Shown piece after piece: positions 1-64,000 of a stretch of DNA of 64,000 bases. A program made the translations under genes and the position numbers. How positions within the stretch are numbered: the stretch's first letter is position 1; each line of letters opens with the position of its first letter. Source of the DNA: Candidatus Pelagibacter sp. RS39 (GTDB taxonomy: Bacteria; Pseudomonadota; Alphaproteobacteria; Pelagibacterales; Pelagibacteraceae); assembly GCF_002101315.1 (NCBI RefSeq), contig NZ_CP020777.1, positions 620,001 through 684,000 of the forward strand, written 5' to 3'. The notes below the pieces were generated by a model. That model searched no databases and was not told the DNA's origin. It saw only the letters and a program-made list of their open reading frames with translations.

Positions 1-1
1 T

Positions 2-562
2 AACAAAGCTGTAACAAAAGCAAAATATAAAAGTAATGTGTATTATTTAAACAAACAAGCATTCACCAAAGCAACAGCTAAGTCTTTTGACTATGCAATA
101 TTAGAAAAAACTAAAGATATAAATGCGATCAAATTAGATATTCCATGGTCTGATTTAGGTTCTTGGAAAGAAATCTGTAAGATGTATGGACGAAATAAAA
201 GACATTATTATAAAAAGAAGAATGTATTTCATAGACCTTGGGGTAGTTATGTAAATCTATTTAATGGTAAGGAATTTTTGATTAAAGAACTATATGTAAA
301 ACCAAAAGGTATTTTAAGTCTTCAAAAACATCATCATAGAGCTGAGCACTGGGTAGTTACTCATGGTAAACCAAAAATTACTTTAAATAAAAAATATTTT
401 ACTATGAAACCTGATGAAACAATTTTTATTCCACTAGGTGCAATCCATAGAATAGAAAACCCATATAAAAAACCAGTCAAAATAATTGAAGCACAAGTAG
501 GCTCAATTTTAAAAGAAACAGATATTGTAAGATTTCAGGATGTATACGGAAGAGTAAAGTAG
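2..562 (+). CDS. Mannose-1-phosphate guanylyltransferase / mannose-6-phosphate isomerase, C-terminal part
   Basis: The reading frame is open to the left edge, so this is the 3' end of a longer gene. The visible part holds the end of the nucleotidyltransferase domain (LDIPWSDLGSW) followed by a complete type II phosphomannose isomerase cupin: RPWGSY, then the metal-binding HHHRAEHW motif and the IPLGAIHRIEN strand. In the bifunctional ManC/CpsB/AlgA family these domains make GDP-mannose from mannose-6-phosphate for surface polysaccharide. An internal GTG at 38 is an in-frame codon, not a convincing start. phoR follows after 3 bases. Which paralogue name applies cannot be decided from the fragment. 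Confidence 0.88.
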   Translation, partial: NKAVTKAKYKSNVYYLNKQAFTKATAKSFDYAILEKTKDINAIKLDIPWSDLGSWKEICKMYGRNKRHYYKKKNVFHRPWGSYVNLFNGKEFLIKELYVKPKGILSLQKHHHRAEHWVVTHGKPKITLNKKYFTMKPDETIFIPLGAIHRIENPYKKPVKIIEAQVGSILKETDIVRFQDVYGRVK

Positions 563-565
563 TTT

Positions 566-1723
566 ATGGAACTTTTAACATTCGTTTTGTTAATCATAAT
601 AGCTATTTTATTATTTTTTCTTTTAAAAAAAGAAAGAGTCTTGGATATTAATACTGAAGTTAAAATTGAAGATAAAAAGTTAGATGAAGATGAAAGTAAG
701 AAATATAGAGAAACTATTTATAATCTTCTAAATTACATTCCAGAAGGAATCATAATTCTAAACAAATCCAAGGAAATAATATTTAGTAATAGTTCAGCCA
801 GTAAAAGGTTCCAAACAAAGTTGAATGAAAATATAAGTGGATTTTTAAGAAATCCGGACTTGTTAAGTTCAATTGAGAAAGCTTTCAATGGAGAAAATTC
901 TAATGATCTTGAAATAGAACTACGAAACCCTTCAGTTCTTAGAATGAATGTAACAATTTACCAAGATAATAATAATTTATTCTTTGATGAGCCATCTTGC
1001 TTGCTTTTTATGAGAGATTTAACAGAATTTCACAAATTTCAACAATTAAAATCAGACTTTGTTGCAAATGTTTCCCACGAACTTAGAACACCATTGCAAT
1101 CTATTAAGATGGGACTTGAGACATTTGAAAATAATGCAGATTTAAAAAAGAATTCTGAAGTTACTAATTTATTACCAGTAATGAGCTCTCAATCTGAAAG
1201 AATGGAAAATTTAATAAGAGATTTGCTATCTCTTTCTAAGATTGAGCTTCAAGAACATATAAGGCCTACACACGAAATAGATTTAATTGATGTCCTTAGC
1301 TATGTGATTAAGACTTATGAAAACATTGTTAAAAAAAATGACATTAATTTAAATCTGCAAAAAACTGAGAATTTTAAAATTATTGGTGATCGGGATAAAT
1401 TAATAGAAATTTTTACTAACCTTATTGATAATTCAATTAAATATAGTGAGAAGGGCAAAGAAATTAAAATTGCCACTAAAAAAGAGGGTGATCTAAATAT
1501 TGTCTCTATATCAGATCAAGGCATAGGAATTCCTAAGGAATTTATTCATAGAATCACCGAAAGATTTTTTACTGTTGATCCCAGCAAAAGTCGAAGTGTT
1601 GGAGGAACAGGCTTAGGACTAGCCATTGTTAAACATCTTGTTTCTCAACATAGAGGCGAAATGATTATTAATAGTGAGGAAAATCAAGGAACTACTATAG
1701 ATTTGAAATTTAATTCAATTTAA
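566..1723 (+). CDS. phoR: Phosphate regulon sensor histidine kinase PhoR
   Basis: Membrane sensor kinase that phosphorylates PhoB when phosphate is scarce. One N-terminal membrane helix (residues about 3-21) is followed by a PAS-like region (about 45-155). The dimerisation/phosphoacceptor box reads VSHELRTP with His171. The ATPase domain has the N box NLIDNSIKYS, the G1 box DQGIGIP and the G2 box GTGLGLAIVKHL. The 385-residue length is usual for PhoR. It lies directly upstream of pstS, while its partner phoB closes the same cluster, so the kinase and regulator flank the transporter they control. The ATG follows the preceding stop by 3 bases. Confidence 0.93.
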   Translation: MELLTFVLLIIIAILLFFLLKKERVLDINTEVKIEDKKLDEDESKKYRETIYNLLNYIPEGIIILNKSKEIIFSNSSASKRFQTKLNENISGFLRNPDLLSSIEKAFNGENSNDLEIELRNPSVLRMNVTIYQDNNNLFFDEPSCLLFMRDLTEFHKFQQLKSDFVANVSHELRTPLQSIKMGLETFENNADLKKNSEVTNLLPVMSSQSERMENLIRDLLSLSKIELQEHIRPTHEIDLIDVLSYVIKTYENIVKKNDINLNLQKTENFKIIGDRDKLIEIFTNLIDNSIKYSEKGKEIKIATKKEGDLNIVSISDQGIGIPKEFIHRITERFFTVDPSKSRSVGGTGLGLAIVKHLVSQHRGEMIINSEENQGTTIDLKFNSI

Positions 1724-1743
1724 TTCAACTAAAAAGTTAGCCT

Positions 1744-1772
1744 TTGTAACAAAACTTTAACTTTCCTTTAAT
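1744..1772 (+). promoter_or_regulatory. Pho-box-like array upstream of pstS
   Basis: Three 7-base direct repeats are phased at exactly 11 bases: TTGTAAC (1744), CTTTAAC (1755) and CTTTAAT (1766). The known PhoB box is a pair of CTGTCAT-like heptamers separated by 4 bases, so both spacing and sequence fit an AT-shifted version. It sits 60 bases before the pstS start, which has a clear AAGGAG ribosome site at 1822-1827. PhoB binding is inferred from these features and the gene context. Confidence 0.7.
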
Positions 1773-1831
1773 AAAATATTTAAGATTTAGATTTAATTGA
1801 TGATGCATAACGAATCTAAAAAAGGAGAAAA

Positions 1832-2860
1832 ATGAATAGATTAGTAAAAATTTTATTAGGGTTTCTTTTAGTACTTAGTTTTACAACAACTAGTCACGCA
1901 AGAGATCAAATAAAAATTGTAGGTTCTTCTACTGTTTACCCATATGCTACAGTTGTAGCTGAAAAGTTTGGTAAAGGTGGAAAATTCAAGACACCAGTAA
2001 TCGAAAGTACAGGTACTGGTGGAGGAATGAAATTGTTCTGCGCAGGTGTAGGAGCAAATCATCCTGATATAACAAATGCATCAAGAGCAATTAAAACTAA
2101 AGAAAAAGCTTTATGTGAGAAAAACGGAGTTGCTGAAATTATTGAAATAGTAATAGGCAATGACGGTATTTCATTTGCACACTCAGTGAATGCTCCAGAT
2201 GCAGATTTTACAAAAGAACAATTATGGAGAGCTTTAGCATCTAAAGTAGACATTGATGGAAAACTTGTTGAAAATCCATATAAAAATTGGAGTGATATAG
2301 ACTCCAGTCTTCCAAATAAAAAGATTGAAATATTAGTTGCACCCCCAACATCAGGTACTAGAGATGCATGGAATTCATTAGTTATGGTTAAAGGATGCAC
2401 TAAAACAGCCAAATCTCTTTATGATGCTGGAGGTAAAAAAGCTAAAAAAGAATGTGCTAAAATTAGAGAAGATGGATACGCTGTTGAGGCTGGCGAAAAT
2501 GATACTTTAATTGTACAAAAACTATCATCTAATCCTGATGCATTTGGCTTTTTTGGTTATAGTTACTTAGTTGCCAACAAGGATAAAATCAAAGCATCAT
2601 CTATTAATGGTGTTCAGCCATCATTAGAAGGTATCCAGGACTATTCTTATCCAATTGCAAGACCATTGTTCTTTTATGTAAAAAAAGCTCACATTGGAGT
2701 AATTCCAGGCATTAAAGAGTTTCTCAAAGAATTTACCTCAAAAAAAGCAATGAGTAACAGAGGTTATTTAGCTGAAATAGGACTTGTTCCTTTAGCTTCA
2801 GATAAATACAAAGTTACTAGAACTGCTGCAGTAGATCTGAATACAATCAAGTTAAAATAA
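1832..2860 (+). CDS. pstS: Periplasmic phosphate-binding protein PstS
   Basis: Phosphate-binding subunit of the Pst ABC importer. A signal peptide (positively charged MNRLVK, hydrophobic core, SHA cleavage end near residue 23) leads into the typical PstS start IKIVGSSTVYPYA. The phosphate-contacting TSGTRDAW segment and the STGTGGG loop are both present. Length (342 residues) is normal. It has one of the few strong Shine-Dalgarno sites in the window, a Pho-box array upstream and an intrinsic terminator directly downstream, which together suggest it is made in excess over the membrane parts of the transporter. Confidence 0.96.
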   Translation: MNRLVKILLGFLLVLSFTTTSHARDQIKIVGSSTVYPYATVVAEKFGKGGKFKTPVIESTGTGGGMKLFCAGVGANHPDITNASRAIKTKEKALCEKNGVAEIIEIVIGNDGISFAHSVNAPDADFTKEQLWRALASKVDIDGKLVENPYKNWSDIDSSLPNKKIEILVAPPTSGTRDAWNSLVMVKGCTKTAKSLYDAGGKKAKKECAKIREDGYAVEAGENDTLIVQKLSSNPDAFGFFGYSYLVANKDKIKASSINGVQPSLEGIQDYSYPIARPLFFYVKKAHIGVIPGIKEFLKEFTSKKAMSNRGYLAEIGLVPLASDKYKVTRTAAVDLNTIKLK

Positions 2861-2882
2861 GTTTCATTTATCCCCAAAAAAA

Positions 2883-2909
2883 GGCCAGTAATAACTGGCC
2901 TTTTTTTTT
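2883..2909 (+). terminator. Intrinsic terminator between pstS and pstC
   Basis: A perfect 7-bp stem (GGCCAGT, loop AATA, ACTGGCC) is followed by nine T residues and preceded by an A-run that can extend the stem. It is 22 bases after the pstS stop. Placement between binding protein and permease genes would separate high pstS expression from pstCAB, which has its own Pho-box-like site. Confidence 0.9.
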
Positions 2910-2929
2910 GATTCAATCTTAGATTTAAT

Positions 2930-2947
2930 TTGTAATATTTCTGTAAC
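2930..2947 (+). promoter_or_regulatory. Pho-box-like site upstream of pstC
   Basis: Two heptamers TTGTAAT (2930) and CTGTAAC (2941) are phased at 11 bases, the spacing of a PhoB box, and the second is close to the consensus CTGTCAT/C. The site lies 25 bases upstream of the pstC start and just after the pstS terminator, so it probably restarts PhoB-dependent transcription for pstCAB-phoU-phoB. Confidence 0.65.
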
Positions 2948-2972
2948 ATTAAAAATATATCACTCAAGGCGA

Positions 2973-4376
2973 ATGAACATCGTTCTAATATTTTTAATCA
3001 CTATATTTTCTGTCTCTTTGTTTTTCTATGGAAAATCAAAAACTAAAACCATTTCTATAAAAGATAATATCAAATTAAATGCTCTACCAAAATTTTATGG
3101 TTACTATCTTGTTTTATGGTGTTCAATACCAGCATTAGTATTTTTATTAGTCTGGTCATTATTTGAACCTGTAATTATTAAATCTATAATTATTGAAACA
3201 GCTGCAAATCAAGGTGCAATTTTTAGCGATAAAAATGAAGCAAATTTAATATATGAAAAAATTAAAGCTATTCATTTAGGTACATATTTTGGAGATATAG
3301 ACAGTATATTGAGAGAAAGCGCTCTTGCGTATGCAAAATTTATAAATCTTTTTACAAATTCAAAAGTAGTTTTAATTTTTGGTATAATTATAGCTTCTGT
3401 TATTTACTCTTTAAAAAAAATAAAGAATAACAATAAAGCTAGAGACGATGTGGAAATTATATTAAAAGGTTTATTGTTTGTATCTTCCTTAATAGCAATT
3501 TTAACTACTCTCGGAATAATATTTTCACTACTTTTTGAAAGTATAAAGTTTTTTTCAGTCATTAATGTTTTCGATTATTTATTTGGTACAAATTGGAGTC
3601 CTCAAAGAGCCTTTGTTAGAGATGCCTCCTCAATAACTGCAGCTGAATTTGAAGAATTAAAAGATGCTTTTGGCTTTATTCCATTAATTGCAGGAACATC
3701 TTTCATAGCTTTTATTGCAATGTTAGTAGCTGTTCCTATTGGTCTATTTTCAGGAATTTACATGGCTGAATATGCTTCAATTAAAGTAAGAAGAATTTCA
3801 AAACCAATTATTGAAATTTTAGCAGGAATACCAACTGTAGTTTATGGTTTCTTTGCTGCATTAACTGTTGGACCTTTTTTTAGACAAGTTGGTGAAAATT
3901 TAGGATTAACTGTTTCATCTGAAAGTGCTTTAGCTGCAGGATTAATTATGGGAATAATGATTATTCCTTATGTTTCATCTTTATCTGATGACGTAATTAA
4001 TTCTGTACCACAATCATTAAGAGACGGTTCATATGCTGTAGGAGCCACTAAATCAGAAACAATTAAACAAGTCGTGATACCTGCGGCTCTTCCAGGGATA
4101 ATAGGATCAGTTCTATTGGCAGTATCAAGAGCGATAGGTGAAACAATGATAGTTGTCATGGCAGCTGGCCTTGCTGCAAATCTTACAATTAATCCTTTAG
4201 AGTCTACTACAACAATCACAACTCAAATTGTAATGATACTTGTTGGTGACCAAGAATTTGATAGTCCGAAAACTCAATCTGCTTTTGCTTTAGGACTTAC
4301 ATTATTTATAGCAACATTAATATTGAATTATATCGCTCAAAGAGCAGTCAAAAAATATAGAGAGAAGTATGACTAA
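2973..4376 (+). CDS. pstC: Phosphate ABC transporter permease PstC
   Basis: Inner-membrane permease subunit of the Pst importer. The N-terminal 200 residues carry several membrane helices and a periplasmic stretch, giving 467 residues, longer than the roughly 320 of E. coli PstC but common in alphaproteobacteria. The C-terminal half has the permease core: IPLIAGTSFIAFIAMLVAVP, the IPTVVYGFFA loop and the EAA-type cytoplasmic loop LRDGSYAVGATKSETIKQVV. It overlaps pstA by 8 bases, so the two permease genes are probably translationally coupled. Confidence 0.94.
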   Translation: MNIVLIFLITIFSVSLFFYGKSKTKTISIKDNIKLNALPKFYGYYLVLWCSIPALVFLLVWSLFEPVIIKSIIIETAANQGAIFSDKNEANLIYEKIKAIHLGTYFGDIDSILRESALAYAKFINLFTNSKVVLIFGIIIASVIYSLKKIKNNNKARDDVEIILKGLLFVSSLIAILTTLGIIFSLLFESIKFFSVINVFDYLFGTNWSPQRAFVRDASSITAAEFEELKDAFGFIPLIAGTSFIAFIAMLVAVPIGLFSGIYMAEYASIKVRRISKPIIEILAGIPTVVYGFFAALTVGPFFRQVGENLGLTVSSESALAAGLIMGIMIIPYVSSLSDDVINSVPQSLRDGSYAVGATKSETIKQVVIPAALPGIIGSVLLAVSRAIGETMIVVMAAGLAANLTINPLESTTTITTQIVMILVGDQEFDSPKTQSAFALGLTLFIATLILNYIAQRAVKKYREKYD

Positions 4377-5631
4377 AGAAGAAAGATTAAAAAAAAGACA
4401 TCGAGCAGAAAAAAGATTTAGATTTTACGGATTAACATCTATCTTTGTTGCCTTGTTGTTTGTTGTTATTCTAGTTCAAAATATTTTCTCAAAAGGAAGT
4501 TCAGCCTTTAAAAAAACAGTAATTACCACTGAAGTTTTCTTTGATCAAGAATTACTAGAAATTCAAAACGGTGCATCCCAAGAAGAAATAATTGAAGCTG
4601 ATTTTTACGATATAATGATCGAAAATTTGATAAAGGCTTATCCAGCAAAAGATAGAGATGAGGAAGATGAATTATTAAAATTATTTAGTGGTGACGCTGA
4701 AATTGAGATTAAAAAAGCTTTTTTAAATGATAATAACTTAATAGGTAAAACAATCACATTAGATTTAACAGCTTCTGATGACATTGACCAATTACATAAA
4801 GGTAATTATCCAAGAGATTTACCCGAAGAAAGAAGAAGAATTTCTGACTTTCAATTAGTTATTTATGATTATTTTGTTGAAAATAAAAAGATAAGTAAAA
4901 ATTTTAACAATTATTTTTTTAACAATGGTGACTCTAGAGATCCAGAATTAGCAGGTATAGGTGGAGCTTTAGTTGGATCATTTTATAGTATTTTAATTTG
5001 TTTATTACTAGCTTTTCCAGTGGCTGTTCTAGCGTCGATTTACTTGGAAGAGTTCGCTCCAAAAAATAAAATTACAGATTTTATTGAAATTAATATAAAT
5101 AATTTAGCAGCAGTGCCATCTATTGTTTACGGTTTGCTTGCTTTACAAATTTTGCTTGCAACTATCCAATTACCGAGATCAACACCATTAGTTGCTGGAA
5201 TAACTTTAGCGCTAATGACTTTACCAAGAATTATTATTCCATGTAGAGCTTCATTAAAAGCTGTTCCACCTTCAATAAGAGAGGGCGCTCTAGCAGTTGG
5301 TGCATCTAAATTTCAATCTGTTTTTCATCATGTAGTACCGTTAGCACTACCTGGCACTTTGTCAGGAACTATAATCGGATTAGCTCAAGCATTAGGTGAA
5401 ACAGCACCACTTATATTAATTGGAATGGTAGCATTTGTTGTTGATATACCGTCAAGTCCAGTTGATCCATCATCTTCTTTGCCTGTTCAAGTGTATTTAT
5501 GGTCTGAGTCTGCAGAAAGAGGTTTTGTTGAAAAAACCTCAGCAACTATTATGATGCTTTTAAGCTTTTTAATTGTAATGAATTTTATTGCAGTTTACTT
5601 GAGACAAAAATTTGAAAAACGATGGAACTAA
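4369..5631 (+). CDS. pstA: Phosphate ABC transporter permease PstA
   Basis: Second permease subunit of the phosphate importer. After an N-terminal helix there is a periplasmic insert of about 130 acidic residues, then the PstA permease core: LAAVPSIVYGLLALQI, LALMTLPRIIIPCR and the EAA loop IREGALAVGASKFQSVFHHV. The 420-residue length and the N-terminal insert match the long PstA form of alphaproteobacteria. The start overlaps pstC by 8 bases, and pstB starts one base after the stop. Confidence 0.94.
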   Translation: MTKEERLKKRHRAEKRFRFYGLTSIFVALLFVVILVQNIFSKGSSAFKKTVITTEVFFDQELLEIQNGASQEEIIEADFYDIMIENLIKAYPAKDRDEEDELLKLFSGDAEIEIKKAFLNDNNLIGKTITLDLTASDDIDQLHKGNYPRDLPEERRRISDFQLVIYDYFVENKKISKNFNNYFFNNGDSRDPELAGIGGALVGSFYSILICLLLAFPVAVLASIYLEEFAPKNKITDFIEININNLAAVPSIVYGLLALQILLATIQLPRSTPLVAGITLALMTLPRIIIPCRASLKAVPPSIREGALAVGASKFQSVFHHVVPLALPGTLSGTIIGLAQALGETAPLILIGMVAFVVDIPSSPVDPSSSLPVQVYLWSESAERGFVEKTSATIMMLLSFLIVMNFIAVYLRQKFEKRWN

Positions 5632-6393
5632 ATGAGCAACATTAAAATAAAATCAAAAAACTTGAATGTTTATTATGGTGATAAACAAGCATTATTTGAT
5701 GTGAATTTAGATTTGAATGAAAAAGAGGTAACTGCATTAATTGGTCCATCAGGATGTGGTAAATCAACTTTCATAAGATGCATTAATAGAATGAATGATG
5801 TTATTGATATTTGTAAAGTTACTGGAAATATCGAAATGGATGGTATGAATATTAATGATAAAGATTTAGACGTTGTTTCATTGAGAGAAAGAGTTGGAAT
5901 GGTTTTTCAAAAGCCAAATCCTTTTCCAAAAAGTATATATGATAATATTTCGTATGGTCCTAAAATTCATGGAAAAGGTGAAACCAAAAGCGAATTAGAT
6001 CAAATTGTTGAAAATAGTTTAAAAAAATCTGCATTATGGGAAGAAGTTAAAGATAGACTTGATGAACCAGGCACAAGTTTATCTGGAGGGCAGCAACAAA
6101 GACTTTGTATAGCGAGAGCTATATCTGTTAATCCTGAAGTGATCTTAATGGATGAACCATGTTCAGCATTAGACCCAATTGCTACTGCAAAAATTGAGGA
6201 ATTAATTGATGAATTAAAAAAAACTTATACGATTGTTATAGTAACACACTCAATGGCTCAGGCTGTACGTGTTTCACAAAAAACAGGGTTTTTTCACCTA
6301 GGAAAGTTAATTGAAGTTGGAAAAACTGAGAAAATTTTTAAAAATCCTGACAATAAAATGACACAAGACTATATTACAGGTAGATTTGGATAA
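5632..6393 (+). CDS. pstB: Phosphate ABC transporter ATPase PstB
   Basis: Cytoplasmic ATPase driving phosphate import. All ABC motifs are intact: Walker [11 protein letters not shown]-loop [10 protein letters not shown], signature LSGGQQQRL, Walker [14 protein letters not shown] and the switch histidine in VTHSM. The PstB-specific stretch [10 protein letters not shown] after Walker A supports phosphate specificity. It abuts pstA and is followed by phoU after 3 bases. Confidence 0.97.
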
Positions 6394-6396
6394 ATT

Positions 6397-7089
6397 ATGA
6401 GCAATGAACATACAGTAAAGTCTTACGAAGAAGAACTTCAATTCCTTAAAGACTCGTTAATTAAAATGGGTAGCTTAACCGAGTCACAATTAAGTGATGC
6501 AATGGATGCGGTGATTAAAGTTGATAAGGACTCAATTGATAAAATTATTAAAAGTGATGAAGAAATTAACAAATTTAGATCTAAAATAGATACTCAAATA
6601 ATGAATTTACTAGTTAAAAGAGCACCTATGGCAATTGATTTAAGAGAAACCATAAGTTCATTAAAAATCTCTCAAGATTTAGAAAGAATAGGAGATCTTT
6701 CAAAGAGTAATGCGAAAAAAGTTAAACCTTTACCACTAGATTTACCTGATGAGTTATTAGGAAATTTGAAAAGACTTGGAGAGCTTGTTATGAAACAATT
6801 AACTGATGTTCTTGATAGTTATGTGAACAAAAACTTTGATAAAGCTAAAGAAGTTTGGGAAAAAGATGAACAAGTTGATGACTTAACTTATATCGCAATG
6901 GAAAGTGTAATAGATTTTTTATCTAAAGATAAAAAAAACTTAGATTTTTCAACGCATTTAATTTTTGCTACAAAAAACTTGGAAAGAGCAGGCGATCATA
7001 TAACGAATATCGCTGAAACAGTATGTTATTTAGTAAAGGGTGAATATTTAAAAGGTAGTAGACCAAAGGGTAAAGTAATCCAAGAATAA
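6397..7089 (+). CDS. phoU: Phosphate signalling protein PhoU
   Basis: Cytoplasmic helical protein that links Pst transporter state to PhoR and damps Pho signalling when phosphate is plentiful. The two repeated PhoU three-helix bundles are visible; the metal-binding motifs read DLERIGDLSKSNAKK in repeat one and NLERAGDHITNIAE in repeat two. Length (230) is usual. Position between pstB and phoB is the conserved one. Confidence 0.95.
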   Translation: MSNEHTVKSYEEELQFLKDSLIKMGSLTESQLSDAMDAVIKVDKDSIDKIIKSDEEINKFRSKIDTQIMNLLVKRAPMAIDLRETISSLKISQDLERIGDLSKSNAKKVKPLPLDLPDELLGNLKRLGELVMKQLTDVLDSYVNKNFDKAKEVWEKDEQVDDLTYIAMESVIDFLSKDKKNLDFSTHLIFATKNLERAGDHITNIAETVCYLVKGEYLKGSRPKGKVIQE

Positions 7090-7093
7090 TTTG

Positions 7094-7774
7094 ATGAAAG
7101 GAAAAATTTTTATTATTGAAGATGAAGCTTCAATAGTTCAATTAGTCCAACATAATCTAGAAAAAGAAGGTTTTGTTGTCTCTTCATCATTAAATGGAAA
7201 TGAAGGTTTAAAAGAGTTAAAAAAATTTGAACCTAATCTTCTCTTATTAGATTGGATGCTACCAGATTTATCAGGGATAGATATCTGTAAAAATATTAGA
7301 AGAGACAGTAGTTTTAAGAGCCTTCCTATCATTATGCTTACAGCCAAAGGTGAGGAAGAAGACAAGGTAAAAGGCCTTGAAAGTGGTGTAGATGATTATG
7401 TTACAAAACCATTCAGTTTTAATGAGCTTTCTGCTCGAATAAAAGCTGTTCTAAGAAGATCTGATCCTAAAGTTGTTGCAAATGTATTAATATTTGAAGA
7501 TTTAAAATTAGATAGAATAGAAAAAAGAGTTTTTAGATCAGATAAAGAAATTCAACTTGGCCCTACAGAATTTAGATTATTAGAATTTTTCTTAACAAAT
7601 CCCAAAAGAGTTTATTCACGAGATCAAATTTTAGAAACTGTTTGGCCTAATAATGTAAATGTAGAAAGTAGAACCATTGACGTTCATATAAGAAGACTAA
7701 GACAATCAATCAATATTGAGGGTAAAAAAGAGTTAATTCGAACAGTTAGAGCCTCAGGTTATTCTTTAATTTAA
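7094..7774 (+). CDS. phoB: Phosphate regulon response regulator PhoB
   Basis: OmpR-type response regulator. The receiver domain has the acidic pair in IEDEAS, the phosphorylated Asp in LLLLDWMLPD, and the conserved Thr and Lys in MLTAKG and VTKPFS. The C-terminal winged helix ends with TIDVHIRRLRQ and IRTVRASGYSL, typical of PhoB. I chose the ATG at 7094 rather than the in-frame TTG one codon earlier. It closes the pho-pst cluster and converges by 4 bases with the next, leftward gene. Confidence 0.95.
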   Translation: MKGKIFIIEDEASIVQLVQHNLEKEGFVVSSSLNGNEGLKELKKFEPNLLLLDWMLPDLSGIDICKNIRRDSSFKSLPIIMLTAKGEEEDKVKGLESGVDDYVTKPFSFNELSARIKAVLRRSDPKVVANVLIFEDLKLDRIEKRVFRSDKEIQLGPTEFRLLEFFLTNPKRVYSRDQILETVWPNNVNVESRTIDVHIRRLRQSINIEGKKELIRTVRASGYSLI

Positions 7775-7992
7775 ATAATTATTTTATAAATCCCTACTAA
7801 GAACAATGGTATTTGTAATCCAAAATTAGTTAGTATTGCTTTATCTTTGCTAATAAATCCAGCTATAGTCCATCCAACAACTCCTAATCCATGAAAATAT
7901 ATATTTAATGGATATATATTTAAATTTGTAAGAAGTATACCTACTAAAACTAAGAATGTACTAATCCACTTTAGATATTTTTTTATAAACAT
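7771..7992 (-). CDS. Small membrane protein of unknown function
   Basis: A 73-residue protein with an initial basic stretch (MFIKKYLKW) and probably two or three membrane helices (about 9-25, 31-48 and 56-71); the middle has FHGLGVVGWTIAGF. It resembles short uncharacterised membrane proteins frequent in SAR11 and other alphaproteobacteria (I think of the DUF6552 type, not confirmed). A good AAGGAG ribosome site stands before the ATG, and 60 bases separate it from the upstream gene. That spacer holds two TGTTAC repeats on the coding strand, 19 bases apart, so it may have its own promoter. Confidence 0.7.
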   Translation of the reverse strand: MFIKKYLKWISTFLVLVGILLTNLNIYPLNIYFHGLGVVGWTIAGFISKDKAILTNFGLQIPLFLVGIYKIII

Positions 7993-8052
7993 ATTTTCTC
8001 CTTCTTATTAATTATTAAATTAATGTAACAAATTTATTAAGATGTAACAGTA

Positions 8053-8391
8053 TTAGAGAAAATTTGTTATATATTTATGAATAAAGAAACCAACAATTAA
8101 AAATCCTAGGCCTGTGCCATAAATTAGGAAGAAATTCATATTAAATGATTTCGCAAAAAAGAAGGGTAAAAAAAATAAATAACTCACAGGAACCGCCACC
8201 AGTATGCTCTTAGTAAAAAGAATTGTTTTTTCTATATCATTATGCTCATAGTAGGAAAAAGCTATAGCTATGAGTGATACAAGAGGTAAGGCGATAATAA
8301 AACCTGCAAGCTTTGGACTTAGCCCTGAAAGCCAACTGGCAAATGCTATTATTATCGCTGCAAGTATGATCTTTAAAGTAAAAAATATCAT
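8053..8391 (-). CDS. Inner-membrane protein, DUF3147/GlpM-like
   Basis: A 112-residue protein made almost wholly of four hydrophobic helices. The segment SPKLAGFIIALPLVSLIAI followed by a YYEHND turn resembles the DUF3147 family, which includes GlpM-like proteins of unknown role. It starts 13 bases after the zur stop, so it is probably co-transcribed with znuCB-zur, which hints at but does not prove a link to zinc supply. Confidence 0.65.
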   Translation of the reverse strand: MIFFTLKIILAAIIIAFASWLSGLSPKLAGFIIALPLVSLIAIAFSYYEHNDIEKTILFTKSILVAVPVSYLFFLPFFFAKSFNMNFFLIYGTGLGFLIVGFFIHKYITNFL

Positions 8392-8404
8392 TAATAATTC
8401 AAAT

Positions 8405-8794
8405 TTATTTGGCTATACATTTTTTGCATAAACCAAAAAATTCAAGATTATATTTACTATATTTCATACCAGCTTTATCTTTAAAATTTGATAGATATTT
8501 TGAGAGACTAGAATTATTAATCTCTGTTACTTTTTCACAACTTTCACATATAGAAAAAGCAGTAGCTTTTGACACCTGACAACTCGAATTTTGACATGCG
8601 ATAAACGCGTTTCTACTTTCAATTTTATGAATTTTTCCAATTTCAACTAACTTATCTAATGCTCTATAAACTTGTAAAGGAGCTTTAATTCCTTTTTTTT
8701 GAACATTAAAAAGAATTGAATAGGCTTTCATTGGTTCAGGTGATTTATCAATTATATCGAAAATAATTCGCTGATTTTTTGAAAGAGTGTGCAT
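8405..8794 (-). CDS. zur: Fur-family zinc uptake regulator Zur
   Basis: Zinc-sensing repressor. The N-terminal winged helix includes KAYSILFNVQKKGIKAPLQV, and the C-terminal part has paired cysteines CESC and CKKC, the structural zinc site of Fur proteins, with His and Cys residues between. The 129-residue length fits. It is the third gene after znuC and znuB, and the divergent znuC/znuA spacer contains two Zur-type palindromes. Together these point to Zur rather than Fur, and to autoregulation with the transporter. Confidence 0.88.
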   Translation of the reverse strand: MHTLSKNQRIIFDIIDKSPEPMKAYSILFNVQKKGIKAPLQVYRALDKLVEIGKIHKIESRNAFIACQNSSCQVSKATAFSICESCEKVTEINNSSLSKYLSNFKDKAGMKYSKYNLEFFGLCKKCIAK

Positions 8795-8818
8795 ATTGTT
8801 TAGTTTACCGATTCCTCA

Positions 8819-9622
8819 TTAATTTTTCAATTTAATCGATTGTTTGATGTTTAATAATGATAAAATAAATAGCAATAAAGATGCTGCTATAATTGAGGGT
8901 CCAGATGCAGTATTAAATTCTAGTGAAGAAAATAATCCCAAAATCACAGATAACAAACCACCTATAATTGAATACATTACCATTTTCTGAGGGCTTGAAG
9001 AGATATTTCTAGCCATTGCAGCTGGTATGATCAACATTCCTGTAATTAATAATAAACCAACCATCTTTATTGAAATAGCAATAATCGCTGCCATCAGAAT
9101 AGTAAAAATAGCTTTTGCACGATCAGGATTTAAACCTTCTGCTTCAGCCAATTCATAATTAACCGTTGATGCAAACAAAGGTTTCCAAACTAATTTTAGA
9201 ACTAAGAGGATTAATGCTCCTCCAATCCATATTATTAATAGATCATTAACTGTAACAGCTAATATATCTCCAAATAATAATCCCATAATATCAAATCTAA
9301 TAAAAGATAAAAAACCAATGACCACAAGACCTATTGCGAGTGATGAGTGAGCTAAAAGACCAAGCAAAGCATCACCAGGAAGATTAGTTCTTTTTTGAAG
9401 TTGTATTAAAGTTAAAGCTATTAAGGACGAAATAATAAATACTGAAAATGCTATATTGAATTCCATTGAGTAAGCCAGTGTTACTCCAAGTAATGCAGAG
9501 TGAGCTAAAGTATCTCCAAAATAGGATAATCTTCTCCAAACAACAAAACATCCAAGAGGTCCAGTAACTATGGCAACTCCAATACCTGCTATTAAAGCTC
9601 TTATAAAAAAATCATCTAGCAT
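8819..9622 (-). CDS. znuB: Zinc ABC transporter permease ZnuB
   Basis: Membrane channel of the high-affinity zinc importer (ABC-3 permease family). It has about eight hydrophobic helices; the motifs GPLGCFVVWRRLSYFGDTLA near the start and GLLLITGMLIIPAAMAR in the second half are typical of ZnuB. Length is 267 residues. Its ATG is the base next to the znuC stop, so the two are almost certainly co-translated. Confidence 0.93.
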   Translation of the reverse strand: MLDDFFIRALIAGIGVAIVTGPLGCFVVWRRLSYFGDTLAHSALLGVTLAYSMEFNIAFSVFIISSLIALTLIQLQKRTNLPGDALLGLLAHSSLAIGLVVIGFLSFIRFDIMGLLFGDILAVTVNDLLIIWIGGALILLVLKLVWKPLFASTVNYELAEAEGLNPDRAKAIFTILMAAIIAISIKMVGLLLITGMLIIPAAMARNISSSPQKMVMYSIIGGLLSVILGLFSSLEFNTASGPSIIAASLLLFILSLLNIKQSIKLKN

Positions 9623-10369
9623 TTAATTTTTCTTTATTTCACCTTCACTTGTATGAACATGATCATGTCTATGTTCATATCTTGATAAAATTTGTGAAGC
9701 CTGTTCACCAAACAAAGCTTTGTATTCATTATTTTTCGCTACATCCATTGGTGATCCTGAACAACATACATGACCATTCAAACAAACAACATGATCTGTA
9801 GCACTCATTACCGTATGTAAGTCATGAGAAATTAATAAAATACCACAATTTAATTCATCAGAAATTTTTTTAATTAATTCGTATAAAGCAATTTCACCAG
9901 TAAAATCCACACCTTGAACTGGTTCATCGAGTACTAATAACTCAGGTTTCTTTGAAATGGCTCTTGCAAGTAATACTCTTTGAAACTCTCCGCCAGACAA
10001 ATCACCTAAATTTTTATCTTTTAGATGAATAACACCAGTTAAAGACAAGGCCTCATCAATTAATTCATTACTAATACTTTCTGTTAATACCATGAAATCG
10101 TTTACTCTTAGTGGTAGTGTCCAATCAATTGAGATTTTTTGCGGTACGTATCCAACTTTACTAGTGTATTTTTCTACAGAACCATCAATCTTTTTATAAA
10201 TACCTAGTGCAATCTTAGCTGTTGTGCTTTTACCTGATCCATTAGGACCAATTAGAGTAACTATTTTTCCTTTTTCAACTTGTAGTGATACTCCTTTGAC
10301 AAGCCATTTATTATTTAGACTAAAACCAGCTCTATTTAACTTCACAAGTATATTCTGATTTGAGCTCAT
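9623..10369 (-). CDS. znuC: Zinc ABC transporter ATPase ZnuC
   Basis: Cytoplasmic ATPase of the zinc importer. Walker A GPNGSGKST, signature LSGGEFQRVLLAR, Walker B ELLVLDEPVQGVD and switch His in LISHDLHTV are all present. The C-terminal tail ends in a His-rich patch (YEHRHDHVH), a common ZnuC feature that may bind zinc. The gene is transcribed away from znuA out of a shared 70-bp control region. Confidence 0.94.
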   Translation of the reverse strand: MSSNQNILVKLNRAGFSLNNKWLVKGVSLQVEKGKIVTLIGPNGSGKSTTAKIALGIYKKIDGSVEKYTSKVGYVPQKISIDWTLPLRVNDFMVLTESISNELIDEALSLTGVIHLKDKNLGDLSGGEFQRVLLARAISKKPELLVLDEPVQGVDFTGEIALYELIKKISDELNCGILLISHDLHTVMSATDHVVCLNGHVCCSGSPMDVAKNNEYKALFGEQASQILSRYEHRHDHVHTSEGEIKKN

Positions 10370-10388
10370 ATTATTCCTTGACTTATAA

Positions 10389-10423
10389 ATGTTATATTAT
10401 TACATAGTGTTATATTATAACAT
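10389..10423. promoter_or_regulatory. Two tandem Zur-type operators between znuC and znuA
   Basis: The spacer holds TGTTATATTATTACA (10390-10404) and TGTTATATTATAACA (10408-10422). The second is a perfect 7-1-7 palindrome and the first has one mismatch. Both match the core of the known Zur box (TGTTATAATATAACA type). They are 18 bases apart centre to centre in the only control region for both znuCB-zur and znuA, so one repressor pair could silence both directions. Zur binding is inferred. Confidence 0.83.
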
Positions 10424-10439
10424 TTAAATTATACAACAT

Positions 10440-11489
10440 ATGAAAAATATAAAAAAATTACCATTTATCTTATCAATATTATCATTCTTAACTATTTTTG
10501 TACCCGCAAATGCAGAAATTAAAGTAGTTACATCAATTAAACCAATACACTCACTAGCTAGTTATTTAATGGATGGGGTGGGAAAACCAGACTTAATAGT
10601 AGACGGTTATGCTTCTCCTCATGGATTTGCACTTAAGCCAACTCATGCGAAAATGTTGCAAGAAGCTGATTTAGTATTTTGGGTTGGTGAGGACTTAGAA
10701 AATTTTTTAGAAAAACCATTAAAATCGATTGTCAAAAAAGCTGAAAAAATTGAATTAATGGAAATTAAAGGGTTAACAAAACTTAAATTTAGAGAAAGAA
10801 ATATTTTTGATGAACATGGTCATAAAGATGATGAACATGGTCATAAAGATGATGAACATGGTCATAAAGAGGATGAACATGGTCATAAAGAGGATGAACA
10901 TGGTCATAAAGAGGATGAACATGGTCATAAAGATGATGAACATGGTCATAAAGAGGATGAACATGGACATGATGAGCATGCACATGGTGAACATGATCCA
11001 CATATTTGGCTAGATCCAATGAATGCAAAAATAATTTTAAGTGAGATGGCAGAACATTTAATTGAAAATGATAAAAAAAATGAGGCTAAATATATGACAA
11101 ATTTAGAAAAAGCTCATAAAGACTTAGATAAACTCACTAAAAAAGTTAAATCGGAATTAAATAAAGATTTTAAATCAATAGTTTTTCATGATGCTTATCA
11201 ATACTTTGAAAAAAGATTTGAAATTAATATTTTAGGTGCATTTACAGTAAATACAGATGTCATGCCTGGTGCTGAGCAATTAGCTAAAATTAGAGAAGTA
11301 ATTGAGCATGACAAAGTAAGTTGTATTTTCTCAGAGCCTCAATTTAATCCTGATATTATTAAAGCTGTAGCAAAAGATACTAATATTGCAACAGGCGTAA
11401 TAGATCCCTTAGGAGCAACACTTAACCCTGGCAAAGATTTATACTTCGATTTAATTGGCAATATGTCTAAATCTTTTAAAGGCTGTTAA
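10440..11489 (+). CDS. znuA: Periplasmic zinc-binding protein ZnuA
   Basis: Captures periplasmic zinc for ZnuBC. A signal peptide ends at PANA (about residue 25). The ZnuA metal-site histidines can be seen in SPHGFALKPTHAKML, in the DPHIWLDP motif after the acidic loop and in IVFHDAY; SEPQFNP follows. Between residues about 124 and 180 lies an extended charged loop of eight DEHGHK(D/E)-like heptads and further His residues, far longer than usual ZnuA loops; such loops are thought to gather or sense zinc. The 349-residue length includes this insert. Confidence 0.95.
   Translation: MKNIKKLPFILSILSFLTIFVPANAEIKVVTSIKPIHSLASYLMDGVGKPDLIVDGYASPHGFALKPTHAKMLQEADLVFWVGEDLENFLEKPLKSIVKKAEKIELMEIKGLTKLKFRERNIFDEHGHKDDEHGHKDDEHGHKEDEHGHKEDEHGHKEDEHGHKDDEHGHKEDEHGHDEHAHGEHDPHIWLDPMNAKIILSEMAEHLIENDKKNEAKYMTNLEKAHKDLDKLTKKVKSELNKDFKSIVFHDAYQYFEKRFEINILGAFTVNTDVMPGAEQLAKIREVIEHDKVSCIFSEPQFNPDIIKAVAKDTNIATGVIDPLGATLNPGKDLYFDLIGNMSKSFKGC
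10809..10976 (+). repeat. In-frame 21-bp tandem repeat in znuA (eight units)
   Basis: Eight consecutive 21-bp units begin with GATGAACATGG and differ mainly in the last codon (GAT or GAG); the eighth diverges after the fifth codon. Each adds one His-rich heptad (DEHGHKD or DEHGHKE) to the ZnuA metal-binding loop. The near identity of the units at DNA level indicates recent duplication, and the copy number probably varies between strains. Confidence 0.97.
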
Positions 11490-11531
11490 ATAAAAATTGA
11501 TATTTAACCATTAATAATATCTAATAATGGG

Positions 11532-12530
11532 ATGAGTACAGTTTCCCTTACATTAGATGAAATTTTTGATTTAGCTAAAAAGACTTTACTAGCTAATGGT
11601 TGTGATGATGAAACAGCATCTATTCTTTCTGATTTAATAAGAAATGCTGAAAGAGATGGATCTTTATCTCATGGTTTGTTTAGGTTACCTGCATATGTAA
11701 GTGGTTTAAAAAGCGGAAAAATTAATGGTAAAGGAAAACCTGAAGTAAAAAAGATTTCTTCATCAGTAATAAAAGTTCAAGGCAATAACTGTTTAGCCCC
11801 TGTAGTTTTGAATAAAGGGTTACCTGAATTAGCAAAAGCAGCAAAAGAAAATGGTGTGGCTGTGCTTGCTATAAATAATTCACATCATATGGCGGCGATG
11901 TGGCCGGAGACAGAAAAACTGGCAGAGGAGGGTTTAGTTGCCTTTGCTTGCACATCATACAAGCCTGCTGTAGCACCTGCTGGAGCTATCAAACCTTTGT
12001 TTGGAACAAATCCAATTTCTTTTGCATGGCCACGACCAGGAAAAACTCCTGTAGTTTACGATATGGCAACTGCATCAATGGCAATGGGTGAAGTTCAAGT
12101 TGCTAAAAGAGAAGGGCATAAAGTTCCACTTGGAACTGGTTTAACTAAAGATGGTAAAGAAACAACTGATCCAGGAGCAATAGCTGATGGTGGTGTACTA
12201 CTTCCTTTTGGTGGATATAAAGGTTCCGCAATAGCAATGATGGTAGAACTAATGGCTGGCGCATTAGTTGGCGATAATTTTAGCTTTGAGACAGCTGCAA
12301 AAGATAATAATGATGGTGGACCTCCTAGTGGTGGAGAATTTATTCTTGCAATTTCACCTGATAAAACTTCAGGAACCGATTGGCAGAAACACGCTGATGA
12401 ATTTTTTAATAAAATGAAATCATTTGAAGGAGTTAGACTTCCAGGGGAAAGAAGACATAAAAATAGATTAGATAAGGGCCCTCGTCTTATCAATGAAGAG
12501 CTGGTTAAAAAAATTAAATCTTTAAGCTAA
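11532..12530 (+). CDS. Ldh2 (malate/L-lactate dehydrogenase) family NAD(P)-dependent oxidoreductase
   Basis: Member of the family that includes malate/lactate, ureidoglycolate and piperideine-2-carboxylate/pyrroline-2-carboxylate reductases; substrate cannot be read from sequence. The typical catalytic and fold motifs are present: RDGSLSHGLFRLPAY near the N-terminus, NSHHMAAMWPETEKLAEEG (catalytic His region), FGTNPISFAWP, DMATASMAMGEV and LLPFGGYKGSAIAMMVE. The 332-residue length is normal. It follows znuA by 42 bases but is probably an independent function; it converges with xthA over 9 bases. Confidence 0.85.
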   Translation: MSTVSLTLDEIFDLAKKTLLANGCDDETASILSDLIRNAERDGSLSHGLFRLPAYVSGLKSGKINGKGKPEVKKISSSVIKVQGNNCLAPVVLNKGLPELAKAAKENGVAVLAINNSHHMAAMWPETEKLAEEGLVAFACTSYKPAVAPAGAIKPLFGTNPISFAWPRPGKTPVVYDMATASMAMGEVQVAKREGHKVPLGTGLTKDGKETTDPGAIADGGVLLPFGGYKGSAIAMMVELMAGALVGDNFSFETAAKDNNDGGPPSGGEFILAISPDKTSGTDWQKHADEFFNKMKSFEGVRLPGERRHKNRLDKGPRLINEELVKKIKSLS

Positions 12531-13298
12531 AGTAATTTCTATTGGTGTATGGTCCGATGGTTTTTCACGGCCTCTTGGATCTTTATTAATATTAATAGCT
12601 TTAACTTGGTCTATTAAAGAATTTGAAACTAAAAAGTGATCAATTCTCATACCATTATTTTTCTGCCATGCACCTCTCATATAATCCCAAAAAGTATATC
12701 CTTCTTTAGTTTCATTAAAATGTCGGTAAACATCATTAAAACCTAGATTAATCATTTCTCTTAATTTTTTTCTTATTTCCAATCTAAATAGAGCATCGTC
12801 TTCAAAGCTTTTTGGATTATAGACATCCTCAGCTGCAGGAATAATATTAAAATCACCACCAAGAATTATATTTTGATTTTTTTTAGTTAAAGCTTTTAAT
12901 TGTTTAATTAAATCATCAAGCCATTTTTTTTTATAATCATATTTTTCAGTATCAACAGGATTACCATTTGGCGTATAGATATTAATTAATTGAATATTTT
13001 TCTTTTTGTATTCAAGTTCAGCTGAGATTATTCTTGATTGTTTAAGCTTATCTTTGATTAAATCTGTTCTGATATTTTTTAATTTTCCTTTTGAGATAAT
13101 AGCAACACCATTGTAACTTTTTTGACCAAATACATGACTCTCATAGTCCATTGAAGAAAAATCGTCATAAGGAAAGTTTACATCCTCAGTTTTAATTTCT
13201 TGCATCATCACAACATCAGGTTTGTATTTTAGAAGATAACTCTTAATATTTTCAATTCGTGCTCGTACAGAATTTACATTCCACGAGGAAATAATCAT
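12522..13298 (-). CDS. xthA: Exodeoxyribonuclease III (AP endonuclease)
   Basis: DNA repair enzyme that cuts abasic sites and removes 3' blocks. Motifs of the ExoIII family are clear: SWNVNSVRARI at the N-terminus, the metal Glu in MMQEIKTED, INIYTPNG, LGGDFNIIP and the catalytic C-terminal SDHTPIEI. I use the ATG at 13298 because the family starts at MxxxSWNVNS; the longer frame would add ten hydrophobic residues. This start forms a TAATG overlap with the upstream Fe-S carrier gene. Confidence 0.93.
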   Translation of the reverse strand: MIISSWNVNSVRARIENIKSYLLKYKPDVVMMQEIKTEDVNFPYDDFSSMDYESHVFGQKSYNGVAIISKGKLKNIRTDLIKDKLKQSRIISAELEYKKKNIQLINIYTPNGNPVDTEKYDYKKKWLDDLIKQLKALTKKNQNIILGGDFNIIPAAEDVYNPKSFEDDALFRLEIRKKLREMINLGFNDVYRHFNETKEGYTFWDYMRGAWQKNNGMRIDHFLVSNSLIDQVKAININKDPRGREKPSDHTPIEITLA

Positions 13299-13615
13299 TA
13301 AAGAGAAAACGAAACACCACAACCACAAGAAGATTTGGTTTGTGGATTAGTTATTTTGAATTGTTCGCCGATTAATTCTGAAACATAGTCAATTTCTGAT
13401 CCTTTTAATAAATCTGCAGACGTTTTATCTATCAATATATTTTCATAATTTAAATCATCGGCTGCTTTTTCTTTGTCAAAAGTAAATTCATATTGAAAGC
13501 CTGAGCAACCACCGCCTTTGATAGCGATTCTAAAAAATGACCCTTTGTCTTTTTTAGACAGCAAAACATTGATCTGTTTTAGAGCCTTATCAGTAAATTT
13601 AATTTCTTTAATCAT
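13298..13615 (-). CDS. A-type iron-sulfur cluster carrier (ErpA/IscA/SufA family)
   Basis: A 105-residue HesB-like protein that would hold and pass Fe-S clusters to target enzymes. The three invariant cysteines are present in GGGCSGFQYEF and in SSCGCGVSF near the C-terminus. It is the first gene of a leftward pair with xthA (TAATG overlap) and is divergent from dgt. Whether it is the ErpA, IscA or SufA type cannot be settled here. Confidence 0.9.
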   Translation of the reverse strand: MIKEIKFTDKALKQINVLLSKKDKGSFFRIAIKGGGCSGFQYEFTFDKEKAADDLNYENILIDKTSADLLKGSEIDYVSELIGEQFKITNPQTKSSCGCGVSFSL

Positions 13616-13665
13616 TATTGATCACTGGTATTACTAATATAATACTTAAATTTTAATTTTAAAGG

Positions 13666-14784
13666 ATGAAAAAATACTCAAAGATTGCTCTTACCAAAAG
13701 CAAAGGAAGAATATTCAAAGAATCTGTATCAAAATATAGATCGCCATTTCAAAGAGATAGAGATCGAATAGTTCACAGTGCCTCATTTAGAAGGCTCAAA
13801 CACAAGACACAAGTATTTGTTAACACAGAGGGTGATCATTACAGAACAAGATTAACCCATTCAATGGAAGTTGCTCAAATTGCACGATCAATTGCAAGAT
13901 ATCTTGAATTGAATGAGGATCTAGCTGAAACCTTAAGTTTAGCACATGATTTAGGTCACCCACCTTTTGGTCATGCTGGTGAGGACTCTCTTAATGAATG
14001 TATGGAAGATTATGGAGGCTTTGACCATAATTTACAAACTCTTCGTGTGGTTATGTTTTTGGAGAATAAATATCTAAAGTATAGTGGATTAAATCTTTCA
14101 ATTGAAACCTTAGAAGGATTGCTTAAACACAATGGTCCTGTTAATGAATTAGATTTAGTTGATAGTCTTATTGGTGTAAAAAAATTCAATCATAAGATTA
14201 ATTTTGAAACTTATCCATCATTAGAGGCTCAAGTTTCAGCTATTTCAGATGATATAGCTTATAATAATCATGATATTCAAGATGGTATAAATGCAAATTT
14301 ATTTAAACTAGAGGAGTTAATTGAAATTAACTTTTTTAAAGATATTTATAAAAAATATAAAAAAAAGATAAACAAACAAAACTATAAAATTACAACATAT
14401 CAGATTATAAGAGATTCTATTGATCAAATGATTAGAGATTTAATTAAAAATACCAAAACCAATTTGAAGATTAACAAAATAAAAAATTATAAAGATATTA
14501 CTAAAGCAAATTTAACAATGGTAGATTTTTCTGAAAAAGTCAAAGATTCTGTTAATGAAATAAGATTTTTTTTAAAAACAAAGATGTATAATAATAATGC
14601 AGTTCTGAAAAAAAATGATAATGGCAAATTAATAATTAAAAAACTGTTTAATAAAATACAAAAAAACCCTAAAAAATTTATTTCAAAAAATCATCTCTCA
14701 AAGGATAAATATAGAGCAATTTCAGATTTTATATCAGGAATGACAGACAGATATGCAATCAACCTTCACAAAAACTTTAAATGA
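13666..14784 (+). CDS. dgt: Deoxyguanosinetriphosphate triphosphohydrolase-like protein
   Basis: HD-domain hydrolase that removes triphosphate from dNTPs. The N-terminal SPFQRDRDRIVHSASFRRLK block is typical; the metal site is formed by RLTHSMEVAQIARSIAR and LAHDLGHPPFGHAG, with a further conserved QVSAISDDIAYNNHDI segment. The 372-residue length is that of the type 2 Dgt proteins commonly found before argS in alphaproteobacteria. Stop and argS start overlap as ATGA. Confidence 0.92.
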   Translation: MKKYSKIALTKSKGRIFKESVSKYRSPFQRDRDRIVHSASFRRLKHKTQVFVNTEGDHYRTRLTHSMEVAQIARSIARYLELNEDLAETLSLAHDLGHPPFGHAGEDSLNECMEDYGGFDHNLQTLRVVMFLENKYLKYSGLNLSIETLEGLLKHNGPVNELDLVDSLIGVKKFNHKINFETYPSLEAQVSAISDDIAYNNHDIQDGINANLFKLEELIEINFFKDIYKKYKKKINKQNYKITTYQIIRDSIDQMIRDLIKNTKTNLKINKIKNYKDITKANLTMVDFSEKVKDSVNEIRFFLKTKMYNNNAVLKKNDNGKLIIKKLFNKIQKNPKKFISKNHLSKDKYRAISDFISGMTDRYAINLHKNFK

Positions 14785-16511
14785 ATATTTTTGAACAGTA
14801 TTTAGATAAAATAAAAGAAATCCTTTCAACACTTTCTTCAAGTGGAGATTTAATTTTACCAGATTCACTAAACGGGGTAACCGCTGAAATTCCACCTTCA
14901 AAATTTGATAGTGATATTTCTACCAATGTAGCCATGGTTCTTTCTAAGATTAATAATAAATCTCCATCAGATCTGGCGTCAATCTTGGCAGAAAAAATCA
15001 AAAAAGAAGATAAATTTATTGAAGAGATATCAGTTGTAAAACCTGGTTTTATCAACATTAAATTTAAACCTATTTTTTGGACAAATTTTATTAAAGAGAT
15101 GATTAAAAATTCTAAATCTTTTGGAACAAATAAAAATATTAAAAGAAATTACCTAATAGAATTTGTATCTGCTAATCCAACAGGTCCTTTACATGTTGGT
15201 CATTGTAGAGGTGCAATATTAGGCGATGTGATGGCTAATCTTTTATTATTTAATAATAATAAAGTTACAAAAGAGTATTATATAAACGACTACGGTAATC
15301 AGATTATAAATTTTACAAAGTCAGTTTATTATAGAATAAGAGAGATTTCTTTTAATGAACCTTTTCCAGTTGATAATGAAGATTTATATCCTGGAGACTA
15401 TTTAATTGATTTTGCTCAAAACATTTTAAACTCAAATAAAAATATTGATTTTAAAAATTTTGACAAAATATCCAAAGAATTAACTTCTTTAGCCATTAAC
15501 GAAGCATTAAAATTAATCAAAAATAATCTTAAAAGTCTTGGTATTAATCATGATAACTTTGTCAGTGAAAAAAAATTAGTTGAAAATCAAGAAGTAGAAA
15601 AAGTTATTGAGTTTCTTCAAAAAAACAAATTTGTTTATAAAGGAAAGATAAAGGCGCCTGCTGGTGAAGATGACAGTAATTGGGTTGAACGTGAGCAGTT
15701 GCTTTTCCGATCAACCGATTTTGGAGATGACAAAGATAGAGCATTACAAAAATCTGATGGTGCTTGGACTTATTTTGCAAGTGATGTTGCATACCACAAA
15801 AATAAATTAGACAGAAAATTTGATAGGCTTATTAATATTTTAGGCGCAGATCATGCTGGTTATATCAAAAGAATTTCATCATCTGTTGAAGCTCTATCAA
15901 ACTCCAAAGATAGATTAATTTGTAAAGTTAGCCAACTTGTTAAACTTATTAAAGATAAGAAACCCTTTAAAATGTCTAAAAGAAAAGGAGACTACATAAC
16001 TATAGAAGATTTAATTAATGAGGTAGGAAAAGATGCAACAAGATTTATAATGCTAAACCGAAGTAGTGATGTTGAACTCGATTTTGATTTTGATAACGTT
16101 ATAGAAAAATCAAAAGATAATCCCCTTTATTACGTTCAATACTGTTATGCAAGAATATGTTCAGTATATAGACATCTTGATAAAGATTTAAAATCAGATC
16201 TAGATATTACTAATTACGATTTTGAGTATTCCAAAGATGAAATTAAAATCTTAAAAAAATTATCTGAATGGCCCAAGTGTATTGATGTATCTTGTAATAA
16301 GCTTGAGCCGCATAGAATACCGACTTATTTATATGAATTAGCCTCTTTATTTCATTCATATTGGAATTTAGGTAAGGAAAATCCAGACAAAAGATTTATT
16401 AATGATCAAAAAAAAATAACTGACGATAAATTGATTTTTCTTAAAGCTATTTCCAATGTAGTAAAATCTGGGATGAATATAGTTGGAGTATCTACGCCAG
16501 ATAAAATGTGA
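14781..16511 (+). CDS. argS: Arginyl-tRNA synthetase
   Basis: Class I synthetase charging tRNA-Arg. The HIGH signature is HVGH (in NPTGPLHVGHCRGA, about residue 138) and the KMSKS loop reads KMSKRKGD (about 398). An N-terminal additional domain precedes the catalytic core and an anticodon-binding helical domain with HRIPTYLYELASLFHSYW ends the protein. The 576-residue length is normal. It overlaps dgt by 4 bases and touches the next small gene by one base (TGATG). Confidence 0.96.
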   Translation: MNIFEQYLDKIKEILSTLSSSGDLILPDSLNGVTAEIPPSKFDSDISTNVAMVLSKINNKSPSDLASILAEKIKKEDKFIEEISVVKPGFINIKFKPIFWTNFIKEMIKNSKSFGTNKNIKRNYLIEFVSANPTGPLHVGHCRGAILGDVMANLLLFNNNKVTKEYYINDYGNQIINFTKSVYYRIREISFNEPFPVDNEDLYPGDYLIDFAQNILNSNKNIDFKNFDKISKELTSLAINEALKLIKNNLKSLGINHDNFVSEKKLVENQEVEKVIEFLQKNKFVYKGKIKAPAGEDDSNWVEREQLLFRSTDFGDDKDRALQKSDGAWTYFASDVAYHKNKLDRKFDRLINILGADHAGYIKRISSSVEALSNSKDRLICKVSQLVKLIKDKKPFKMSKRKGDYITIEDLINEVGKDATRFIMLNRSSDVELDFDFDNVIEKSKDNPLYYVQYCYARICSVYRHLDKDLKSDLDITNYDFEYSKDEIKILKKLSEWPKCIDVSCNKLEPHRIPTYLYELASLFHSYWNLGKENPDKRFINDQKKITDDKLIFLKAISNVVKSGMNIVGVSTPDKM

Positions 16512-16765
16512 TGCTAAAAGAGATTAAATATTTGATATTTTTATTATTCATCAGTTTTTTTATATTTTTTACAGGTAAGTATTATTTTTCAGATAATAAT
16601 AAAAAAAATTCTTTTAGATCTTTGAGTAATATTGACAAAAAAATTGATATTTATTCTGAAAAATTGCCAGTTTTAGAAAATGATACTAAAGATATCATCC
16701 AATATGTAGAGAAATCTAACAAAGATAAAAAGAAAAAATTTAATTTTTGGAAACTTCTAGATTAA
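16511..16765 (+). CDS. Small membrane-anchored protein at the SPOR-gene position
   Basis: An 84-residue protein with one N-terminal membrane helix (about residues 8-23) and a short, very lysine-rich soluble tail. Other alphaproteobacteria usually carry a larger SPOR-domain protein between argS and nagZ; here only the anchor and a stub remain, with no SPOR repeat visible. The ATG at 16511 gives a TGATG overlap with argS; a GTG one codon earlier is less likely. It overlaps nagZ as TAATG, so the operon position is kept. Function unknown. Confidence 0.72.
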   Translation: MLKEIKYLIFLLFISFFIFFTGKYYFSDNNKKNSFRSLSNIDKKIDIYSEKLPVLENDTKDIIQYVEKSNKDKKKKFNFWKLLD

Positions 16766-17712
16766 TGAATAATCGAAGATCTTTTATTATTGGTATTAAA
16801 TCAACAAAACTTAGTAATAGAGAAAAGAATTTTCTTAGAAAATATAAGCCATGGGGAGTAATTTTATTTACCAGAAACATAAAAGACATTAAACAAGCGA
16901 AGAAGTTAACCACATCTATTCGTAAAATCTTTAACGATAATAAATATCCAATCTTGATTGATCAAGAAGGTGGTAGAGTAAACCGACTTAGAAATATTAT
17001 ATCTTTTGAAAATTTGACATCTGAATTTTTTGGTAAAAAATTTATAAAAAAACCTAAGGAATTTAATTTTTTCTATAAACTTTTTATTGACAAAACTTCA
17101 TATTTATTAAAATTGATAGGAGTTAATATTAATACTTGTCCTGTTTTAGATCTTAGAAAGAAAGGTTCATCATCAATTATTGGAGACAGATCTTTCTCTA
17201 GTAATCCCAAAATAGTTTCTAAAATTGGTGATTATTGCATCAACTATCACCATAATAATGGCATAGGAACTGTTATTAAACATATACCAGGACATGGTTT
17301 AGCAAAAGTTGACAGCCACCATTTTACACCTGTAATTAGTAAAAATTTAGATTACTTATTAAAAAATGATTTTTTTCCTTTCAAAAGAAAAAATTCTTTT
17401 TTTGCAATGACAGCCCACATCATATTCAAAAAGATTGATTTAAAAAATACAGTAACGCATTCTAAAAAAATAATAAAATTAATAAGAAATAAAATAGGTT
17501 TTAAAAATATTTTGATTTCTGATGATATATCTATGAAAAGTTTAAAAGGTAAAATTAAAGAAAATACAATCAATGCGTTTAATGCAGGTTGTGATCTAGT
17601 TTTACATTGTAATGCCAAAGAAAAAGAGATGGAAATTGTTGCTCAAAACTCACCTTTCTTAAGCAAATTTGTAATAAAAAAAACATCACAATTTTACAAG
17701 ATAATAAGCTAG
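16765..17712 (+). CDS. nagZ: Beta-N-acetylhexosaminidase NagZ
   Basis: Glycoside hydrolase family 3 enzyme that removes N-acetylglucosamine from muropeptides during peptidoglycan recycling. Family motifs: DQEGGRVNRL, the catalytic His-Asp loop KHIPGHGLAKVDSHH, and the nucleophile region ISDDISMKSL. I take the ATG at 16765 (TAATG overlap with the upstream gene) since homologous sequence begins just after it (RSFIIG, then PWGVILF). Length is 315 residues. scpA follows after 9 bases. Confidence 0.92.
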   Translation: MNNRRSFIIGIKSTKLSNREKNFLRKYKPWGVILFTRNIKDIKQAKKLTTSIRKIFNDNKYPILIDQEGGRVNRLRNIISFENLTSEFFGKKFIKKPKEFNFFYKLFIDKTSYLLKLIGVNINTCPVLDLRKKGSSSIIGDRSFSSNPKIVSKIGDYCINYHHNNGIGTVIKHIPGHGLAKVDSHHFTPVISKNLDYLLKNDFFPFKRKNSFFAMTAHIIFKKIDLKNTVTHSKKIIKLIRNKIGFKNILISDDISMKSLKGKIKENTINAFNAGCDLVLHCNAKEKEMEIVAQNSPFLSKFVIKKTSQFYKIIS

Positions 17713-17721
17713 TATTCATTT

Positions 17722-18459
17722 ATGACAGAAAATGATTCCTCACTTTTTAGTGTTGATATTGAAAACTATAATGGTCCATTAGATATATTATTAGACCTTG
17801 CAAAATCTCAAAAGGTAAATTTAGAAAATATTTCTATCACAAAACTGGCAGATCAATTCCATGAGTTTATAACCAATCAAAAAAATTTGAATTTAGAGAT
17901 TGCATCTGAGTATTTGCTTATGGCTACATGGCTTGCTTACTTAAAATCTAAACTTCTTTTACCTGGAACACCAGAAGAGGAATTTAAAGTTCAAGAAGTA
18001 GCAGAAAAATTAAAACTCCAACTAAAAAAATTAGAGTTAATAAGACTACTATCAGAACAAATGTTAAAACGTAAAAGGTTAGGTCGTGAAATTAGAACAA
18101 GAGGTATCAAATCAGGCATTAGACCGATCTACAACAGTGAAATTAAAGTAAATTTATTTGAATTATTAAAGACATATTCAACAATCATTATGACCAAAGA
18201 TTTTCAAAAAATAAATATTCCAAAACTACCTGTCTTCACAACTGAAGAGGGGATTAAAACAATTAGAGATTTTTTTGGAAAATTAACAGATTGGAAAAAA
18301 TTAGAGGACTTAATACCTAAAAATTTCAAAAGTGTTACTAAATATAAGAAAACCGGTACAGCAGGTATATTTGCTGGATCACTTGAACTTGTTAAAGAAG
18401 GTAATTTAAGAATTAAACAAGAAAATTTATTTGATGACATTTTTATTAAGGAAAAGTAA
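17722..18459 (+). CDS. scpA: Segregation and condensation protein ScpA
   Basis: Kleisin subunit that bridges SMC in the chromosome-condensing complex. The N-terminal YNGPLDILLDLAKSQKVNLE is the classic ScpA opening; EYLLMATWLAYLKSKLLLP follows, and the C-terminal end is a winged-helix segment (AGIFAGSLELVKEGNLRIKQ). 245 residues. The stop overlaps the scpB start by one base, matching joint assembly of ScpAB. Confidence 0.95.
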   Translation: MTENDSSLFSVDIENYNGPLDILLDLAKSQKVNLENISITKLADQFHEFITNQKNLNLEIASEYLLMATWLAYLKSKLLLPGTPEEEFKVQEVAEKLKLQLKKLELIRLLSEQMLKRKRLGREIRTRGIKSGIRPIYNSEIKVNLFELLKTYSTIIMTKDFQKINIPKLPVFTTEEGIKTIRDFFGKLTDWKKLEDLIPKNFKSVTKYKKTGTAGIFAGSLELVKEGNLRIKQENLFDDIFIKEK

Positions 18460-19166
18460 TGGACAAAAAAAATATAAAAAAGAATAATATTATTGATTTT
18501 CCTAAAAAGTTATCTTCAATTGAAAAAGAAATTGAAGCAATAGTTTTTGCAGCTGCGGAGCCTCTTGATATAGAGACTATAGAAAATAAGATTTCAAAAA
18601 AAACTAATGTTGAAAAGATTTTATTAAAATTACAGAGTGAATATAAAGATCGTGGTATTAACTTAGTATGTATCTCAAAAAAATGGTCATTTAGAACCTC
18701 CCCAAATCTTTCTGAGATCATGAAGCAAGAAAAAACCGTTGAAAAAAAGTTATCAAGAGCTGCAATTGAAACACTTGCAATTATTGTTTATCATCAACCA
18801 GTGACGCGTGCTGAAATTGAAGAGATTAGAGGTGTTGCATTTGGCACTAATACTCTTGAAATTTTGATGGAGTTAAACTGGGTAAAACCAGGTGGGAGAA
18901 AAGATGTCCCTGGAAAACCTATTCAATATGTTACGACTGATGATTTTTTAAGTCATTTTAATCTTCAAAAGTTATCTGACTTACCAACTGTTGATGAATT
19001 GGGAGCTGCTGGTCTTATTGATAGTACAAATATTGATAATGCAATTTTTGGGACTGGTAAATTTTATAAAGAAAAACAAGATGATAAAAAAGAGGATATT
19101 TATTCGAATATTGATGAAATGTTAAGTAGCACCCTAGACTCTGAAGAGAAAAATAAGAATTCATAA
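18459..19166 (+). CDS. scpB: Segregation and condensation protein ScpB
   Basis: Partner of ScpA in the SMC-ScpAB condensin. The winged-helix signature LSRAAIETLAIIVYHQPVTR with AEIEEIRGV, and the second motif WVKPGGRKDVPGKPIQYVTT, are characteristic. 235 residues with a long acidic C-terminal tail. It begins inside the scpA stop (TAATG). Confidence 0.95.
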   Translation: MDKKNIKKNNIIDFPKKLSSIEKEIEAIVFAAAEPLDIETIENKISKKTNVEKILLKLQSEYKDRGINLVCISKKWSFRTSPNLSEIMKQEKTVEKKLSRAAIETLAIIVYHQPVTRAEIEEIRGVAFGTNTLEILMELNWVKPGGRKDVPGKPIQYVTTDDFLSHFNLQKLSDLPTVDELGAAGLIDSTNIDNAIFGTGKFYKEKQDDKKEDIYSNIDEMLSSTLDSEEKNKNS

Positions 19167-19219
19167 CTTAAGTTAAAAAGTCACTTTCAAATTGAGATTA
19201 AAAGATATATAGTTTTTTT

Positions 19220-19420
19220 ATGAGCATAGGAATTTGGCAAATAGCAATTGTTGTTATACTTGTGGTTTTACTTTTTGGAAGAGGTAAGATCTCAAGTCTG
19301 ATGGGAGATGTTGCTAAAGGAATTAAGAGCTTTAAAAAGGGCATGGCATCAGATGTTACTGATGACAATGAGCCTAAAAATATTTCCGAAGATAATCAAG
19401 ATAATAACAAAAAAGATTAA
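19220..19420 (+). CDS. tatA: Twin-arginine translocase subunit TatA
   Basis: Forms the pore of the Tat export system for folded proteins. A single N-terminal membrane helix ([16 protein letters not shown]), the FG hinge and the amphipathic helix ([20 protein letters not shown]) are present, followed by an acidic tail. 66 residues. It begins the tatABC set, 53 bases after scpB. Confidence 0.95.
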
Positions 19421-19425
19421 ATCAC

Positions 19426-19641
19426 ATGCCTACTATTGGTTGGTTTGAGATTTTAATTATTGTTGCAATAGCTATCATTGTTCTTGGACCAAAAGACTTT
19501 CCAATAATGTTAAAAAAAGTCGGATCATGGATTGGCACGATTAAGAACTATATCAATAATGTCCAGAATGAAGTTTCTAATATTGATATTGAAAATGATA
19601 AAGTAGAAAAAAAAGAAGAAAAAAAACATGAGTCAGAATGA
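19426..19641 (+). CDS. tatB: Twin-arginine translocase subunit TatB
   Basis: Substrate-receptor partner of TatC. The helix MPTIGWFEILIIVAIAIIVL ends in GPKDFP, the TatB version of the hinge, followed by an amphipathic helix. At 71 residues it is shorter than most TatB proteins, with a reduced charged tail, in keeping with a small genome. It overlaps tatC by 14 bases. Confidence 0.92.
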   Translation: MPTIGWFEILIIVAIAIIVLGPKDFPIMLKKVGSWIGTIKNYINNVQNEVSNIDIENDKVEKKEEKKHESE

Positions 19642-20398
19642 CAATGAAAGTGGTTTTGTAAGCCATTTAGCTGAATTGAGAAAAAGACTTATACATAGTT
19701 TTATTTTTCTCATAGTTTTTTTTATTGGATGTTATTTTTTTGCAGAACACTTGTATGGTTTTTTAGTAGATCCTTTCGCTCAAGCTGTTAAAGACGATGG
19801 AACTGATAGACGATTAATATTTACTGCTCTTCAGGAAACTTTTTTGACATATCTAAAAATTTCTTTCTTTACAGCATTCTTTGTTACATGCCCATTTATA
19901 TTGATGCAAATTTGGAAATTTATAGCGCCTGGTTTATATAAACATGAAAAGCATGCAATTTTACCTTACCTTATACTGACTCCTGTACTTTTTTTTTTAG
20001 GAGGGATGTTGGTTTATTACTTGATTATGCCCTTAGCGATAAAGTTTTTTTTGTCATTTGAAAGCACGGGTTTATCTACAAGTTTACCAATTCAATTAGA
20101 GGCTAAAGTAAATGAATATTTATCATTAGTCATGAAACTTATTTTTGCTTTTGGTATTAGTTTTCAATTACCTGTTGTCTTAAGTTTATTGGCTAGAATA
20201 GGTATTGTTGATTCTGAATTTTTAAAGAAAAGAAGAAAATATGTTGTAGTTATAATTTTTGCTGCAGCAGCATTATTAACACCACCTGACCCTATCACAC
20301 AAATTGGTTTAGCAATTCCTTTATTAATTTTATATGAATTATCAATTTTTTCTGTAAAGTTTATAGAGGATAAGAAATTTAAAGATTCTAATGCATAA
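19628..20398 (+). CDS. tatC: Twin-arginine translocase subunit TatC
   Basis: Six-helix membrane receptor for twin-arginine signal peptides. The signature HLAELRKRL opens the protein after a short acidic leader; the FTALQETFLTYLKISFFTAF loop and the FQLPVVL segment follow. 256 residues. The start lies within the tatB end and the stop overlaps serS by 8 bases. A Tat-like signal is visible in the M48 peptidase encoded at about 34.2 kb, a possible client. Confidence 0.96.
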   Translation: MSQNDNESGFVSHLAELRKRLIHSFIFLIVFFIGCYFFAEHLYGFLVDPFAQAVKDDGTDRRLIFTALQETFLTYLKISFFTAFFVTCPFILMQIWKFIAPGLYKHEKHAILPYLILTPVLFFLGGMLVYYLIMPLAIKFFLSFESTGLSTSLPIQLEAKVNEYLSLVMKLIFAFGISFQLPVVLSLLARIGIVDSEFLKKRRKYVVVIIFAAAALLTPPDPITQIGLAIPLLILYELSIFSVKFIEDKKFKDSNA

Positions 20399-21650
20399 CT
20401 TAAAGGAAATAAGAAAAAATTTTGATGATTTTAAAGATGCTCTTAAAGGTAGATTTCTCAAAATAGATTTTAATGAACTTAAAGATTTAGATATTCAAAA
20501 TAGAAATTTTATTCAAAAAAAAGAAACTTTAGAAAATGAAAAAAAAGAAATTTCAAAATCTAAAGATGAAAAATTATTTAAAAAATCAAAAAAAATTTCA
20601 AATGAAATTGAGGAAATTTCAAAACAACAAAAAATTATTAAAGATCAATTAGATAAGATTTTATCATTTATACCAAATATTCCTCACAAGGATGTTCCTA
20701 ACGGTAAAGATGAAAATGATAATGTAGAAATAATGAAGTCAGGACAAATACCAAAATTTGATTTTAATCCTTTATCACATTATGAATTGGGTGAAAAACT
20801 TGGCATGCTTGATTTTGATTTAGCAACAAAAACTACGGGTTCACGTTTTGTATTTGTTAAAAATAAACTGGCATTACTAGAGAGAGCTATTTCAAATTTT
20901 ATGTTAGATACGCACATAATAAAAAATGGTTATGAAGAAATTTCACCACCTTTATTCGCTTCCGAAAGTACAATGTTTGGTACTGGTCAACTTCCTAAAT
21001 TTGAAAATGATCAATTTGAAATTAAACTTGAAGATAATGGTGAAAGGAAATTTTTAATACCCACTGCAGAGGTAATTTTAACTAATATTGTTAAAGATAA
21101 GATTATTAATCAAAAAGATCTACCAATGAGATTTGTTGCATCCACGCCTTGCTTTAGAAAAGAGGCGGGTAGTTATGGCAAAGATACAAAAGGAATGATC
21201 AGACAACATCAGTTTTATAAAGTTGAAATGGTCAGTATTGTTGAGCAAGAAAAATGCTTAGAAGAACTAGAGAGAATGACGAAATGTGCAACTACAATTT
21301 TAGATCTATTGGAATTGCCATATAGAAAAATGATTCTTTGTAGTGGTGATATGGGCTTTAGTGCTGAGAAAACCTATGACATTGAGGTTTGGCTACCTTC
21401 TGAAAAAAAATATAGAGAAATTTCTTCTTGCTCATCTTGTGCAACTTTTCAAGCTGTGAGAATGAAAGCAAGATATAAGAATCAAAAAAAAGAAACTCTT
21501 TATGTTGGTACTTTGAATGGTAGTGGTTTAGCAGTGGGTAGAACCTTAATAGCAATTTTAGAAAATTATCAGCAAAAGGATGGTTCGATAATAATTCCAA
21601 AAGTTTTAAGACCGTATATGGACAATTTGGAAAAAATTTCTGTCAAATAA
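20391..21650 (+). CDS. serS: Seryl-tRNA synthetase
   Basis: Class II synthetase charging tRNA-Ser (and tRNA-Sec where present). An N-terminal coiled-coil arm (residues about 25-105) is followed by the catalytic core with GTGQLPKFENDQFEI, motif 2 (MRFVASTPCFRKEAGSYGKD), EISSCSSCATFQAVRMKARY and motif 3 (LNGSGLAVGRTLIAILENYQ). The 419-residue length is normal. It overlaps tatC by 8 bases, the order seen across alphaproteobacteria. Confidence 0.97.
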   Translation: MHNLKEIRKNFDDFKDALKGRFLKIDFNELKDLDIQNRNFIQKKETLENEKKEISKSKDEKLFKKSKKISNEIEEISKQQKIIKDQLDKILSFIPNIPHKDVPNGKDENDNVEIMKSGQIPKFDFNPLSHYELGEKLGMLDFDLATKTTGSRFVFVKNKLALLERAISNFMLDTHIIKNGYEEISPPLFASESTMFGTGQLPKFENDQFEIKLEDNGERKFLIPTAEVILTNIVKDKIINQKDLPMRFVASTPCFRKEAGSYGKDTKGMIRQHQFYKVEMVSIVEQEKCLEELERMTKCATTILDLLELPYRKMILCSGDMGFSAEKTYDIEVWLPSEKKYREISSCSSCATFQAVRMKARYKNQKKETLYVGTLNGSGLAVGRTLIAILENYQQKDGSIIIPKVLRPYMDNLEKISVK

Positions 21651-21704
21651 AGTTGTTTTAATCTTTTAGATAGTATAAATAATCAATTTTAATTAAGGAG
21701 TTTT

Positions 21705-21992
21705 ATGGATAGTGCAGGAATTGGACAATTTATACCGTTAATTTTAATTTTTGTTATTTTTTATTTTTTCTTAATAAGACCTCAGCAAAAAAAAGTTAAA
21801 GAACATAAAGCTATGGTAGAGAATTTAAAAAAAGGTGACAAAATTGTAACCTCTGGTGGTATTACTGGAATAATTTCAAGAGTTATCGATAATGATAAAA
21901 TTGAAGTAGAAATTGCTGAAAATGTGACAGTTGAAGTAATTAGAGGTACTGGTGTTCAAAGTTTAATGAATTCTCAAGAAGTAAAAAAATAA
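21705..21992 (+). CDS. yajC: Sec translocon accessory protein YajC
   Basis: Small single-helix membrane protein associated with SecDF. The helix LILIFVIFYFFLIRPQQKK and the downstream LKKGDKIVTSGGITGII are the YajC signature. 95 residues. An AAGGAG-like ribosome site precedes the ATG. It starts the yajC-secD-secF group. Confidence 0.95.
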   Translation: MDSAGIGQFIPLILIFVIFYFFLIRPQQKKVKEHKAMVENLKKGDKIVTSGGITGIISRVIDNDKIEVEIAENVTVEVIRGTGVQSLMNSQEVKK

Positions 21993-22008
21993 TTTTTTTG
22001 AATATAAA

Positions 22009-23562
22009 GTGTTATATTTTTCAAAACTAAGAATTATTTTTATTACCTTAATTTCTATTTTTTTTATCATCATCGCTTTATCAAATTTTTTTAAATTTGA
22101 TAATAATTTATTAAATAAAAAGATTAATTTAGGACTAGATTTACAAGGCGGATCATATCTGTTGCTAGAAATTAATAACGATCCAGTAATTGAACAAAAA
22201 CTTCAAAATTTAACTGTTACAATAAGAAATTATTTTAAAGATAAAAATATTAGAACCACAAATTTCAAACTTTTAGATCAAACTCTTTTTTTCACTTCAG
22301 ATGAAAATTCTAAACAAGCTATTTTGGATGAATTTAAATCAGAGGAAAGTAGAATAAATCCTTATTACCAAAGATTTAAATCACATCAATTAGACATAAT
22401 AGAAGAAAATAATTCTTTTAAAGTTTCTTACTCTAAGCAAGGTATTATTAATTTAAAAACTTCCTCTCAAGATCAAGCACTAGAAATAGTTAGAAGAAGA
22501 ATTGATGAAATTGGAACAAACGAACCCAATATTCTTAAAAGAGGCAATGATAGAATTTTAGTTGAATTACCAGGTTTAGATGATCCAATGAGAATAAAAT
22601 CTTTATTAGGTAAGACTGCCAATTTAACATTTAGATTTGTTACGAACGATACCGAAGATTCGTTTGGAGCAGAAAAATTAGTATTTGAAGATGGTTCCGA
22701 AGAAGCAATAGTTAGTAAAAGAATTATATTAAGTGGTGACAATCTTTTGGATGCTCAGCCAAGAATGAATAGTGAAACTAACGAAACTGTCGTAAATTTT
22801 TCTTTGGATAGAGTAGGTGCAAAAAGATTCGGTAAAGCTACATCAACTGGTATTGGCAAAAGATTAGCTATCGTTTTAGATGGAAAAATAATCAGTGCTC
22901 CAGTGATAAGAGATACAATTGCAACTGGATCTGGTCAAATTAGTGGTGGATTTACATTTCAATCAGCCACTGACCTTGCGTTACTTTTAAGATCAGGTGC
23001 ATTACCTGCACCTTTAAATATAATTGAAGAAAGAACTGTTGGCCCTGATTTAGGACAAGACTCTATAAATGCAGGTATGCTTGCACTCTTGATTGGTTTC
23101 ATATTGGTTATCCTTTTTATTTTAGTCAAATATAAAATTTTTGGCATTATCACTAATATTGCTTTAGTGTTAAATCTTTTTATATTGATTGGTGTACTTA
23201 CTTTATTTGAAGCAACCCTAACTTTACCTGGTATAGCAGGAATTATTCTTACCGTTGGTATGGCTGTCGATGCAAATGTTCTTATTTTTGAAAGAATTAA
23301 AGAAGAACTAAAGAATGAAAAAAATAATTTGATAGCATTTGACAGTGGTTATACAAAATCAAGAACTGCTATATTAGATGCTAATATAACTACTTTATTA
23401 GCAGCAATAATTTTATTTTTCATGGGATCAGGTCCTATTAAAGGATTTTCATTAACTTTAGGAATCGGGATATTTACAACACTATTTACAGTTTATTTTA
23501 TAGCAAGATTATTAACTGTTTTATATGTATCAAAAAATAAAGAAAAACAGGGACTGATTTAA
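22009..23562 (+). CDS. secD: Protein translocase subunit SecD
   Basis: Membrane subunit that uses the proton gradient to assist Sec export. It has an N-terminal helix, the LGLDLQGGSYLLLEI motif, a periplasmic domain with RRRIDEIGTNEP, and the six-helix C-terminal RND-like part with the conserved GMAVDANVLIFERIKEE. The start is GTG at 22009, 16 bases after yajC; no ATG fits the expected N-terminus. 517 residues. Overlaps secF as TAATG. Confidence 0.95.
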   Translation: MLYFSKLRIIFITLISIFFIIIALSNFFKFDNNLLNKKINLGLDLQGGSYLLLEINNDPVIEQKLQNLTVTIRNYFKDKNIRTTNFKLLDQTLFFTSDENSKQAILDEFKSEESRINPYYQRFKSHQLDIIEENNSFKVSYSKQGIINLKTSSQDQALEIVRRRIDEIGTNEPNILKRGNDRILVELPGLDDPMRIKSLLGKTANLTFRFVTNDTEDSFGAEKLVFEDGSEEAIVSKRIILSGDNLLDAQPRMNSETNETVVNFSLDRVGAKRFGKATSTGIGKRLAIVLDGKIISAPVIRDTIATGSGQISGGFTFQSATDLALLLRSGALPAPLNIIEERTVGPDLGQDSINAGMLALLIGFILVILFILVKYKIFGIITNIALVLNLFILIGVLTLFEATLTLPGIAGIILTVGMAVDANVLIFERIKEELKNEKNNLIAFDSGYTKSRTAILDANITTLLAAIILFFMGSGPIKGFSLTLGIGIFTTLFTVYFIARLLTVLYVSKNKEKQGLI

Positions 23563-24446
23563 TGATAGCTTTTAATAGATATTACAATAAATTTAATATT
23601 CTTTCAGTATCCTTAGTAATAATTTCCTTATTATTACTTACATTTAAAGGTTTAAATTTTGGAATAGATTTCAAAGGTGGAACTCTTATTGAATTAAGAT
23701 CTTCAGATTCCAAAATTAATGTTTCTTCGCTTAGAGATAATTTAAGTCAAATGAATTTAGGCGATGTATCTGTTAAAAATTTTGGTAATGAGACTGATTA
23801 TTTGATTAAGTTTGAAAATAATGAAAATAAAAAAGTAATTGAAGAAATTAAAAAGAATTTGGATAAATCATTTGGAAATAACTTCAATTTTAGACGTGTG
23901 GAAAATGTTGGTCCTAAAGTTAGTGCTGAATTATTAAGATCAGGTGTTATTGCAATATCGGTTGCTTTGTTTTTAATGCTTGTTTACATTTGGATAAGAT
24001 TTGAATGGCAGTTTAGCTTAGGTGCTATAGTTGCTTTATTTCATGACGTAATTGTTACACTTGGTGTTTTCTCATTGTTGGGTCTTGAGATCAATCTTTC
24101 AATAATTGCTGCCGTATTAACAATAGTAGGTTATTCAATGAATGATACAGTTGTTATTTTTGATAGAGTTAGAGAGAATTTAAGAAAATATTCAGATATT
24201 AAAATTTTTGAATTAACAAATATTTCTATAAATGAAACTTTATCTAGAACTTTGATAACTTCTATTACAACACTATTAGCTTTACTTTCAATATTCTTTT
24301 TTGGTGGCGAAGTTTTGAAGGGTTTTTCTTTAGCAATGATATTTGGTGTAATTTTTGGTACTTATTCATCAATTTATATTGCAAATACAGTGTTAGTAAG
24401 ACTAAATGTATCTCAAAAAACAGTTCTTAGAGAAGATAAAAATTAA
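23562..24446 (+). CDS. secF: Protein translocase subunit SecF
   Basis: Partner of SecD in the proton-driven export motor. NFGIDFKGGTLIELR near the N-terminus and the YSMNDTVVIFDRVREN helix are diagnostic, followed by TSITTLLALLSIFFFGG. 294 residues. It starts in the secD stop and ends overlapping a leftward gene by 4 bases, so transcription converges here with no room for a long terminator. Confidence 0.95.
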   Translation: MIAFNRYYNKFNILSVSLVIISLLLLTFKGLNFGIDFKGGTLIELRSSDSKINVSSLRDNLSQMNLGDVSVKNFGNETDYLIKFENNENKKVIEEIKKNLDKSFGNNFNFRRVENVGPKVSAELLRSGVIAISVALFLMLVYIWIRFEWQFSLGAIVALFHDVIVTLGVFSLLGLEINLSIIAAVLTIVGYSMNDTVVIFDRVRENLRKYSDIKIFELTNISINETLSRTLITSITTLLALLSIFFFGGEVLKGFSLAMIFGVIFGTYSSIYIANTVLVRLNVSQKTVLREDKN

Positions 24447-25045
24447 TATAAATTTTGGGCAGCTACCATTGAAAGTAGCATCGGTAAAGATAACAAAGTA
24501 TTAGTTCTTGAAAACAGCATAGCAGTCTTAGCTGATTTTGCTTTTACCTCAGGTTCACATTCAACTATACCTAAAGCTCTTTTCTGATTTGGCCAAATTA
24601 CGAACCATACATTAAAAGCCATAACAACACCTAACCACATACCAATTCCGATGGCAGTATGTTTCGGTACTCCTGAGCCTATGCTTAAAGTCATAGCGTC
24701 GTGAAGATATCCATTTAACCATGCTAATATAAATCCTGATAGAATAGTAAGTGCTGCTGCCCATCTAAAATAAAAAAGAGCAGCTGGAGCAATAACTTTA
24801 CCTATAGCTGGTTTTTGCTCATCAGGAATTTTACTCATGTTAGGGATCTGTACGAAATTGAAATACCATAAAAGTCCTATCCACATTATTGCTACTACAA
24901 CGTGAAAAAATCTTGTTAACCAAGACCAGAAAAGTCTATCGAAACTAAATCCATCATTTTGATAAAACAACCCAATAAATACTACAAGAGCTAATGCTAA
25001 TGAGGCATGTATTGTTCTTGGTAGGGAGGCTAACAATTTATCCAT
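24443..25045 (-). CDS. PuuD-like (Urate_ox_N) integral membrane protein
   Basis: About four membrane helices in 200 residues. The segment WLTRFFHVVVAIMWIGLLWY with FNFVQIPNM, and later FNVWFVIWPNQKRALGI, resemble the membrane part of PuuD urate hydroxylases. No cytochrome c motif (CxxCH) is present, so this is the membrane module alone; urate oxidation is therefore not demonstrated. No purine-catabolism genes lie nearby. It is a lone leftward gene converging on secF. Confidence 0.6.
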   Translation of the reverse strand: MDKLLASLPRTIHASLALALVVFIGLFYQNDGFSFDRLFWSWLTRFFHVVVAIMWIGLLWYFNFVQIPNMSKIPDEQKPAIGKVIAPAALFYFRWAAALTILSGFILAWLNGYLHDAMTLSIGSGVPKHTAIGIGMWLGVVMAFNVWFVIWPNQKRALGIVECEPEVKAKSAKTAMLFSRTNTLLSLPMLLSMVAAQNLY

Positions 25046-25087
25046 ATTTAAATATACTAATTTTGATTATATTTAACAACGATTATT

Positions 25088-27943
25088 TTAATTTAAAAGA
25101 GGTTTCAAAAATTTTCCAGTGTAACTCTCAGTTATTTTACAAATTTCCTCAGGCTTTCCTTCTGCGATAATTTTTCCACCTTTGACACCACCTTCAGGAC
25201 CCATATCAACAATATAATCTGCTGTTTTTATTACATCTAAATTATGTTCAATCACAACAACAGTATTTCCAAGGGCTACAAATGTATGAAGAATTTCGAG
25301 TAATTTTTTTATATCGTGTTGATGTAAGCCAGTAGTTGGTTCATCTAATATATACATGGTTCTTCCTGTAGATCTTTTGGATAATTCTTTAGCTAATTTA
25401 ATTCTTTGGGCTTCACCACCTGATAATGTTGTAGCTTGTTGACCAATCTTGATATATCCTAAACCAACTTTCTTAAGTGTAAGTAATTTTGTTTTAATAT
25501 TAGATATATTCTCAAAGTATTCACATCCTTCATCAACAGTCATATTCAAGACATCAGCAATACTTTTATCTTTAAATTTTATTTCTAGAGTTTCCCTATT
25601 GTATCTAGTTCCTTTACACTCATCACATTGAATATATACATCTGGTAGAAAGTGCATTTCATAAGTAATAACACCATCACCTTCACAGGCCTCACATCTA
25701 CCACCTTTAACATTAAATGAAAATCTTCCTGGCTTATAGCCTCTAGACTTTGACTCGGGTAAACCAGTGAACCAGTCTCTGATAGGACCAAAAGCACCTG
25801 TGTAAGTTGCAGGATTAGATCTTGGAGTTCTCCCAATAGGTGATTGATCAATATCGATGATCTTATCAACTAACTCCGTTCCTTTAAAACCTTTAAAAGG
25901 TTTTGGAATTTTTCTAGATTTATTATTATTCAACGTAAGATTTAAGGCATTATATAAAGTTTGTAACACAAGAGTAGATTTGCCACTCCCAGATACTCCA
26001 GTGACACAAGTTAAACTTCCTAAAGGAATTTTTAGATTTACATTGTCTAAATTATTACCTGTTGCGCCTGTTATTTCCAAAAATCTTCCATTTTTGGCTA
26101 ATCTTCTTTTCGGTGGTACATTTATTTTAAACTTGTTCGATAAATACTTTCCAGTAATACTATTTTGGTTTTGACTTATTTCTTTTATTGAACCTTGAGC
26201 AACAACCTCACCACCTTTGTTACCGGCCTCTGGTCCTAAATCAATTATATGATCTGCATTCTCCATTGTTTCAGTATCGTGCTCAACTACAATAACTGTA
26301 TTGCCTAAATCTCTTAACCTTTTTAAAGCATTTATAAGTTTGACATTATCTTTTTGATGAAGACCTATTGATGGTTCGTCTAAGACATATAGAACACCTG
26401 TTAAACCAGAACCAATTTGTGACGCTAATCTTATCCTTTGTGCCTCACCACCTGATAAAGTTCCTGACTCTCTAGATAGTGTTAAATAATCAAGACCAAC
26501 ATTCAGTAAAAAATTTAATCTTTCATTAATTTCTTTTAAAATATGTTCAGCAATTTTTACTTGTCTTTTGTCCAAATTATTCTTTAAGTTTTCGAACCAT
26601 AAAGCAGCATCTGAAATCGATTTTTCTGTAACCTCACTGATATGAAGACCATCTATTTTTACACATAAAGCTTCATCTTTTAGCCTATGTCCGTTACATC
26701 TTTCACATTTAGTATCGGATTGATATTGAGCAATTTCTTCTCTTTTCCAATCACTATCTGTCTCTAAATATCTTCTTTCTAAGTTGTTTATAACACCTTC
26801 AAAAGTTTTCTTATGCGAATATTTTTCATACCCATCATCATATGTAAATTTTATCTCTTCATCATCAGATCCATAAAGAATAATATCTTTTATCTTTTTA
26901 GATAATTTTGACCATTTTTCCTCTAGGGAAAATCCATAATGTTTAGCTAAAGAACTTAAAGTTTGAGCATAATATAATGTTGTTGTTTTTGCCCATGGCT
27001 CGATAGCTCCATCAATTATACTTTTTTTCTCATTTGGTATAACTAAATTTGGATCAACATTTAATTTTACCCCAATACCCTCACATTCTTCACAAGCACC
27101 AAATGGACTATTAAAAGAAAATAATCTTGGTTCAATTTCCTCTATTGTAAATCCACTTTCAGGACATGCAAATTTTGTTGAAAAAATTAATTTTTCTAAT
27201 TTTCTGAATTTTTTTGGTAAAGTTTCATCCTCATATTCAACAAATAAAAGACCATTAGCTAATTGGATTGAAGTTTCTATACCCTCTGCAAGTCGATTTC
27301 CTAAAGTTGAGTTTAAAACTATTCTATCGACCAGTATCGATACATCATGTTTGATTTTTTTATTAAGTTCTGGAACTTTTTCAATATCATATAAAACATC
27401 ATCAATTTTAATTTTTCTAAAACCTCTTTTTTTATAATTTAAAATCTCTTTTCTATATTCACCTTTTCTTCCCCTAACTACAGGAGCATAAAGATAAATA
27501 GTTGATTTTTTTGGTAATCTTTTAATCTTATCTACTATTTGACTAACAGTTTGTGACTCGATCGGTTTGCCAGTAAATGGTGAATATGGAATACCAGCTC
27601 TAGCATATAATACTCTCATATAATCATAAATTTCAGTAACGGTTGCAACTGTAGACCTAGGATTTTTTGATGTATTTTTTTGCTCTATCGAAATCGCAGG
27701 ACTTAAACCTTCTATAAGGTCGACATTTGGCTTTTTCATCTTATCTAAAAATTGTCTTGCATAGGCTGATAAGCTTTCAACATATCTTCTTTGACCTTCA
27801 GCATAAATTGTATCGAATGCTAACGAAGATTTTCCTGATCCAGATAGTCCAGTAATTACAATAAATTTATCCTTTGGAATTTCTAAAGATATATTTTTTA
27901 AATTATGTTCTTTTGCACCCTTTATAACTATCTTTTTAATCAT
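25088..27943 (-). CDS. uvrA: Excinuclease ABC subunit A
   Basis: DNA damage sensor of nucleotide excision repair. Two ABC modules are complete: Walker [14 protein letters not shown] (about residue 32) and [11 protein letters not shown] (about 645), signatures [12 protein letters not shown] and [12 protein letters not shown], and Walker [12 protein letters not shown] and [11 protein letters not shown]. The second zinc module is intact (CEAC and CDEC). The first reads ACPESGF then CEECEG, so one cysteine of the first pair is Ser, as I recall for other alphaproteobacterial UvrA. 951 residues. It is divergent from ssb, the frequent arrangement. Confidence 0.97.
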
Positions 27944-28033
27944 AATTTTTGTTGCTTTGGTCTAATAAAATTAATATTCAGAGTAAAATTGTGATATAAA
28001 TTAATTAACTATTAAAATAAATATTAAAATATT

Positions 28034-28489
28034 ATGGCTGGAAGTTTAAATAAAGTACTTTTAATTGGTCGTTTGGGCGCAGATCCCGAAATCAAGCAAA
28101 TGGTGAATGGAAAGAGCGTTGCAAGATTAAGCCTTGCTACAAGTCAATCATGGAAAGATAAAAATACAGGTGAAAAAAAAGAGAAAACTGAATGGCACCG
28201 CGTAGTTGTATTTAATGAAGGTTTGGTAAATGTTGTTCAGCAATATCTAAAAAAAGGTGCTCAAGTTTATGTTGAGGGTCAAATTACTACAAGAAAATGG
28301 AAAGATGAACAATCTGGACAAGACAAATATTCAACTGAAATAGTTATACAAGGTTACAATTCTTCTTTAACTATGCTTGGTGGAGGAAATTCAAGTGGCG
28401 GTATAGCTAATGACAATTCACAAATATCAAATAATACTGAAGATTTATCTCAAGTACAAAATGATATGGACGACGATATTCCATTTTAA
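28034..28489 (+). CDS. ssb: Single-stranded DNA-binding protein
   Basis: Tetrameric OB-fold protein protecting single-stranded DNA. The N-terminus [17 protein letters not shown] and the core TEWHRVVVF and [17 protein letters not shown] are typical. A Gly/Ser/Asn-rich linker leads to the acidic tail DMDDDIPF that docks repair and replication partners. 151 residues. It is divergent from uvrA and 5 bases before gyrA. Confidence 0.97.
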
Positions 28490-28494
28490 TTATT

Positions 28495-31074
28495 ATGGAA
28501 AAAAACGAAGTTTCTAAAGATAAGAATATAAAATTAATCTCAATGCATGATGAGATGAGCTCATCTTATCTATCATATGCAATGAGCGTCATTGTCAGCA
28601 GAGCGCTTCCAGATGTTAGAGATGGTCTAAAACCTGTTCATAGAAGAATATTATATGCGATGTATAAAGGTGGTTATGATTGGTCTAAACAATTTAGAAA
28701 ATCTGCAAGAATAGTTGGGGATGTAATTGGTAAATATCACCCACATGGTGATCAATCTGTTTATGACGCACTTGTTCGTATGGTTCAAGATTTTTCAATG
28801 AGTTTACCCCTTGTAGATGGTCAAGGAAATTTTGGATCTATAGACGGTGATCCAGCAGCGGCCATGAGATACACAGAAACTAGACTATCAAAAGTTTCAC
28901 AATTTTTGATAGATGATATTGAAAAAAAGACAATTGATTTTAAAAGCAATTATGATGAAACAGAAAAAGAACCAACTGTGTTACCTGCTCAGTTTCCAAA
29001 TCTTTTAGTAAATGGAGCAGGGGGTATTGCTGTTGGTATGGCCACAAGTATTCCACCTCACAACTTAGGAGAAATAATCAATGGCACATTAGCTTTAATT
29101 GACAACAAAGATATAAAGATTAAAGATCTTATGAAACACATTCCTGGACCTGACTTTCCTACAGGCGGTATAATTATTGGTAAGGATATCATTAAACAGG
29201 GATACAATAAAGGTAGAGGTTCTTTTAAAATTAGAGGGGAGATATCAATCGAAACACTTAAGAATGGTAGAGATAGATTAGTTATAAATTCAATTCCATA
29301 CCAAGTTAATAAATCGGTATTAAATGAAAGGATAGCACAATTAGTTAGAGAAAAAAAGATAGAGGGTATTAGAGATATACGAGATGAGTCCAATAGAGAG
29401 GGAATCAGAGTTTCAATAGATTTAAGAACTGGTGTTGAACCAGAGACTGTAAAAAGACAACTATACAAGAACACTCAAATAGAAAGCTCATTTGGATTTA
29501 ATACACTTGCGATTGTTGATGGTAAACCAAAGACTTGTAATCTAAAAGAATTTTTAGAGAATTTTTTAGAATTTAGGGAAGATGTCGTACTTAAGAAAAC
29601 AAAATTTGATCTCAACAAAGCAGAAGACAGAGCACATATCTTAATTGGTCTTTCCGTATCAGTTGAGAATTTAGATAAAGTTATAAAGATTATAAGAGGT
29701 TCAAAAACTCCAGATGATGCAAAAAAAGCTTTATTAAATACTAAGTGGAAAATCAATAAATCAAAAAAAATGATTTCATTAATAGAAAGTAAAAACTCTA
29801 AGGGTCTTTATAATTTATCAACTGTTCAGGTTGAAGCTATATTGGAATTAAGATTACAAAAATTAACAGCACTTGGTATAAATGAAATAGAAGTTGAAAT
29901 AAAAAGATTATCTGAGTTAATTTCTTCATTAAAAAAAATCATATCTTCAAAAAAAGAATTATTAAAAGTAATAAGTAACGAGCTTAATGAAATAAAGGAT
30001 AAATATGCGACACCAAGAAGAACAAAAATCATCGATGCAATACTTAATTATGATATCGAGGAAACAATACAAAAAGAAACTGTTCTTATAACCGTTACCT
30101 TACAAGGATATATAAAAAGAGGATCACTTAAAAGTGTAAAAATTCAAAAAAGGGGAGGAAAAGGTAAAACTGGTATCACAACTAGAAATGAAGACTCTGT
30201 AGTTCAAACGCTATCAGTTAATACTCATACCTCTGTGTTATTTTTTTCTACAGAAGGTCTTGTTTATAAAATAAAAGCATGGAAAATTCCCGAAGGTTCA
30301 GCATCATCTAAAGGTAAATCTTTATTCAATATTTTGCCGCTTAAAAACCATCAATCAATAAGCTCAATTATGCCATTTCCTGAAAGTGAGGAAGATTCAA
30401 GCAAATATCAGATAATTTTTGCAACTTCAAAAGGCAAGGTTAGAAAAAATAGTTTAGAAGATTTCTCTTCAATTAATACAGCTGGAAAAATAGCAATGAA
30501 ACTAGATACTAATGATAAAATAATTGGAGTTAAAATATGTAAAGATGATCAAGATATAATCCTGAGTACAAAATTTGGAAAATGTATCAGATTTGAGTCT
30601 AAAAAATTAAGAATATTTAAGGGCAGATCGTCAAAAGGTATAAAGGGAATAGAATTAGCACCTAATGATGAAATAGTTTCTTTATCAATAATTGACAATA
30701 ATAAGATTAAGAAAAATGGAAAAAATACAAAAGATGATAAGTCTGAATTAGCAGCAAAACAAAAGTTTATTTTATCTATTAGTGAAAATGGTTTTGGTAA
30801 GAAAACCTCGCATTATGACTACAGAACAACAAATAGAGGTGGTAAAGGAATTATTGGAATAATTAATTCACCCAGAAATGGAAATATTGCATCATCGTTT
30901 CCTGTGTATGAGGGAGATGAAATAATGATTTCAACAAACAAAGGTCGAGTTATAAGATTAGCAGTTAAAGAAATTAGAACAGCTGGAAGAAACACTCAAG
31001 GAGTAAGAATAATCAAGTTATCTGGTGATGAAAAAGTTGTTTCAGCAATTAAAATTGATGATAATTTAATATAA
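28495..31074 (+). CDS. gyrA: DNA gyrase subunit A
   Basis: Breakage-rejoining subunit of gyrase. [17 protein letters not shown] forms the quinolone-resistance region and [12 protein letters not shown] carries the active-site Tyr. The C-terminal pinwheel has the gyrase-specific box QKRGGKG (about residue 552), which separates it from ParC. In the resistance region the position of E. coli Ser83 is Gln, a residue not expected to favour quinolone binding. 859 residues. Its stop overlaps coaD (TAATG). Confidence 0.97.
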
Positions 31075-31568
31075 TGCACAAGACAGCTATCTATCCTGGT
31101 ACATTTGATCCAATTACTTTTGGTCATATTGATGTAATAAAAAAAGCATTAAAATTATTTGATAAGATTGTAGTAGCTATATCGGATGGTGAAAATAAAG
31201 ATTATCTTTTTGATGCTGAGGAGAGATTAGAGATTGTAAGAAATGCTCTTTTTAAAGATCTTAAGATGAACAAAAAAAAAATAATTTTAATTTCATTTAA
31301 ATCATTAACAACCACTCTTTGTAAAAAATACAAATCAAGTGTTATATTGAGAGGTTTAAGAGCAGTATCCGATTTTGAATACGAGTTTCAACTTGCTGGT
31401 ATGAATAGAAAGTTGAATAATAATATTGAAACTTTATTTTTGATGTCAGATGTTGAAAATCAAATTATCTCTTCAAAATTTGTAAAAGAAATTGTCAAAC
31501 TTAATGGAGATATTAAAAAATTTACAACAAAGAGCACTATTAAAGCTTTGAAAGAAAAATATGATTAA
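31074..31568 (+). CDS. coaD: Phosphopantetheine adenylyltransferase
   Basis: Makes dephospho-CoA from phosphopantetheine and ATP. The nucleotidyltransferase motif is YPGTFDPITFGHIDVI (TxGH type) and the substrate loop is LRGLRAVSDFEYEFQLAGMN; SSKFVKEI near the C-terminus completes the ATP site. 164 residues. It is linked by short overlaps to gyrA and to the cyclophilin gene, as in other alphaproteobacteria. Confidence 0.95.
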   Translation: MHKTAIYPGTFDPITFGHIDVIKKALKLFDKIVVAISDGENKDYLFDAEERLEIVRNALFKDLKMNKKKIILISFKSLTTTLCKKYKSSVILRGLRAVSDFEYEFQLAGMNRKLNNNIETLFLMSDVENQIISSKFVKEIVKLNGDIKKFTTKSTIKALKEKYD

Positions 31569-32121
31569 ACTTTTAATCAAGATATTAATTATTTTTTTAT
31601 TTACAATTAATCAATCGTTAACAGAGGAGAATATGATGATTTTAAAATTAAAAGATGGTGATGTAAAAATAGAATTATTTTCAGATACAGCACCCAATCA
31701 CGTAAAACGAATAAAAGAATTAGCTGATGCTGGCAAATATGACAATGTAGTATTTCATAGAGTTATTGATGGCTTCATGGCGCAAACAGGAGATGTCAAA
31801 TTTGGCAATTCAAATTCAGATGATTTTGATTTGAGAAGAGCTGGGATGGGTGGATCAGATTTACCTGATCTTAAACAAGAATTCAGTAATCTTCCTCATG
31901 ACAGAGGCACCTTATCTATGGCTCGATCATCAGATCCTAATAGTGCTAATAGTCAATTTTTTATATGTTTTAAACCAGCCCCATTTTTAGATAATCAATA
32001 TACTGTTTTTGGAAAGGTTATCGAGGGAATGGAATTTGTTGATAAGATCAAAAGAGGCGATGAAAATAATAATGGTGCAGTAACAGACCCTGACAAAATT
32101 ATTAGTTTCAAATCTTTATAA
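31561..32121 (+). CDS. Exported cyclophilin-type peptidyl-prolyl isomerase
   Basis: Protein-folding isomerase. A short N-terminal hydrophobic segment (residues about 3-18) suggests export to the periplasm. The cyclophilin core follows: FHRVIDGFMAQTGD with the catalytic Arg, SMARSSDPNSANSQFFICF, and FLDNQYTVFGKVIEGME. 186 residues. It overlaps coaD by 8 bases. An internal ATG after the hydrophobic stretch (ENMMILKL) would give a cytoplasmic form, but the overlap supports the longer start. Confidence 0.9.
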   Translation: MIKLLIKILIIFLFTINQSLTEENMMILKLKDGDVKIELFSDTAPNHVKRIKELADAGKYDNVVFHRVIDGFMAQTGDVKFGNSNSDDFDLRRAGMGGSDLPDLKQEFSNLPHDRGTLSMARSSDPNSANSQFFICFKPAPFLDNQYTVFGKVIEGMEFVDKIKRGDENNNGAVTDPDKIISFKSL

Positions 32122-32135
32122 AATTCTGACTTCAA

Positions 32136-33242
32136 TTGAAAAAATTTGAATTTAAAGTTTTAAAAAAAAGTAAATTTGCAAGACTTGGTTTAATTCAAAC
32201 TCATAGAGGCAACATTGAAACACCAGCTTTTATGCCTGTGGGGACCCAAGCTACAGTAAAAGCTTGTACAATTGATGATATAAAAAAAACAGGATCACAA
32301 ATTATTTTATCTAATACTTATCATCTAATGATACGCCCAGGTGTAGAGAGAATAGAACATGCTGGTGGTCTTCACGAATTTATGAATTGTGATCTTCCAA
32401 TACTTACAGACTCAGGTGGTTTTCAAGTGATGTCATTATCAAAATTAAATAAAATAGATAAAGAAAAAGGTGCAATTTTTAACTCACACATTGACGGTAA
32501 AAAGTTTTATCTTAGTCCTGAAGAAAGTATAAGAATTCAATTAGGATTAAATTCAGATATTGTAATGGTAATGGATGAATGTCCAAAAAAAACTAATGAT
32601 TATCAAATTATAGATAAATCTATGAATTTGTCTTTGTATTGGGCTGAAAGATCCAAAAAGGCTTTTGGAAACAATCCTCACAAAGCTTTATTTGGTATAG
32701 TGCAAGGTGGGTTATTTAAAGATTTGAGACTAAAATCTTTAAATGGACTATTAAAAATTGGATTTGATGGTTATGCATTAGGTGGTTTAGCAGTTGGTGA
32801 AACCCAAGGTGAAATGTTTACAGTTTTGGAAGATATTAAAGAACATTTGCCAGATAATAAACCTCACTATTTGATGGGCGTTGGTACTCCAAATGATATC
32901 TTAGGTGCTGTTAAAAGGGGTATTGATATGTTCGATTGCGTTCTTCCAACAAGATCAGGTAGAACTGGCCTTGCTTTTACTTGGCAGGGAAGAGTAAATA
33001 TTAAAAATAATAAATACCAAAATGATAATACTCCACTGGATCCTGAATGTAAAAATCTAAATTTGAATAAATATTCAAAAAATTATCTTAACCATTTATT
33101 TAATACTAATGAGATTCTCGGATCAATGTTATTAACGTTACACAATATAAATTTCTATCAAGAATTAATGAAAGCCATTAGAGAAAATATCCAAAATGAC
33201 ACATTTGATGCTTTTCATGATAAATACATTGATAAGTTGTAA
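32136..33242 (+). CDS. tgt: Queuine/preQ1 tRNA-guanine transglycosylase
   Basis: Exchanges G34 for preQ1 in GUN-anticodon tRNAs on the way to queuosine. LTDSGGFQVMSLS contains the general Asp and FDCVLPTRSGRTGLAFT the nucleophile Asp region; GLAVGE is present. The structural zinc site is damaged: of the expected CxCxxC-x25-H ligands only Cys305 and His336 remain, with Asn307 and Leu310 at the other two positions. The start is TTG at 32136; no ATG fits. 368 residues. No frameshift is seen, so the protein is probably functional with an altered fold support. Confidence 0.93.
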   Translation: MKKFEFKVLKKSKFARLGLIQTHRGNIETPAFMPVGTQATVKACTIDDIKKTGSQIILSNTYHLMIRPGVERIEHAGGLHEFMNCDLPILTDSGGFQVMSLSKLNKIDKEKGAIFNSHIDGKKFYLSPEESIRIQLGLNSDIVMVMDECPKKTNDYQIIDKSMNLSLYWAERSKKAFGNNPHKALFGIVQGGLFKDLRLKSLNGLLKIGFDGYALGGLAVGETQGEMFTVLEDIKEHLPDNKPHYLMGVGTPNDILGAVKRGIDMFDCVLPTRSGRTGLAFTWQGRVNIKNNKYQNDNTPLDPECKNLNLNKYSKNYLNHLFNTNEILGSMLLTLHNINFYQELMKAIRENIQNDTFDAFHDKYIDKL

Positions 33243-33321
33243 ATAGTGAAGTTTTTTTTTTAAATTCCTGTTTGAAATATTTAGATTATTCTATATATAC
33301 ATTTCATCTTGAAGTGAATAT

Positions 33322-33397
<76 letters not shown>

Positions 33398-33401
33398 TAT
33401 T

Positions 33402-34223
33402 TTAGGCAATTGGTGGGTATTTAATAATTATTTCATTCAACCAAGTTTGTATATTTCTTATTCTACTATCAGATGAAGGATGAGTGCTCATAAATTGAGG
33501 AGGTTCCTTACCTTTGTTCTCTTCTTTCATCCTCTCCCATATTTTTTCGGTTTCTCTAATATCATAACCAGATAAAGAGGAAAAAATCATACCTAAATAA
33601 TCAGCTTCACTCTCCTGTTTTCTATTGAAAGGATTCATTATACCGATCGAAGAAATAAGACCAACAGTGTCCATACCAGTTGATCTATTAATTTGACTGA
33701 GTGCTCCACCACTAAAAATATCAATAAGTGTAGTGCCTGTTTGTACCAGAACTCCACGACTTGCTCTTTCAACAGAATGTTTTGCAACAGCATGAGCAAT
33801 TTCATGACCCATAACAGCCGCTAATCCATTAGTATTTTTTGTAATTTTAAGCATACCACTATAAACAGCAATTTTACCTCCTGGCATACACCAAGCATTT
33901 TTGATCTTGTCATTATCAATTAAAATATATTCCCACTTAAAATTTGCCGTTGGATCTGGTAGATTTGATTTATCAAAATAAATTGATATTGCATCTTCCA
34001 TTTTTCTTCCAATTTCTTTTATATCATTAATGGATTTTGTATCTTTAATTAATTTTTCTTTTTCTTTTACTTTTTCATAAATTTGGGCAGCCTGAGCATT
34101 TAATTTTGCTTCTGGAATCAGCTTTAATTGTTTTCTATCTGTAATTGGAGCGGTAGTACAAGAGTTAATTACAATACCACAACAACCGCAACCCACATAG
34201 GTTAAAAATTTTCTTCTATTCAT
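33402..34223 (-). CDS. M48-family zinc metallopeptidase, Tat/lipoprotein-like signal
   Basis: Predicted envelope protease of the M48 (Ste24p-like) family, as in BepA/LoiP-type quality-control enzymes. The zinc motif is HEIAHAVAKH (HEXXH) and a downstream Glu lies in ESEADYLGM, with HPSSDSRI near the end. The N-terminus MNRRKFLTYVG resembles a twin-arginine signal and is followed by a Cys-rich stretch with a possible lipobox (NSC). I chose the second ATG (34223) because it puts the RR pair at the N-terminus; four more codons upstream are possible. Confidence 0.85.
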   Translation of the reverse strand: MNRRKFLTYVGCGCCGIVINSCTTAPITDRKQLKLIPEAKLNAQAAQIYEKVKEKEKLIKDTKSINDIKEIGRKMEDAISIYFDKSNLPDPTANFKWEYILIDNDKIKNAWCMPGGKIAVYSGMLKITKNTNGLAAVMGHEIAHAVAKHSVERASRGVLVQTGTTLIDIFSGGALSQINRSTGMDTVGLISSIGIMNPFNRKQESEADYLGMIFSSLSGYDIRETEKIWERMKEENKGKEPPQFMSTHPSSDSRIRNIQTWLNEIIIKYPPIA

Positions 34224-34252
34224 TTTGTAAGACATTGGTATTATATATTATA

Positions 34253-34330
34253 ATGAATCTAAATAATAAAATATTATTAATATTATTCATAATAGCAATA
34301 GCTTTTGTGATATTTTCGAGTTTTAAATAA
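34253..34330 (+). CDS. Putative 25-residue membrane peptide upstream of DUF502 gene
   Basis: A short ORF with a basic-polar start (MNLNNK) and one hydrophobic helix (ILLILFIIAIAFVIF) ending in SSFK. Its TAA overlaps the ATG of the DUF502 gene (TAATG), the same coupling seen between many confirmed gene pairs here. It may be a real small membrane protein or a leader that sets translation of the next gene. No strong ribosome site is visible, so confidence is moderate. Confidence 0.45.
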   Translation: MNLNNKILLILFIIAIAFVIFSSFK

Positions 34331-34950
34331 TGGCAAAACAGAAAAAAAAAAAATCAATTAGTTTAATTCTTAGAAATTATTTTATTACGGGTGTAGTAGT
34401 TTTAATACCCATTGGTTTTACTTTATATTTGAGTAAAATATTAATTGGAATTTCATCTAAAATAATTCCAGAAAATATAAATCCAAATAGTTATCTACCT
34501 TTTGAAATTCCTGGATTAGAAATTATAATTTCATTGATTTTTATTACTATTGTTGGGGGCTTGTCTCTATCATTTTTGGGCAAACGAATTCTTAAACTTA
34601 TCGATGACTTATTTAAAAGAATTCCAGTTCTAAGAACTATTTATTCTGCAATAGTCCAAATGACAGAAACATTTTCTAACAAAGACCAGAATGATAAAAA
34701 GAGTGTTGTTTTAGTTGAGTATCCGAGAAAAGGTGTTTGGGCAGTTGGTTTCGCAACAAAAGAAAATAAGGGTGAAATGGCAGAAAAAACAAATAAGAAA
34801 TTGATTAATGTTTTTGTCCCAACAACACCAAACCCTACGAGTGGTTTCTTATTAATGTTCCCGATCGATGAGGTTATATATCTTAATATGACTTTTGAAG
34901 AAGCTTCTAAATTTATTGTTTCTGCCGGAACATCTACGGGAAAGAGTTAA
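34330..34950 (+). CDS. DUF502 family membrane protein
   Basis: Uncharacterised inner-membrane protein. Two membrane helices (about residues 14-36 and 55-80; motifs LRNYFITGVVVLIPIGFTLY and IISLIFITIVGGLSLSFLG) precede a conserved soluble part with RIPVLRTIYSAIVQMTETF, VLVEYPRKGVWAVGFAT and FVPTTPNPTSGFLLMFP, the DUF502 signature. 206 residues. It converges on recG by 4 bases, a neighbour often seen in alphaproteobacteria. Confidence 0.92.
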   Translation: MAKQKKKKSISLILRNYFITGVVVLIPIGFTLYLSKILIGISSKIIPENINPNSYLPFEIPGLEIIISLIFITIVGGLSLSFLGKRILKLIDDLFKRIPVLRTIYSAIVQMTETFSNKDQNDKKSVVLVEYPRKGVWAVGFATKENKGEMAEKTNKKLINVFVPTTPNPTSGFLLMFPIDEVIYLNMTFEEASKFIVSAGTSTGKS

Positions 34951-36992
34951 GCAATATCATTAATTATATCAGCTCTATCATATAATTTAATTAATGGTTT
35001 AAATTTACTAATATCTTCATTGTAATTTTCAATCCTTTTCATTTCTTTTTCAGCCAAAATAAAAAGATTATGATTATGAATTGGATCTGCTAACCTAAAG
35101 TTCTTTATTCCACTTTGTTTGAAACCTAAAATGTCACCAAAACCTCTCAATTTCATATCTTCTTCAGATATTTTGAAGCCATCATTAGAGTCTTTAAGTA
35201 TATTAATTCTTTTTTTTGCATTATCACTTAAATTTGACTTAAACATTAAAATACATGATGACTCTTTACTACCTCTTCCAACTCTACCTCTAAGTTGATG
35301 TAGTTGAGATAAACCAAATTTATTTGCATTTTCAATAATTATTACATTTGCGTTAGGGAAATCAATACCAACTTCAATTATAGTAGTCGAAACCAAAATC
35401 TTAAATTCATTTTTTAAGAATTTGTTTAAGATCACTTCCTTTTCATCAGTTGTAGTTTTACCGTGAAGTAAAAAAACTTGTTTAGGAAATAATTTATTTA
35501 AATATTCAGATTTTTTAATTGCAGAAGAATGATCAATCTTTTTAGACTCTTCAATTAAAGGACAAACCCAAAATATTTGATTTCCTAGTTTGATTTCTTT
35601 TTTTACAAATTTTATTACATCATCAATTTTATCTTCGAGTTTGCTATAAGTCTTTACAGGTTTACGAATATTCGGTTTTTCACGAATAATTGAAAGATCC
35701 ATATCACCATAAATTGTCATTGTTAAAGTACGTGGGATTGGTGTAGCAGTCATCAAAAGAACATCACAATCTTTCCCAGCTTTATCAGATAATTTTTTTC
35801 TTTGATTTACTCCAAATTTATGTTGTTCATCTATTATTATTAATCCAAGTTTTTTAAATTCAACTTTTTTTTGGAAAAGTGCATGTGTTCCAAAAATTAT
35901 ATCAATTTGTTTATTAGATATTTTGTTGAGGATTATTTTTTTATCTTTGTAAGAAGATTTACCAGATAGTAAATCAATCTTAATATTTTGAGAAAATAGC
36001 TTTTTAGCTAAAAGAAAATGTTGTCTAGCTAATATTTCAGTTGGTGCCATTACTGCTACCTGAAAACCAGAGTTAACTGTATTAAATGCAGATAGCAAAG
36101 ATACAATTGTTTTTCCACTGCCTACATCACCCTGAAGTAGCCTAAACATCTTATTTTCAGAGCATAAATCTTTATTTATTTCGCTTAATGTTTTATTTTG
36201 GTCATTTGTTAATGAAAAATTAAGTTTAGATATAATTTCATTTTGTTTTTTTATATCAAAAATTTTTTTTGTTTTTTTTATTCTTTTAATTTTTTTTCGT
36301 ATTTCAGAGTTTACTAAAAATGTGGAGAAAATTTCATCATAAGCAAGTCTTTGATAAAAATTTTCTTTAAATTTACCGATATTTTCTGGTTCATGTAATT
36401 TTTTGATAGAGTCATTCCAACTTATATTGTTGAATTTTTTCAATATATCTTTTGAATGCCATTCTTCAATTTGAGGTAAATTATTTATTATTTGTAAAAT
36501 TATCTTATTATAAACTTTTTCACTAATTCCCTCAGTTAATGAATAGCTATTATGTTTTTGTTTAATTATCGAAGAGTCCTCTGAAATATATTTTGGATTT
36601 GTTAATTGATACTTATTTCTAAAATATTTGATTTTACCACTTATAGTTACTTCTTTGCCAATTGGTAATATTTTTTTGATGTAGCCTTCGTAACTGTTAA
36701 AAAAAACACAATCTATTTCACCAGTGTCATCTTTACACAAAACTCTATTTGGTAAGTTCCTAACTCTTGGGAATGAATATTTAAGAGGTATTATGGTTAT
36801 GGTCTGTATTTCATCTATCTTTAAATCTTTTATTTTAGATGATAAACTTCTATCAGTGTAGGATTTTGGCAATTTCCATAATAAATCAAAAATAGTATTT
36901 ATCTTTTTTCTCTTTAATAAATTCGAAGTTTTAGTTCCTACACCTTTTAGTAAATTGAGATCAGACAATAAGTATTCATAATTTCTTTTCAT
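34947..36992 (-). CDS. recG: ATP-dependent DNA helicase RecG
   Basis: Branch-migration helicase rescuing stalled forks. An N-terminal wedge/OB domain (residues about 50-150) precedes the helicase core with GDVGSGKT, MAPTEILARQHF, the DEQH box (IIDEQHKFGVNQR), TATPIPRTLTM and the C-terminal RGRVGRGSKES. 681 residues, normal. It is divergent from sdhE. Confidence 0.96.
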   Translation of the reverse strand: MKRNYEYLLSDLNLLKGVGTKTSNLLKRKKINTIFDLLWKLPKSYTDRSLSSKIKDLKIDEIQTITIIPLKYSFPRVRNLPNRVLCKDDTGEIDCVFFNSYEGYIKKILPIGKEVTISGKIKYFRNKYQLTNPKYISEDSSIIKQKHNSYSLTEGISEKVYNKIILQIINNLPQIEEWHSKDILKKFNNISWNDSIKKLHEPENIGKFKENFYQRLAYDEIFSTFLVNSEIRKKIKRIKKTKKIFDIKKQNEIISKLNFSLTNDQNKTLSEINKDLCSENKMFRLLQGDVGSGKTIVSLLSAFNTVNSGFQVAVMAPTEILARQHFLLAKKLFSQNIKIDLLSGKSSYKDKKIILNKISNKQIDIIFGTHALFQKKVEFKKLGLIIIDEQHKFGVNQRKKLSDKAGKDCDVLLMTATPIPRTLTMTIYGDMDLSIIREKPNIRKPVKTYSKLEDKIDDVIKFVKKEIKLGNQIFWVCPLIEESKKIDHSSAIKKSEYLNKLFPKQVFLLHGKTTTDEKEVILNKFLKNEFKILVSTTIIEVGIDFPNANVIIIENANKFGLSQLHQLRGRVGRGSKESSCILMFKSNLSDNAKKRINILKDSNDGFKISEEDMKLRGFGDILGFKQSGIKNFRLADPIHNHNLFILAEKEMKRIENYNEDISKFKPLIKLYDRADIINDIA

Positions 36993-37020
36993 ATCTACAA
37001 ACTGATATTATATTCTTATT

Positions 37021-37278
37021 ATGACTGATGATATAGAACAAATTAAAAAAAAGATTATTTACAGATCGAATTATCGTGGCACAAAAGAAATGGATAAACT
37101 TTTAGGTGCATTTACAAGAAAATATTTAAATCAATTAAATATGGAAGACCTAAATCAATTGATAAAACTTTTAGAAATTGATGATAATAATCTTTATAAT
37201 TTCTATAATGATTTGGACACAGATATACAATTTGAAGACAATAAGATTAATAAATTATTTAAAAATTTTAAGTATTAA
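37021..37278 (+). CDS. sdhE: FAD assembly factor SdhE
   Basis: Small helical protein that promotes covalent attachment of FAD to succinate dehydrogenase. The family motif YRSNYRGTKEMD (R-G-x-x-E-x-D) is complete, and the protein has the usual 85-residue size with an acidic C-terminal half. It sits between recG and tRNA-Ser, divergent from the former, as in many alphaproteobacteria. Confidence 0.93.
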   Translation: MTDDIEQIKKKIIYRSNYRGTKEMDKLLGAFTRKYLNQLNMEDLNQLIKLLEIDDNNLYNFYNDLDTDIQFEDNKINKLFKNFKY

Positions 37279-37287
37279 AAGCTTTAA

Positions 37288-37377
37288 TGGCGGAGAGACT
37301 GGGATTCGAACCCAGGAAAGAGTTGCCCCTTTGCCGGTTTTCAAGACCGGTGCTTTCAACCGCTCAGCCATCTCTCC
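37288..37377 (-). tRNA. tRNA-Ser (UGA)
   Basis: A 90-base class II tRNA read leftward: acceptor GGAGAGA with TCTCTCC, D arm with GGCTGAGCGG, anticodon loop CTTGAAA (anticodon TGA), a long variable arm (AAAGGGGCAACTCTTT) and T arm with GGGTTCGAATCCC. Discriminator G and an encoded CCA are present. Confidence 0.98.
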
Positions 37378-37459
37378 GTGAGAAATCTTTTATAATTATA
37401 ATTATTTAATTCAACCATAAAATAGTCTATTAAACATTTATTATCTATTTCATCATTTT

Positions 37460-38338
37460 ATGAACCAGCAATTTAATAAAGGATTAATACTTACTTCTTT
37501 AGGATCCTTTTGGTGGGGTTTTATTGGAGTTATATATTTTGAATATGTTGCTTTTATAGGACATGTTGAATTGGTTGTGCACAGATGTTTATGGACAGCT
37601 GTTATGTTGATTCTGACAACAATTTTTCTGAAAAAATGGAAACTTTTTTTGAAAAGTATTTCAAATAAAAGAAATCTTTTTTATCTTTTTATATCAGGTT
37701 CTTTGATATTTATTAATTGGGCTATTTGGATTTATGCCGTAGCTACAGAAAGAATTATAGATGCCAGTTTTGGATATTTTATTATGCCAATTATAAGTGT
37801 TTTGTTGGGATATATATTTTTTAAAGAAAAATTAAATAAAAAAAGAATTTTTTCTATTCTGTTAGTAATCATATCCATTTTGATTATGATTTTTTTAAAT
37901 ATAAAAACACTTCCATGGGTTGGTATAATCGTTGCTTTAAGTTGGGCATTTTATAATCTTGTGAGAAAAAAAATCAATATTGAGACTGATATAGGACTTT
38001 TAATAGAGAGTTTATATATTTTCCCTTTTGCTCTTATTGCCTTTTACTTTATCTTTGACAAAGGATTAAATGACTTTAGTTTAGCTAACCCTGGTCTTAG
38101 CATGTTTCTATTATTAGCAGGACCTATGACTGTGATTCCTTTATTCTTATATGTTAGAGGTGTTGAACTAATTGGGCTTGGGGCTACTGGAATGATTTTT
38201 TATATTACACCTACGTTACAGTTTATTTTAGGCTATTTTTATTACAATGAGGATTTTTCACTTATTAAATTAGTGAGTTTTATTATTATCTGGATTGCTG
38301 TAATTATATATCTAAAAGATCTATATGAAACTAATTAG
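37460..38338 (+). CDS. rarD: RarD-type EamA/DMT family transporter
   Basis: Ten-helix drug/metabolite superfamily exporter of unknown substrate. The N-terminal segment SLGSFWWGFIGVIYF, then LINWAIWIYAV and the C-terminal ATGMIFYITPTLQFILGYF are typical of RarD proteins. 292 residues. It overlaps the lytic transglycosylase gene by 14 bases, but this coupling does not define its substrate. Confidence 0.88.
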   Translation: MNQQFNKGLILTSLGSFWWGFIGVIYFEYVAFIGHVELVVHRCLWTAVMLILTTIFLKKWKLFLKSISNKRNLFYLFISGSLIFINWAIWIYAVATERIIDASFGYFIMPIISVLLGYIFFKEKLNKKRIFSILLVIISILIMIFLNIKTLPWVGIIVALSWAFYNLVRKKINIETDIGLLIESLYIFPFALIAFYFIFDKGLNDFSLANPGLSMFLLLAGPMTVIPLFLYVRGVELIGLGATGMIFYITPTLQFILGYFYYNEDFSLIKLVSFIIIWIAVIIYLKDLYETN

Positions 38339-39326
38339 TCAAATATTTTTTTTATTCTTAATTTTTATATTCAATTCTTTTTCTAGTGAAAATATTAATT
38401 TTAATGAATGGAAAAAAAATTTTAAAAAAGTGGCATTAGCAAATAATATTTCAGAAAAGACTTTTGATGAAGCAATGCTAAATGCAAAATTTCTTCCTAA
38501 GGTAATTGAATACGATCGATTTCAACCTGAGTTTTATGAAGATACAAAAACATATATTGGCAAACGTACTTCAACAAAAAAATTAAAAAAGGGCATCGAC
38601 TTTTATGAAAATAATTCAAATCTTATAAATTTGGTAGAAAAAAAATTTGAAGTGGAAAAGGAATTACTTTTATCTTTAATGGGTATTGAGACTAACTTTG
38701 GAACTTACGTTGGAAAAATGGATATAATATCATCATTAGCGACATTAAGTTACGATAAAAGAAGATCAGAATTTTTCTCAAATGAGCTTTTAACCCTATT
38801 AAGATTAATTGATGACGATCAAATAGATTATAAGACACTATATGGTTCATGGGCTGGTGCGTTTGGTTTTTTTCAGTTTATGCCATCAACAATAAAGAAT
38901 TATGCTTTCGACTATAATAAAGATAATTATATCGATTTGAAAAATTCTGAGGACGCGTATGCATCTGCTGCTAACTATTTAAATAAAATAGGATGGAAAA
39001 AAAATTCCTTTTGTTTTAAAAAAATTGAATTAGATGAGAATATTCCTATTAAATTTTTAAATGTATCAGCCAAAAAGATTCATAGTAAAAAGAAAATTAA
39101 ATCATTTAAAAAATATATTAAGAATTATTCTGAATTAAATATAGATAATGAAAACCAAAAAATAGCAATAATAACTCCAGACAAAGACATTATACCTAAT
39201 GCTCAAACTTTAAGTCCTGCTTATATAGTTTTTGAAAATTACGAGATAATTTTGAAATGGAATAGATCTTTAAGATTTGCACTTGCTGTTTGCACTTTAA
39301 AAGATAAATTTAAAAATGAAATTTAA
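38325..39326 (+). CDS. Lytic murein transglycosylase, MltB family
   Basis: Cleaves peptidoglycan glycan strands in the periplasm. A signal peptide (residues about 1-20) is followed by the MltB catalytic core with the active-site Glu in MGIETNFGTYVGK, then SLATLSYDKRRSEFF, YGSWAGAFGFFQFMPSTI and ANYLNKIGW. 333 residues; a C-terminal peptidoglycan-binding module is not seen. It heads a cell-wall group with the RlpA-like lipoprotein and the carboxypeptidase genes, each overlapping the next by about 10 bases. Confidence 0.92.
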   Translation: MKLISQIFFLFLIFIFNSFSSENINFNEWKKNFKKVALANNISEKTFDEAMLNAKFLPKVIEYDRFQPEFYEDTKTYIGKRTSTKKLKKGIDFYENNSNLINLVEKKFEVEKELLLSLMGIETNFGTYVGKMDIISSLATLSYDKRRSEFFSNELLTLLRLIDDDQIDYKTLYGSWAGAFGFFQFMPSTIKNYAFDYNKDNYIDLKNSEDAYASAANYLNKIGWKKNSFCFKKIELDENIPIKFLNVSAKKIHSKKKIKSFKKYIKNYSELNIDNENQKIAIITPDKDIIPNAQTLSPAYIVFENYEIILKWNRSLRFALAVCTLKDKFKNEI

Positions 39327-40068
39327 TATTTATATTATTTTAAGTACTTTTTTTTTATTATTAAGTTGTGATCAGACTACGATTAATCAAGGTAAAAAGT
39401 TAGATACTACCTTTGAAAAAAAATATAAAAATAGTGGTTTTTCCTTAATTTATAATGATCAATTAAAAATCAAAAAAATTGATCAAAGATCTTTAACAAT
39501 TTTTCATAAGAATTTAAAAAAAAAATCATCTGTAAAAATTACCAATCCTTTAAATGGCAAATCCCTAATTGCAGAAGTAAAATCGAATAGGGTAAAATTT
39601 TCACCATTTTACAACTCAATTATTACACAAAGAATTGCCGAGGAATTAGAACTTGATTTAGATGAGCCTTATATAGATATCATTTTGATTTCAAAAAATT
39701 CAACTTACATTGCCAAAAAAACTAAAACTTTTGAAGAAGAAAAAAATGTAGCAGAGAAGGCGCCTATAGATGGTATTAAAATAAGTGACCTTAATTCATC
39801 CAGTAAAACAAAAAAAAAATTAAAGAAAAATAATAAATTTTCTTATTATATAAAGGTAGCTGATTTTTATTATAAAAAATCTGCTAAAAATATGAGTAAT
39901 AGAATTAAAAATGAAGTTAAATTGAAAAATATTCAAATCATTGAACTTACTAAAACAAATTATAGGTTATTATTGGGACCTTTTAATGATATACAATCAC
40001 TTAAAGACTCATTTGAAAAAATGAATTCTTTGTATTTTGAAAATCTAGAAATAATAAAAGATGTTTAA
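39316..40068 (+). CDS. Divergent RlpA-like lipoprotein with SPOR-like C-terminus
   Basis: A lipobox (LLSCD, Cys near residue 18) marks a lipoprotein. Residues about 40-130 align in pattern with the RlpA double-psi barrel (SSVKITNPLNGKSLIAEVKS, then AEELELDL), but the usual RINDRGPF core is replaced by EVKSNRVKF. The last 75 residues (FSYYIKVADFYYKKSAKNM to YRLLLGPFNDIQSLKDS) look like a SPOR domain, which binds denuded glycan. Identification rests on order (mltB-rlpA-dac-tmk) as much as on sequence, and septal lytic activity is doubtful. Confidence 0.68.
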   Translation: MKFNIYIILSTFFLLLSCDQTTINQGKKLDTTFEKKYKNSGFSLIYNDQLKIKKIDQRSLTIFHKNLKKKSSVKITNPLNGKSLIAEVKSNRVKFSPFYNSIITQRIAEELELDLDEPYIDIILISKNSTYIAKKTKTFEEEKNVAEKAPIDGIKISDLNSSSKTKKKLKKNNKFSYYIKVADFYYKKSAKNMSNRIKNEVKLKNIQIIELTKTNYRLLLGPFNDIQSLKDSFEKMNSLYFENLEIIKDV

Positions 40069-41212
40069 AAAAATTTTTACCATTATATCATTATATTTAT
40101 CGTTAATTTTTTCTGTAAGTGCAAATATTGATATCAAAGCTAGAACAGCAATTTTACAAGATTTCTTATCTGGAGAAATTTTATATGAGAAAGACCCTGA
40201 TAGATCAATTTACCCAGCATCAATGACTAAAATAATGACAGCAATTATTGCTTTTGATTTAATAAAATCGGGTGACCTATCATTAGATGATAAATTTATA
40301 ATATCTGAGAAAGCATGGCGATTATCAACTGCCGGGTATTCATCAATGTTTATAATGGTTGGTGATGAAGTTTCTGTAGAGGATTTACTATTAGGTATAA
40401 TTATTGCGTCTGGTAATGACGCATGTATTGCCCTTGCAGAAGGTATAGCAGGAACTGAGGAAGAATTTGCAATCTTAATGACAGCAAAAGCAAAAGAATT
40501 AGGTATGGAAAATACAAACTTCGCTAACTCATCTGGTATTAATGATCCAGACAATTATTCAACAGTTAGAGATATTTTGATTATGTCTACTTATTTAATT
40601 AAAGAACACCCAAAATATTATGAATGGTTTGCTGAAAAAGAATTTACATGGAATAGAACTGGTGGTGATCCAATCACACAAGGTAACAGAAATCCTCTTC
40701 TTTATAAAAATATTGGAGCTGATGGTATTAAAACAGGTTATTTAGCTGTTGAAAAATATTCTTTAGCATCATCAATCAATAGAAAGGGGAGAAGGTTAAT
40801 AGCTGTTGGTAGTGGGTTTGAAACCAAAGGTTCAAGATCAAGAGAAAGTTCAAGATTATTAACTTATGGATTAACAAATTTTGATCTTGTTGAGATAAAT
40901 AAAGCTAATGAACCCATTGATAAAATAGATGTTTGGCTTGGTAAACAAAATCAGGTTGATGTTCATGTTGATACAGATATTTATAAAACAATTAAAAAAG
41001 CAAAAAAAAGATTATTAAAGATATCCTTAAAATATGATGGTCCTGTAGAAGCGCCAATCAAAAAAAATCAAAAAATTGGAACTTATAGAGTAGTATATGA
41101 CCAAGAGTTAATAGGTGAATATGATCTGTTAGCATCAAACGATGTTCAAAAAGTAAATATTTTTACTAGATTAATTAAATCATTGAATTATTTAATCTGG
41201 GGTGATGTCTAA
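40061..41212 (+). CDS. D-alanyl-D-alanine carboxypeptidase (PBP5/6 type)
   Basis: Trims pentapeptide stems of peptidoglycan in the periplasm. A signal peptide (end at VSA) is followed by the three penicillin-binding motifs: SMTK (SxxK), SGN in IIASGNDACIALAEG, and KTG in ADGIKTGY. A C-terminal beta domain and an amphipathic end (RLIKSLNYLIW) that could anchor it to the membrane follow. 383 residues. It overlaps the upstream and downstream genes by 8 bases each. Confidence 0.94.
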   Translation: MFKKIFTIISLYLSLIFSVSANIDIKARTAILQDFLSGEILYEKDPDRSIYPASMTKIMTAIIAFDLIKSGDLSLDDKFIISEKAWRLSTAGYSSMFIMVGDEVSVEDLLLGIIIASGNDACIALAEGIAGTEEEFAILMTAKAKELGMENTNFANSSGINDPDNYSTVRDILIMSTYLIKEHPKYYEWFAEKEFTWNRTGGDPITQGNRNPLLYKNIGADGIKTGYLAVEKYSLASSINRKGRRLIAVGSGFETKGSRSRESSRLLTYGLTNFDLVEINKANEPIDKIDVWLGKQNQVDVHVDTDIYKTIKKAKKRLLKISLKYDGPVEAPIKKNQKIGTYRVVYDQELIGEYDLLASNDVQKVNIFTRLIKSLNYLIWGDV

Positions 41213-41819
41213 AAAGCCCGTCATTGTTTTCGAGGGTATCGAAGGAAGTGGGAAGACTCATCATTTAAATAAGATTTCAAAATATTTGAAAAAAAGAAAA
41301 CTTTCTTTTATCAAAATAAGAGAACCGGGGGGGAGTTTAAATTCAGAGAAAATAAGAAAATTGATACTTAATAAAAAATCTAATTTTAATAAAAATACAG
41401 ATTTATTGCTTTATTTAGCCTCTAGAAGTGAAAACATTGATCTACTAAGAAAATATTATAAAAAAAGAATTATATTAATTGATAGGTTTATTGACTCAAC
41501 TATTTCATATCAACATTATGGTATGGGTGTAAATTTAAATTTGATAAAGAATATAAATAACCACATTTTGTCAAATTTTAAAGTGTCTTTTACTTTTTTA
41601 AACCTAGTAAATCATAAGAATATGATAAAGAGACTTAATTTAAGAAAGTCTACAAATAGGTATGATAATTTTAAAAAAAATTTTTACAATAAAGTACAAA
41701 AAGGTTTTATAAAACTATCGAATAAAAACAAAAAAAAATATCAGATAATTAACTCAAATTTAGATATTAAATTAAATGAAAAATTAGTTTTGAAAAAGAT
41801 TGAAAAATTAATAAGATGA
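41205..41819 (+). CDS. tmk: Thymidylate kinase
   Basis: Phosphorylates dTMP to dTDP. The P-loop is FEGIEGSGKTHH, followed by REPGGS and the catalytic DRFIDSTISYQ segment. I use the ATG at 41205; an in-frame GTG precedes it by one codon. About 204 residues. It overlaps the carboxypeptidase gene by 8 bases and holB by 4 (ATGA), the order common in alphaproteobacteria. Confidence 0.94.
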   Translation: MSKKPVIVFEGIEGSGKTHHLNKISKYLKKRKLSFIKIREPGGSLNSEKIRKLILNKKSNFNKNTDLLLYLASRSENIDLLRKYYKKRIILIDRFIDSTISYQHYGMGVNLNLIKNINNHILSNFKVSFTFLNLVNHKNMIKRLNLRKSTNRYDNFKKNFYNKVQKGFIKLSNKNKKKYQIINSNLDIKLNEKLVLKKIEKLIR

Positions 41820-42745
41820 TTTTAACTCCAATAAATCAAACAAGTTTATTTTCACTTGATAATTACTTATTAGATTTTATAAAGCTTTATAAGAAAAAAA
41901 AATTACCTACAAAAATTTTACTTAGTGGCGACAAAGGTTTAGGTAAATCAACTTTAGCATTTCATCTAGTAAACTATATATTGTCAATAAATGAGGAACA
42001 TCCATACATTGTTGAAGAGTCTAGGATTAACCCTGAAAATAGATTTTATAAACTTACAATAAATGGTTCAAATCCTAACTTGTCTTTAGTTGAAACCTTA
42101 AGTGATAAAAAAAATATAGATATTAATCAAATCAGAGAATTAATTATGAATTTGAATAAATCATCCTTTAATGAAAAAGAAAGATTTGTAATGATTGATA
42201 ATATTGAGACATTAAATATTTCCTCAATTAATGCACTTTTGAAAATTCTAGAGGAACCACCAACAAATACTTATTTTATATTGATAAATAACGACAGATT
42301 TATTTTACCTACTTTAAAATCAAGATGTATCAACTTTAAGGTATTTTTAGATCATAAAACTTCCATCTCAGTTATTAATAAAATTTTAGACGATGATATC
42401 TTAAAATATATCAATAAAGATTTGATAAACTACTATGCAACACCAGGACAATTATATTATTTGATTCAATTCTTTAAAACACAAAAACACGATCTCAATG
42501 ATCATGATGTAAAAAGTTTTCTTAAACTTGTTATCAAGGACAATTTATATAAAAAAAATTCATTGATTAAAGATATGATATTTGAATATTTTGAGTTTTA
42601 TTTTCGAGAAAAAGTAAAATTAGCAAAATCAAATACATTTGAATATTATGATTATTTTTTAAAAAGAATAAACGATACTAAAAAATTTAATTTAGATGAA
42701 GAATCTTTATTTATGGAATTTGAATATAAAATTTTAAATGGATAA
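41816..42745 (+). CDS. holB: DNA polymerase III subunit delta'
   Basis: Clamp-loader subunit. The N-terminal ATPase fold has LLSGDKGLGKSTLAFHLVNY and the family-wide segment NALLKILEEPPTNTYFILI, and the SRC motif is in LKSRCINF. 309 residues. Zinc-module cysteines of DnaX are absent, which fits delta' rather than gamma/tau. It lies between tmk and metG with overlaps of 4 and 8 bases. Confidence 0.9.
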   Translation: MILTPINQTSLFSLDNYLLDFIKLYKKKKLPTKILLSGDKGLGKSTLAFHLVNYILSINEEHPYIVEESRINPENRFYKLTINGSNPNLSLVETLSDKKNIDINQIRELIMNLNKSSFNEKERFVMIDNIETLNISSINALLKILEEPPTNTYFILINNDRFILPTLKSRCINFKVFLDHKTSISVINKILDDDILKYINKDLINYYATPGQLYYLIQFFKTQKHDLNDHDVKSFLKLVIKDNLYKKNSLIKDMIFEYFEFYFREKVKLAKSNTFEYYDYFLKRINDTKKFNLDEESLFMEFEYKILNG

Positions 42746-44279
42746 AAATTTTTATATAACTACCCCAATATATTACCCATCTGGAAAACCTCATATGGGG
42801 CATGCTTATTCCAGTATTATTGCTGACTTTTTTGCAAGATTCAAACTGATTGATGATTACAATGTTCATTTTTTAACTGGTACAGATGAACATGGTTTAA
42901 AGATACAAAGATCAGCTGAAAAAGCTGGGCAGAAGCCTAAGGAATTTTGTGATCAAATAAGTCAAACATTTAAAGATCTTTCAAAAACTTTAAATTTGTC
43001 TAATACCGATTTTATAAGAACTACTGAGGATAGACATAAAAAAACAGTTCAACATCTCTGGTCACTTCTTGAAAAAAATGACGACATTTATTTATCAAAT
43101 TATTCTGGATGGTATTCGGTTTCAGATGAGGCTTTTTACAATGATGATGAAATAGAAGAAATTGAAGGAAAAAAAATCGCTAAATCATCAAAATCTACTG
43201 TTGAATGGATAGAAGAAGAGTCATATTTTTTTCGACTTTCTAAATGGCAAAAACCTTTACTAGAATTTTATAAAAATAATCCAGATTTTATTTTGCCTGA
43301 ATCTAGAAAAAATGAGGTAATCAGTTTTGTAAAAAGTGGTCTTAAAGATCTTTCTGTGAGTCGGAAAACCTTTACATGGGGAATTCCAGTTCCAAATAAC
43401 GATAAACATATTATTTATGTGTGGCTTGATGCATTAACAAATTATTTAAGTGCATTAAATTATCCAGATACAAATAATGAACTTTTTAAAAAATTTTGGC
43501 CAGCAACTATCCATTTAATTGGTAAAGATATTTTAAGATTTCACGCAGTTTATTGGCCTGCTTTTCTTTTAGCTGCTAAAATTGAATTACCAAAAAAAGT
43601 TTATGGACATGGTTGGATATTATCTGGTGAAGAAAAAATGTCGAAATCTAAGGGAAACATTTTAGATCCATTAAAAATAATTAAGGAATATGGTTTAGAC
43701 CCTTTGAGATATTATTTGGTTAAGGAAGTTTCATTTGGAAACGATGGTAACATTTCTCAAGATAGACTTGAAGATTGTATAAATAGTGATTTAGCAAATA
43801 ATTATGGTAATTTATGTCAAAGAGTTATTGCTTTTGCGATTAAGAATTGTGATGGAAAAATTCCTGCCAAAATTCATTTTCAGTCAGATGATTTAAAGAT
43901 ATTAAACAAATTTCAAGAAAATTTGGATACTATAAGGTCTAAAATAGATGAACAAAATATAAATTTTTATATAGATTTTATTGTTAATTCATTATTTGAG
44001 GCAAACAAATACTTTAATGATCAAGAGCCATGGAAAAAGAAGGATAATTTAATCAGGTTAAATACAATAGTTTATACAGCATTAGAAATTGTCAGGAAAA
44101 TTAGCTTTTTACTTTATCCAATTATTCCCGAAACATCATTGAAAGCATTAAAAATTTTTAATTTATCAGAAAAAGATATCAAGCTAAAAACTATTTCTAA
44201 TAATGAATTTATTATTAAAGGTAATATGATAAATAAGATAGATATATTAATTAAAAAAATAGAAAAAAAAGATGATTGA
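42738..44279 (+). CDS. metG: Methionyl-tRNA synthetase
   Basis: Class I synthetase charging tRNA-Met. TTPIYYPSGKPHMGHAYSS contains the HIGH-like motif HMGH, and GEEKMSKSKGNILDP the KMSKS loop (about residue 302). The connective peptide reads GWYSVSDEAFY and lacks the paired cysteines of the zinc-binding type, so this is the zinc-free form. 513 residues, with no C-terminal dimerisation extension. Overlaps both neighbours by 8 bases. Confidence 0.96.
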   Translation: MDKNFYITTPIYYPSGKPHMGHAYSSIIADFFARFKLIDDYNVHFLTGTDEHGLKIQRSAEKAGQKPKEFCDQISQTFKDLSKTLNLSNTDFIRTTEDRHKKTVQHLWSLLEKNDDIYLSNYSGWYSVSDEAFYNDDEIEEIEGKKIAKSSKSTVEWIEEESYFFRLSKWQKPLLEFYKNNPDFILPESRKNEVISFVKSGLKDLSVSRKTFTWGIPVPNNDKHIIYVWLDALTNYLSALNYPDTNNELFKKFWPATIHLIGKDILRFHAVYWPAFLLAAKIELPKKVYGHGWILSGEEKMSKSKGNILDPLKIIKEYGLDPLRYYLVKEVSFGNDGNISQDRLEDCINSDLANNYGNLCQRVIAFAIKNCDGKIPAKIHFQSDDLKILNKFQENLDTIRSKIDEQNINFYIDFIVNSLFEANKYFNDQEPWKKKDNLIRLNTIVYTALEIVRKISFLLYPIIPETSLKALKIFNLSEKDIKLKTISNNEFIIKGNMINKIDILIKKIEKKDD

Positions 44280-45033
44280 CTCACATTGCCATCTTGATCA
44301 TGAACCGTTACTTAGTGATCTTTCAAATGTACTTAAAAGATCTAAGGATGTTGGTATTAAAAAGCTATTAACTATATCCACATCTTTTGAAAGTTTTTCT
44401 AGAATTAAAGATATAGTTAACAAAGATGATATCATATTTGGAACTGTAGGCATACATCCACATGAAAGTAACACTAATACAATAACTAAAGATGAAATAG
44501 TAAAAAGTCTCAAAGAAAATCCTAAAATAATTGGAATAGGGGAAACAGGGCTAGATTATTACTATAATAACAGTGATAAAGAGAAACAAATAATTAGTTT
44601 TAAAACACATATTGAAGCAGCAATAGAGTGTGACGTTCCTATCATCATACATTCAAGAGATGCAGAAGATGATACATTTAATATACTCAATGAATACAAA
44701 GGTCATAACCTAAGAATTTTGATGCACTGCTTCACTGGATCAAAAAAATTTTCAGAAAAACTTCTTACATTGAATTCTTATTTTTCTGCCAGTGGAATTA
44801 TTACTTTTAAAAACTCAGTTGATCTTCAAGAAACTTTTAAATCGTTACCAATAGATAAAATCTTAATAGAGACTGATAGTCCTTTTTTGGCACCAGTGCC
44901 AAATAGAGGAAAAAAAAATGAGCCCTCCTTTATTGATTTTACAGCTCAAAAACTCTCAGAAATAAAAGAAATTTCTAAACTTGATCTCATAAATAAAACT
45001 ACAGATAACTTTAATAGATTATTTTTTCAATAA
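44272..45033 (+). CDS. TatD family metal-dependent hydrolase
   Basis: TIM-barrel deoxyribonuclease-type hydrolase. The metal ligands are in MIDSHCHLD, GIGETGLDYYY, IIHSRDAEDDT, MHCFTGS and IETDSPFLAP. 253 residues. It follows metG with an 8-base overlap; the pair metG-tatD (ycfH type) is widely conserved. The cellular substrate is not certain from sequence. Confidence 0.93.
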   Translation: MIDSHCHLDHEPLLSDLSNVLKRSKDVGIKKLLTISTSFESFSRIKDIVNKDDIIFGTVGIHPHESNTNTITKDEIVKSLKENPKIIGIGETGLDYYYNNSDKEKQIISFKTHIEAAIECDVPIIIHSRDAEDDTFNILNEYKGHNLRILMHCFTGSKKFSEKLLTLNSYFSASGIITFKNSVDLQETFKSLPIDKILIETDSPFLAPVPNRGKKNEPSFIDFTAQKLSEIKEISKLDLINKTTDNFNRLFFQ

Positions 45034-45038
45034 TATTT

Positions 45039-45809
45039 ATGAAATTTATAATTCTTGGATGTGGAAGTTCAATGGGTGTTCCAAGAGCAGATGGTTTTTT
45101 TGGTAATTGCGATCCAAAAAATAAAAAAAATTATAGAACTAGATGTTCAGCTTTATTAAAAACTCCAGAGGTAAATGTTTTAATAGATACTTCACCAGAT
45201 CTAAGACAACAATTATTACGTCATAAAATTACAAAAATTGATAAAGTCTTTTATTCACATATTCATAGTGATCAAACACATGGAATTAATGATCTTAGAA
45301 TTTTTTACATCAAAAATAAAAGACAAATCAATGTTTATGCAGATTTAGATACATCTAATTATTTAAAAAAAAGTTTTTCGTATTGTTTCAATAATTATTC
45401 TAAAGAATATCCAGCAACCTTAAGGTTAAATAAGTTAAAAAATACCCACGTTGTTTCAAATGAAAAAAATAAGATAAATATCAGATCTATTAAGGTTAAA
45501 CATGGCAAAGTAAAATCAAATTGTTTTATAATTAATAAAAAATTAGCCTACATAAGTGATGTTAACAAAATTTATAATAAAGATTATAAATACTTCAAAA
45601 ATTTAAGATACCTCATCATTGATTGCCTAAGATATGATTTCCATCCATCACATTTTAACTTAGACTCAACATTAGATTTGATAGAGAAATTTAAACCAAA
45701 AAAGTCTATTTTAACAAATCTTCATACAGATTTAGACTATAATGTTCTCAAAAAAAGATTACCTAAAAATGTGATTCCTGCTTATGACGGTCTCTCAATA
45801 AATTTTTAA
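45039..45809 (+). CDS. MBL-fold metallohydrolase, PhnP-like
   Basis: Metallo-beta-lactamase-fold hydrolase. The opening MKFIILGCGSSMGVP with the CDPKNKKNYRTRCSALL insert and the metal motif YSHIHSDQTHGINDLR (HxHxDxxH with Asp then Gln) match the phosphodiesterase group that contains PhnP. Later ligands are in YISDVNK and NLHTDLDY. 256 residues. It follows the tatD gene by 5 bases, a conserved pairing. No phn genes are near, so a role in phosphonate use is not supported. Converges with the peroxidase gene over 15 bases. Confidence 0.87.
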   Translation: MKFIILGCGSSMGVPRADGFFGNCDPKNKKNYRTRCSALLKTPEVNVLIDTSPDLRQQLLRHKITKIDKVFYSHIHSDQTHGINDLRIFYIKNKRQINVYADLDTSNYLKKSFSYCFNNYSKEYPATLRLNKLKNTHVVSNEKNKINIRSIKVKHGKVKSNCFIINKKLAYISDVNKIYNKDYKYFKNLRYLIIDCLRYDFHPSHFNLDSTLDLIEKFKPKKSILTNLHTDLDYNVLKKRLPKNVIPAYDGLSINF

Positions 45810-46349
45810 AGTTTTCTCTATTTTTTGTATTATCTTTTGTGACGTGGGTTTAGTTAAAGAAGAAAATGTATCTTCGATTTTTCCCTCTTTATTAATCAAA
45901 ATCTTATAAAAATTCCATTTTGGTATTGCAGACTTACCATAATTATCCTTAGCCCATTTAAAAATTTCATGTGCGTTTTCACCTTTTACATCCGTAATAG
46001 TTGTAAGTGGGAAAGTAATATCGAAGTTTACCTCACAAAATTCTTTGGCTTCTTTATTTGACTTTTTTTCTTGATTAAATGAGTCTGAAGGAATTCCAAG
46101 AACAATCAATCCTTTTGACTCATATTTTTCCCATAATTTTTGTAAACCCTCGTACTGTTTTGTAAAACCACAATAACTAGCTGTATTAACTACTAAAACT
46201 GCTTTATCCTTGTATTTGCTAAAATCTATGATTTCTCCTGAAATACTATTAATTTGTAAATCGTAAAAAACCTTATCGTAATTAGCCGATGCTAAATTTT
46301 TAAAAAAAAACATAATAAATATCAAAACTATAAATACTAATTTTTTCAT
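45795..46349 (-). CDS. Glutathione peroxidase family thiol peroxidase, exported
   Basis: Reduces peroxides with a cysteine active site. The peroxidatic Cys lies in NTASYCGFTKQY (Cys, not selenocysteine), with the conserved GIPSDSFNQE and the WNFYK tryptophan-asparagine motif. An N-terminal hydrophobic segment (about residues 4-22) suggests a periplasmic or membrane-tethered form. 184 residues. It ends a leftward group after nhaA but is divergent in start position by only 7 bases, so co-transcription with nhaA is likely. Confidence 0.9.
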   Translation of the reverse strand: MKKLVFIVLIFIMFFFKNLASANYDKVFYDLQINSISGEIIDFSKYKDKAVLVVNTASYCGFTKQYEGLQKLWEKYESKGLIVLGIPSDSFNQEKKSNKEAKEFCEVNFDITFPLTTITDVKGENAHEIFKWAKDNYGKSAIPKWNFYKILINKEGKIEDTFSSLTKPTSQKIIQKIEKTLKIY

Positions 46350-46356
46350 TTATAAA

Positions 46357-47529
46357 TTACTTATTGGGCGTAAGTAATATCAAAAAGTAGCCAAATAAAG
46401 TGGATAATAATGACCCGGTTAATACACCTATTTTGACGCCATCCATATATTGCATGTTTTCAACAAAAGCTAAATTTCCTACAAAAAGACTCATTGTGAA
46501 ACCAATACCAGTTAACACACCTACGCCATAAAAATTATACCAGCTCGTGTTACTAGGCATTTGCGCTATTTTTGTTTTTATAGCAACATATGAAAAGACA
46601 AATACACCTAATTGCTTACCTAAAAATAATCCTAAAACGATTCCTAATGGAACTTTATCTAGTAAGGATCCAAGAGATAAACCCTCTAAGGAAACGCCCG
46701 CATTTGCAAAAGCAAATATAGGCATGATACCAAAAGCAACATAAGGGCTTATTGCATGTTCAATTTTGATTAATAAAGAAAAATCTTTTTCTTTTTTACG
46801 ATGAGGAATGGTCATTGCAAGTAGTACACCTGCAATTGTTGCATGTATTCCAGAATTATGAGTAAAGTCCCAAAGTAAAATACCAACAATTAAATAGGGT
46901 AAAAATTTTTTAATATTAAATTTATTAATAACCAATAATATTAAAAAGGCCAACAACATTAGACTTAAATACTTAATACTTAGATCTCCTGAATAAAAAA
47001 GTGCTATAATTACGATAGCACCCAAATCATCTATAATAGCCAGTGCTGTAAGAAAAACTTTTAAGGATAAAGGTACTCTTTTTCCCAATAAAGATAATAC
47101 ACCTAGTGAGAAGGCTATATCTGTAGCTGAGGGTATTGCCCATCCATTCATTGTTTCGCTATCTCCAAAGTTGATAAATACATAAAATAATGCAGGAACT
47201 AACATTCCACCCACTGCTGCAATTATTGGAAGTAGCGCTTGTTTTATATTAGAAAGTTCACCTTGTAAAAATTCTCTTTTTATTTCTAGAGTGACAAAAA
47301 AAAAGAATATTGCCATTAAAGCATCGTTTATCCAATGAAGAACTGATAATTTTAATCCAAAATCATTTATGCCAATGAATAAATATTGATCTAAAGTTGA
47401 AAAATATAATTCTGATAAACCTGAATTACTTATTATTAATGCTATAATTGCTGCAAATAATAATACTAAACCACTTGCGGCTTCAAGTTTAAAAAACCAA
47501 ATAAAGGGCTTTGATAAATAATTAATCAT
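46357..47529 (-). CDS. nhaA: Na+/H+ antiporter NhaA
   Basis: Electrogenic sodium/proton antiporter for pH and salt balance. The paired transport aspartates are in ALAIIDDLGAIVIIALFYSG, and WAIPSATDIAFSLGVLSLLG, HWINDALMAIFFFFVTLEIK and GIGFTMSLFVGNLAF are all NhaA signatures. 390 residues, normal, with about twelve helices. Its ATG adjoins the stop of the zinc-ribbon gene. Confidence 0.96.
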   Translation of the reverse strand: MINYLSKPFIWFFKLEAASGLVLLFAAIIALIISNSGLSELYFSTLDQYLFIGINDFGLKLSVLHWINDALMAIFFFFVTLEIKREFLQGELSNIKQALLPIIAAVGGMLVPALFYVFINFGDSETMNGWAIPSATDIAFSLGVLSLLGKRVPLSLKVFLTALAIIDDLGAIVIIALFYSGDLSIKYLSLMLLAFLILLVINKFNIKKFLPYLIVGILLWDFTHNSGIHATIAGVLLAMTIPHRKKEKDFSLLIKIEHAISPYVAFGIMPIFAFANAGVSLEGLSLGSLLDKVPLGIVLGLFLGKQLGVFVFSYVAIKTKIAQMPSNTSWYNFYGVGVLTGIGFTMSLFVGNLAFVENMQYMDGVKIGVLTGSLLSTLFGYFLILLTPNK

Positions 47530-47976
47530 TTAATTTAGATCTTTAGCAAAAAGTATTAAATCTCTCAAGGTTTCAAATAAATTATATAAGACAAGTTCCA
47601 AATTTGGGAAAATACTACTTAACGGACTCTTAAATGTATCTAATGCAATTATAATTGCAACAAAAGTTATTATAGAAACAATTATATAACTTAAAAATTT
47701 TCCAAAGGTAAAATTATATTTTGGTTTATATTTGACTAATTCTGATCCTGGTTTTATAGGTGCTTTGGATACTGATTTATCAATATTTTCATCTTTATAT
47801 AAAATCTTTTTTTGTTTAGCAGGCTTATCAATTAATGGCTCTGTTTGTTCGCTAACATTTTTATTAAAGAACCATGTTTGATTACATGATCCGCATTTCA
47901 ACAATCTGCCTTTATCTGGAATTAAGTTTTCATCTACTTCGAATTTTTTTTCACCGCATGGACAAATTATTATCAT
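47530..47976 (-). CDS. Zinc-ribbon (MJ0042-type) membrane protein
   Basis: A 148-residue protein with an N-terminal zinc ribbon (CPCGEKKFEV, then LKCGSCNQTWFF), a charged linker and one membrane helix (about 102-122). The ribbon type is that of alphaproteobacterial proteins annotated as MJ0042-family zinc-finger domains. No enzymatic domain is seen. It directly precedes nhaA. Function unknown. Confidence 0.82.
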   Translation of the reverse strand: MIIICPCGEKKFEVDENLIPDKGRLLKCGSCNQTWFFNKNVSEQTEPLIDKPAKQKKILYKDENIDKSVSKAPIKPGSELVKYKPKYNFTFGKFLSYIIVSIITFVAIIIALDTFKSPLSSIFPNLELVLYNLFETLRDLILFAKDLN

Positions 47977-48069
47977 TAGCTCTATATAACAGATTCTGAT
48001 TAAAAATCCCTTGTTTTACACATCTTTATACATTGAAAAAATAAATAACTACTGTATTAGTACTTCATC

Positions 48070-48146
<77 letters not shown>

Positions 48147-48152
48147 CCAATT

Positions 48153-48434
48153 ATGAAAAAAGCAAAAATTTACAAACCTAATAAAACAGCTATGCAGTCT
48201 GGTTTAGGCAAAATTGACAAGTGGATTTTAGAATTTAAAACTAAAGATCCTACAAAAAATCCATTGATGGGATGGGAAAGTTCATCTGATACTTATACTG
48301 AATTAAAGTTAGAATTTACCACTAAAGAATTAGCGATTACTTATGCCAAAAAAAACAAAATTGATTTTGAAGTGATAGAAGCAAAACAAAGAAAAGTAGT
48401 AAAAAAATCCTATGCAGATAATTTTCTAAAATAA
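48153..48434 (+). CDS. ETC complex I subunit, NDUFS4 (18-kDa) family
   Basis: A 93-residue accessory subunit of NADH:ubiquinone oxidoreductase, a feature shared by alphaproteobacteria and mitochondria. The family pattern is clear: ARIYKP-like start (AKIYKPNKTAMQSG), WILEFKTKD, NPLMGWESSSDTYTELKLEF and the YAKKNKIDFEV motif. It starts 6 bases after the tRNA-Pro gene; the main nuo operon is not in the window. Confidence 0.93.
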   Translation: MKKAKIYKPNKTAMQSGLGKIDKWILEFKTKDPTKNPLMGWESSSDTYTELKLEFTTKELAITYAKKNKIDFEVIEAKQRKVVKKSYADNFLK

Positions 48435-48438
48435 ATTT

Positions 48439-49437
48439 ATGTTTAAATTTTTTACAGATAAAAGATGGCATTTATGGAGTATTGGTGGAACAATACTAAT
48501 TCTTGCTGCCACTTGGTATCAGGTACAATTGGATGTCAGAATTAATGAATGGTTTGGTGAGTTTTATGATACTCTACAAAAAGCATTAGCAGAACCAGGT
48601 GCAGTAACCGAGAAAGAATTTATTGCTTATCTTTTTACATTTGCGAAAATTGCAGCTGTTTATATCTTAGTAGTTATATTTAGCGATTATTTTACCAGTC
48701 ATTGGACCTTTAGGTGGCGAACAGCTATGGCTGATTTCTATCATGATAAATGGATTTTTGCTTCATCAATAGAAGGTGCATCTCAAAGAGTTCAAGAAGA
48801 TACACTTAAGTTTGCTAGAATAATGGAAGGTTTGGGTGCAGAACTTTTAAGAAGTGTAATGACATTAATCGCATTCACTCCGATTTTGTGGGGATTATCT
48901 AAAAGTATTACTGTACTACCATGGATAGGTGAGGTTAATCATGCTTTAGTTTGGGTAGCTATCATCTCTGCCCTAGGTGGCACTTTTATACTCGCTGCTG
49001 TAGGGATCAAATTACCTGGGATTGAATATGATATTCAAAAAGAGGAGGCTGCGTATAGAAAAGAGTTAGTTCTTGGTGAAGACTTTAAAGAAAATGCTCA
49101 ACCAATTAAAATTGATAGTTTATATGGAGGTGTAAGAAAAATTCATTACAAAATGTATTTTCATTATCTTTATTTTAATGCTGTTAAATGGAGTTACTTA
49201 CAAGGAATGGTAATTGTTCCTTATCTTGCGTTAGCACCAACAATTGTAACAGGTGCTATTACTCTTGGTTTTGTTCAGCAAATTATAAGAGCTTTTGGAA
49301 GAGTAGAGACTTCACTCCAATATTTAGTAAGAAGTTGGCCTATAATAGTTGAACTTATTTCAGTTTGGAAAAGACTGAATGAATTTGAAAATAAATTAAA
49401 GTTAAATACAGAAAATATATCTAAAGAAAAAATTTAG
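48439..49437 (+). CDS. SbmA/BacA-like inner-membrane transporter
   Basis: Member of the SbmA/BacA family, proton-driven importers of peptides and related compounds that lack an ATPase. Several membrane helices are present, and the segments INEWFGEFYDTLQKAL, FTSHWTFRWRTAMADFY and the Glu-rich ASQRVQEDTLKFA correspond to conserved SbmA regions. At 332 residues it is shorter than E. coli SbmA (about 400). No ABC ATPase motif is found. It is 4 bases after the NDUFS4 gene and shares a TAGTG overlap with glpX. Physiological substrate unknown. Confidence 0.82.
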   Translation: MFKFFTDKRWHLWSIGGTILILAATWYQVQLDVRINEWFGEFYDTLQKALAEPGAVTEKEFIAYLFTFAKIAAVYILVVIFSDYFTSHWTFRWRTAMADFYHDKWIFASSIEGASQRVQEDTLKFARIMEGLGAELLRSVMTLIAFTPILWGLSKSITVLPWIGEVNHALVWVAIISALGGTFILAAVGIKLPGIEYDIQKEEAAYRKELVLGEDFKENAQPIKIDSLYGGVRKIHYKMYFHYLYFNAVKWSYLQGMVIVPYLALAPTIVTGAITLGFVQQIIRAFGRVETSLQYLVRSWPIIVELISVWKRLNEFENKLKLNTENISKEKI

Positions 49438-50387
49438 TGGCTTTAAATAAAGAATTAATTAACGATATAATAACAGTAACTTCAAAAGCAGCTATTTCTT
49501 GTTACGATTTTATTGGGAAAAATCAAAAAAAAAATGCTGATAAAGCTGCAACTGACTCAATGAGAAATGAAATTAATAAACTTTCCATTAATGGAGAAGT
49601 TGTTATAGGTGAAGGCGAATTAGACAATGCTCCCATGTTATACATAGGTGAAAAATTAGGCTCTGGAGGAAATATAAATCTAGATATAGCAGTTGATCCA
49701 GTTGAGGGAACAAATTTTGTTGCAAAAAATCTTCCTGGGGCTTTATCGGTGATATCTGTTGCGGAAAAAGGAAATCTTTTCAATGCACCAGAAACCTACA
49801 TGGATAAAATTGCAGTCTCAAACAAAATACCTTTTGAAGCAACTGATTTAGACTTTTCTGTTGAAAAAAATATAAAGAATATAGCCGACTCTTTAAACAA
49901 AGATTTGACAAATATTACTGCTTGTTTGTTAGATCGACCTAGGCATAAGAAAATCATTGATGAACTTATAAGAATGAAAGTAAAAATGAGATTAATCTCA
50001 GACGGCGATGTATCCGGGGCATTAATGGTTACTGACGACAAATATGATGTAGATATTTTTTTGGGAATAGGAGGAGGACCTGAAGGAGTTTTGGCCGCTT
50101 CAGCTATTGATGCCTATCAATGTAAATTTCAGGGTAGATTTATTTTTGATAATGACAAGGAGATTGAAAGAGCTAAAAAAATGGGTATTAAAGATTTAAA
50201 TAAAAAATATGATTTAAATGAAATTATTAAAGGCGACTCAATATTCTGTGCGACAGGCATCACATCAGGTGATTTGGTGAAGGGTATAAATCTCAAAGAT
50301 AATAAATATATCACTCAAACTCTAGTTACACACAAAAGCTCAAATACCTGTAAAATTGTTACAAGAGAAGACACTATAAAAACTTGA
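49437..50387 (+). CDS. glpX: Class II fructose-1,6-bisphosphatase
   Basis: Gluconeogenic phosphatase of the GlpX type. The lithium-sensitive phosphatase motifs are GEVVIGEGELDNAPMLYIG, DIAVDPVEGTNFVAKNLPGA (metal Asp and Glu), RLISDGDVSGAL and GIGGGPEGVLAA; the last, GGxPEGV, is typical of GlpX. The start is GTG at 49437, overlapping the upstream TAG by one base; no better ATG exists. 316 residues. Confidence 0.94.
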   Translation: MALNKELINDIITVTSKAAISCYDFIGKNQKKNADKAATDSMRNEINKLSINGEVVIGEGELDNAPMLYIGEKLGSGGNINLDIAVDPVEGTNFVAKNLPGALSVISVAEKGNLFNAPETYMDKIAVSNKIPFEATDLDFSVEKNIKNIADSLNKDLTNITACLLDRPRHKKIIDELIRMKVKMRLISDGDVSGALMVTDDKYDVDIFLGIGGGPEGVLAASAIDAYQCKFQGRFIFDNDKEIERAKKMGIKDLNKKYDLNEIIKGDSIFCATGITSGDLVKGINLKDNKYITQTLVTHKSSNTCKIVTREDTIKT

Positions 50388-50422
50388 TAAATATAATATT
50401 TTACAATAAAAGATCCAAATTT

Positions 50423-50497
50423 GGTCCCTTCGTCTATCGGTTAGGACACGTGGTTTTCATCCTCGAAAGAGGGGTTCGATTCCCCTAGGGACCGCCA
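50423..50497 (+). tRNA. tRNA-Glu (UUC)
   Basis: A 75-base cloverleaf: acceptor GGTCCCT with AGGGACC, D arm GTCT with GGAC, anticodon loop TTTTCAT (anticodon TTC) and T arm AGGGG with CCCCT. Discriminator G and encoded CCA are present. The anticodon stem CGTGG/CCTCG has an unpaired T-T at its middle pair, unusual for tRNA-Glu. It marks the left edge of the accessory-looking segment. Confidence 0.96.
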
Positions 50498-50499
50498 AA

Positions 50500-50751
50500 A
50501 TGCCATATTTTGTTTATTTAATTATCACTAAAGATAAAGATAAAAAAAGGATTTCATACGTTGGTTATACGGGAAATATAAAAAAAAGACTAAATTTACA
50601 CAACTCTGGTAAAGGGGCCAAGTTTACAAGAGGAAAAAAATGGAAGTTAGTTTATTATGAAAAATACGACTCAAAATCTGATGCAATGAAAAACGAGTAT
50701 AGATTAAAAAAAAATTATAAATTGAGAAAAAAATTAATAAAAGATAAATGA
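50500..50751 (+). CDS. GIY-YIG domain protein (UPF0213/YhbQ type)
   Basis: An 83-residue stand-alone GIY-YIG nuclease domain. The first strand motif is YFVYLII, the second SYVGYTGNIKKRL, with the conserved Arg and the acidic Glu in MKNEYRLKK at the end of the fold. Such proteins are common and poorly understood. It begins 2 bases after tRNA-Glu and overlaps the glycosyltransferase start as ATGA. Confidence 0.87.
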   Translation: MPYFVYLIITKDKDKKRISYVGYTGNIKKRLNLHNSGKGAKFTRGKKWKLVYYEKYDSKSDAMKNEYRLKKNYKLRKKLIKDK

Positions 50752-52877
50752 GAATTTCCATTTTGCTTCCTTTAAAAGAAAATTTTTCACCATCATATGC
50801 AGGTGCTGTTTCGCTGTTTATAAATGATACCTTAAAGTCAAGCAAATTTAGGAGAGATATTACTGTATTTGGTCATACAAATTATAAAAAGAAATTTGAT
50901 CAGAAATATTTTAATATTGATATTAAAAAAAATTTTTTTTCAAGCCAAAATAAAGATTATGTAAAAAAATTTATTGAATTAGAAAAAAAAAATAATTCAC
51001 AGATCATAGAATTACATAATAGACCAATTTATTTAAAATATTTGGTAAGTGATTTAAAAAAAAGAGATTATATTTTATATTTTCACAACGATCCACTTAC
51101 AATGTCTGGATCAAAAAGTATCAAAGAAAGATCATTTTTATTGAATAATTGTTATAGGATAGTTTTTAATAGCAATTGGTCTAAAAAGAGATTTTTACAA
51201 AAAATGAAGTCTGATGCAATTAATAGTGAAAAATTAATTGTAATTAATCAGTCAGCTTCAAAAAATAAAATAAATTTTAATAATAAAAAAAAGTTAATAA
51301 CATTTGTTGGTAAGCTAAATAGATCCAAAGGATATGATCTTTTTGGTAAAGCAGTTTTAAGAATATTAAAAAAATATAAAGATTGGTCTGCTTATGTTGT
51401 TGGAGACGAACCAAGAGATAAACTAAATTTTAAACATAAAAGATTAAAAAATTTTGGCTTTAAAGAACATGATGAGGTTATAAAAATCTACAAGAAAACA
51501 AGTATTGCAGTTGTTTGCTCAAGATGGGATGAACCTTTTGGTAGAACAAGTTTAGAAGCTGCAGCTAATGGTTGTGCTGTCATAATAAGTAATAGAGGTG
51601 GTTTACCAGAAACAATTACCAATGGTCGAATACTTAAAAATCTTTCTATAAAAGAAATTTATAGAAATATTGAAGACTTAATTAAAAATTCTAATATCAG
51701 AAAAAAATATCAGAAACTATCCTACAAAAACTTTTATTTATCTCATGAATATGTTTCTGAACAAATTGATAAAGTTAGAAATAATTTAAGCAAAATTAAC
51801 AAACCTTTCTTGTCTAATTTACAATCAAATTTAAGAATATTACATATTACGAATTTTAATGAGAGACATAATGGTAGACTTTTCTTTAATACTGGTAGAA
51901 GAATAAATAATGGATTTATTAGACTTGGACACAGTGTTTTAGAGTTTAGTGATAGAGATATTGTAAGTAGAGGTAAATCTTTAAAAGATTTTTATGGTTC
52001 TGAAACTCTTAACGATAAATTAATTAAAACTTGTTATCATTTTAAACCAGATTTAATTGTTTTAGGACATGCAGATATGATATCAAAAGATATTCTGTAC
52101 AATCTTAAAAAAGATTATTCTAACCTAAAAATAGCTCAATGGTTTCTTGATCCGTTAAACAAAAATGGTCCCGATTTTCAGAAAAACAAAAAAAGAATTT
52201 TAGACAAGTCAGATGTAATAGATTCAAATTTTTTAACTACTTCTCCTGATGCATTGGGCTTTTTATCAAAAAAAAAGTTGAATTATTTTATACCAAATCC
52301 ATCAGATCATTCGATGGAAACACTCGATAATTTTAAGAAAGAATGCTCAAATGATGTTTTTTTTGCTTTAAGTCATGGAGTACACAGGGGTCAATTAAAA
52401 AGTCGATCTACTGATGATAGAGAAAAGTTCATAAAATCTCTAATTAATAAATGTAAAAATATCAGATTTGATATTTTTGGTATGGATAATATTCAACCGA
52501 TTTGGGCTGATCAATATTTCAAGAATATATCTAATTCAAAAATGGGTCTCAACCTAAGTAGGGGAACACCAATAAAATATTATAGTAGTGATAGAATTAC
52601 TCAAATTATAGGTAATGGTTTAGTCACATTAATTGATGAAAAAACTTGTTATGGTGATTTTTTTGACAATACAGAGATGGTTTTTTATAAAAATATCACG
52701 GATTTATCTGAAAAAATTGAAAAAATTTCAGAGGATGAAAAGCTACGTAAGAAAATTGGACAAAAAGGCAAAAGTAAATACATGAAATACTTTAATTCAA
52801 CACTTGTAGCAGATTTTATTATTAATAAGACCTTTGAGATAAATGGCGCAAAAAAGTATTTATGGCATAAACCATAA
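50748..52877 (+). CDS. Two-domain glycosyltransferase (GT4 plus CgeB-like)
   Basis: A 709-residue protein of two glycosyltransferase halves. Residues about 1-350 are a GT4-type enzyme: an N-terminal Rossmann start (RISILLPLKENF), the sugar-nucleotide region VGKLNRSKGYD and the SRWDEPFGRTSLEAAANG motif (around 258-275). From about residue 362 a second unit begins afresh (LRILHITNFNERHNGR) with DLIVLGHAD, FFALSHGVHRG and the terminal GLNLSRG and DRITQIIGNG pattern seen in CgeB-like transferases. It probably adds two sugars to a surface glycan. It starts within the GIY-YIG stop and is followed by a GT2 gene. Confidence 0.82.
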   Translation: MRISILLPLKENFSPSYAGAVSLFINDTLKSSKFRRDITVFGHTNYKKKFDQKYFNIDIKKNFFSSQNKDYVKKFIELEKKNNSQIIELHNRPIYLKYLVSDLKKRDYILYFHNDPLTMSGSKSIKERSFLLNNCYRIVFNSNWSKKRFLQKMKSDAINSEKLIVINQSASKNKINFNNKKKLITFVGKLNRSKGYDLFGKAVLRILKKYKDWSAYVVGDEPRDKLNFKHKRLKNFGFKEHDEVIKIYKKTSIAVVCSRWDEPFGRTSLEAAANGCAVIISNRGGLPETITNGRILKNLSIKEIYRNIEDLIKNSNIRKKYQKLSYKNFYLSHEYVSEQIDKVRNNLSKINKPFLSNLQSNLRILHITNFNERHNGRLFFNTGRRINNGFIRLGHSVLEFSDRDIVSRGKSLKDFYGSETLNDKLIKTCYHFKPDLIVLGHADMISKDILYNLKKDYSNLKIAQWFLDPLNKNGPDFQKNKKRILDKSDVIDSNFLTTSPDALGFLSKKKLNYFIPNPSDHSMETLDNFKKECSNDVFFALSHGVHRGQLKSRSTDDREKFIKSLINKCKNIRFDIFGMDNIQPIWADQYFKNISNSKMGLNLSRGTPIKYYSSDRITQIIGNGLVTLIDEKTCYGDFFDNTEMVFYKNITDLSEKIEKISEDEKLRKKIGQKGKSKYMKYFNSTLVADFIINKTFEINGAKKYLWHKP

Positions 52878-52878
52878 A

Positions 52879-53715
52879 ATGATTTCTATCGTAATTCCAA
52901 CCTTTAACAATTTAGATTATTTAAAACTTTGTTTAAAAAGTTTAAAAAAGAATTCCTCATTTAAACATGAAATAATAATACATATTAATGATGGTTCAGA
53001 TGGCACTTTAGATTTTGTTAAAGCAAACAATTATAAACATACATTCTCAGATAATAATATTGGACTTTGTTCATCAATTAATAAGGCTGCCAAATTAGTC
53101 TCAAATCAGTATATTCTTTATAGTCATGATGATATGTATTTTTGTCCTAATTGGGATAAAGTTTTATTAGATGAAGTTAAAAGTTTAAATCAGGATGATT
53201 TCTATCTATCTGGCACAATGATTGAGCCGAATTCTGGTCACATAATGAGTGATTTTGGCACTGATCTGGATACTTTTAAAGAAGATGAATTATTGTCAAA
53301 ATATAAAAATATTAATTTTTACGATCATCAAGGCACTCATTTTGCTCCACATTTAGTTTCAAAAAAAATATGGGATAAGGTGGGTGGTTTTAGTGAAGAA
53401 TTTAACCCTGGTATAGGTTCTGATCCAGATTTTAATATGAAATTATGGAAAGAAGGTGTGAGAATATTCAAGGGTCTAAATGATTTTAAAGTTTATCATT
53501 TTGGTTCTTTAACAACTAGAAAGAAAAAGAATTTTGTTCAAAATAGAGGGGACAAGACGTTTTTAAAAAAATGGGGTATCACAACGAAGTTTTTTAAAAA
53601 ACATTATCTCAAATCAAAAACTAAATATAATGGACCTTTACAGGAACCTAATGTAACCATTGGATATATCGTTGGTCTTATATTTTGTAAAATTCAAGCT
53701 ATTCTTACATTTTGA
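52879..53715 (+). CDS. Family 2 glycosyltransferase
   Basis: Inverting GT-A fold enzyme, probably building a surface polysaccharide. MISIVIPTFNNLDYLKLCLK opens the domain; the DXD-like metal site is SHDDMYF and the acceptor/base region is VGGFSEEFNPGIGSDPDFN. I use the ATG at 52879, one base after the upstream stop, since the longer frame only adds 12 residues overlapping that gene. 278 residues. It converges with the integrase gene over 11 bases. Confidence 0.88.
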   Translation: MISIVIPTFNNLDYLKLCLKSLKKNSSFKHEIIIHINDGSDGTLDFVKANNYKHTFSDNNIGLCSSINKAAKLVSNQYILYSHDDMYFCPNWDKVLLDEVKSLNQDDFYLSGTMIEPNSGHIMSDFGTDLDTFKEDELLSKYKNINFYDHQGTHFAPHLVSKKIWDKVGGFSEEFNPGIGSDPDFNMKLWKEGVRIFKGLNDFKVYHFGSLTTRKKKNFVQNRGDKTFLKKWGITTKFFKKHYLKSKTKYNGPLQEPNVTIGYIVGLIFCKIQAILTF

Positions 53716-54658
53716 TTTTATTTAATGCATTGTTCTTAAAAATATTTGCCTCTTTAATGTATCTTCTAACCATTTGTGTTGTTTTGTGACCAGTCATTGC
53801 CATAATACTACGTTCATCAGCACCAGACTCTGCAGCAACGGTTGCAAAACCAGATCTTAAACTATGACCTGCAAAATTTTTATTTTCAATGCCTGCTAAT
53901 TTCAAGTATTCTTTTATTAATAGAACTACGGATTGATCTGTTAATCTATTTTCAGTTAAAATTGATCCTTTAGAAAATCTTCTAAAAATAGGTCCAGATT
54001 TTATTTTAGAAATTTGTAACCAATTTTTAAGATTTGCCACTGGACAATAATTTTCATTAGTGAAGTAGGGTAGACCTTTCAACATTCCTTCACCGAATTG
54101 GTCAGTTTTTGATCTTCTGATGGAAATTTTGAGACCCTCAGTTACAAACTCCAAGTCCTCATAGTCAATTGAAATGAGCTCAGTTCGTCTAAAACCACCT
54201 CCAAAGCCTACTAGGATTATTGTCTTATCTCTTAATTTTTTAATTTCTTCAATTTTTTGTTTATTTATTACATCAATTATTAATTTTAAATGATTGATTA
54301 ATAAAGGTTTTTTACCTTTCTGAATACTTCCTTTTACTCTTCTTATTCCCATTAAGTTTTCAACAATGATTGGATGTTTTGTATCTAAATAATGCCCTTT
54401 TAGTTTATGAACCGTGCTAATTGAAACTAATCTTCTTCTTAAAGTGCTGATTTTTGAATTTTTAGAAAGGTGGGTAAGGTATAAAGAAACGATTTTAGGC
54501 TCAGATGGTAAAGAATTTAAACCATGTTTAGCACAAAAAGCTCCAAAGTCCTTAAAGTCTGATTTATATGCTCTTAAAGTGTTATTTGCTTTAGAACTTT
54601 TGAGGTTATTTAAAGTTGCCTCATGAAGCAATTTTAGGTCAGTTGTTAGTTCATTCAT
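53705..54658 (-). CDS. Tyrosine recombinase / integrase
   Basis: A 317-residue site-specific recombinase. An N-terminal SAM-like arm-binding domain (NTLRAYKSDFKDFGAFC) precedes the catalytic domain with Arg in GFRRTELISIDYEDL, the HSLRSGF box (His-x-x-Arg), the GHKTT His and the nucleophile Tyr in RRYIKEA. It differs from housekeeping XerC/XerD in lacking their typical start and in gene setting. A 15-base inverted repeat lies 3 bases before its ATG. It probably belongs to a mobile or formerly mobile segment. Confidence 0.9.
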   Translation of the reverse strand: MNELTTDLKLLHEATLNNLKSSKANNTLRAYKSDFKDFGAFCAKHGLNSLPSEPKIVSLYLTHLSKNSKISTLRRRLVSISTVHKLKGHYLDTKHPIIVENLMGIRRVKGSIQKGKKPLLINHLKLIIDVINKQKIEEIKKLRDKTIILVGFGGGFRRTELISIDYEDLEFVTEGLKISIRRSKTDQFGEGMLKGLPYFTNENYCPVANLKNWLQISKIKSGPIFRRFSKGSILTENRLTDQSVVLLIKEYLKLAGIENKNFAGHSLRSGFATVAAESGADERSIMAMTGHKTTQMVRRYIKEANIFKNNALNKIKM

Positions 54659-54660
54659 AT

Positions 54661-54697
54661 TATTACTATTGATAACAATTAATTATCATTAGTAATA
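54661..54697. repeat. Inverted repeat resembling a tyrosine-recombinase core site
   Basis: Two 15-base arms, TATTACTATTGATAA and TTATCATTAGTAATA, are inverted copies with one mismatch around a 7-base spacer. The inner ends read ATAA-spacer-TTAT, as in dif-type sites. Inverted 11-15-base arms with a 6-8-base spacer are the known geometry of tyrosine-recombinase crossover sites. It is 2 bases upstream of the integrase start, so it could also be an operator. Confidence 0.55.
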
Positions 54698-54739
54698 TAT
54701 CAAGTGATTTTTAATGTCAATAGCTTAAATTAATAATTT

Positions 54740-54916
54740 ATGGGTTCAATTGATGGTGAAATTCCTGCTGTGTGGTTTTTAATAAGCTCAATTGGTTTCG
54801 GTATATTAACTTTTATCCAATATCGAAACACTGGTAAGAGTTTAAATACAATATTTTTATCTATAATGACTATAATATTCTTTGTAAGTTACATAATTTT
54901 AATGATACCAAGATAA
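54740..54916 (+). CDS. Putative 58-residue membrane protein
   Basis: A short ORF with two hydrophobic helices (about residues 10-26 and 37-56) separated by a polar turn (QYRNTGKSLNT), a hairpin-like membrane protein. It starts MGSIDGEIPAVWF and ends six bases before the methyltransferase gene, which suggests an operon. The QYRNTGKS turn with flanking helices loosely recalls small SemiSWEET/PQ-loop-like half transporters, but this is not confirmed. No clear ribosome site. Function unknown. Confidence 0.55.
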   Translation: MGSIDGEIPAVWFLISSIGFGILTFIQYRNTGKSLNTIFLSIMTIIFFVSYIILMIPR

Positions 54917-54922
54917 AAATCA

Positions 54923-55192
54923 ATGAAAGGAACAAAGTTTCAATTAAAAGTCTGGAAGTATCTCAAAAAAATACCAAAAGGAAAGGTAAAAACCTATAAA
55001 GAGGTGGCTATTGGTATAAAAAGTCCTAAATCAGCTCGTGCTGTGGCTAATGCTTGTGCTAAAAACCCATATGCCCCCAAAATACCCTGTCATAGAGTGA
55101 TAAGGTCGGATGGAGCTCTTGGAGGCTACTCAGGAAGGGGTGGAATTAAGCAAAAGCTTAGACTTCTTAGATCTGAAAAAGTAGTGATTTAG
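54923..55192 (+). CDS. Minimal methylated-DNA-protein cysteine methyltransferase
   Basis: Repairs O6-alkylguanine by transferring the alkyl group to its own cysteine. The protein consists only of the C-terminal active domain (89 residues): GTKFQLKVWKYLKKIPKGKV, the helix-turn-helix with Arg finger SARAVANACAKNP, and the active site IPCHRVIRSDG followed by GGYSGRGGI. The catalytic Cys is present, so this is not an alkyltransferase-like protein with Trp there. The N-terminal domain of Ada/Ogt is absent, as in several short bacterial forms. Confidence 0.9.
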   Translation: MKGTKFQLKVWKYLKKIPKGKVKTYKEVAIGIKSPKSARAVANACAKNPYAPKIPCHRVIRSDGALGGYSGRGGIKQKLRLLRSEKVVI

Positions 55193-55653
55193 CTCTATTT
55201 TAAAGCTTTTTTTATGTAAAAAAACTAGTAAAATCAATGTTTTTTGATGTTTTTACTTGATTTTCCATAAAATAGTATAATTCACCCTTCAGTTGTACTA
55301 TATATTAACCTACGCTTAAAATAGACCCATATATGACCGTTTAAAAGGTATATTCAGTTAGTGCATCGCTCTACAATTCAACTATATCAACGCTTTTAAA
55401 CCACCCTATTTATTCATGATTTTATATTTTCTGATGTCTAAAAAGCCTTGATTTTAAATGATAATTTAATATTTCTAAATTCTGTTACAGATTTTACTTA
55501 ATTAAGCTAAAAAAGATTTTCTTTTAATCAAATAAAATCAGTTTTAATTCAGTTTTTACTGAAATTAATATCAATTAAATATATAATGATTACAGCAGTT
55601 TACGCATTATACTTAATGTAATACTTTAAGTATTAGTAAATAAATAATACCTA
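55193..55653. other. 461-bp stretch without a recognisable gene
   Basis: No ORF with a plausible start and length, tRNA or known riboswitch is seen on either strand. It holds short secondary-structure elements: a hairpin with AGTAAAA/TTTTACT arms (55227-55257), TTCAGT-TTTT-ACTGAA (55548-55563) and a perfect 8-1-8 palindrome TAATACTT-T-AAGTATTA (55619-55635). A weak AGCT stem followed by seven T residues after the upstream stop may be a terminator. It is by far the longest non-coding stretch in the window. Confidence 0.7.
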
Positions 55654-56505
55654 TTATTTAATCTTTTTAACTAAATTTTCTCTTCTAGAAATATAGATTC
55701 CACTTAATACAATAATGAACAAACCTAGAAAAGTCCAATAATCTGGAAAATCACTAAAGAAGTAATAACCTATAATGATGTTTGTAATGATCTCGAAATA
55801 GCTAAATGGAGCTAACTTAGAGGCATCAGCATATTTAAGAGATAATATTAAAAATAAATGGCCTATACAGGCAAATATACCAATTGCAGCCATCATAGAC
55901 CACTGATTTAAAGTAGGCACAACCCAAACAAATGGCATTATTGTGGAAACTATTATGGCCCCTACTACACCAGTTAATAACAAAGTTAATAAAGGGTTGT
56001 CTGAAGTACTTAATTTACGGGTAATAATCAAATAAAATCCATACATTATACCAGTACCAAGAGCAGCTATACTCGCTAAGTTAATTTCTACAAACCCAGG
56101 TCTTATAACCACTAATGAGCCTATAAATCCAATAATTACAGCAGACCATCTTCTAAAACCAACCTTTTCTCCTAAAAAAACTGGAGAGAAAGCAGTAACA
56201 ATTAAAGGTGCAACAAAAGCTAAAGTTAATGCTTTTGCTAAAGAAATTACTGAGATTGCATAAAAAAAACAGATATTAGCTGTTAAAAGAATTAGACCTC
56301 TTATAAATTGTAATTTTGGTTTATCCGTCCAAACAAGATTTTTTCTAAAAAAGAAAAACATAATTGGAAGAGTAAATGCAACTGTAAAAAAATACCTTGC
56401 CCATGTAATTTGTAAAACAGGAAGATCTGCACTCAAATATTTTGCAAATCCATCCATAATTGGAAGCATTACCCACGCTAAAAGATTGAAAGTTATAGCT
56501 TTCAT
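55654..56505 (-). CDS. EamA/DMT family transporter
   Basis: Ten-helix drug/metabolite superfamily protein with two EamA repeats. Motifs include QITWARYFFTVAFTLPIMF in the first half, KALTLAFVAPLIVTAFSPVF closing it, and ASKLAPFSYFEIITNIIIGY in the second half. 283 residues. Substrate unknown. It follows the AEC transporter gene by 18 bases in a leftward run that starts at argC. Confidence 0.88.
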   Translation of the reverse strand: MKAITFNLLAWVMLPIMDGFAKYLSADLPVLQITWARYFFTVAFTLPIMFFFFRKNLVWTDKPKLQFIRGLILLTANICFFYAISVISLAKALTLAFVAPLIVTAFSPVFLGEKVGFRRWSAVIIGFIGSLVVIRPGFVEINLASIAALGTGIMYGFYLIITRKLSTSDNPLLTLLLTGVVGAIIVSTIMPFVWVVPTLNQWSMMAAIGIFACIGHLFLILSLKYADASKLAPFSYFEIITNIIIGYYFFSDFPDYWTFLGLFIIVLSGIYISRRENLVKKIK

Positions 56506-56523
56506 GAACTTAAAAGTTATAGA

Positions 56524-57426
56524 TTAATTGAAGTATTTTAAAGCAAAGAATACAACAATTGGGATAGTTATAAAAGACATTAAAGTTGAAACAACTATAG
56601 TACTTGCAACACTATCAACTATCTTTTTTGGTGAATATATTGATGCAACAAGATAATTAAGAACGGCGCTAGGCATTGAACATTGTATTAATAAAACTCC
56701 AGCAGCAAATCCCTTTAAATCAAAATATAAGATTAATAGATATCCTATAATAGGTCCTGCAATTACACGTCCTATTGAAGAAAATATAGCTTTATTTAAC
56801 GAAAAAACCTTTAGTCTTGTTAATGCAATTCCTAACGACATTAAGATTAAAAAAATAGTTGCATACATCAAAAGAAAGGTCGTATTTTCAACAAAGCCAG
56901 GTAGTTCTAAATCATAATAAAGTAAAAAGACTGCAACAATGATTGCATAAAATGGTGGACTTTTAATTATAACTTGTAGACTAAATTTTCTATCGGCCAG
57001 AAATACACCTAATGTGAAGTGACATAAGATTATTAAAGCAGAAATGGCTGCAGAAACTCCAAGACCTTGTGAACCATAAGCAAATAAACATATTGGCAAT
57101 CCCATATTACCAGTATTAGGCATTGTTAGTGGTGGAAGTTCTCTTATAATATCTTTAGTATTTAAAAGATATAGTATGATTGTTCCAATAATCATAAATC
57201 CTAAAATAGCTATTGCGTAATACCAAAAATAATTGATGAAAATATTAAATGAGATATTTACCGGGTTTAAAGCGTAAATAATCATTGCAGGTGTACCTAC
57301 ATTTGCTGCAAAATTAGTGATAAACGTAGTATCTATTTTAGGATTTTTTTTACCTAAGTAGTAACCAATGCCAACAACGAAAAAAACAGGAAACAAAACT
57401 TCAAAAAGTTTTATATAAATTTCCAT
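56524..57426 (-). CDS. AEC family transporter (auxin efflux carrier-like)
   Basis: A roughly ten-helix transporter of the auxin-efflux-carrier family, which includes bacterial organic acid (malate-type) carriers. The N-terminal LFPVFFVVGIGYYLGKK, the GNMGLPICLFAYGSQG motif (conserved Asn-Met-Gly-Leu-Pro) and AGVLLIQCSMPSAVLNYLVA are diagnostic. 300 residues. Its start shares a base with the hom stop, so it is probably expressed with hom, but its substrate is not known. Confidence 0.88.
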   Translation of the reverse strand: MEIYIKLFEVLFPVFFVVGIGYYLGKKNPKIDTTFITNFAANVGTPAMIIYALNPVNISFNIFINYFWYYAIAILGFMIIGTIILYLLNTKDIIRELPPLTMPNTGNMGLPICLFAYGSQGLGVSAAISALIILCHFTLGVFLADRKFSLQVIIKSPPFYAIIVAVFLLYYDLELPGFVENTTFLLMYATIFLILMSLGIALTRLKVFSLNKAIFSSIGRVIAGPIIGYLLILYFDLKGFAAGVLLIQCSMPSAVLNYLVASIYSPKKIVDSVASTIVVSTLMSFITIPIVVFFALKYFN

Positions 57427-58718
57427 TAACTATACAGTCTGATTAATGTTGGAAATTTTAAAATATTTCTATTCTTTCTAAATATCGATAAACAATTTCT
57501 TGCATTTTTTTCTGATGTTTTATGTGTAATTATGACAATAGTAGCTGAATTTCTTTTTTTATCAGGTGTTTGTATAATTCTTTTTACAGACATTTTATAT
57601 TTAGCCAGTCGATTAGTTATAGAAGATAAAACACCTTGTTTATCTTTAACTTCAAATCTTAAATATAGAGAATTTGAGTAGTCATCATTATTAAAAGCCT
57701 TTACAACTTTTCTTTTATTTGAGGAAATTCCAAAGGGATATTTTATATTTCCTCTAAGAATAGACAATAAATCAGATAATAAAGAGGATGAAGTAGGCCC
57801 TGGTCCTGCGCCCTCCCCTTGAAGTATGCTCTCACCAACGGGCTTTCCCTCCGTAATAACAGCGTTCATAACACCATTTACATTACCTATGTACGTGTCT
57901 TTACTAACTAAACACGGATGAACAGTTTCAAATAAACGATTATTTATCATTTCACATATACCAAGTAACTTAATTCTAAGATTTAATTGTTTTGCAATTT
58001 TGATATCTTTTAAATCAATATTTTCTATACCTTCCATTATACATTTGTAATGTGAAATTTTATTATTGAATGCAAGAGCTGATAAAATTCTAACTTTTGC
58101 AAAAGCATCAAAACCATTCAGATCTAATTTAGGATTACCTGGTTCAGCATAACCAAGTTCTTGAGCTTTTTTTAAAACTTTATCAAAAGTCTCATTTGAA
58201 TTTTCCATCTCTGTTAAAATATAATTAGTTGTTCCATTTAAAATTCCATAGACTTTCTTTATTTTATTTGTAGCTAAACCCTCCTTAATCGTTCTAAGTA
58301 TTGGAATTCCTCCAGCAACAGAAGCTTCAAATTCTAAATTAACATTATTCTTCTCAGCTAATTTAGCTAATTCATTACCGTGTTTTGAAATTAAAGCTTT
58401 ATTTGGTGTAATAACATTAATCTTATTCTTTAACGCCAACACAACAATTTTTTTTGAAATTCCGTCAGATTGACCAATAGACTCAAATAAAATATCTATT
58501 TTTTTTTCTTTAAAAATTTTGAGAGGATTAGTATAGAAGATTTTCTTATTAATATTGTACTTTCTTTTTTTATTTTTATTTTTTGCAGAAATTGCTACGA
58601 TATTTATCTTTTTTCCTGTTTTTATTTCTATTTCTTTTTTTTTTAGTCTTAATTCATTGTAAAGATAAATGCCTACTTGACCCAAACCAACAATTGCAAT
58701 GTTAACTATTTTATTCAT
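57426..58718 (-). CDS. hom: Homoserine dehydrogenase
   Basis: Reduces aspartate semialdehyde to homoserine for threonine and methionine. The NAD(P) fold opens with IVNIAIVGLGQVGIYLYN; the conserved VTPNKALISKHG, FEASVAGGIPILRTI, GTTNYILTEM and LGYAEPGNPKLDLNGFDAF motifs follow. A C-terminal ACT domain (FEVKDKQGVLSSITNRLAKY) allows feedback control, typically by threonine. 430 residues. metY, which uses activated homoserine, is 2.3 kb away. It overlaps the small lipoprotein ORF by 8 bases. Confidence 0.95.
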   Translation of the reverse strand: MNKIVNIAIVGLGQVGIYLYNELRLKKKEIEIKTGKKINIVAISAKNKNKKRKYNINKKIFYTNPLKIFKEKKIDILFESIGQSDGISKKIVVLALKNKINVITPNKALISKHGNELAKLAEKNNVNLEFEASVAGGIPILRTIKEGLATNKIKKVYGILNGTTNYILTEMENSNETFDKVLKKAQELGYAEPGNPKLDLNGFDAFAKVRILSALAFNNKISHYKCIMEGIENIDLKDIKIAKQLNLRIKLLGICEMINNRLFETVHPCLVSKDTYIGNVNGVMNAVITEGKPVGESILQGEGAGPGPTSSSLLSDLLSILRGNIKYPFGISSNKRKVVKAFNNDDYSNSLYLRFEVKDKQGVLSSITNRLAKYKMSVKRIIQTPDKKRNSATIVIITHKTSEKNARNCLSIFRKNRNILKFPTLIRLYS

Positions 58719-58872
58719 CTATATTTGGATAATCACTGTTATCTACGTAAACTTTTAAATTTGATTTAAATTCTTCAAAAGTTAGATCTTTTGAAAAATT
58801 TATCTTTTTTTCAGTTTGAATAGGAGCACAAGAAATAACTAGAAAGAAAATAAATAATAATAATTTTTTCAC
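58711..58872 (-). CDS. Putative 53-residue lipoprotein between argC and hom
   Basis: Read leftward, a GTG start overlaps the argC stop as GTGA and the ORF ends 8 bases inside hom. The N-terminus is a lipoprotein signal (KKLLLFIFFLVISCAP, lipobox ISC-A with Cys15), followed by a soluble, acidic 38-residue tail containing DLTFEEFKSNL. The signal sequence and tight coupling on both sides make it more than a chance ORF. Function unknown. Confidence 0.62.
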   Translation of the reverse strand: MKKLLLFIFFLVISCAPIQTEKKINFSKDLTFEEFKSNLKVYVDNSDYPNIDE

Positions 58873-59891
58873 AATAATCCCTCACTAATTTTATAACCAA
58901 ATTTCAAATTCATATTTTGAACAGCTTGACCTGCTCCTCCTTTAATAAGATTATCAATGGCTGATAAAATTATTATCTTATCTTTAAATTTAGTTTTGCA
59001 GACTGAAATAAAGCAATAATTGGTATTCATAACGTCATTTGTGCTCAAAAAAGAGTTAACACTCTTTACTTTTACAAATTTATTCTTTTTATGAAATTTT
59101 TTCAAAATATTTTGTACTTTATTTAGAGTAATGCCTGGTTTTAAATCCAAATAGATAGTACTCAAAATTCCTCTAAACATTGGAATAATATGGGGTGTAA
59201 ATGTAAAATTAATTTTTGAAGAGGTATAATTTTTTAATTCTTGTTGAATTTCAGAATTATGTCTATGAAACCCTACACCATACGCACTAAGAGATTCGTA
59301 TAAATTCTTGTTTTTAAATTTTTTATGTACACCTCTTCCCGCTCCAGAATATCCAGATTTAGAGTCTATAATGATATTCTTTAAGTTGATCGATCTTTTT
59401 TTAACTAATGGAACAAGTGGTAAAAGTATTGATGTAGGATAACAACCTGGACACCCAATAATGCTAAATTTTTTAACTAATTTTCCTGTTATTTCAGGTA
59501 AAGCATAAATGCTATTTTTTATGTTACTTAACGCTTTATGTTTTTGTTTATACCATTTTAAATATTCAGAACCTTTTTTTAATCTAAAATCTGCAGCTAA
59601 ATCAATTAAAGTATTTTTTTTTAATAAATCTTTTGAAATTATCTGAGCTTCTCCATTCGGAAGAGCGGTAAATATAATATCAACATAACTTAAGTATTTT
59701 TTATTGTATTTTGTAATTCTTGGTAACTTTTTTGACCTAAATGAATTATCATAAGATGAAATATTTTTTCCAACAGAGGAATTTCCGCATAGATACTTTA
59801 TATTAATATTCTTATGTTTAATTAATAATTTAATTAATTGAATACCGATATAACCAGTAGATCCAGCAATTAGTACATTAAGCTTAGGCAT
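58869..59891 (-). CDS. argC: N-acetyl-gamma-glutamyl-phosphate reductase
   Basis: Third step of arginine biosynthesis. The NADP-binding start LIAGSTGYIGIQLIKLL, the active-site Cys in IGCPGCYPTSILLPL, the SKSGYSGAGRG loop and FTPHIIPMFRGIL are diagnostic. 340 residues, the long ArgC type. It is separated from rpsI by 33 bases; rpsI-argC adjacency is known in alphaproteobacteria. Confidence 0.95.
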   Translation of the reverse strand: MPKLNVLIAGSTGYIGIQLIKLLIKHKNINIKYLCGNSSVGKNISSYDNSFRSKKLPRITKYNKKYLSYVDIIFTALPNGEAQIISKDLLKKNTLIDLAADFRLKKGSEYLKWYKQKHKALSNIKNSIYALPEITGKLVKKFSIIGCPGCYPTSILLPLVPLVKKRSINLKNIIIDSKSGYSGAGRGVHKKFKNKNLYESLSAYGVGFHRHNSEIQQELKNYTSSKINFTFTPHIIPMFRGILSTIYLDLKPGITLNKVQNILKKFHKKNKFVKVKSVNSFLSTNDVMNTNYCFISVCKTKFKDKIIILSAIDNLIKGGAGQAVQNMNLKFGYKISEGLL

Positions 59892-59924
59892 TGTATATTA
59901 TAACAGTTAAAAGTTAAAAAAGAA

Positions 59925-60362
59925 TTATCTTTTAGAAAATTGAAAGCTTCTTCTAGCTTTTTTACGTCCAGGTTTTTTTCTTTCAACTGATCTGGAGTCT
60001 CGGGTGGTCAATTTTTCGGTTTTAAGTGTAGATTTCAGTTTTTCATCAAATAAAACTAAAGCTTTAGAAATCCCGTGAACCATTGCTCCTGCTTGTCCTG
60101 TTGGTCCTCCACCTTTTACACTGCACTTTACATCATATTCTGTTGCTTGATTTATAAGTTCAAAAGGTCTAACTATTTGCATTTTATGATTATCACTTGA
60201 AAAATAATCACTAAAAAGTTTACCATTTACATAAATTTTACCTGAGCCTTTTTTTAACCAAACTTTAGCTATTGAAGTTTTTCTTCTTCCAGTAGCGTAC
60301 TTGCTATCTTTGAAGTCCAGCTTTATTTTAGGAGCTTTAGCTGATGTTTGAGTATTTTCCAT
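59925..60362 (-). CDS. rpsI: Ribosomal protein uS9
   Basis: Small-subunit ribosomal protein. The conserved YATGRRKTSIAKVWLKKGSG, GGGPTGQAGAMVHGISKAL and basic C-terminus ending KARRSFQFSKR, which reaches the decoding site, are all present. 145 residues including a 15-residue N-terminal extension common in alphaproteobacteria. It directly follows rplM, the universal pair. Confidence 0.97.
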   Translation of the reverse strand: MENTQTSAKAPKIKLDFKDSKYATGRRKTSIAKVWLKKGSGKIYVNGKLFSDYFSSDNHKMQIVRPFELINQATEYDVKCSVKGGGPTGQAGAMVHGISKALVLFDEKLKSTLKTEKLTTRDSRSVERKKPGRKKARRSFQFSKR

Positions 60363-60363
60363 T

Positions 60364-60822
60364 TTAATTTCGTGCTATGTTTTTAGAGTTTAATTTATCC
60401 AAGTGTATTACTTGAGGATTTTGAGCTGTATGAGGATGATCATTTCCAACATATATTTTCAATTTAGTAAGTTGTTTTTTTCCCAACACTCCCCCTGGAA
60501 GCATTCTTTTTACTGCAAGTTTTAGAGCCTCACCTGGTTTTTTTTTAGCAAGATTTTCAGGTGTAGTTTCTTTTATTCCACCAGGATGACCTGTATGTCT
60601 GAAGTATTTTTTATTTTGAAATTTATTTCCAGTGAATTTGATTTGTTCGATATTTTTAACAACTACAAAATCTCCATCGTCCATATGTGGTGTGAAAGTT
60701 GTTTTGTTTTTACCTCTAATAATTTTTGATATGACAGTTGCTAGTCTGCCTACTACAGCATTTTTAGCGTCTATTTCATACCAATTAGATGATAATTGAT
60801 CTTTTTTAAGGAATTTTGTCAT
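60364..60822 (-). CDS. rplM: Ribosomal protein uL13
   Basis: Large-subunit ribosomal protein. WYEIDAKNAVVGRLATVIS at the N-terminus, DFVVVKNIEQIKFTGNK, YFRHTGHPGGIKETT and VKRMLPGGVLGKKQLTKLKI are diagnostic. 152 residues. It heads a leftward operon rplM-rpsI and probably onward to argC; a promoter-like sequence precedes it. Confidence 0.97.
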   Translation of the reverse strand: MTKFLKKDQLSSNWYEIDAKNAVVGRLATVISKIIRGKNKTTFTPHMDDGDFVVVKNIEQIKFTGNKFQNKKYFRHTGHPGGIKETTPENLAKKKPGEALKLAVKRMLPGGVLGKKQLTKLKIYVGNDHPHTAQNPQVIHLDKLNSKNIARN

Positions 60823-60832
60823 TGTGCGTGGA

Positions 60833-60860
60833 TTAATACTATTAATAAGATCAAAGTCAA
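60833..60860 (-). promoter_or_regulatory. Probable promoter of rplM-rpsI
   Basis: Reading leftward, TTGACT (60860-60855) and TATTAA (60838-60833) are spaced by 16 bases, close to the sigma-70 pattern, 11 bases before the rplM start. In so AT-rich a genome such matches are common; the G and C in the -35 hexamer and the location support it. Confidence 0.5.
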
Positions 60861-60873
60861 ATTGATATTTTTA

Positions 60874-60901
60874 TTGTTTTAAGCCTTTTTTTTGTTATAT
60901 T
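60874..60901 (+). promoter_or_regulatory. Possible promoter of the metY leader
   Basis: TTGTTT and TATATT separated by 16 bases would start RNA at about 60907, exactly where the first riboswitch-like element begins. The -35 hexamer is weak, so the call rests mostly on position. Confidence 0.4.
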
Positions 60902-60905
60902 AATA

Positions 60906-60950
60906 ATGCCGATTTGTTCCTATTGCGGGCTTACAGCTAAAAAGGAAATC
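60906..60950 (+). promoter_or_regulatory. SAM-II riboswitch-like element
   Basis: The element has the SAM-II plan: a short P1 (GCC with GGC), a loop reading GATTTGTTCCTATTGC, and the 3' strand AGCTAAAAAGGAAATC. TTCCT in the loop (60917-60921) pairs with AGGAA (60943-60947), making the pseudoknot; the ATTTG, TATTGC and AGCTAAAAAGG blocks match known SAM-II sequences. P1 is only 3 bp, which is weak. SAM-II RNAs sense S-adenosylmethionine upstream of methionine genes in alphaproteobacteria, in agreement with metY here. Confidence 0.75.
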
Positions 60951-60962
60951 ATCATACAAACT

Positions 60963-61025
60963 CGGTAGGCATTTGAACTGTATTGTGCGCCTAGCATAAA
61001 GCTAAAGCACTAAAAAAGGAGTAAT
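60963..61025 (+). promoter_or_regulatory. SAM-V riboswitch-like element overlapping the metY ribosome site
   Basis: P1 is TAGGC (60966-60970) with GCCTA (60989-60993), closing a loop ATTTGAACTGTATTGTGC. GTGC in that loop (60985-60988) pairs with GCAC (61007-61010) as a pseudoknot, and AGCTAAAGCACTAAAAAAGG follows. The ribosome site AAGGAG (61016-61021) lies directly at the 3' end, so ligand binding could hide it. This fits the SAM-V class of marine bacteria, a SAM-II relative that acts on translation. Confidence 0.8.
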
Positions 61026-62354
61026 ATGAGTAAAAAAAGAAATAATCCTGAAACCATTGCCATACATGGTGGTGATTACAGAAGTGACCCAGCAACTAAT
61101 GCTGTTGCTGTGCCAATATATAGAACAACGTCATATCAATTTCAAAGTACTGAACATGCAGCAAATTTATTTGCATTAAAGGAATTTGGAAATATCTACA
61201 CAAGGATTATGAATCCAACTAATGATGTTTTAGAGAAAAGAATTGCAGCATTGGAAGGTGGATTATCTTGTGTAACGGTTTCATCAGGGCAAACAGCTTC
61301 GAGTTTTGCAGTTCTAAATGTTGCTCAATCAGGTGATAACATTGTTAGTTCTACGGATCTTTACGGCGGAACAGTTTCATTATTTACACATACCTTAAGT
61401 AAACTTGGGATTGAAATTAGATATGCTGATCCAAGTGATCCTAAAAACTTTGAGAAGGCAATAGATGATAGGACCAGAGCTTTTTATGGTGAGACATTAC
61501 CTAATCCATATTTGAGAGTGTTCCCTATCAAAGAAGTTTCTGATATTGGAAGAAAATATAATATTCCATTAATAATGGATAATACTGCTGCGCCAATTAT
61601 ATGTAAACCAATAGAACATGGAGCGGCCGTCGTTATACACTCATTAACAAAATATATTGGTGGACATGGAACTGCTGTTGCTGGAAGCATAGTTGATAGT
61701 GGTAACTTTGACTGGACCGCAGATCCTAAAAGACAACCTTTATTCAATGAGCCTGATGCAAGTTATGGAGGTGTTGTTTGGGGAAAAGCTGTACCAGAAT
61801 TAACCGGAGCTAATGTACCTTTTGCAGTCAGAGCAAGAGTTTGTTTGCTTAGAGATTTAGGTTCAGCTTTAGCACCAGATAATGCTTTTGCAATAATTCA
61901 GGGACTAGAGACCGTAGCTCTAAGAATGAAGCAACATTGTGAAAATGCTGAAAAAGTAGTTAATTTTTTAAAAAAACATAAAGAAGTAACTAAGGTTATA
62001 TATTCCACTGAACATGAGAAGAAAATAGCTGATAGAGCTAAACAATATCTTAAAGGTGGAAATGGACCAATGGTTGGTATTGAACTTAAAGGTGGTATTG
62101 AGGCTGGGAAAAAATTTATTGAGTCTTTGAAAATGTTCTACCATGTAGCAAACATTGGTGATGCAAGAAGTTTAGCTATACATCCTGCTAGTACTACTCA
62201 TAGTCAGTTGAACGAAAAAGAGTTAGCGGCATCAGGTGTGACTCAGAGTTATGTAAGACTTTGTATAGGTATTGAGCACATTGATGATATTATTGATGAT
62301 TTAGATCAAGCCTTGAACAAGTCATCAAAAGGAAGTTTAAAAGCTGTTAGTTAA
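61026..62354 (+). CDS. metY: O-acetylhomoserine sulfhydrylase (O-acetylhomoserine aminocarboxypropyltransferase)
   Basis: PLP enzyme forming homocysteine or methionine from activated homoserine and sulfide or methanethiol. The opening ETIAIHGGDYRSDPATNAVA, YTRIMNPTNDVLEKRIAALE, and the PLP-lysine motif SLTKYIGGHG with a downstream HPASTTHSQL are typical; the 442-residue length points to MetY rather than the shorter MetZ/MetB. It is preceded by tandem SAM-binding RNA elements and a strong AAGGAG site. For a SAR11-like cell that relies on reduced sulfur, control of this step by SAM makes sense. Converges with ctaA over 8 bases. Confidence 0.93.
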   Translation: MSKKRNNPETIAIHGGDYRSDPATNAVAVPIYRTTSYQFQSTEHAANLFALKEFGNIYTRIMNPTNDVLEKRIAALEGGLSCVTVSSGQTASSFAVLNVAQSGDNIVSSTDLYGGTVSLFTHTLSKLGIEIRYADPSDPKNFEKAIDDRTRAFYGETLPNPYLRVFPIKEVSDIGRKYNIPLIMDNTAAPIICKPIEHGAAVVIHSLTKYIGGHGTAVAGSIVDSGNFDWTADPKRQPLFNEPDASYGGVVWGKAVPELTGANVPFAVRARVCLLRDLGSALAPDNAFAIIQGLETVALRMKQHCENAEKVVNFLKKHKEVTKVIYSTEHEKKIADRAKQYLKGGNGPMVGIELKGGIEAGKKFIESLKMFYHVANIGDARSLAIHPASTTHSQLNEKELAASGVTQSYVRLCIGIEHIDDIIDDLDQALNKSSKGSLKAVS

Positions 62355-63363
62355 ATTTTGTATTTAAATAAAAAAAATAAATACTTGAGCTAACTAAAAA
62401 AATTGAACTTATTTGGTGCAGAGATGCAACATAAATCTGTGCACCATATAAGACTGTGAAAATACCTAATATAATCTGAAGAATTATAAATATACCCAAA
62501 TAATTAATAGATTTATATAAATCATACATCTTGTTTCTATAAATCTTATAGAAAATTGAAAAATAAAAAATTACTATCAAATAAGCTAAATTACGATGAA
62601 TAAATTGTGCTAATGAGGGATCACTTAGAGCCGCAACTTTAAATAGATCATCAAAATTATTATCATCAGGAAAATATGAACTGCCCATTAAAGGCCATGA
62701 ATTATAGATTTTTCCTGCATCCATACCAGAAACAAAGGCACCAATTGAAATTTGTAAAAAAATCAGGATTAAGAATAATAAAGGAATAAATATATTTAGT
62801 TTGTTTGTTGTGTTTCTTGATACGTTAATTTTTAGATAATTCCAATATATTAAAGATAAAATAAAAAAAGCAATGAGTAAATGTAAAGATAACCTAAAGT
62901 GACTTACATCTACTCTGTTAACTAATCCACTACTAACCATATACCAGCCAATGAAACCTTGAAAACATATAAGAAAAAAAATGAAATATAGATTTGATAA
63001 TTTAGTAATCTTAATCTTAAAAGAAAAATAAATTAATGGTATTAAGTATCCAAGACCGATCAGTCTTCCAAGAAATCTGTGAGCCCATTCCCACCAAAAA
63101 ATAACTTTAAACTCGCTTAAAGTCATATTGTAGTTTTGTAACTTAAATTCAGGGATTTGTTTATAAAGATTAAAATAAATAGTCCAATCATTTTGATTAA
63201 GAGGTGGAAAAAAACCAGAAAATAATTCCCATTCAGTTATTGAGAGGCCTGAGTCGGTAAGTCTTGTTAAGCCACCAACTATTATCATAAAAGATATAAT
63301 CCAAAACATAAAGATTAACCAAATTGATAGCTGATTATTTATTTTTGCATTTGTTGTGTACAT
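62347..63363 (-). CDS. ctaA: Heme A synthase (CtaA/COX15)
   Basis: Oxidises the methyl group of heme O to make heme A for cytochrome oxidase. About eight membrane helices; MIIVGGLTRLTDSGLSITEW, the heme-ligand helices WWEWAHRFLGRLIG and VDVSHFRLSLHLLIAF, and AQFIHRNLAYLIV and ASLHQISSIF are characteristic of the COX15 type 2 form. 338 residues. It overlaps metY tail-to-tail and is divergent from the chorismate mutase gene. Confidence 0.94.
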   Translation of the reverse strand: MYTTNAKINNQLSIWLIFMFWIISFMIIVGGLTRLTDSGLSITEWELFSGFFPPLNQNDWTIYFNLYKQIPEFKLQNYNMTLSEFKVIFWWEWAHRFLGRLIGLGYLIPLIYFSFKIKITKLSNLYFIFFLICFQGFIGWYMVSSGLVNRVDVSHFRLSLHLLIAFFILSLIYWNYLKINVSRNTTNKLNIFIPLLFLILIFLQISIGAFVSGMDAGKIYNSWPLMGSSYFPDDNNFDDLFKVAALSDPSLAQFIHRNLAYLIVIFYFSIFYKIYRNKMYDLYKSINYLGIFIILQIILGIFTVLYGAQIYVASLHQISSIFLVSSSIYFFYLNTKFN

Positions 63364-63406
63364 GTGGGGATAAATATAATAATTTTCATATTATCCAAAT
63401 ATATAA

Positions 63407-63697
63407 ATGTCGCCTTTAAAAAGAAAAGAACTTAACAAGATAAGATTAAAGTTAGATAAATTGGATAATTCATTGATTAAACTAATTAAACAAAGAACTA
63501 ATCTTGTAAATCAAGTTTTAAAACTTAAAGATAAAAAAAAGGAAATTATTGACAATAAAAGAATTAAAATTATTTTGAAAAATATCAGAAAAAAATCTCT
63601 AGCAAATAAGATAGACCCTAAAATTACCAATCGTATATGGAAAAATATGATTTGGTCCTATATTGATTACGAAAAAAGAAATTTTAAAAGAAAATAA
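63407..63697 (+). CDS. Chorismate mutase (AroQ class)
   Basis: A 96-residue all-helical enzyme converting chorismate to prephenate for Phe and Tyr. The pattern LNKIRLKLDKLDNSLIKLIK and QRTNLVNQVLKLKDKKK (Arg and Lys active-site residues) and the C-terminal ITNRIWKNMIWSYIDYEKRN match the AroQ fold. It is a stand-alone domain without PDT. It ends one base before the convergent rpmG stop. Confidence 0.9.
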   Translation: MSPLKRKELNKIRLKLDKLDNSLIKLIKQRTNLVNQVLKLKDKKKEIIDNKRIKIILKNIRKKSLANKIDPKITNRIWKNMIWSYIDYEKRNFKRK

Positions 63698-63889
63698 TTA
63701 CTTACTATGCGGAGGAAGTTTTTTTTCAATAAAAACTTCATGTTTTCTAGTACTTGGGTTATATTTACGCGCTGAGAGTTTAACTTTAGCTTTTTCACCA
63801 CCCGCTGGTTTTTTTACATAATAAAAAAATGGACTATCTGGTTTACTTTCGGGAACTAGTCTAACTTTTACGTGTGTTTTTTTTGCCAT
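63698..63889 (-). CDS. rpmG: Ribosomal protein bL33
   Basis: Large-subunit ribosomal protein. MAKKTHVKVRLVPES, the FFYYVKKPAG segment and LSARKYNPSTRKHEVFIEKKL are characteristic; at 63 residues it is slightly longer than the usual 50-55. No zinc cysteines are present, so this is the cysteine-free type. Its ATG overlaps the stop of the upstream gene (TAATG). Confidence 0.93.
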   Translation of the reverse strand: MAKKTHVKVRLVPESKPDSPFFYYVKKPAGGEKAKVKLSARKYNPSTRKHEVFIEKKLPPHSK

Positions 63890-64000
63890 TATTTATAATC
63901 TTTTAAATTTTTAACAATTTTAGAAATTTTTAAAACTTTATTTTTAAAATTACTCGTTCTTATAGAATTATTTGAAATTTCGTCAAGGTTTAAAGTATCG
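63889..64000 (-). CDS. C-terminal end of an unidentified gene upstream of rpmG
   Basis: Read leftward from the window edge, one frame stays open for 36 codons and ends in a TAA that overlaps the rpmG ATG as TAATG. The peptide is Asn/Lys-rich (TLNLDEISNNSIRTSNFKNK, then VLKISKIVKNLKDYK). No domain can be recognised. The coupling overlap makes it a real gene end, probably the head of the rpmG operon; a ribonuclease R-like gene often lies here in alphaproteobacteria, but I cannot support that from 36 residues. Confidence 0.55.
   Translation of the reverse strand, partial: DTLNLDEISNNSIRTSNFKNKVLKISKIVKNLKDYK

Follow-up and report, generated by a model that had tools for sequence, protein, structure and literature searches.

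The metY leader and its elements

The window analyzed here is a stretch of 64,000 nucleotides from the 1.2-Mb genome of an abundant marine bacterium, Candidatus Pelagibacter sp. RS39 (GCF_002101315.1, NZ_CP020777.1, positions 620001-684000). On its plus strand, metY (61026..62354) encodes an O-acetylhomoserine (thiol)-lyase of 442 aa (TIGR01326, 574.6 bits; cut-off 495.1). The gene is preceded on the same strand by a predicted promoter (60874..60901), a compact element assigned to the SAM-II type (60908..60948) and a SAM-V riboswitch (60958..61024). A preliminary description of this DNA had placed two such elements in this order ahead of metY and listed core blocks common to them (ATTTG, TATTG, AGCTAAA, and AAAGG). 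The order was borne out, and both copies of the blocks are present in the sequence. Taken as a whole, the leader folds no better than shuffled sequences (z 0.06). For comparison, the matches listed and additional chosen stretches gave at least 174 stretches with the compact element, which represent at most 159 distinct places and 151 unique leaders (113 of metY and 38 of mmuM).

The identity of the second element is certain. An Rfam scan, which the preliminary description had suggested, matched RF01826 to 60958-61024 with 84.7 bits (gathering score 41, E 1.5e-12). P1 is formed by 60967-60970/60989-60992 and P2 by 60985-60988/61007-61010. The 3' end of the element is the Shine-Dalgarno (SD) sequence AAGGAG (61016-61021), with metY starting at 61026, which confirms that it reaches the ribosome-binding site. 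The element fully matches known SAM-V (RF01826; metY structure 6FZ0), and SAM binding has been demonstrated for the homologue ahead of metY in HTCC1062 (PMC6061858, in the part consulted). Unlike SAM-V as known from these sources, compact metY leaders pair the two letters before P1 with the 5' end of the RNA, and P1 is not lengthened. Among 83 compact metY leaders with distinct SAM-V parts, 65 have a P1 of exactly 4 bp, and in none of the 83 does position 965 take part in P1 pairing. Mean P1 length is 4.17 bp in this group compared to 5.27 bp in 11 terminator-type metY leaders; in terminator-type bhmT leaders it is 4.33 bp (24 leaders, two without a gene call).

Transcription very probably starts at G60908, which is +1 in the promoter register. 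The predicted promoter consists of the TTG of a -35 element (60874-60876), a TG at 60893-60894, and the -10 hexamer TATATT (60896-60901). When the 113 metY leaders are aligned on G60908, an extended -10 promoter stands at a fixed distance (TG at -15/-14 in 90%/90%, T at -12 in 90%, A at -11 in 92%, and A at -9 in 84%). The 38 mmuM leaders carry TATAA at -12 to -8 in the same register (T at -12 in 86%, A at -11 in 89%, T at -10 in 86%, and A at -9 in 94%). A strict consensus promoter scan of 60823-61100 reported no promoter. Given the predicted start, P1 of the first element and the linking stem described below would share the first ten letters of the RNA, GCCGAUUUGU (60908..60917, plus strand), and their exchange would be 5'-terminal. 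Within this strand, 60908-60910 is the 5' side of P1 and 60911-60915 is the conserved L1 strand.

No terminator follows the first element, as the preliminary description had stated. By a scan that recovers the terminator of L219, a leader with terminator-type SAM-II, the region 60823-61100 contains 0 terminator-like sites. The longest T run is 3-4 in 137 of the 151 unique leaders and 5-6 in the other 14, including metY of HTCC1062, so a weak terminator is possible in those 14. Six T stand directly after or beside the GG of P2 in L232 (metY of G209, the genome matching HTCC1062), L049, L060, L071, and L246; in these leaders a weak exit resembling a terminator may follow the first aptamer.

Affiliation and distribution of the compact element

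The first element has a P1 of 3 bp (GCC/GGC, 60908-60910 with 60928-60930), and the 5' side of P1 is followed by GAUUU, CC, UAUUGC, and GCUAAA in this order. Its pseudoknot P2 pairs 60918-60920 with 60944-60946 and 60923-60926 with 60936-60940, and 60927-60934 is an extra pair. The columns of GATTT, CC, TATTGC, GCTAAA, and GG do not vary in 35 sequences selected from 73 distinct elements. GCTAAA is kept in 151/151 unique leaders and the next GG in 150/151; GATTT and ATTGC were prerequisites of the search pattern used for these leaders. Judged by P1 and P2 pairs kept through both-sided changes, the element fits SAM-II, and three such pairs were found in the 35 sequences. P1 changes once from GC to AU, P2a changes twice from UA to AU, and the P2 pair 927-934 is GC in 23 sequences, AU in seven, UA in one, and unpaired in four. 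The covariation score was above 500 of 500 shuffles and the cells with both-sided changes were equalled by 18 of 500, while the three remaining covariation measures gave no excess over shuffles in the same sequences.

The preliminary description had also suggested an Rfam scan for SAM-II, and here the result was negative: the first element has no match to any model up to E 10. Seven compact leaders compared with the Rfam SAM-II models gave no match at E up to 5. Across 12 loci, Rfam reported SAM-V in nine, and SAM-II models only at metX, below cut-off. This silence says little, because the same library (RF00521 and RF01726 alike) misses the terminator-type SAM-II of L033 and L219; for this reason SAM-II may be under-annotated in SAR11. 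RF00521 at E 10 has matches in all 14 control genomes.

Three home-made covariance models were applied. R1 was built from compact elements, so its score of 65.3 bits for the window element is circular. It also weakly matches SAM-V (60968-61021, 10.6 bits, E 0.88), as expected from the core common to both elements. R2 is a SAM-II model of 24 elements, and its scores are partly circular since 14 of the 24 were obtained through R1; it places 60904-60950 first in the window at 35.0 bits, followed by a match of 13.3 bits. Some R2 training sequences, such as L179, are short in P1 themselves. Genome-wide, R2 finds metX (a training member), metY (E 1.7e-6), and mmuM (E 2.6e-6). A fourth match (1157960, E 0.02) was inspected and rejected, as its sequence contains no SAM-II-like leader. 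In G209, both R1 and R2 detect the compact element ahead of metY and mmuM, and R2 gives 29.4 and 31.1 bits, respectively, and 14.5 for the next match. R3 was built from 13 elements independent of R1 (metX of this genome and 12 terminator-type elements). With R3 the window element reaches 12.7 bits, which is rank 4 in the window and not significant, and the compact element is absent from the R3 genome lists of RS39 and G209.

From these comparisons, the first element is tied to SAM-II by graded intermediates, by its core, and by covarying pairs, with no direct match to the long form. It has in common with SAM-II (RF00521, RF01726) the core GAUUU...AUUGC...GCUAAA and an H-type pseudoknot. It differs in its minimal P1, in a distance of only 4-9 nt from P1 to the last block, and in falling below detection by the Rfam models and R3. 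Elements ahead of metX in other genera (gene by reading) form a graded series between long and short P1. The first element is likely to bind SAM.

The compact element together with SAM-V occurs in the 151 unique metY and mmuM leaders of the genus Pelagibacter, and SAM-V is present in 100 of 201 genomes of the genus. A genus survey covered 131 loci, of which L015 (contig end), L133 and L137 (terminator type) were unparsed, and L135 (terminator type), L239 (misparsed), and L062 (incomplete 5' end) were left out as well. In the parsed part, the compact element stands in 71 of 75 metY leaders (70 and L063) and 35 of 35 mmuM leaders, and bhmT leaders are of the terminator type in 15 of 15. The only genes at which the compact form was observed ahead of SAM-V are metY and mmuM. 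Four weak SAM-V matches added later, outside the 151, are one compact mmuM leader and three metY leaders that do not have the compact element. A further set comprises 42 leaders, with L260 assigned to mmuM and L299 and L307 counted as metY by reading. In genera g5 and g6, nine of nine metY leaders fetched are of the terminator type. R1 has matches in 173 of 397 genomes across the order; best E-values do not exceed 1.2e-8 within the genus and are no lower than 5.5e-7 elsewhere. In a scan of named genomes (at least 80 loci), SAM-V lies downstream in 77 and is lacking in two mmuM leaders, and one locus is truncated. Viral contigs gave 0 matches to an exact pattern.

Some related arrangements were seen in other genera. 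L179:1501-1560 (G490) and L180 (G461) contain a lone SAM-II with GCC/GGC before metX (by reading), and the element is followed by AAAUCGC, which is complementary to its 5' strand. L193:1501-1620 (G301), at metY of another genus, contains a SAM-II-like element GTCGATTTG...GGAC. SAM-V was not seen in this stretch on reading, and AAGTCGA and GACT downstream could pair with the 5' strand of the element.

The linking stem

The preliminary description had proposed an alternative stem between CCGATTTGT (60909-60917) and ACAAACTCGG (60956-60965). This stem of 9 bp with one bulged C was recovered. It is nested around the P2a pairs and thus cannot coexist with P1 and L1 of the first aptamer; it adjoins P1 of SAM-V without a gap, as described earlier, and is conserved in metY leaders. 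RNAalifold predicts it unprompted from the 113 metY leaders, with a probability of 0.98 or more in columns 2-6. The 3' strand, ACAAACUCGGU (60956..60966, plus strand), contains the motif T[CT]GG[TC]. In 113/113 unique metY leaders this motif directly adjoins SAM-V P1, and the other linker letters are variable. The motif is present in 34 of 35 further metY leaders and in 0 of 17 metY leaders that do not carry the compact element (11 of the terminator type, L081, L108, L138, L386, L387, and L388).

Energy calculations point in the same direction. The best fold of 908-966 contains at least four stem pairs in 113/113 metY and 36/36 mmuM leaders (L128 and L139, two of the 38 mmuM leaders, have no P1 by pattern and are outside the energy counts). 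The predicted mean gain from the stem is 5.9 kcal/mol in metY and 4.5 in mmuM, compared to 1.7 and 1.1 with the strand letters shuffled and 0.7 kcal/mol with terminator-type linker ends instead (first 60 leaders). A leader's own gain exceeds the 95th percentile of letter shuffles in 87/113 metY and 19/36 mmuM leaders, and the best fold of the complete leader includes the stem in 99/113 and 25/36. Dinucleotide shuffles of the 14-nt strand retain TCGG, and the contrast with them is small (metY, own -8.99 against -7.26, 11/113 below p 0.05; mmuM, 5/36 below p 0.05). Energies that include AGGC of SAM-V P1 were not used for significance.

The preliminary description had named covariation as a check on the stem. 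One end of the stem covaries; most of the other pairs cannot, because the 5' strand is conserved for the sake of the aptamer. In the 113 metY leaders, ACA stands opposite U917 in 36 of 41 and opposite A917 in 14 of 72, a motif that was picked after viewing the data. Pagel's dependent model was preferred (LR 18.5, p 0.001, simulation 0/4000; tree of 112 of the 113), and in the further 35 metY leaders ACA accompanies U917 in four of six and A917 in five of 29 (one-sided p 0.027). L105 and L139 have C910 changed to U together with G964 to A, and L109 and L233 have G908 changed to A with U on both partners. Most mmuM leaders use another stem register (UUGAU/AUCAA and GC/GC), with a C.U or C.A mismatch at 910-964. 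There the stem ends 0-3 nt from SAM-V P1, often not flush, and in the mmuM consensus fold UGCC extends to the P1 strand GGYA. We consider it probable that the linking stem is the SAM-free alternative of the first aptamer.

In six mmuM leaders that contain the compact element, Rfam reports no SAM-V (L319, L250, L251, L254, L256, and L257; L327 is the same leader as L250). In each of the six, the start of mmuM is open. Four of them retain the linking strand. In L251, L254, and L256, eight letters, GAUCAAAU, face AUUUGAUC, and 31, 19, and 19 of 1000 shuffled linkers, respectively, are as strong. In L250, CAAUUCGG faces CCGAUUUG, with two of 1000 shuffled linkers as strong. The strand is weak in L257 (145/1000 shuffles), and L319 has none (740/1000). 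Retention in four of six indicates that the stem can be present on account of the first aptamer only, and its main role is likely to concern that aptamer. The L250 strand ends 9 nt ahead of the start codon and would cover the ribosome site.

Masking of the start codon by the linker was considered and not adopted. In metY, the natural linkers pair less well than shuffled ones (-3.83 vs. -4.50), and in mmuM the pairing (-7.12 vs. -5.40) is strong in a subgroup only. In that subgroup, for example L002:1490-1575, the linker CCAUAAUAAUC is complementary to the stretch from the SD to the start codon over up to 11 bp. Complementarity of this type is not general and may be due to chance.

Published tandems and possible roles of the first aptamer

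A SAM-II/SAM-V tandem has been published for Pelagibacter ubique, with SAM-II ahead of an intrinsic terminator (PMC9481103, in the part consulted). The preliminary description had noted that tandem SAM-II/SAM-V leaders are known from marine Pelagibacter-type bacteria. The metY pair is not the published tandem: the published SAM-II precedes a terminator, and none is present here. The two arrangements have the same aptamer order, the same genus, and SAM-V at the ribosome-binding site (consulted parts of PMC9481103 and PMC11508383). However, P1 of the published SAM-II is long and an intrinsic terminator follows, whereas the metY leader has a 3-bp P1 and no terminator site. Compact leaders also differ from the published tandem in a distance of 22-32 nt from the P2 GG to the SAM-V core TTTGAAC and in the 5'-terminal linking stem. 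The metY/mmuM pair is real, conserved, and distinct from the published terminator tandem. Three of the four SAM-V matches in G209 (those listed) fall inside the intergenic regions of bhmT, metY, and mmuM given in Table 1 of PMC2704228, where bhmT is assigned SAM-II/SAM-V and metY and mmuM are assigned SAM-V alone. SAM-II is placed at bhmT and metX in the consulted part of PMC5069961. We found no mention of the compact element at metY or mmuM in the consulted portion of the SAM-riboswitch literature, a portion that does not cover the 2009 SAM-V description (RNA 15:2046).

Several roles can be considered for the first aptamer. The two aptamers may be independent (pseudo-cooperative), each binding SAM alone, with the linking stem as a by-product. 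SAM-V is compatible with either fold, and the SAM-II/SAM-V tandem has been described as non-cooperative (PMC9481103, consulted part). Independence would leave the first aptamer with no visible output, as there is no terminator site and about 70 nt separate its 3' end from the SD, and the invariance of T[CT]GG[TC] in 113/113 leaders among otherwise variable linker letters also speaks against it; we regard this explanation as unlikely. A relay to SAM-V, in which the stem of the empty first aptamer props or hinders SAM-V and the two sites read SAM as one unit with either sign, appears rather less likely still. The stem is flush with P1 in 113/113 metY leaders, P1 is shorter there than in terminator-type metY leaders (4.17 against 5.27 bp), and the mmuM consensus fold brings UGCC to the P1 strand GGYA; but terminator-type bhmT leaders have a likewise short P1 (4.33 bp), the contact in mmuM is often not flush, and the linking strand is kept in four of six mmuM leaders that lack SAM-V. 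The idea of cross-talk between the elements, raised in the preliminary description, is thus weakened: the stem is real, conserved, and flush, but it is compatible with SAM-V and persists in those four leaders. By pairing, stem and SAM-V can coexist, and in metY their helices meet without a gap, which would allow stacking and makes coupling possible. Functional coupling of the first element to SAM-V is, overall, doubtful.

Two other explanations seem improbable. Since GCC of the first aptamer is complementary to GGC of SAM-V P1, the stem might only capture the 5' strand against invasion of SAM-V. When the stem strand is masked, 55/113 metY leaders form at least three pairs between the 5' strand and the SAM-V P1 strand, yet such pairing is seen in only 3/36 mmuM leaders, and the stem is kept in leaders lacking SAM-V. 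It is similarly improbable that, within the full leader, the first element has lost SAM binding and the stem is permanent. The linker of the published bhmT tandem does block SAM-II in refolded RNA (PMC11508383), but core and pseudoknot pairs of the compact element are kept or covary, which is expected only if the aptamer fold is used.

The explanation that we tentatively prefer is that the first element of the metY leader may be a 5'-terminal SAM-OFF strand-exchange switch that operates with no terminator and takes the place of the terminator in the published tandem. The first aptamer would be complete after about 41 nt and would likely sample SAM during transcription. When SAM is absent, the 5' strand would exchange the weak P1 of 3 bp for a pairing with 60956-60966, at a predicted gain of about 6 kcal/mol. 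The resulting stem would hide the 5' end and likely keep the message, and in metY it would abut the short SAM-V P1; SAM-V would then govern translation reversibly. When SAM is present, the 5' strand would stay with the first aptamer and the linker would remain unpaired. The message would then likely be shorter-lived, with RNase E as one possible agent, and this loss would add to the block that SAM-V imposes on translation. An RNase E/G is encoded in the genome (E 3.8e-97). That the output of the first element acts on mRNA level is plausible, and we put it forward with the same caution. Somewhat more speculatively, the first ten letters might be a moving strand, held either by a sensor that met SAM during transcription or by a capping helix, which in metY would dock flush on SAM-V. 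What becomes of the 5' end of the RNA would then be settled with neither a terminator nor a masked ribosome site, and surviving messages would be handed to SAM-V. In the Escherichia coli lysC riboswitch, ligand binding exposes RNase E sites. That system resembles the one proposed here in coupling ligand to mRNA decay beside translation; its ligand and fold are different, and for the metY leader we infer the decay.

In sulfur-limited exponential HTCC1062, metY mRNA is increased 7.14-fold and mmuM mRNA 6.08-fold, and MetY protein is increased 2.24-fold under sulfur limitation (PMC5069961, Table 1). These figures are compatible with an OFF switch; blocked translation alone can also lower mRNA.

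In the sources consulted, metY and mmuM of HTCC1062, the SAR11 strain studied most thoroughly, are described as carrying SAM-V alone, yet their mRNAs rise 6- to 7-fold under sulfur shortage. A purely translational switch offers no direct explanation for such a rise, and a second aptamer with a conserved strand exchange at the 5' end would be a testable cause of it. Natural leaders with and without SAM-V let the two roles of the first element be separated. The first element likely gives the cell a second way of turning the gene down when SAM is plentiful.
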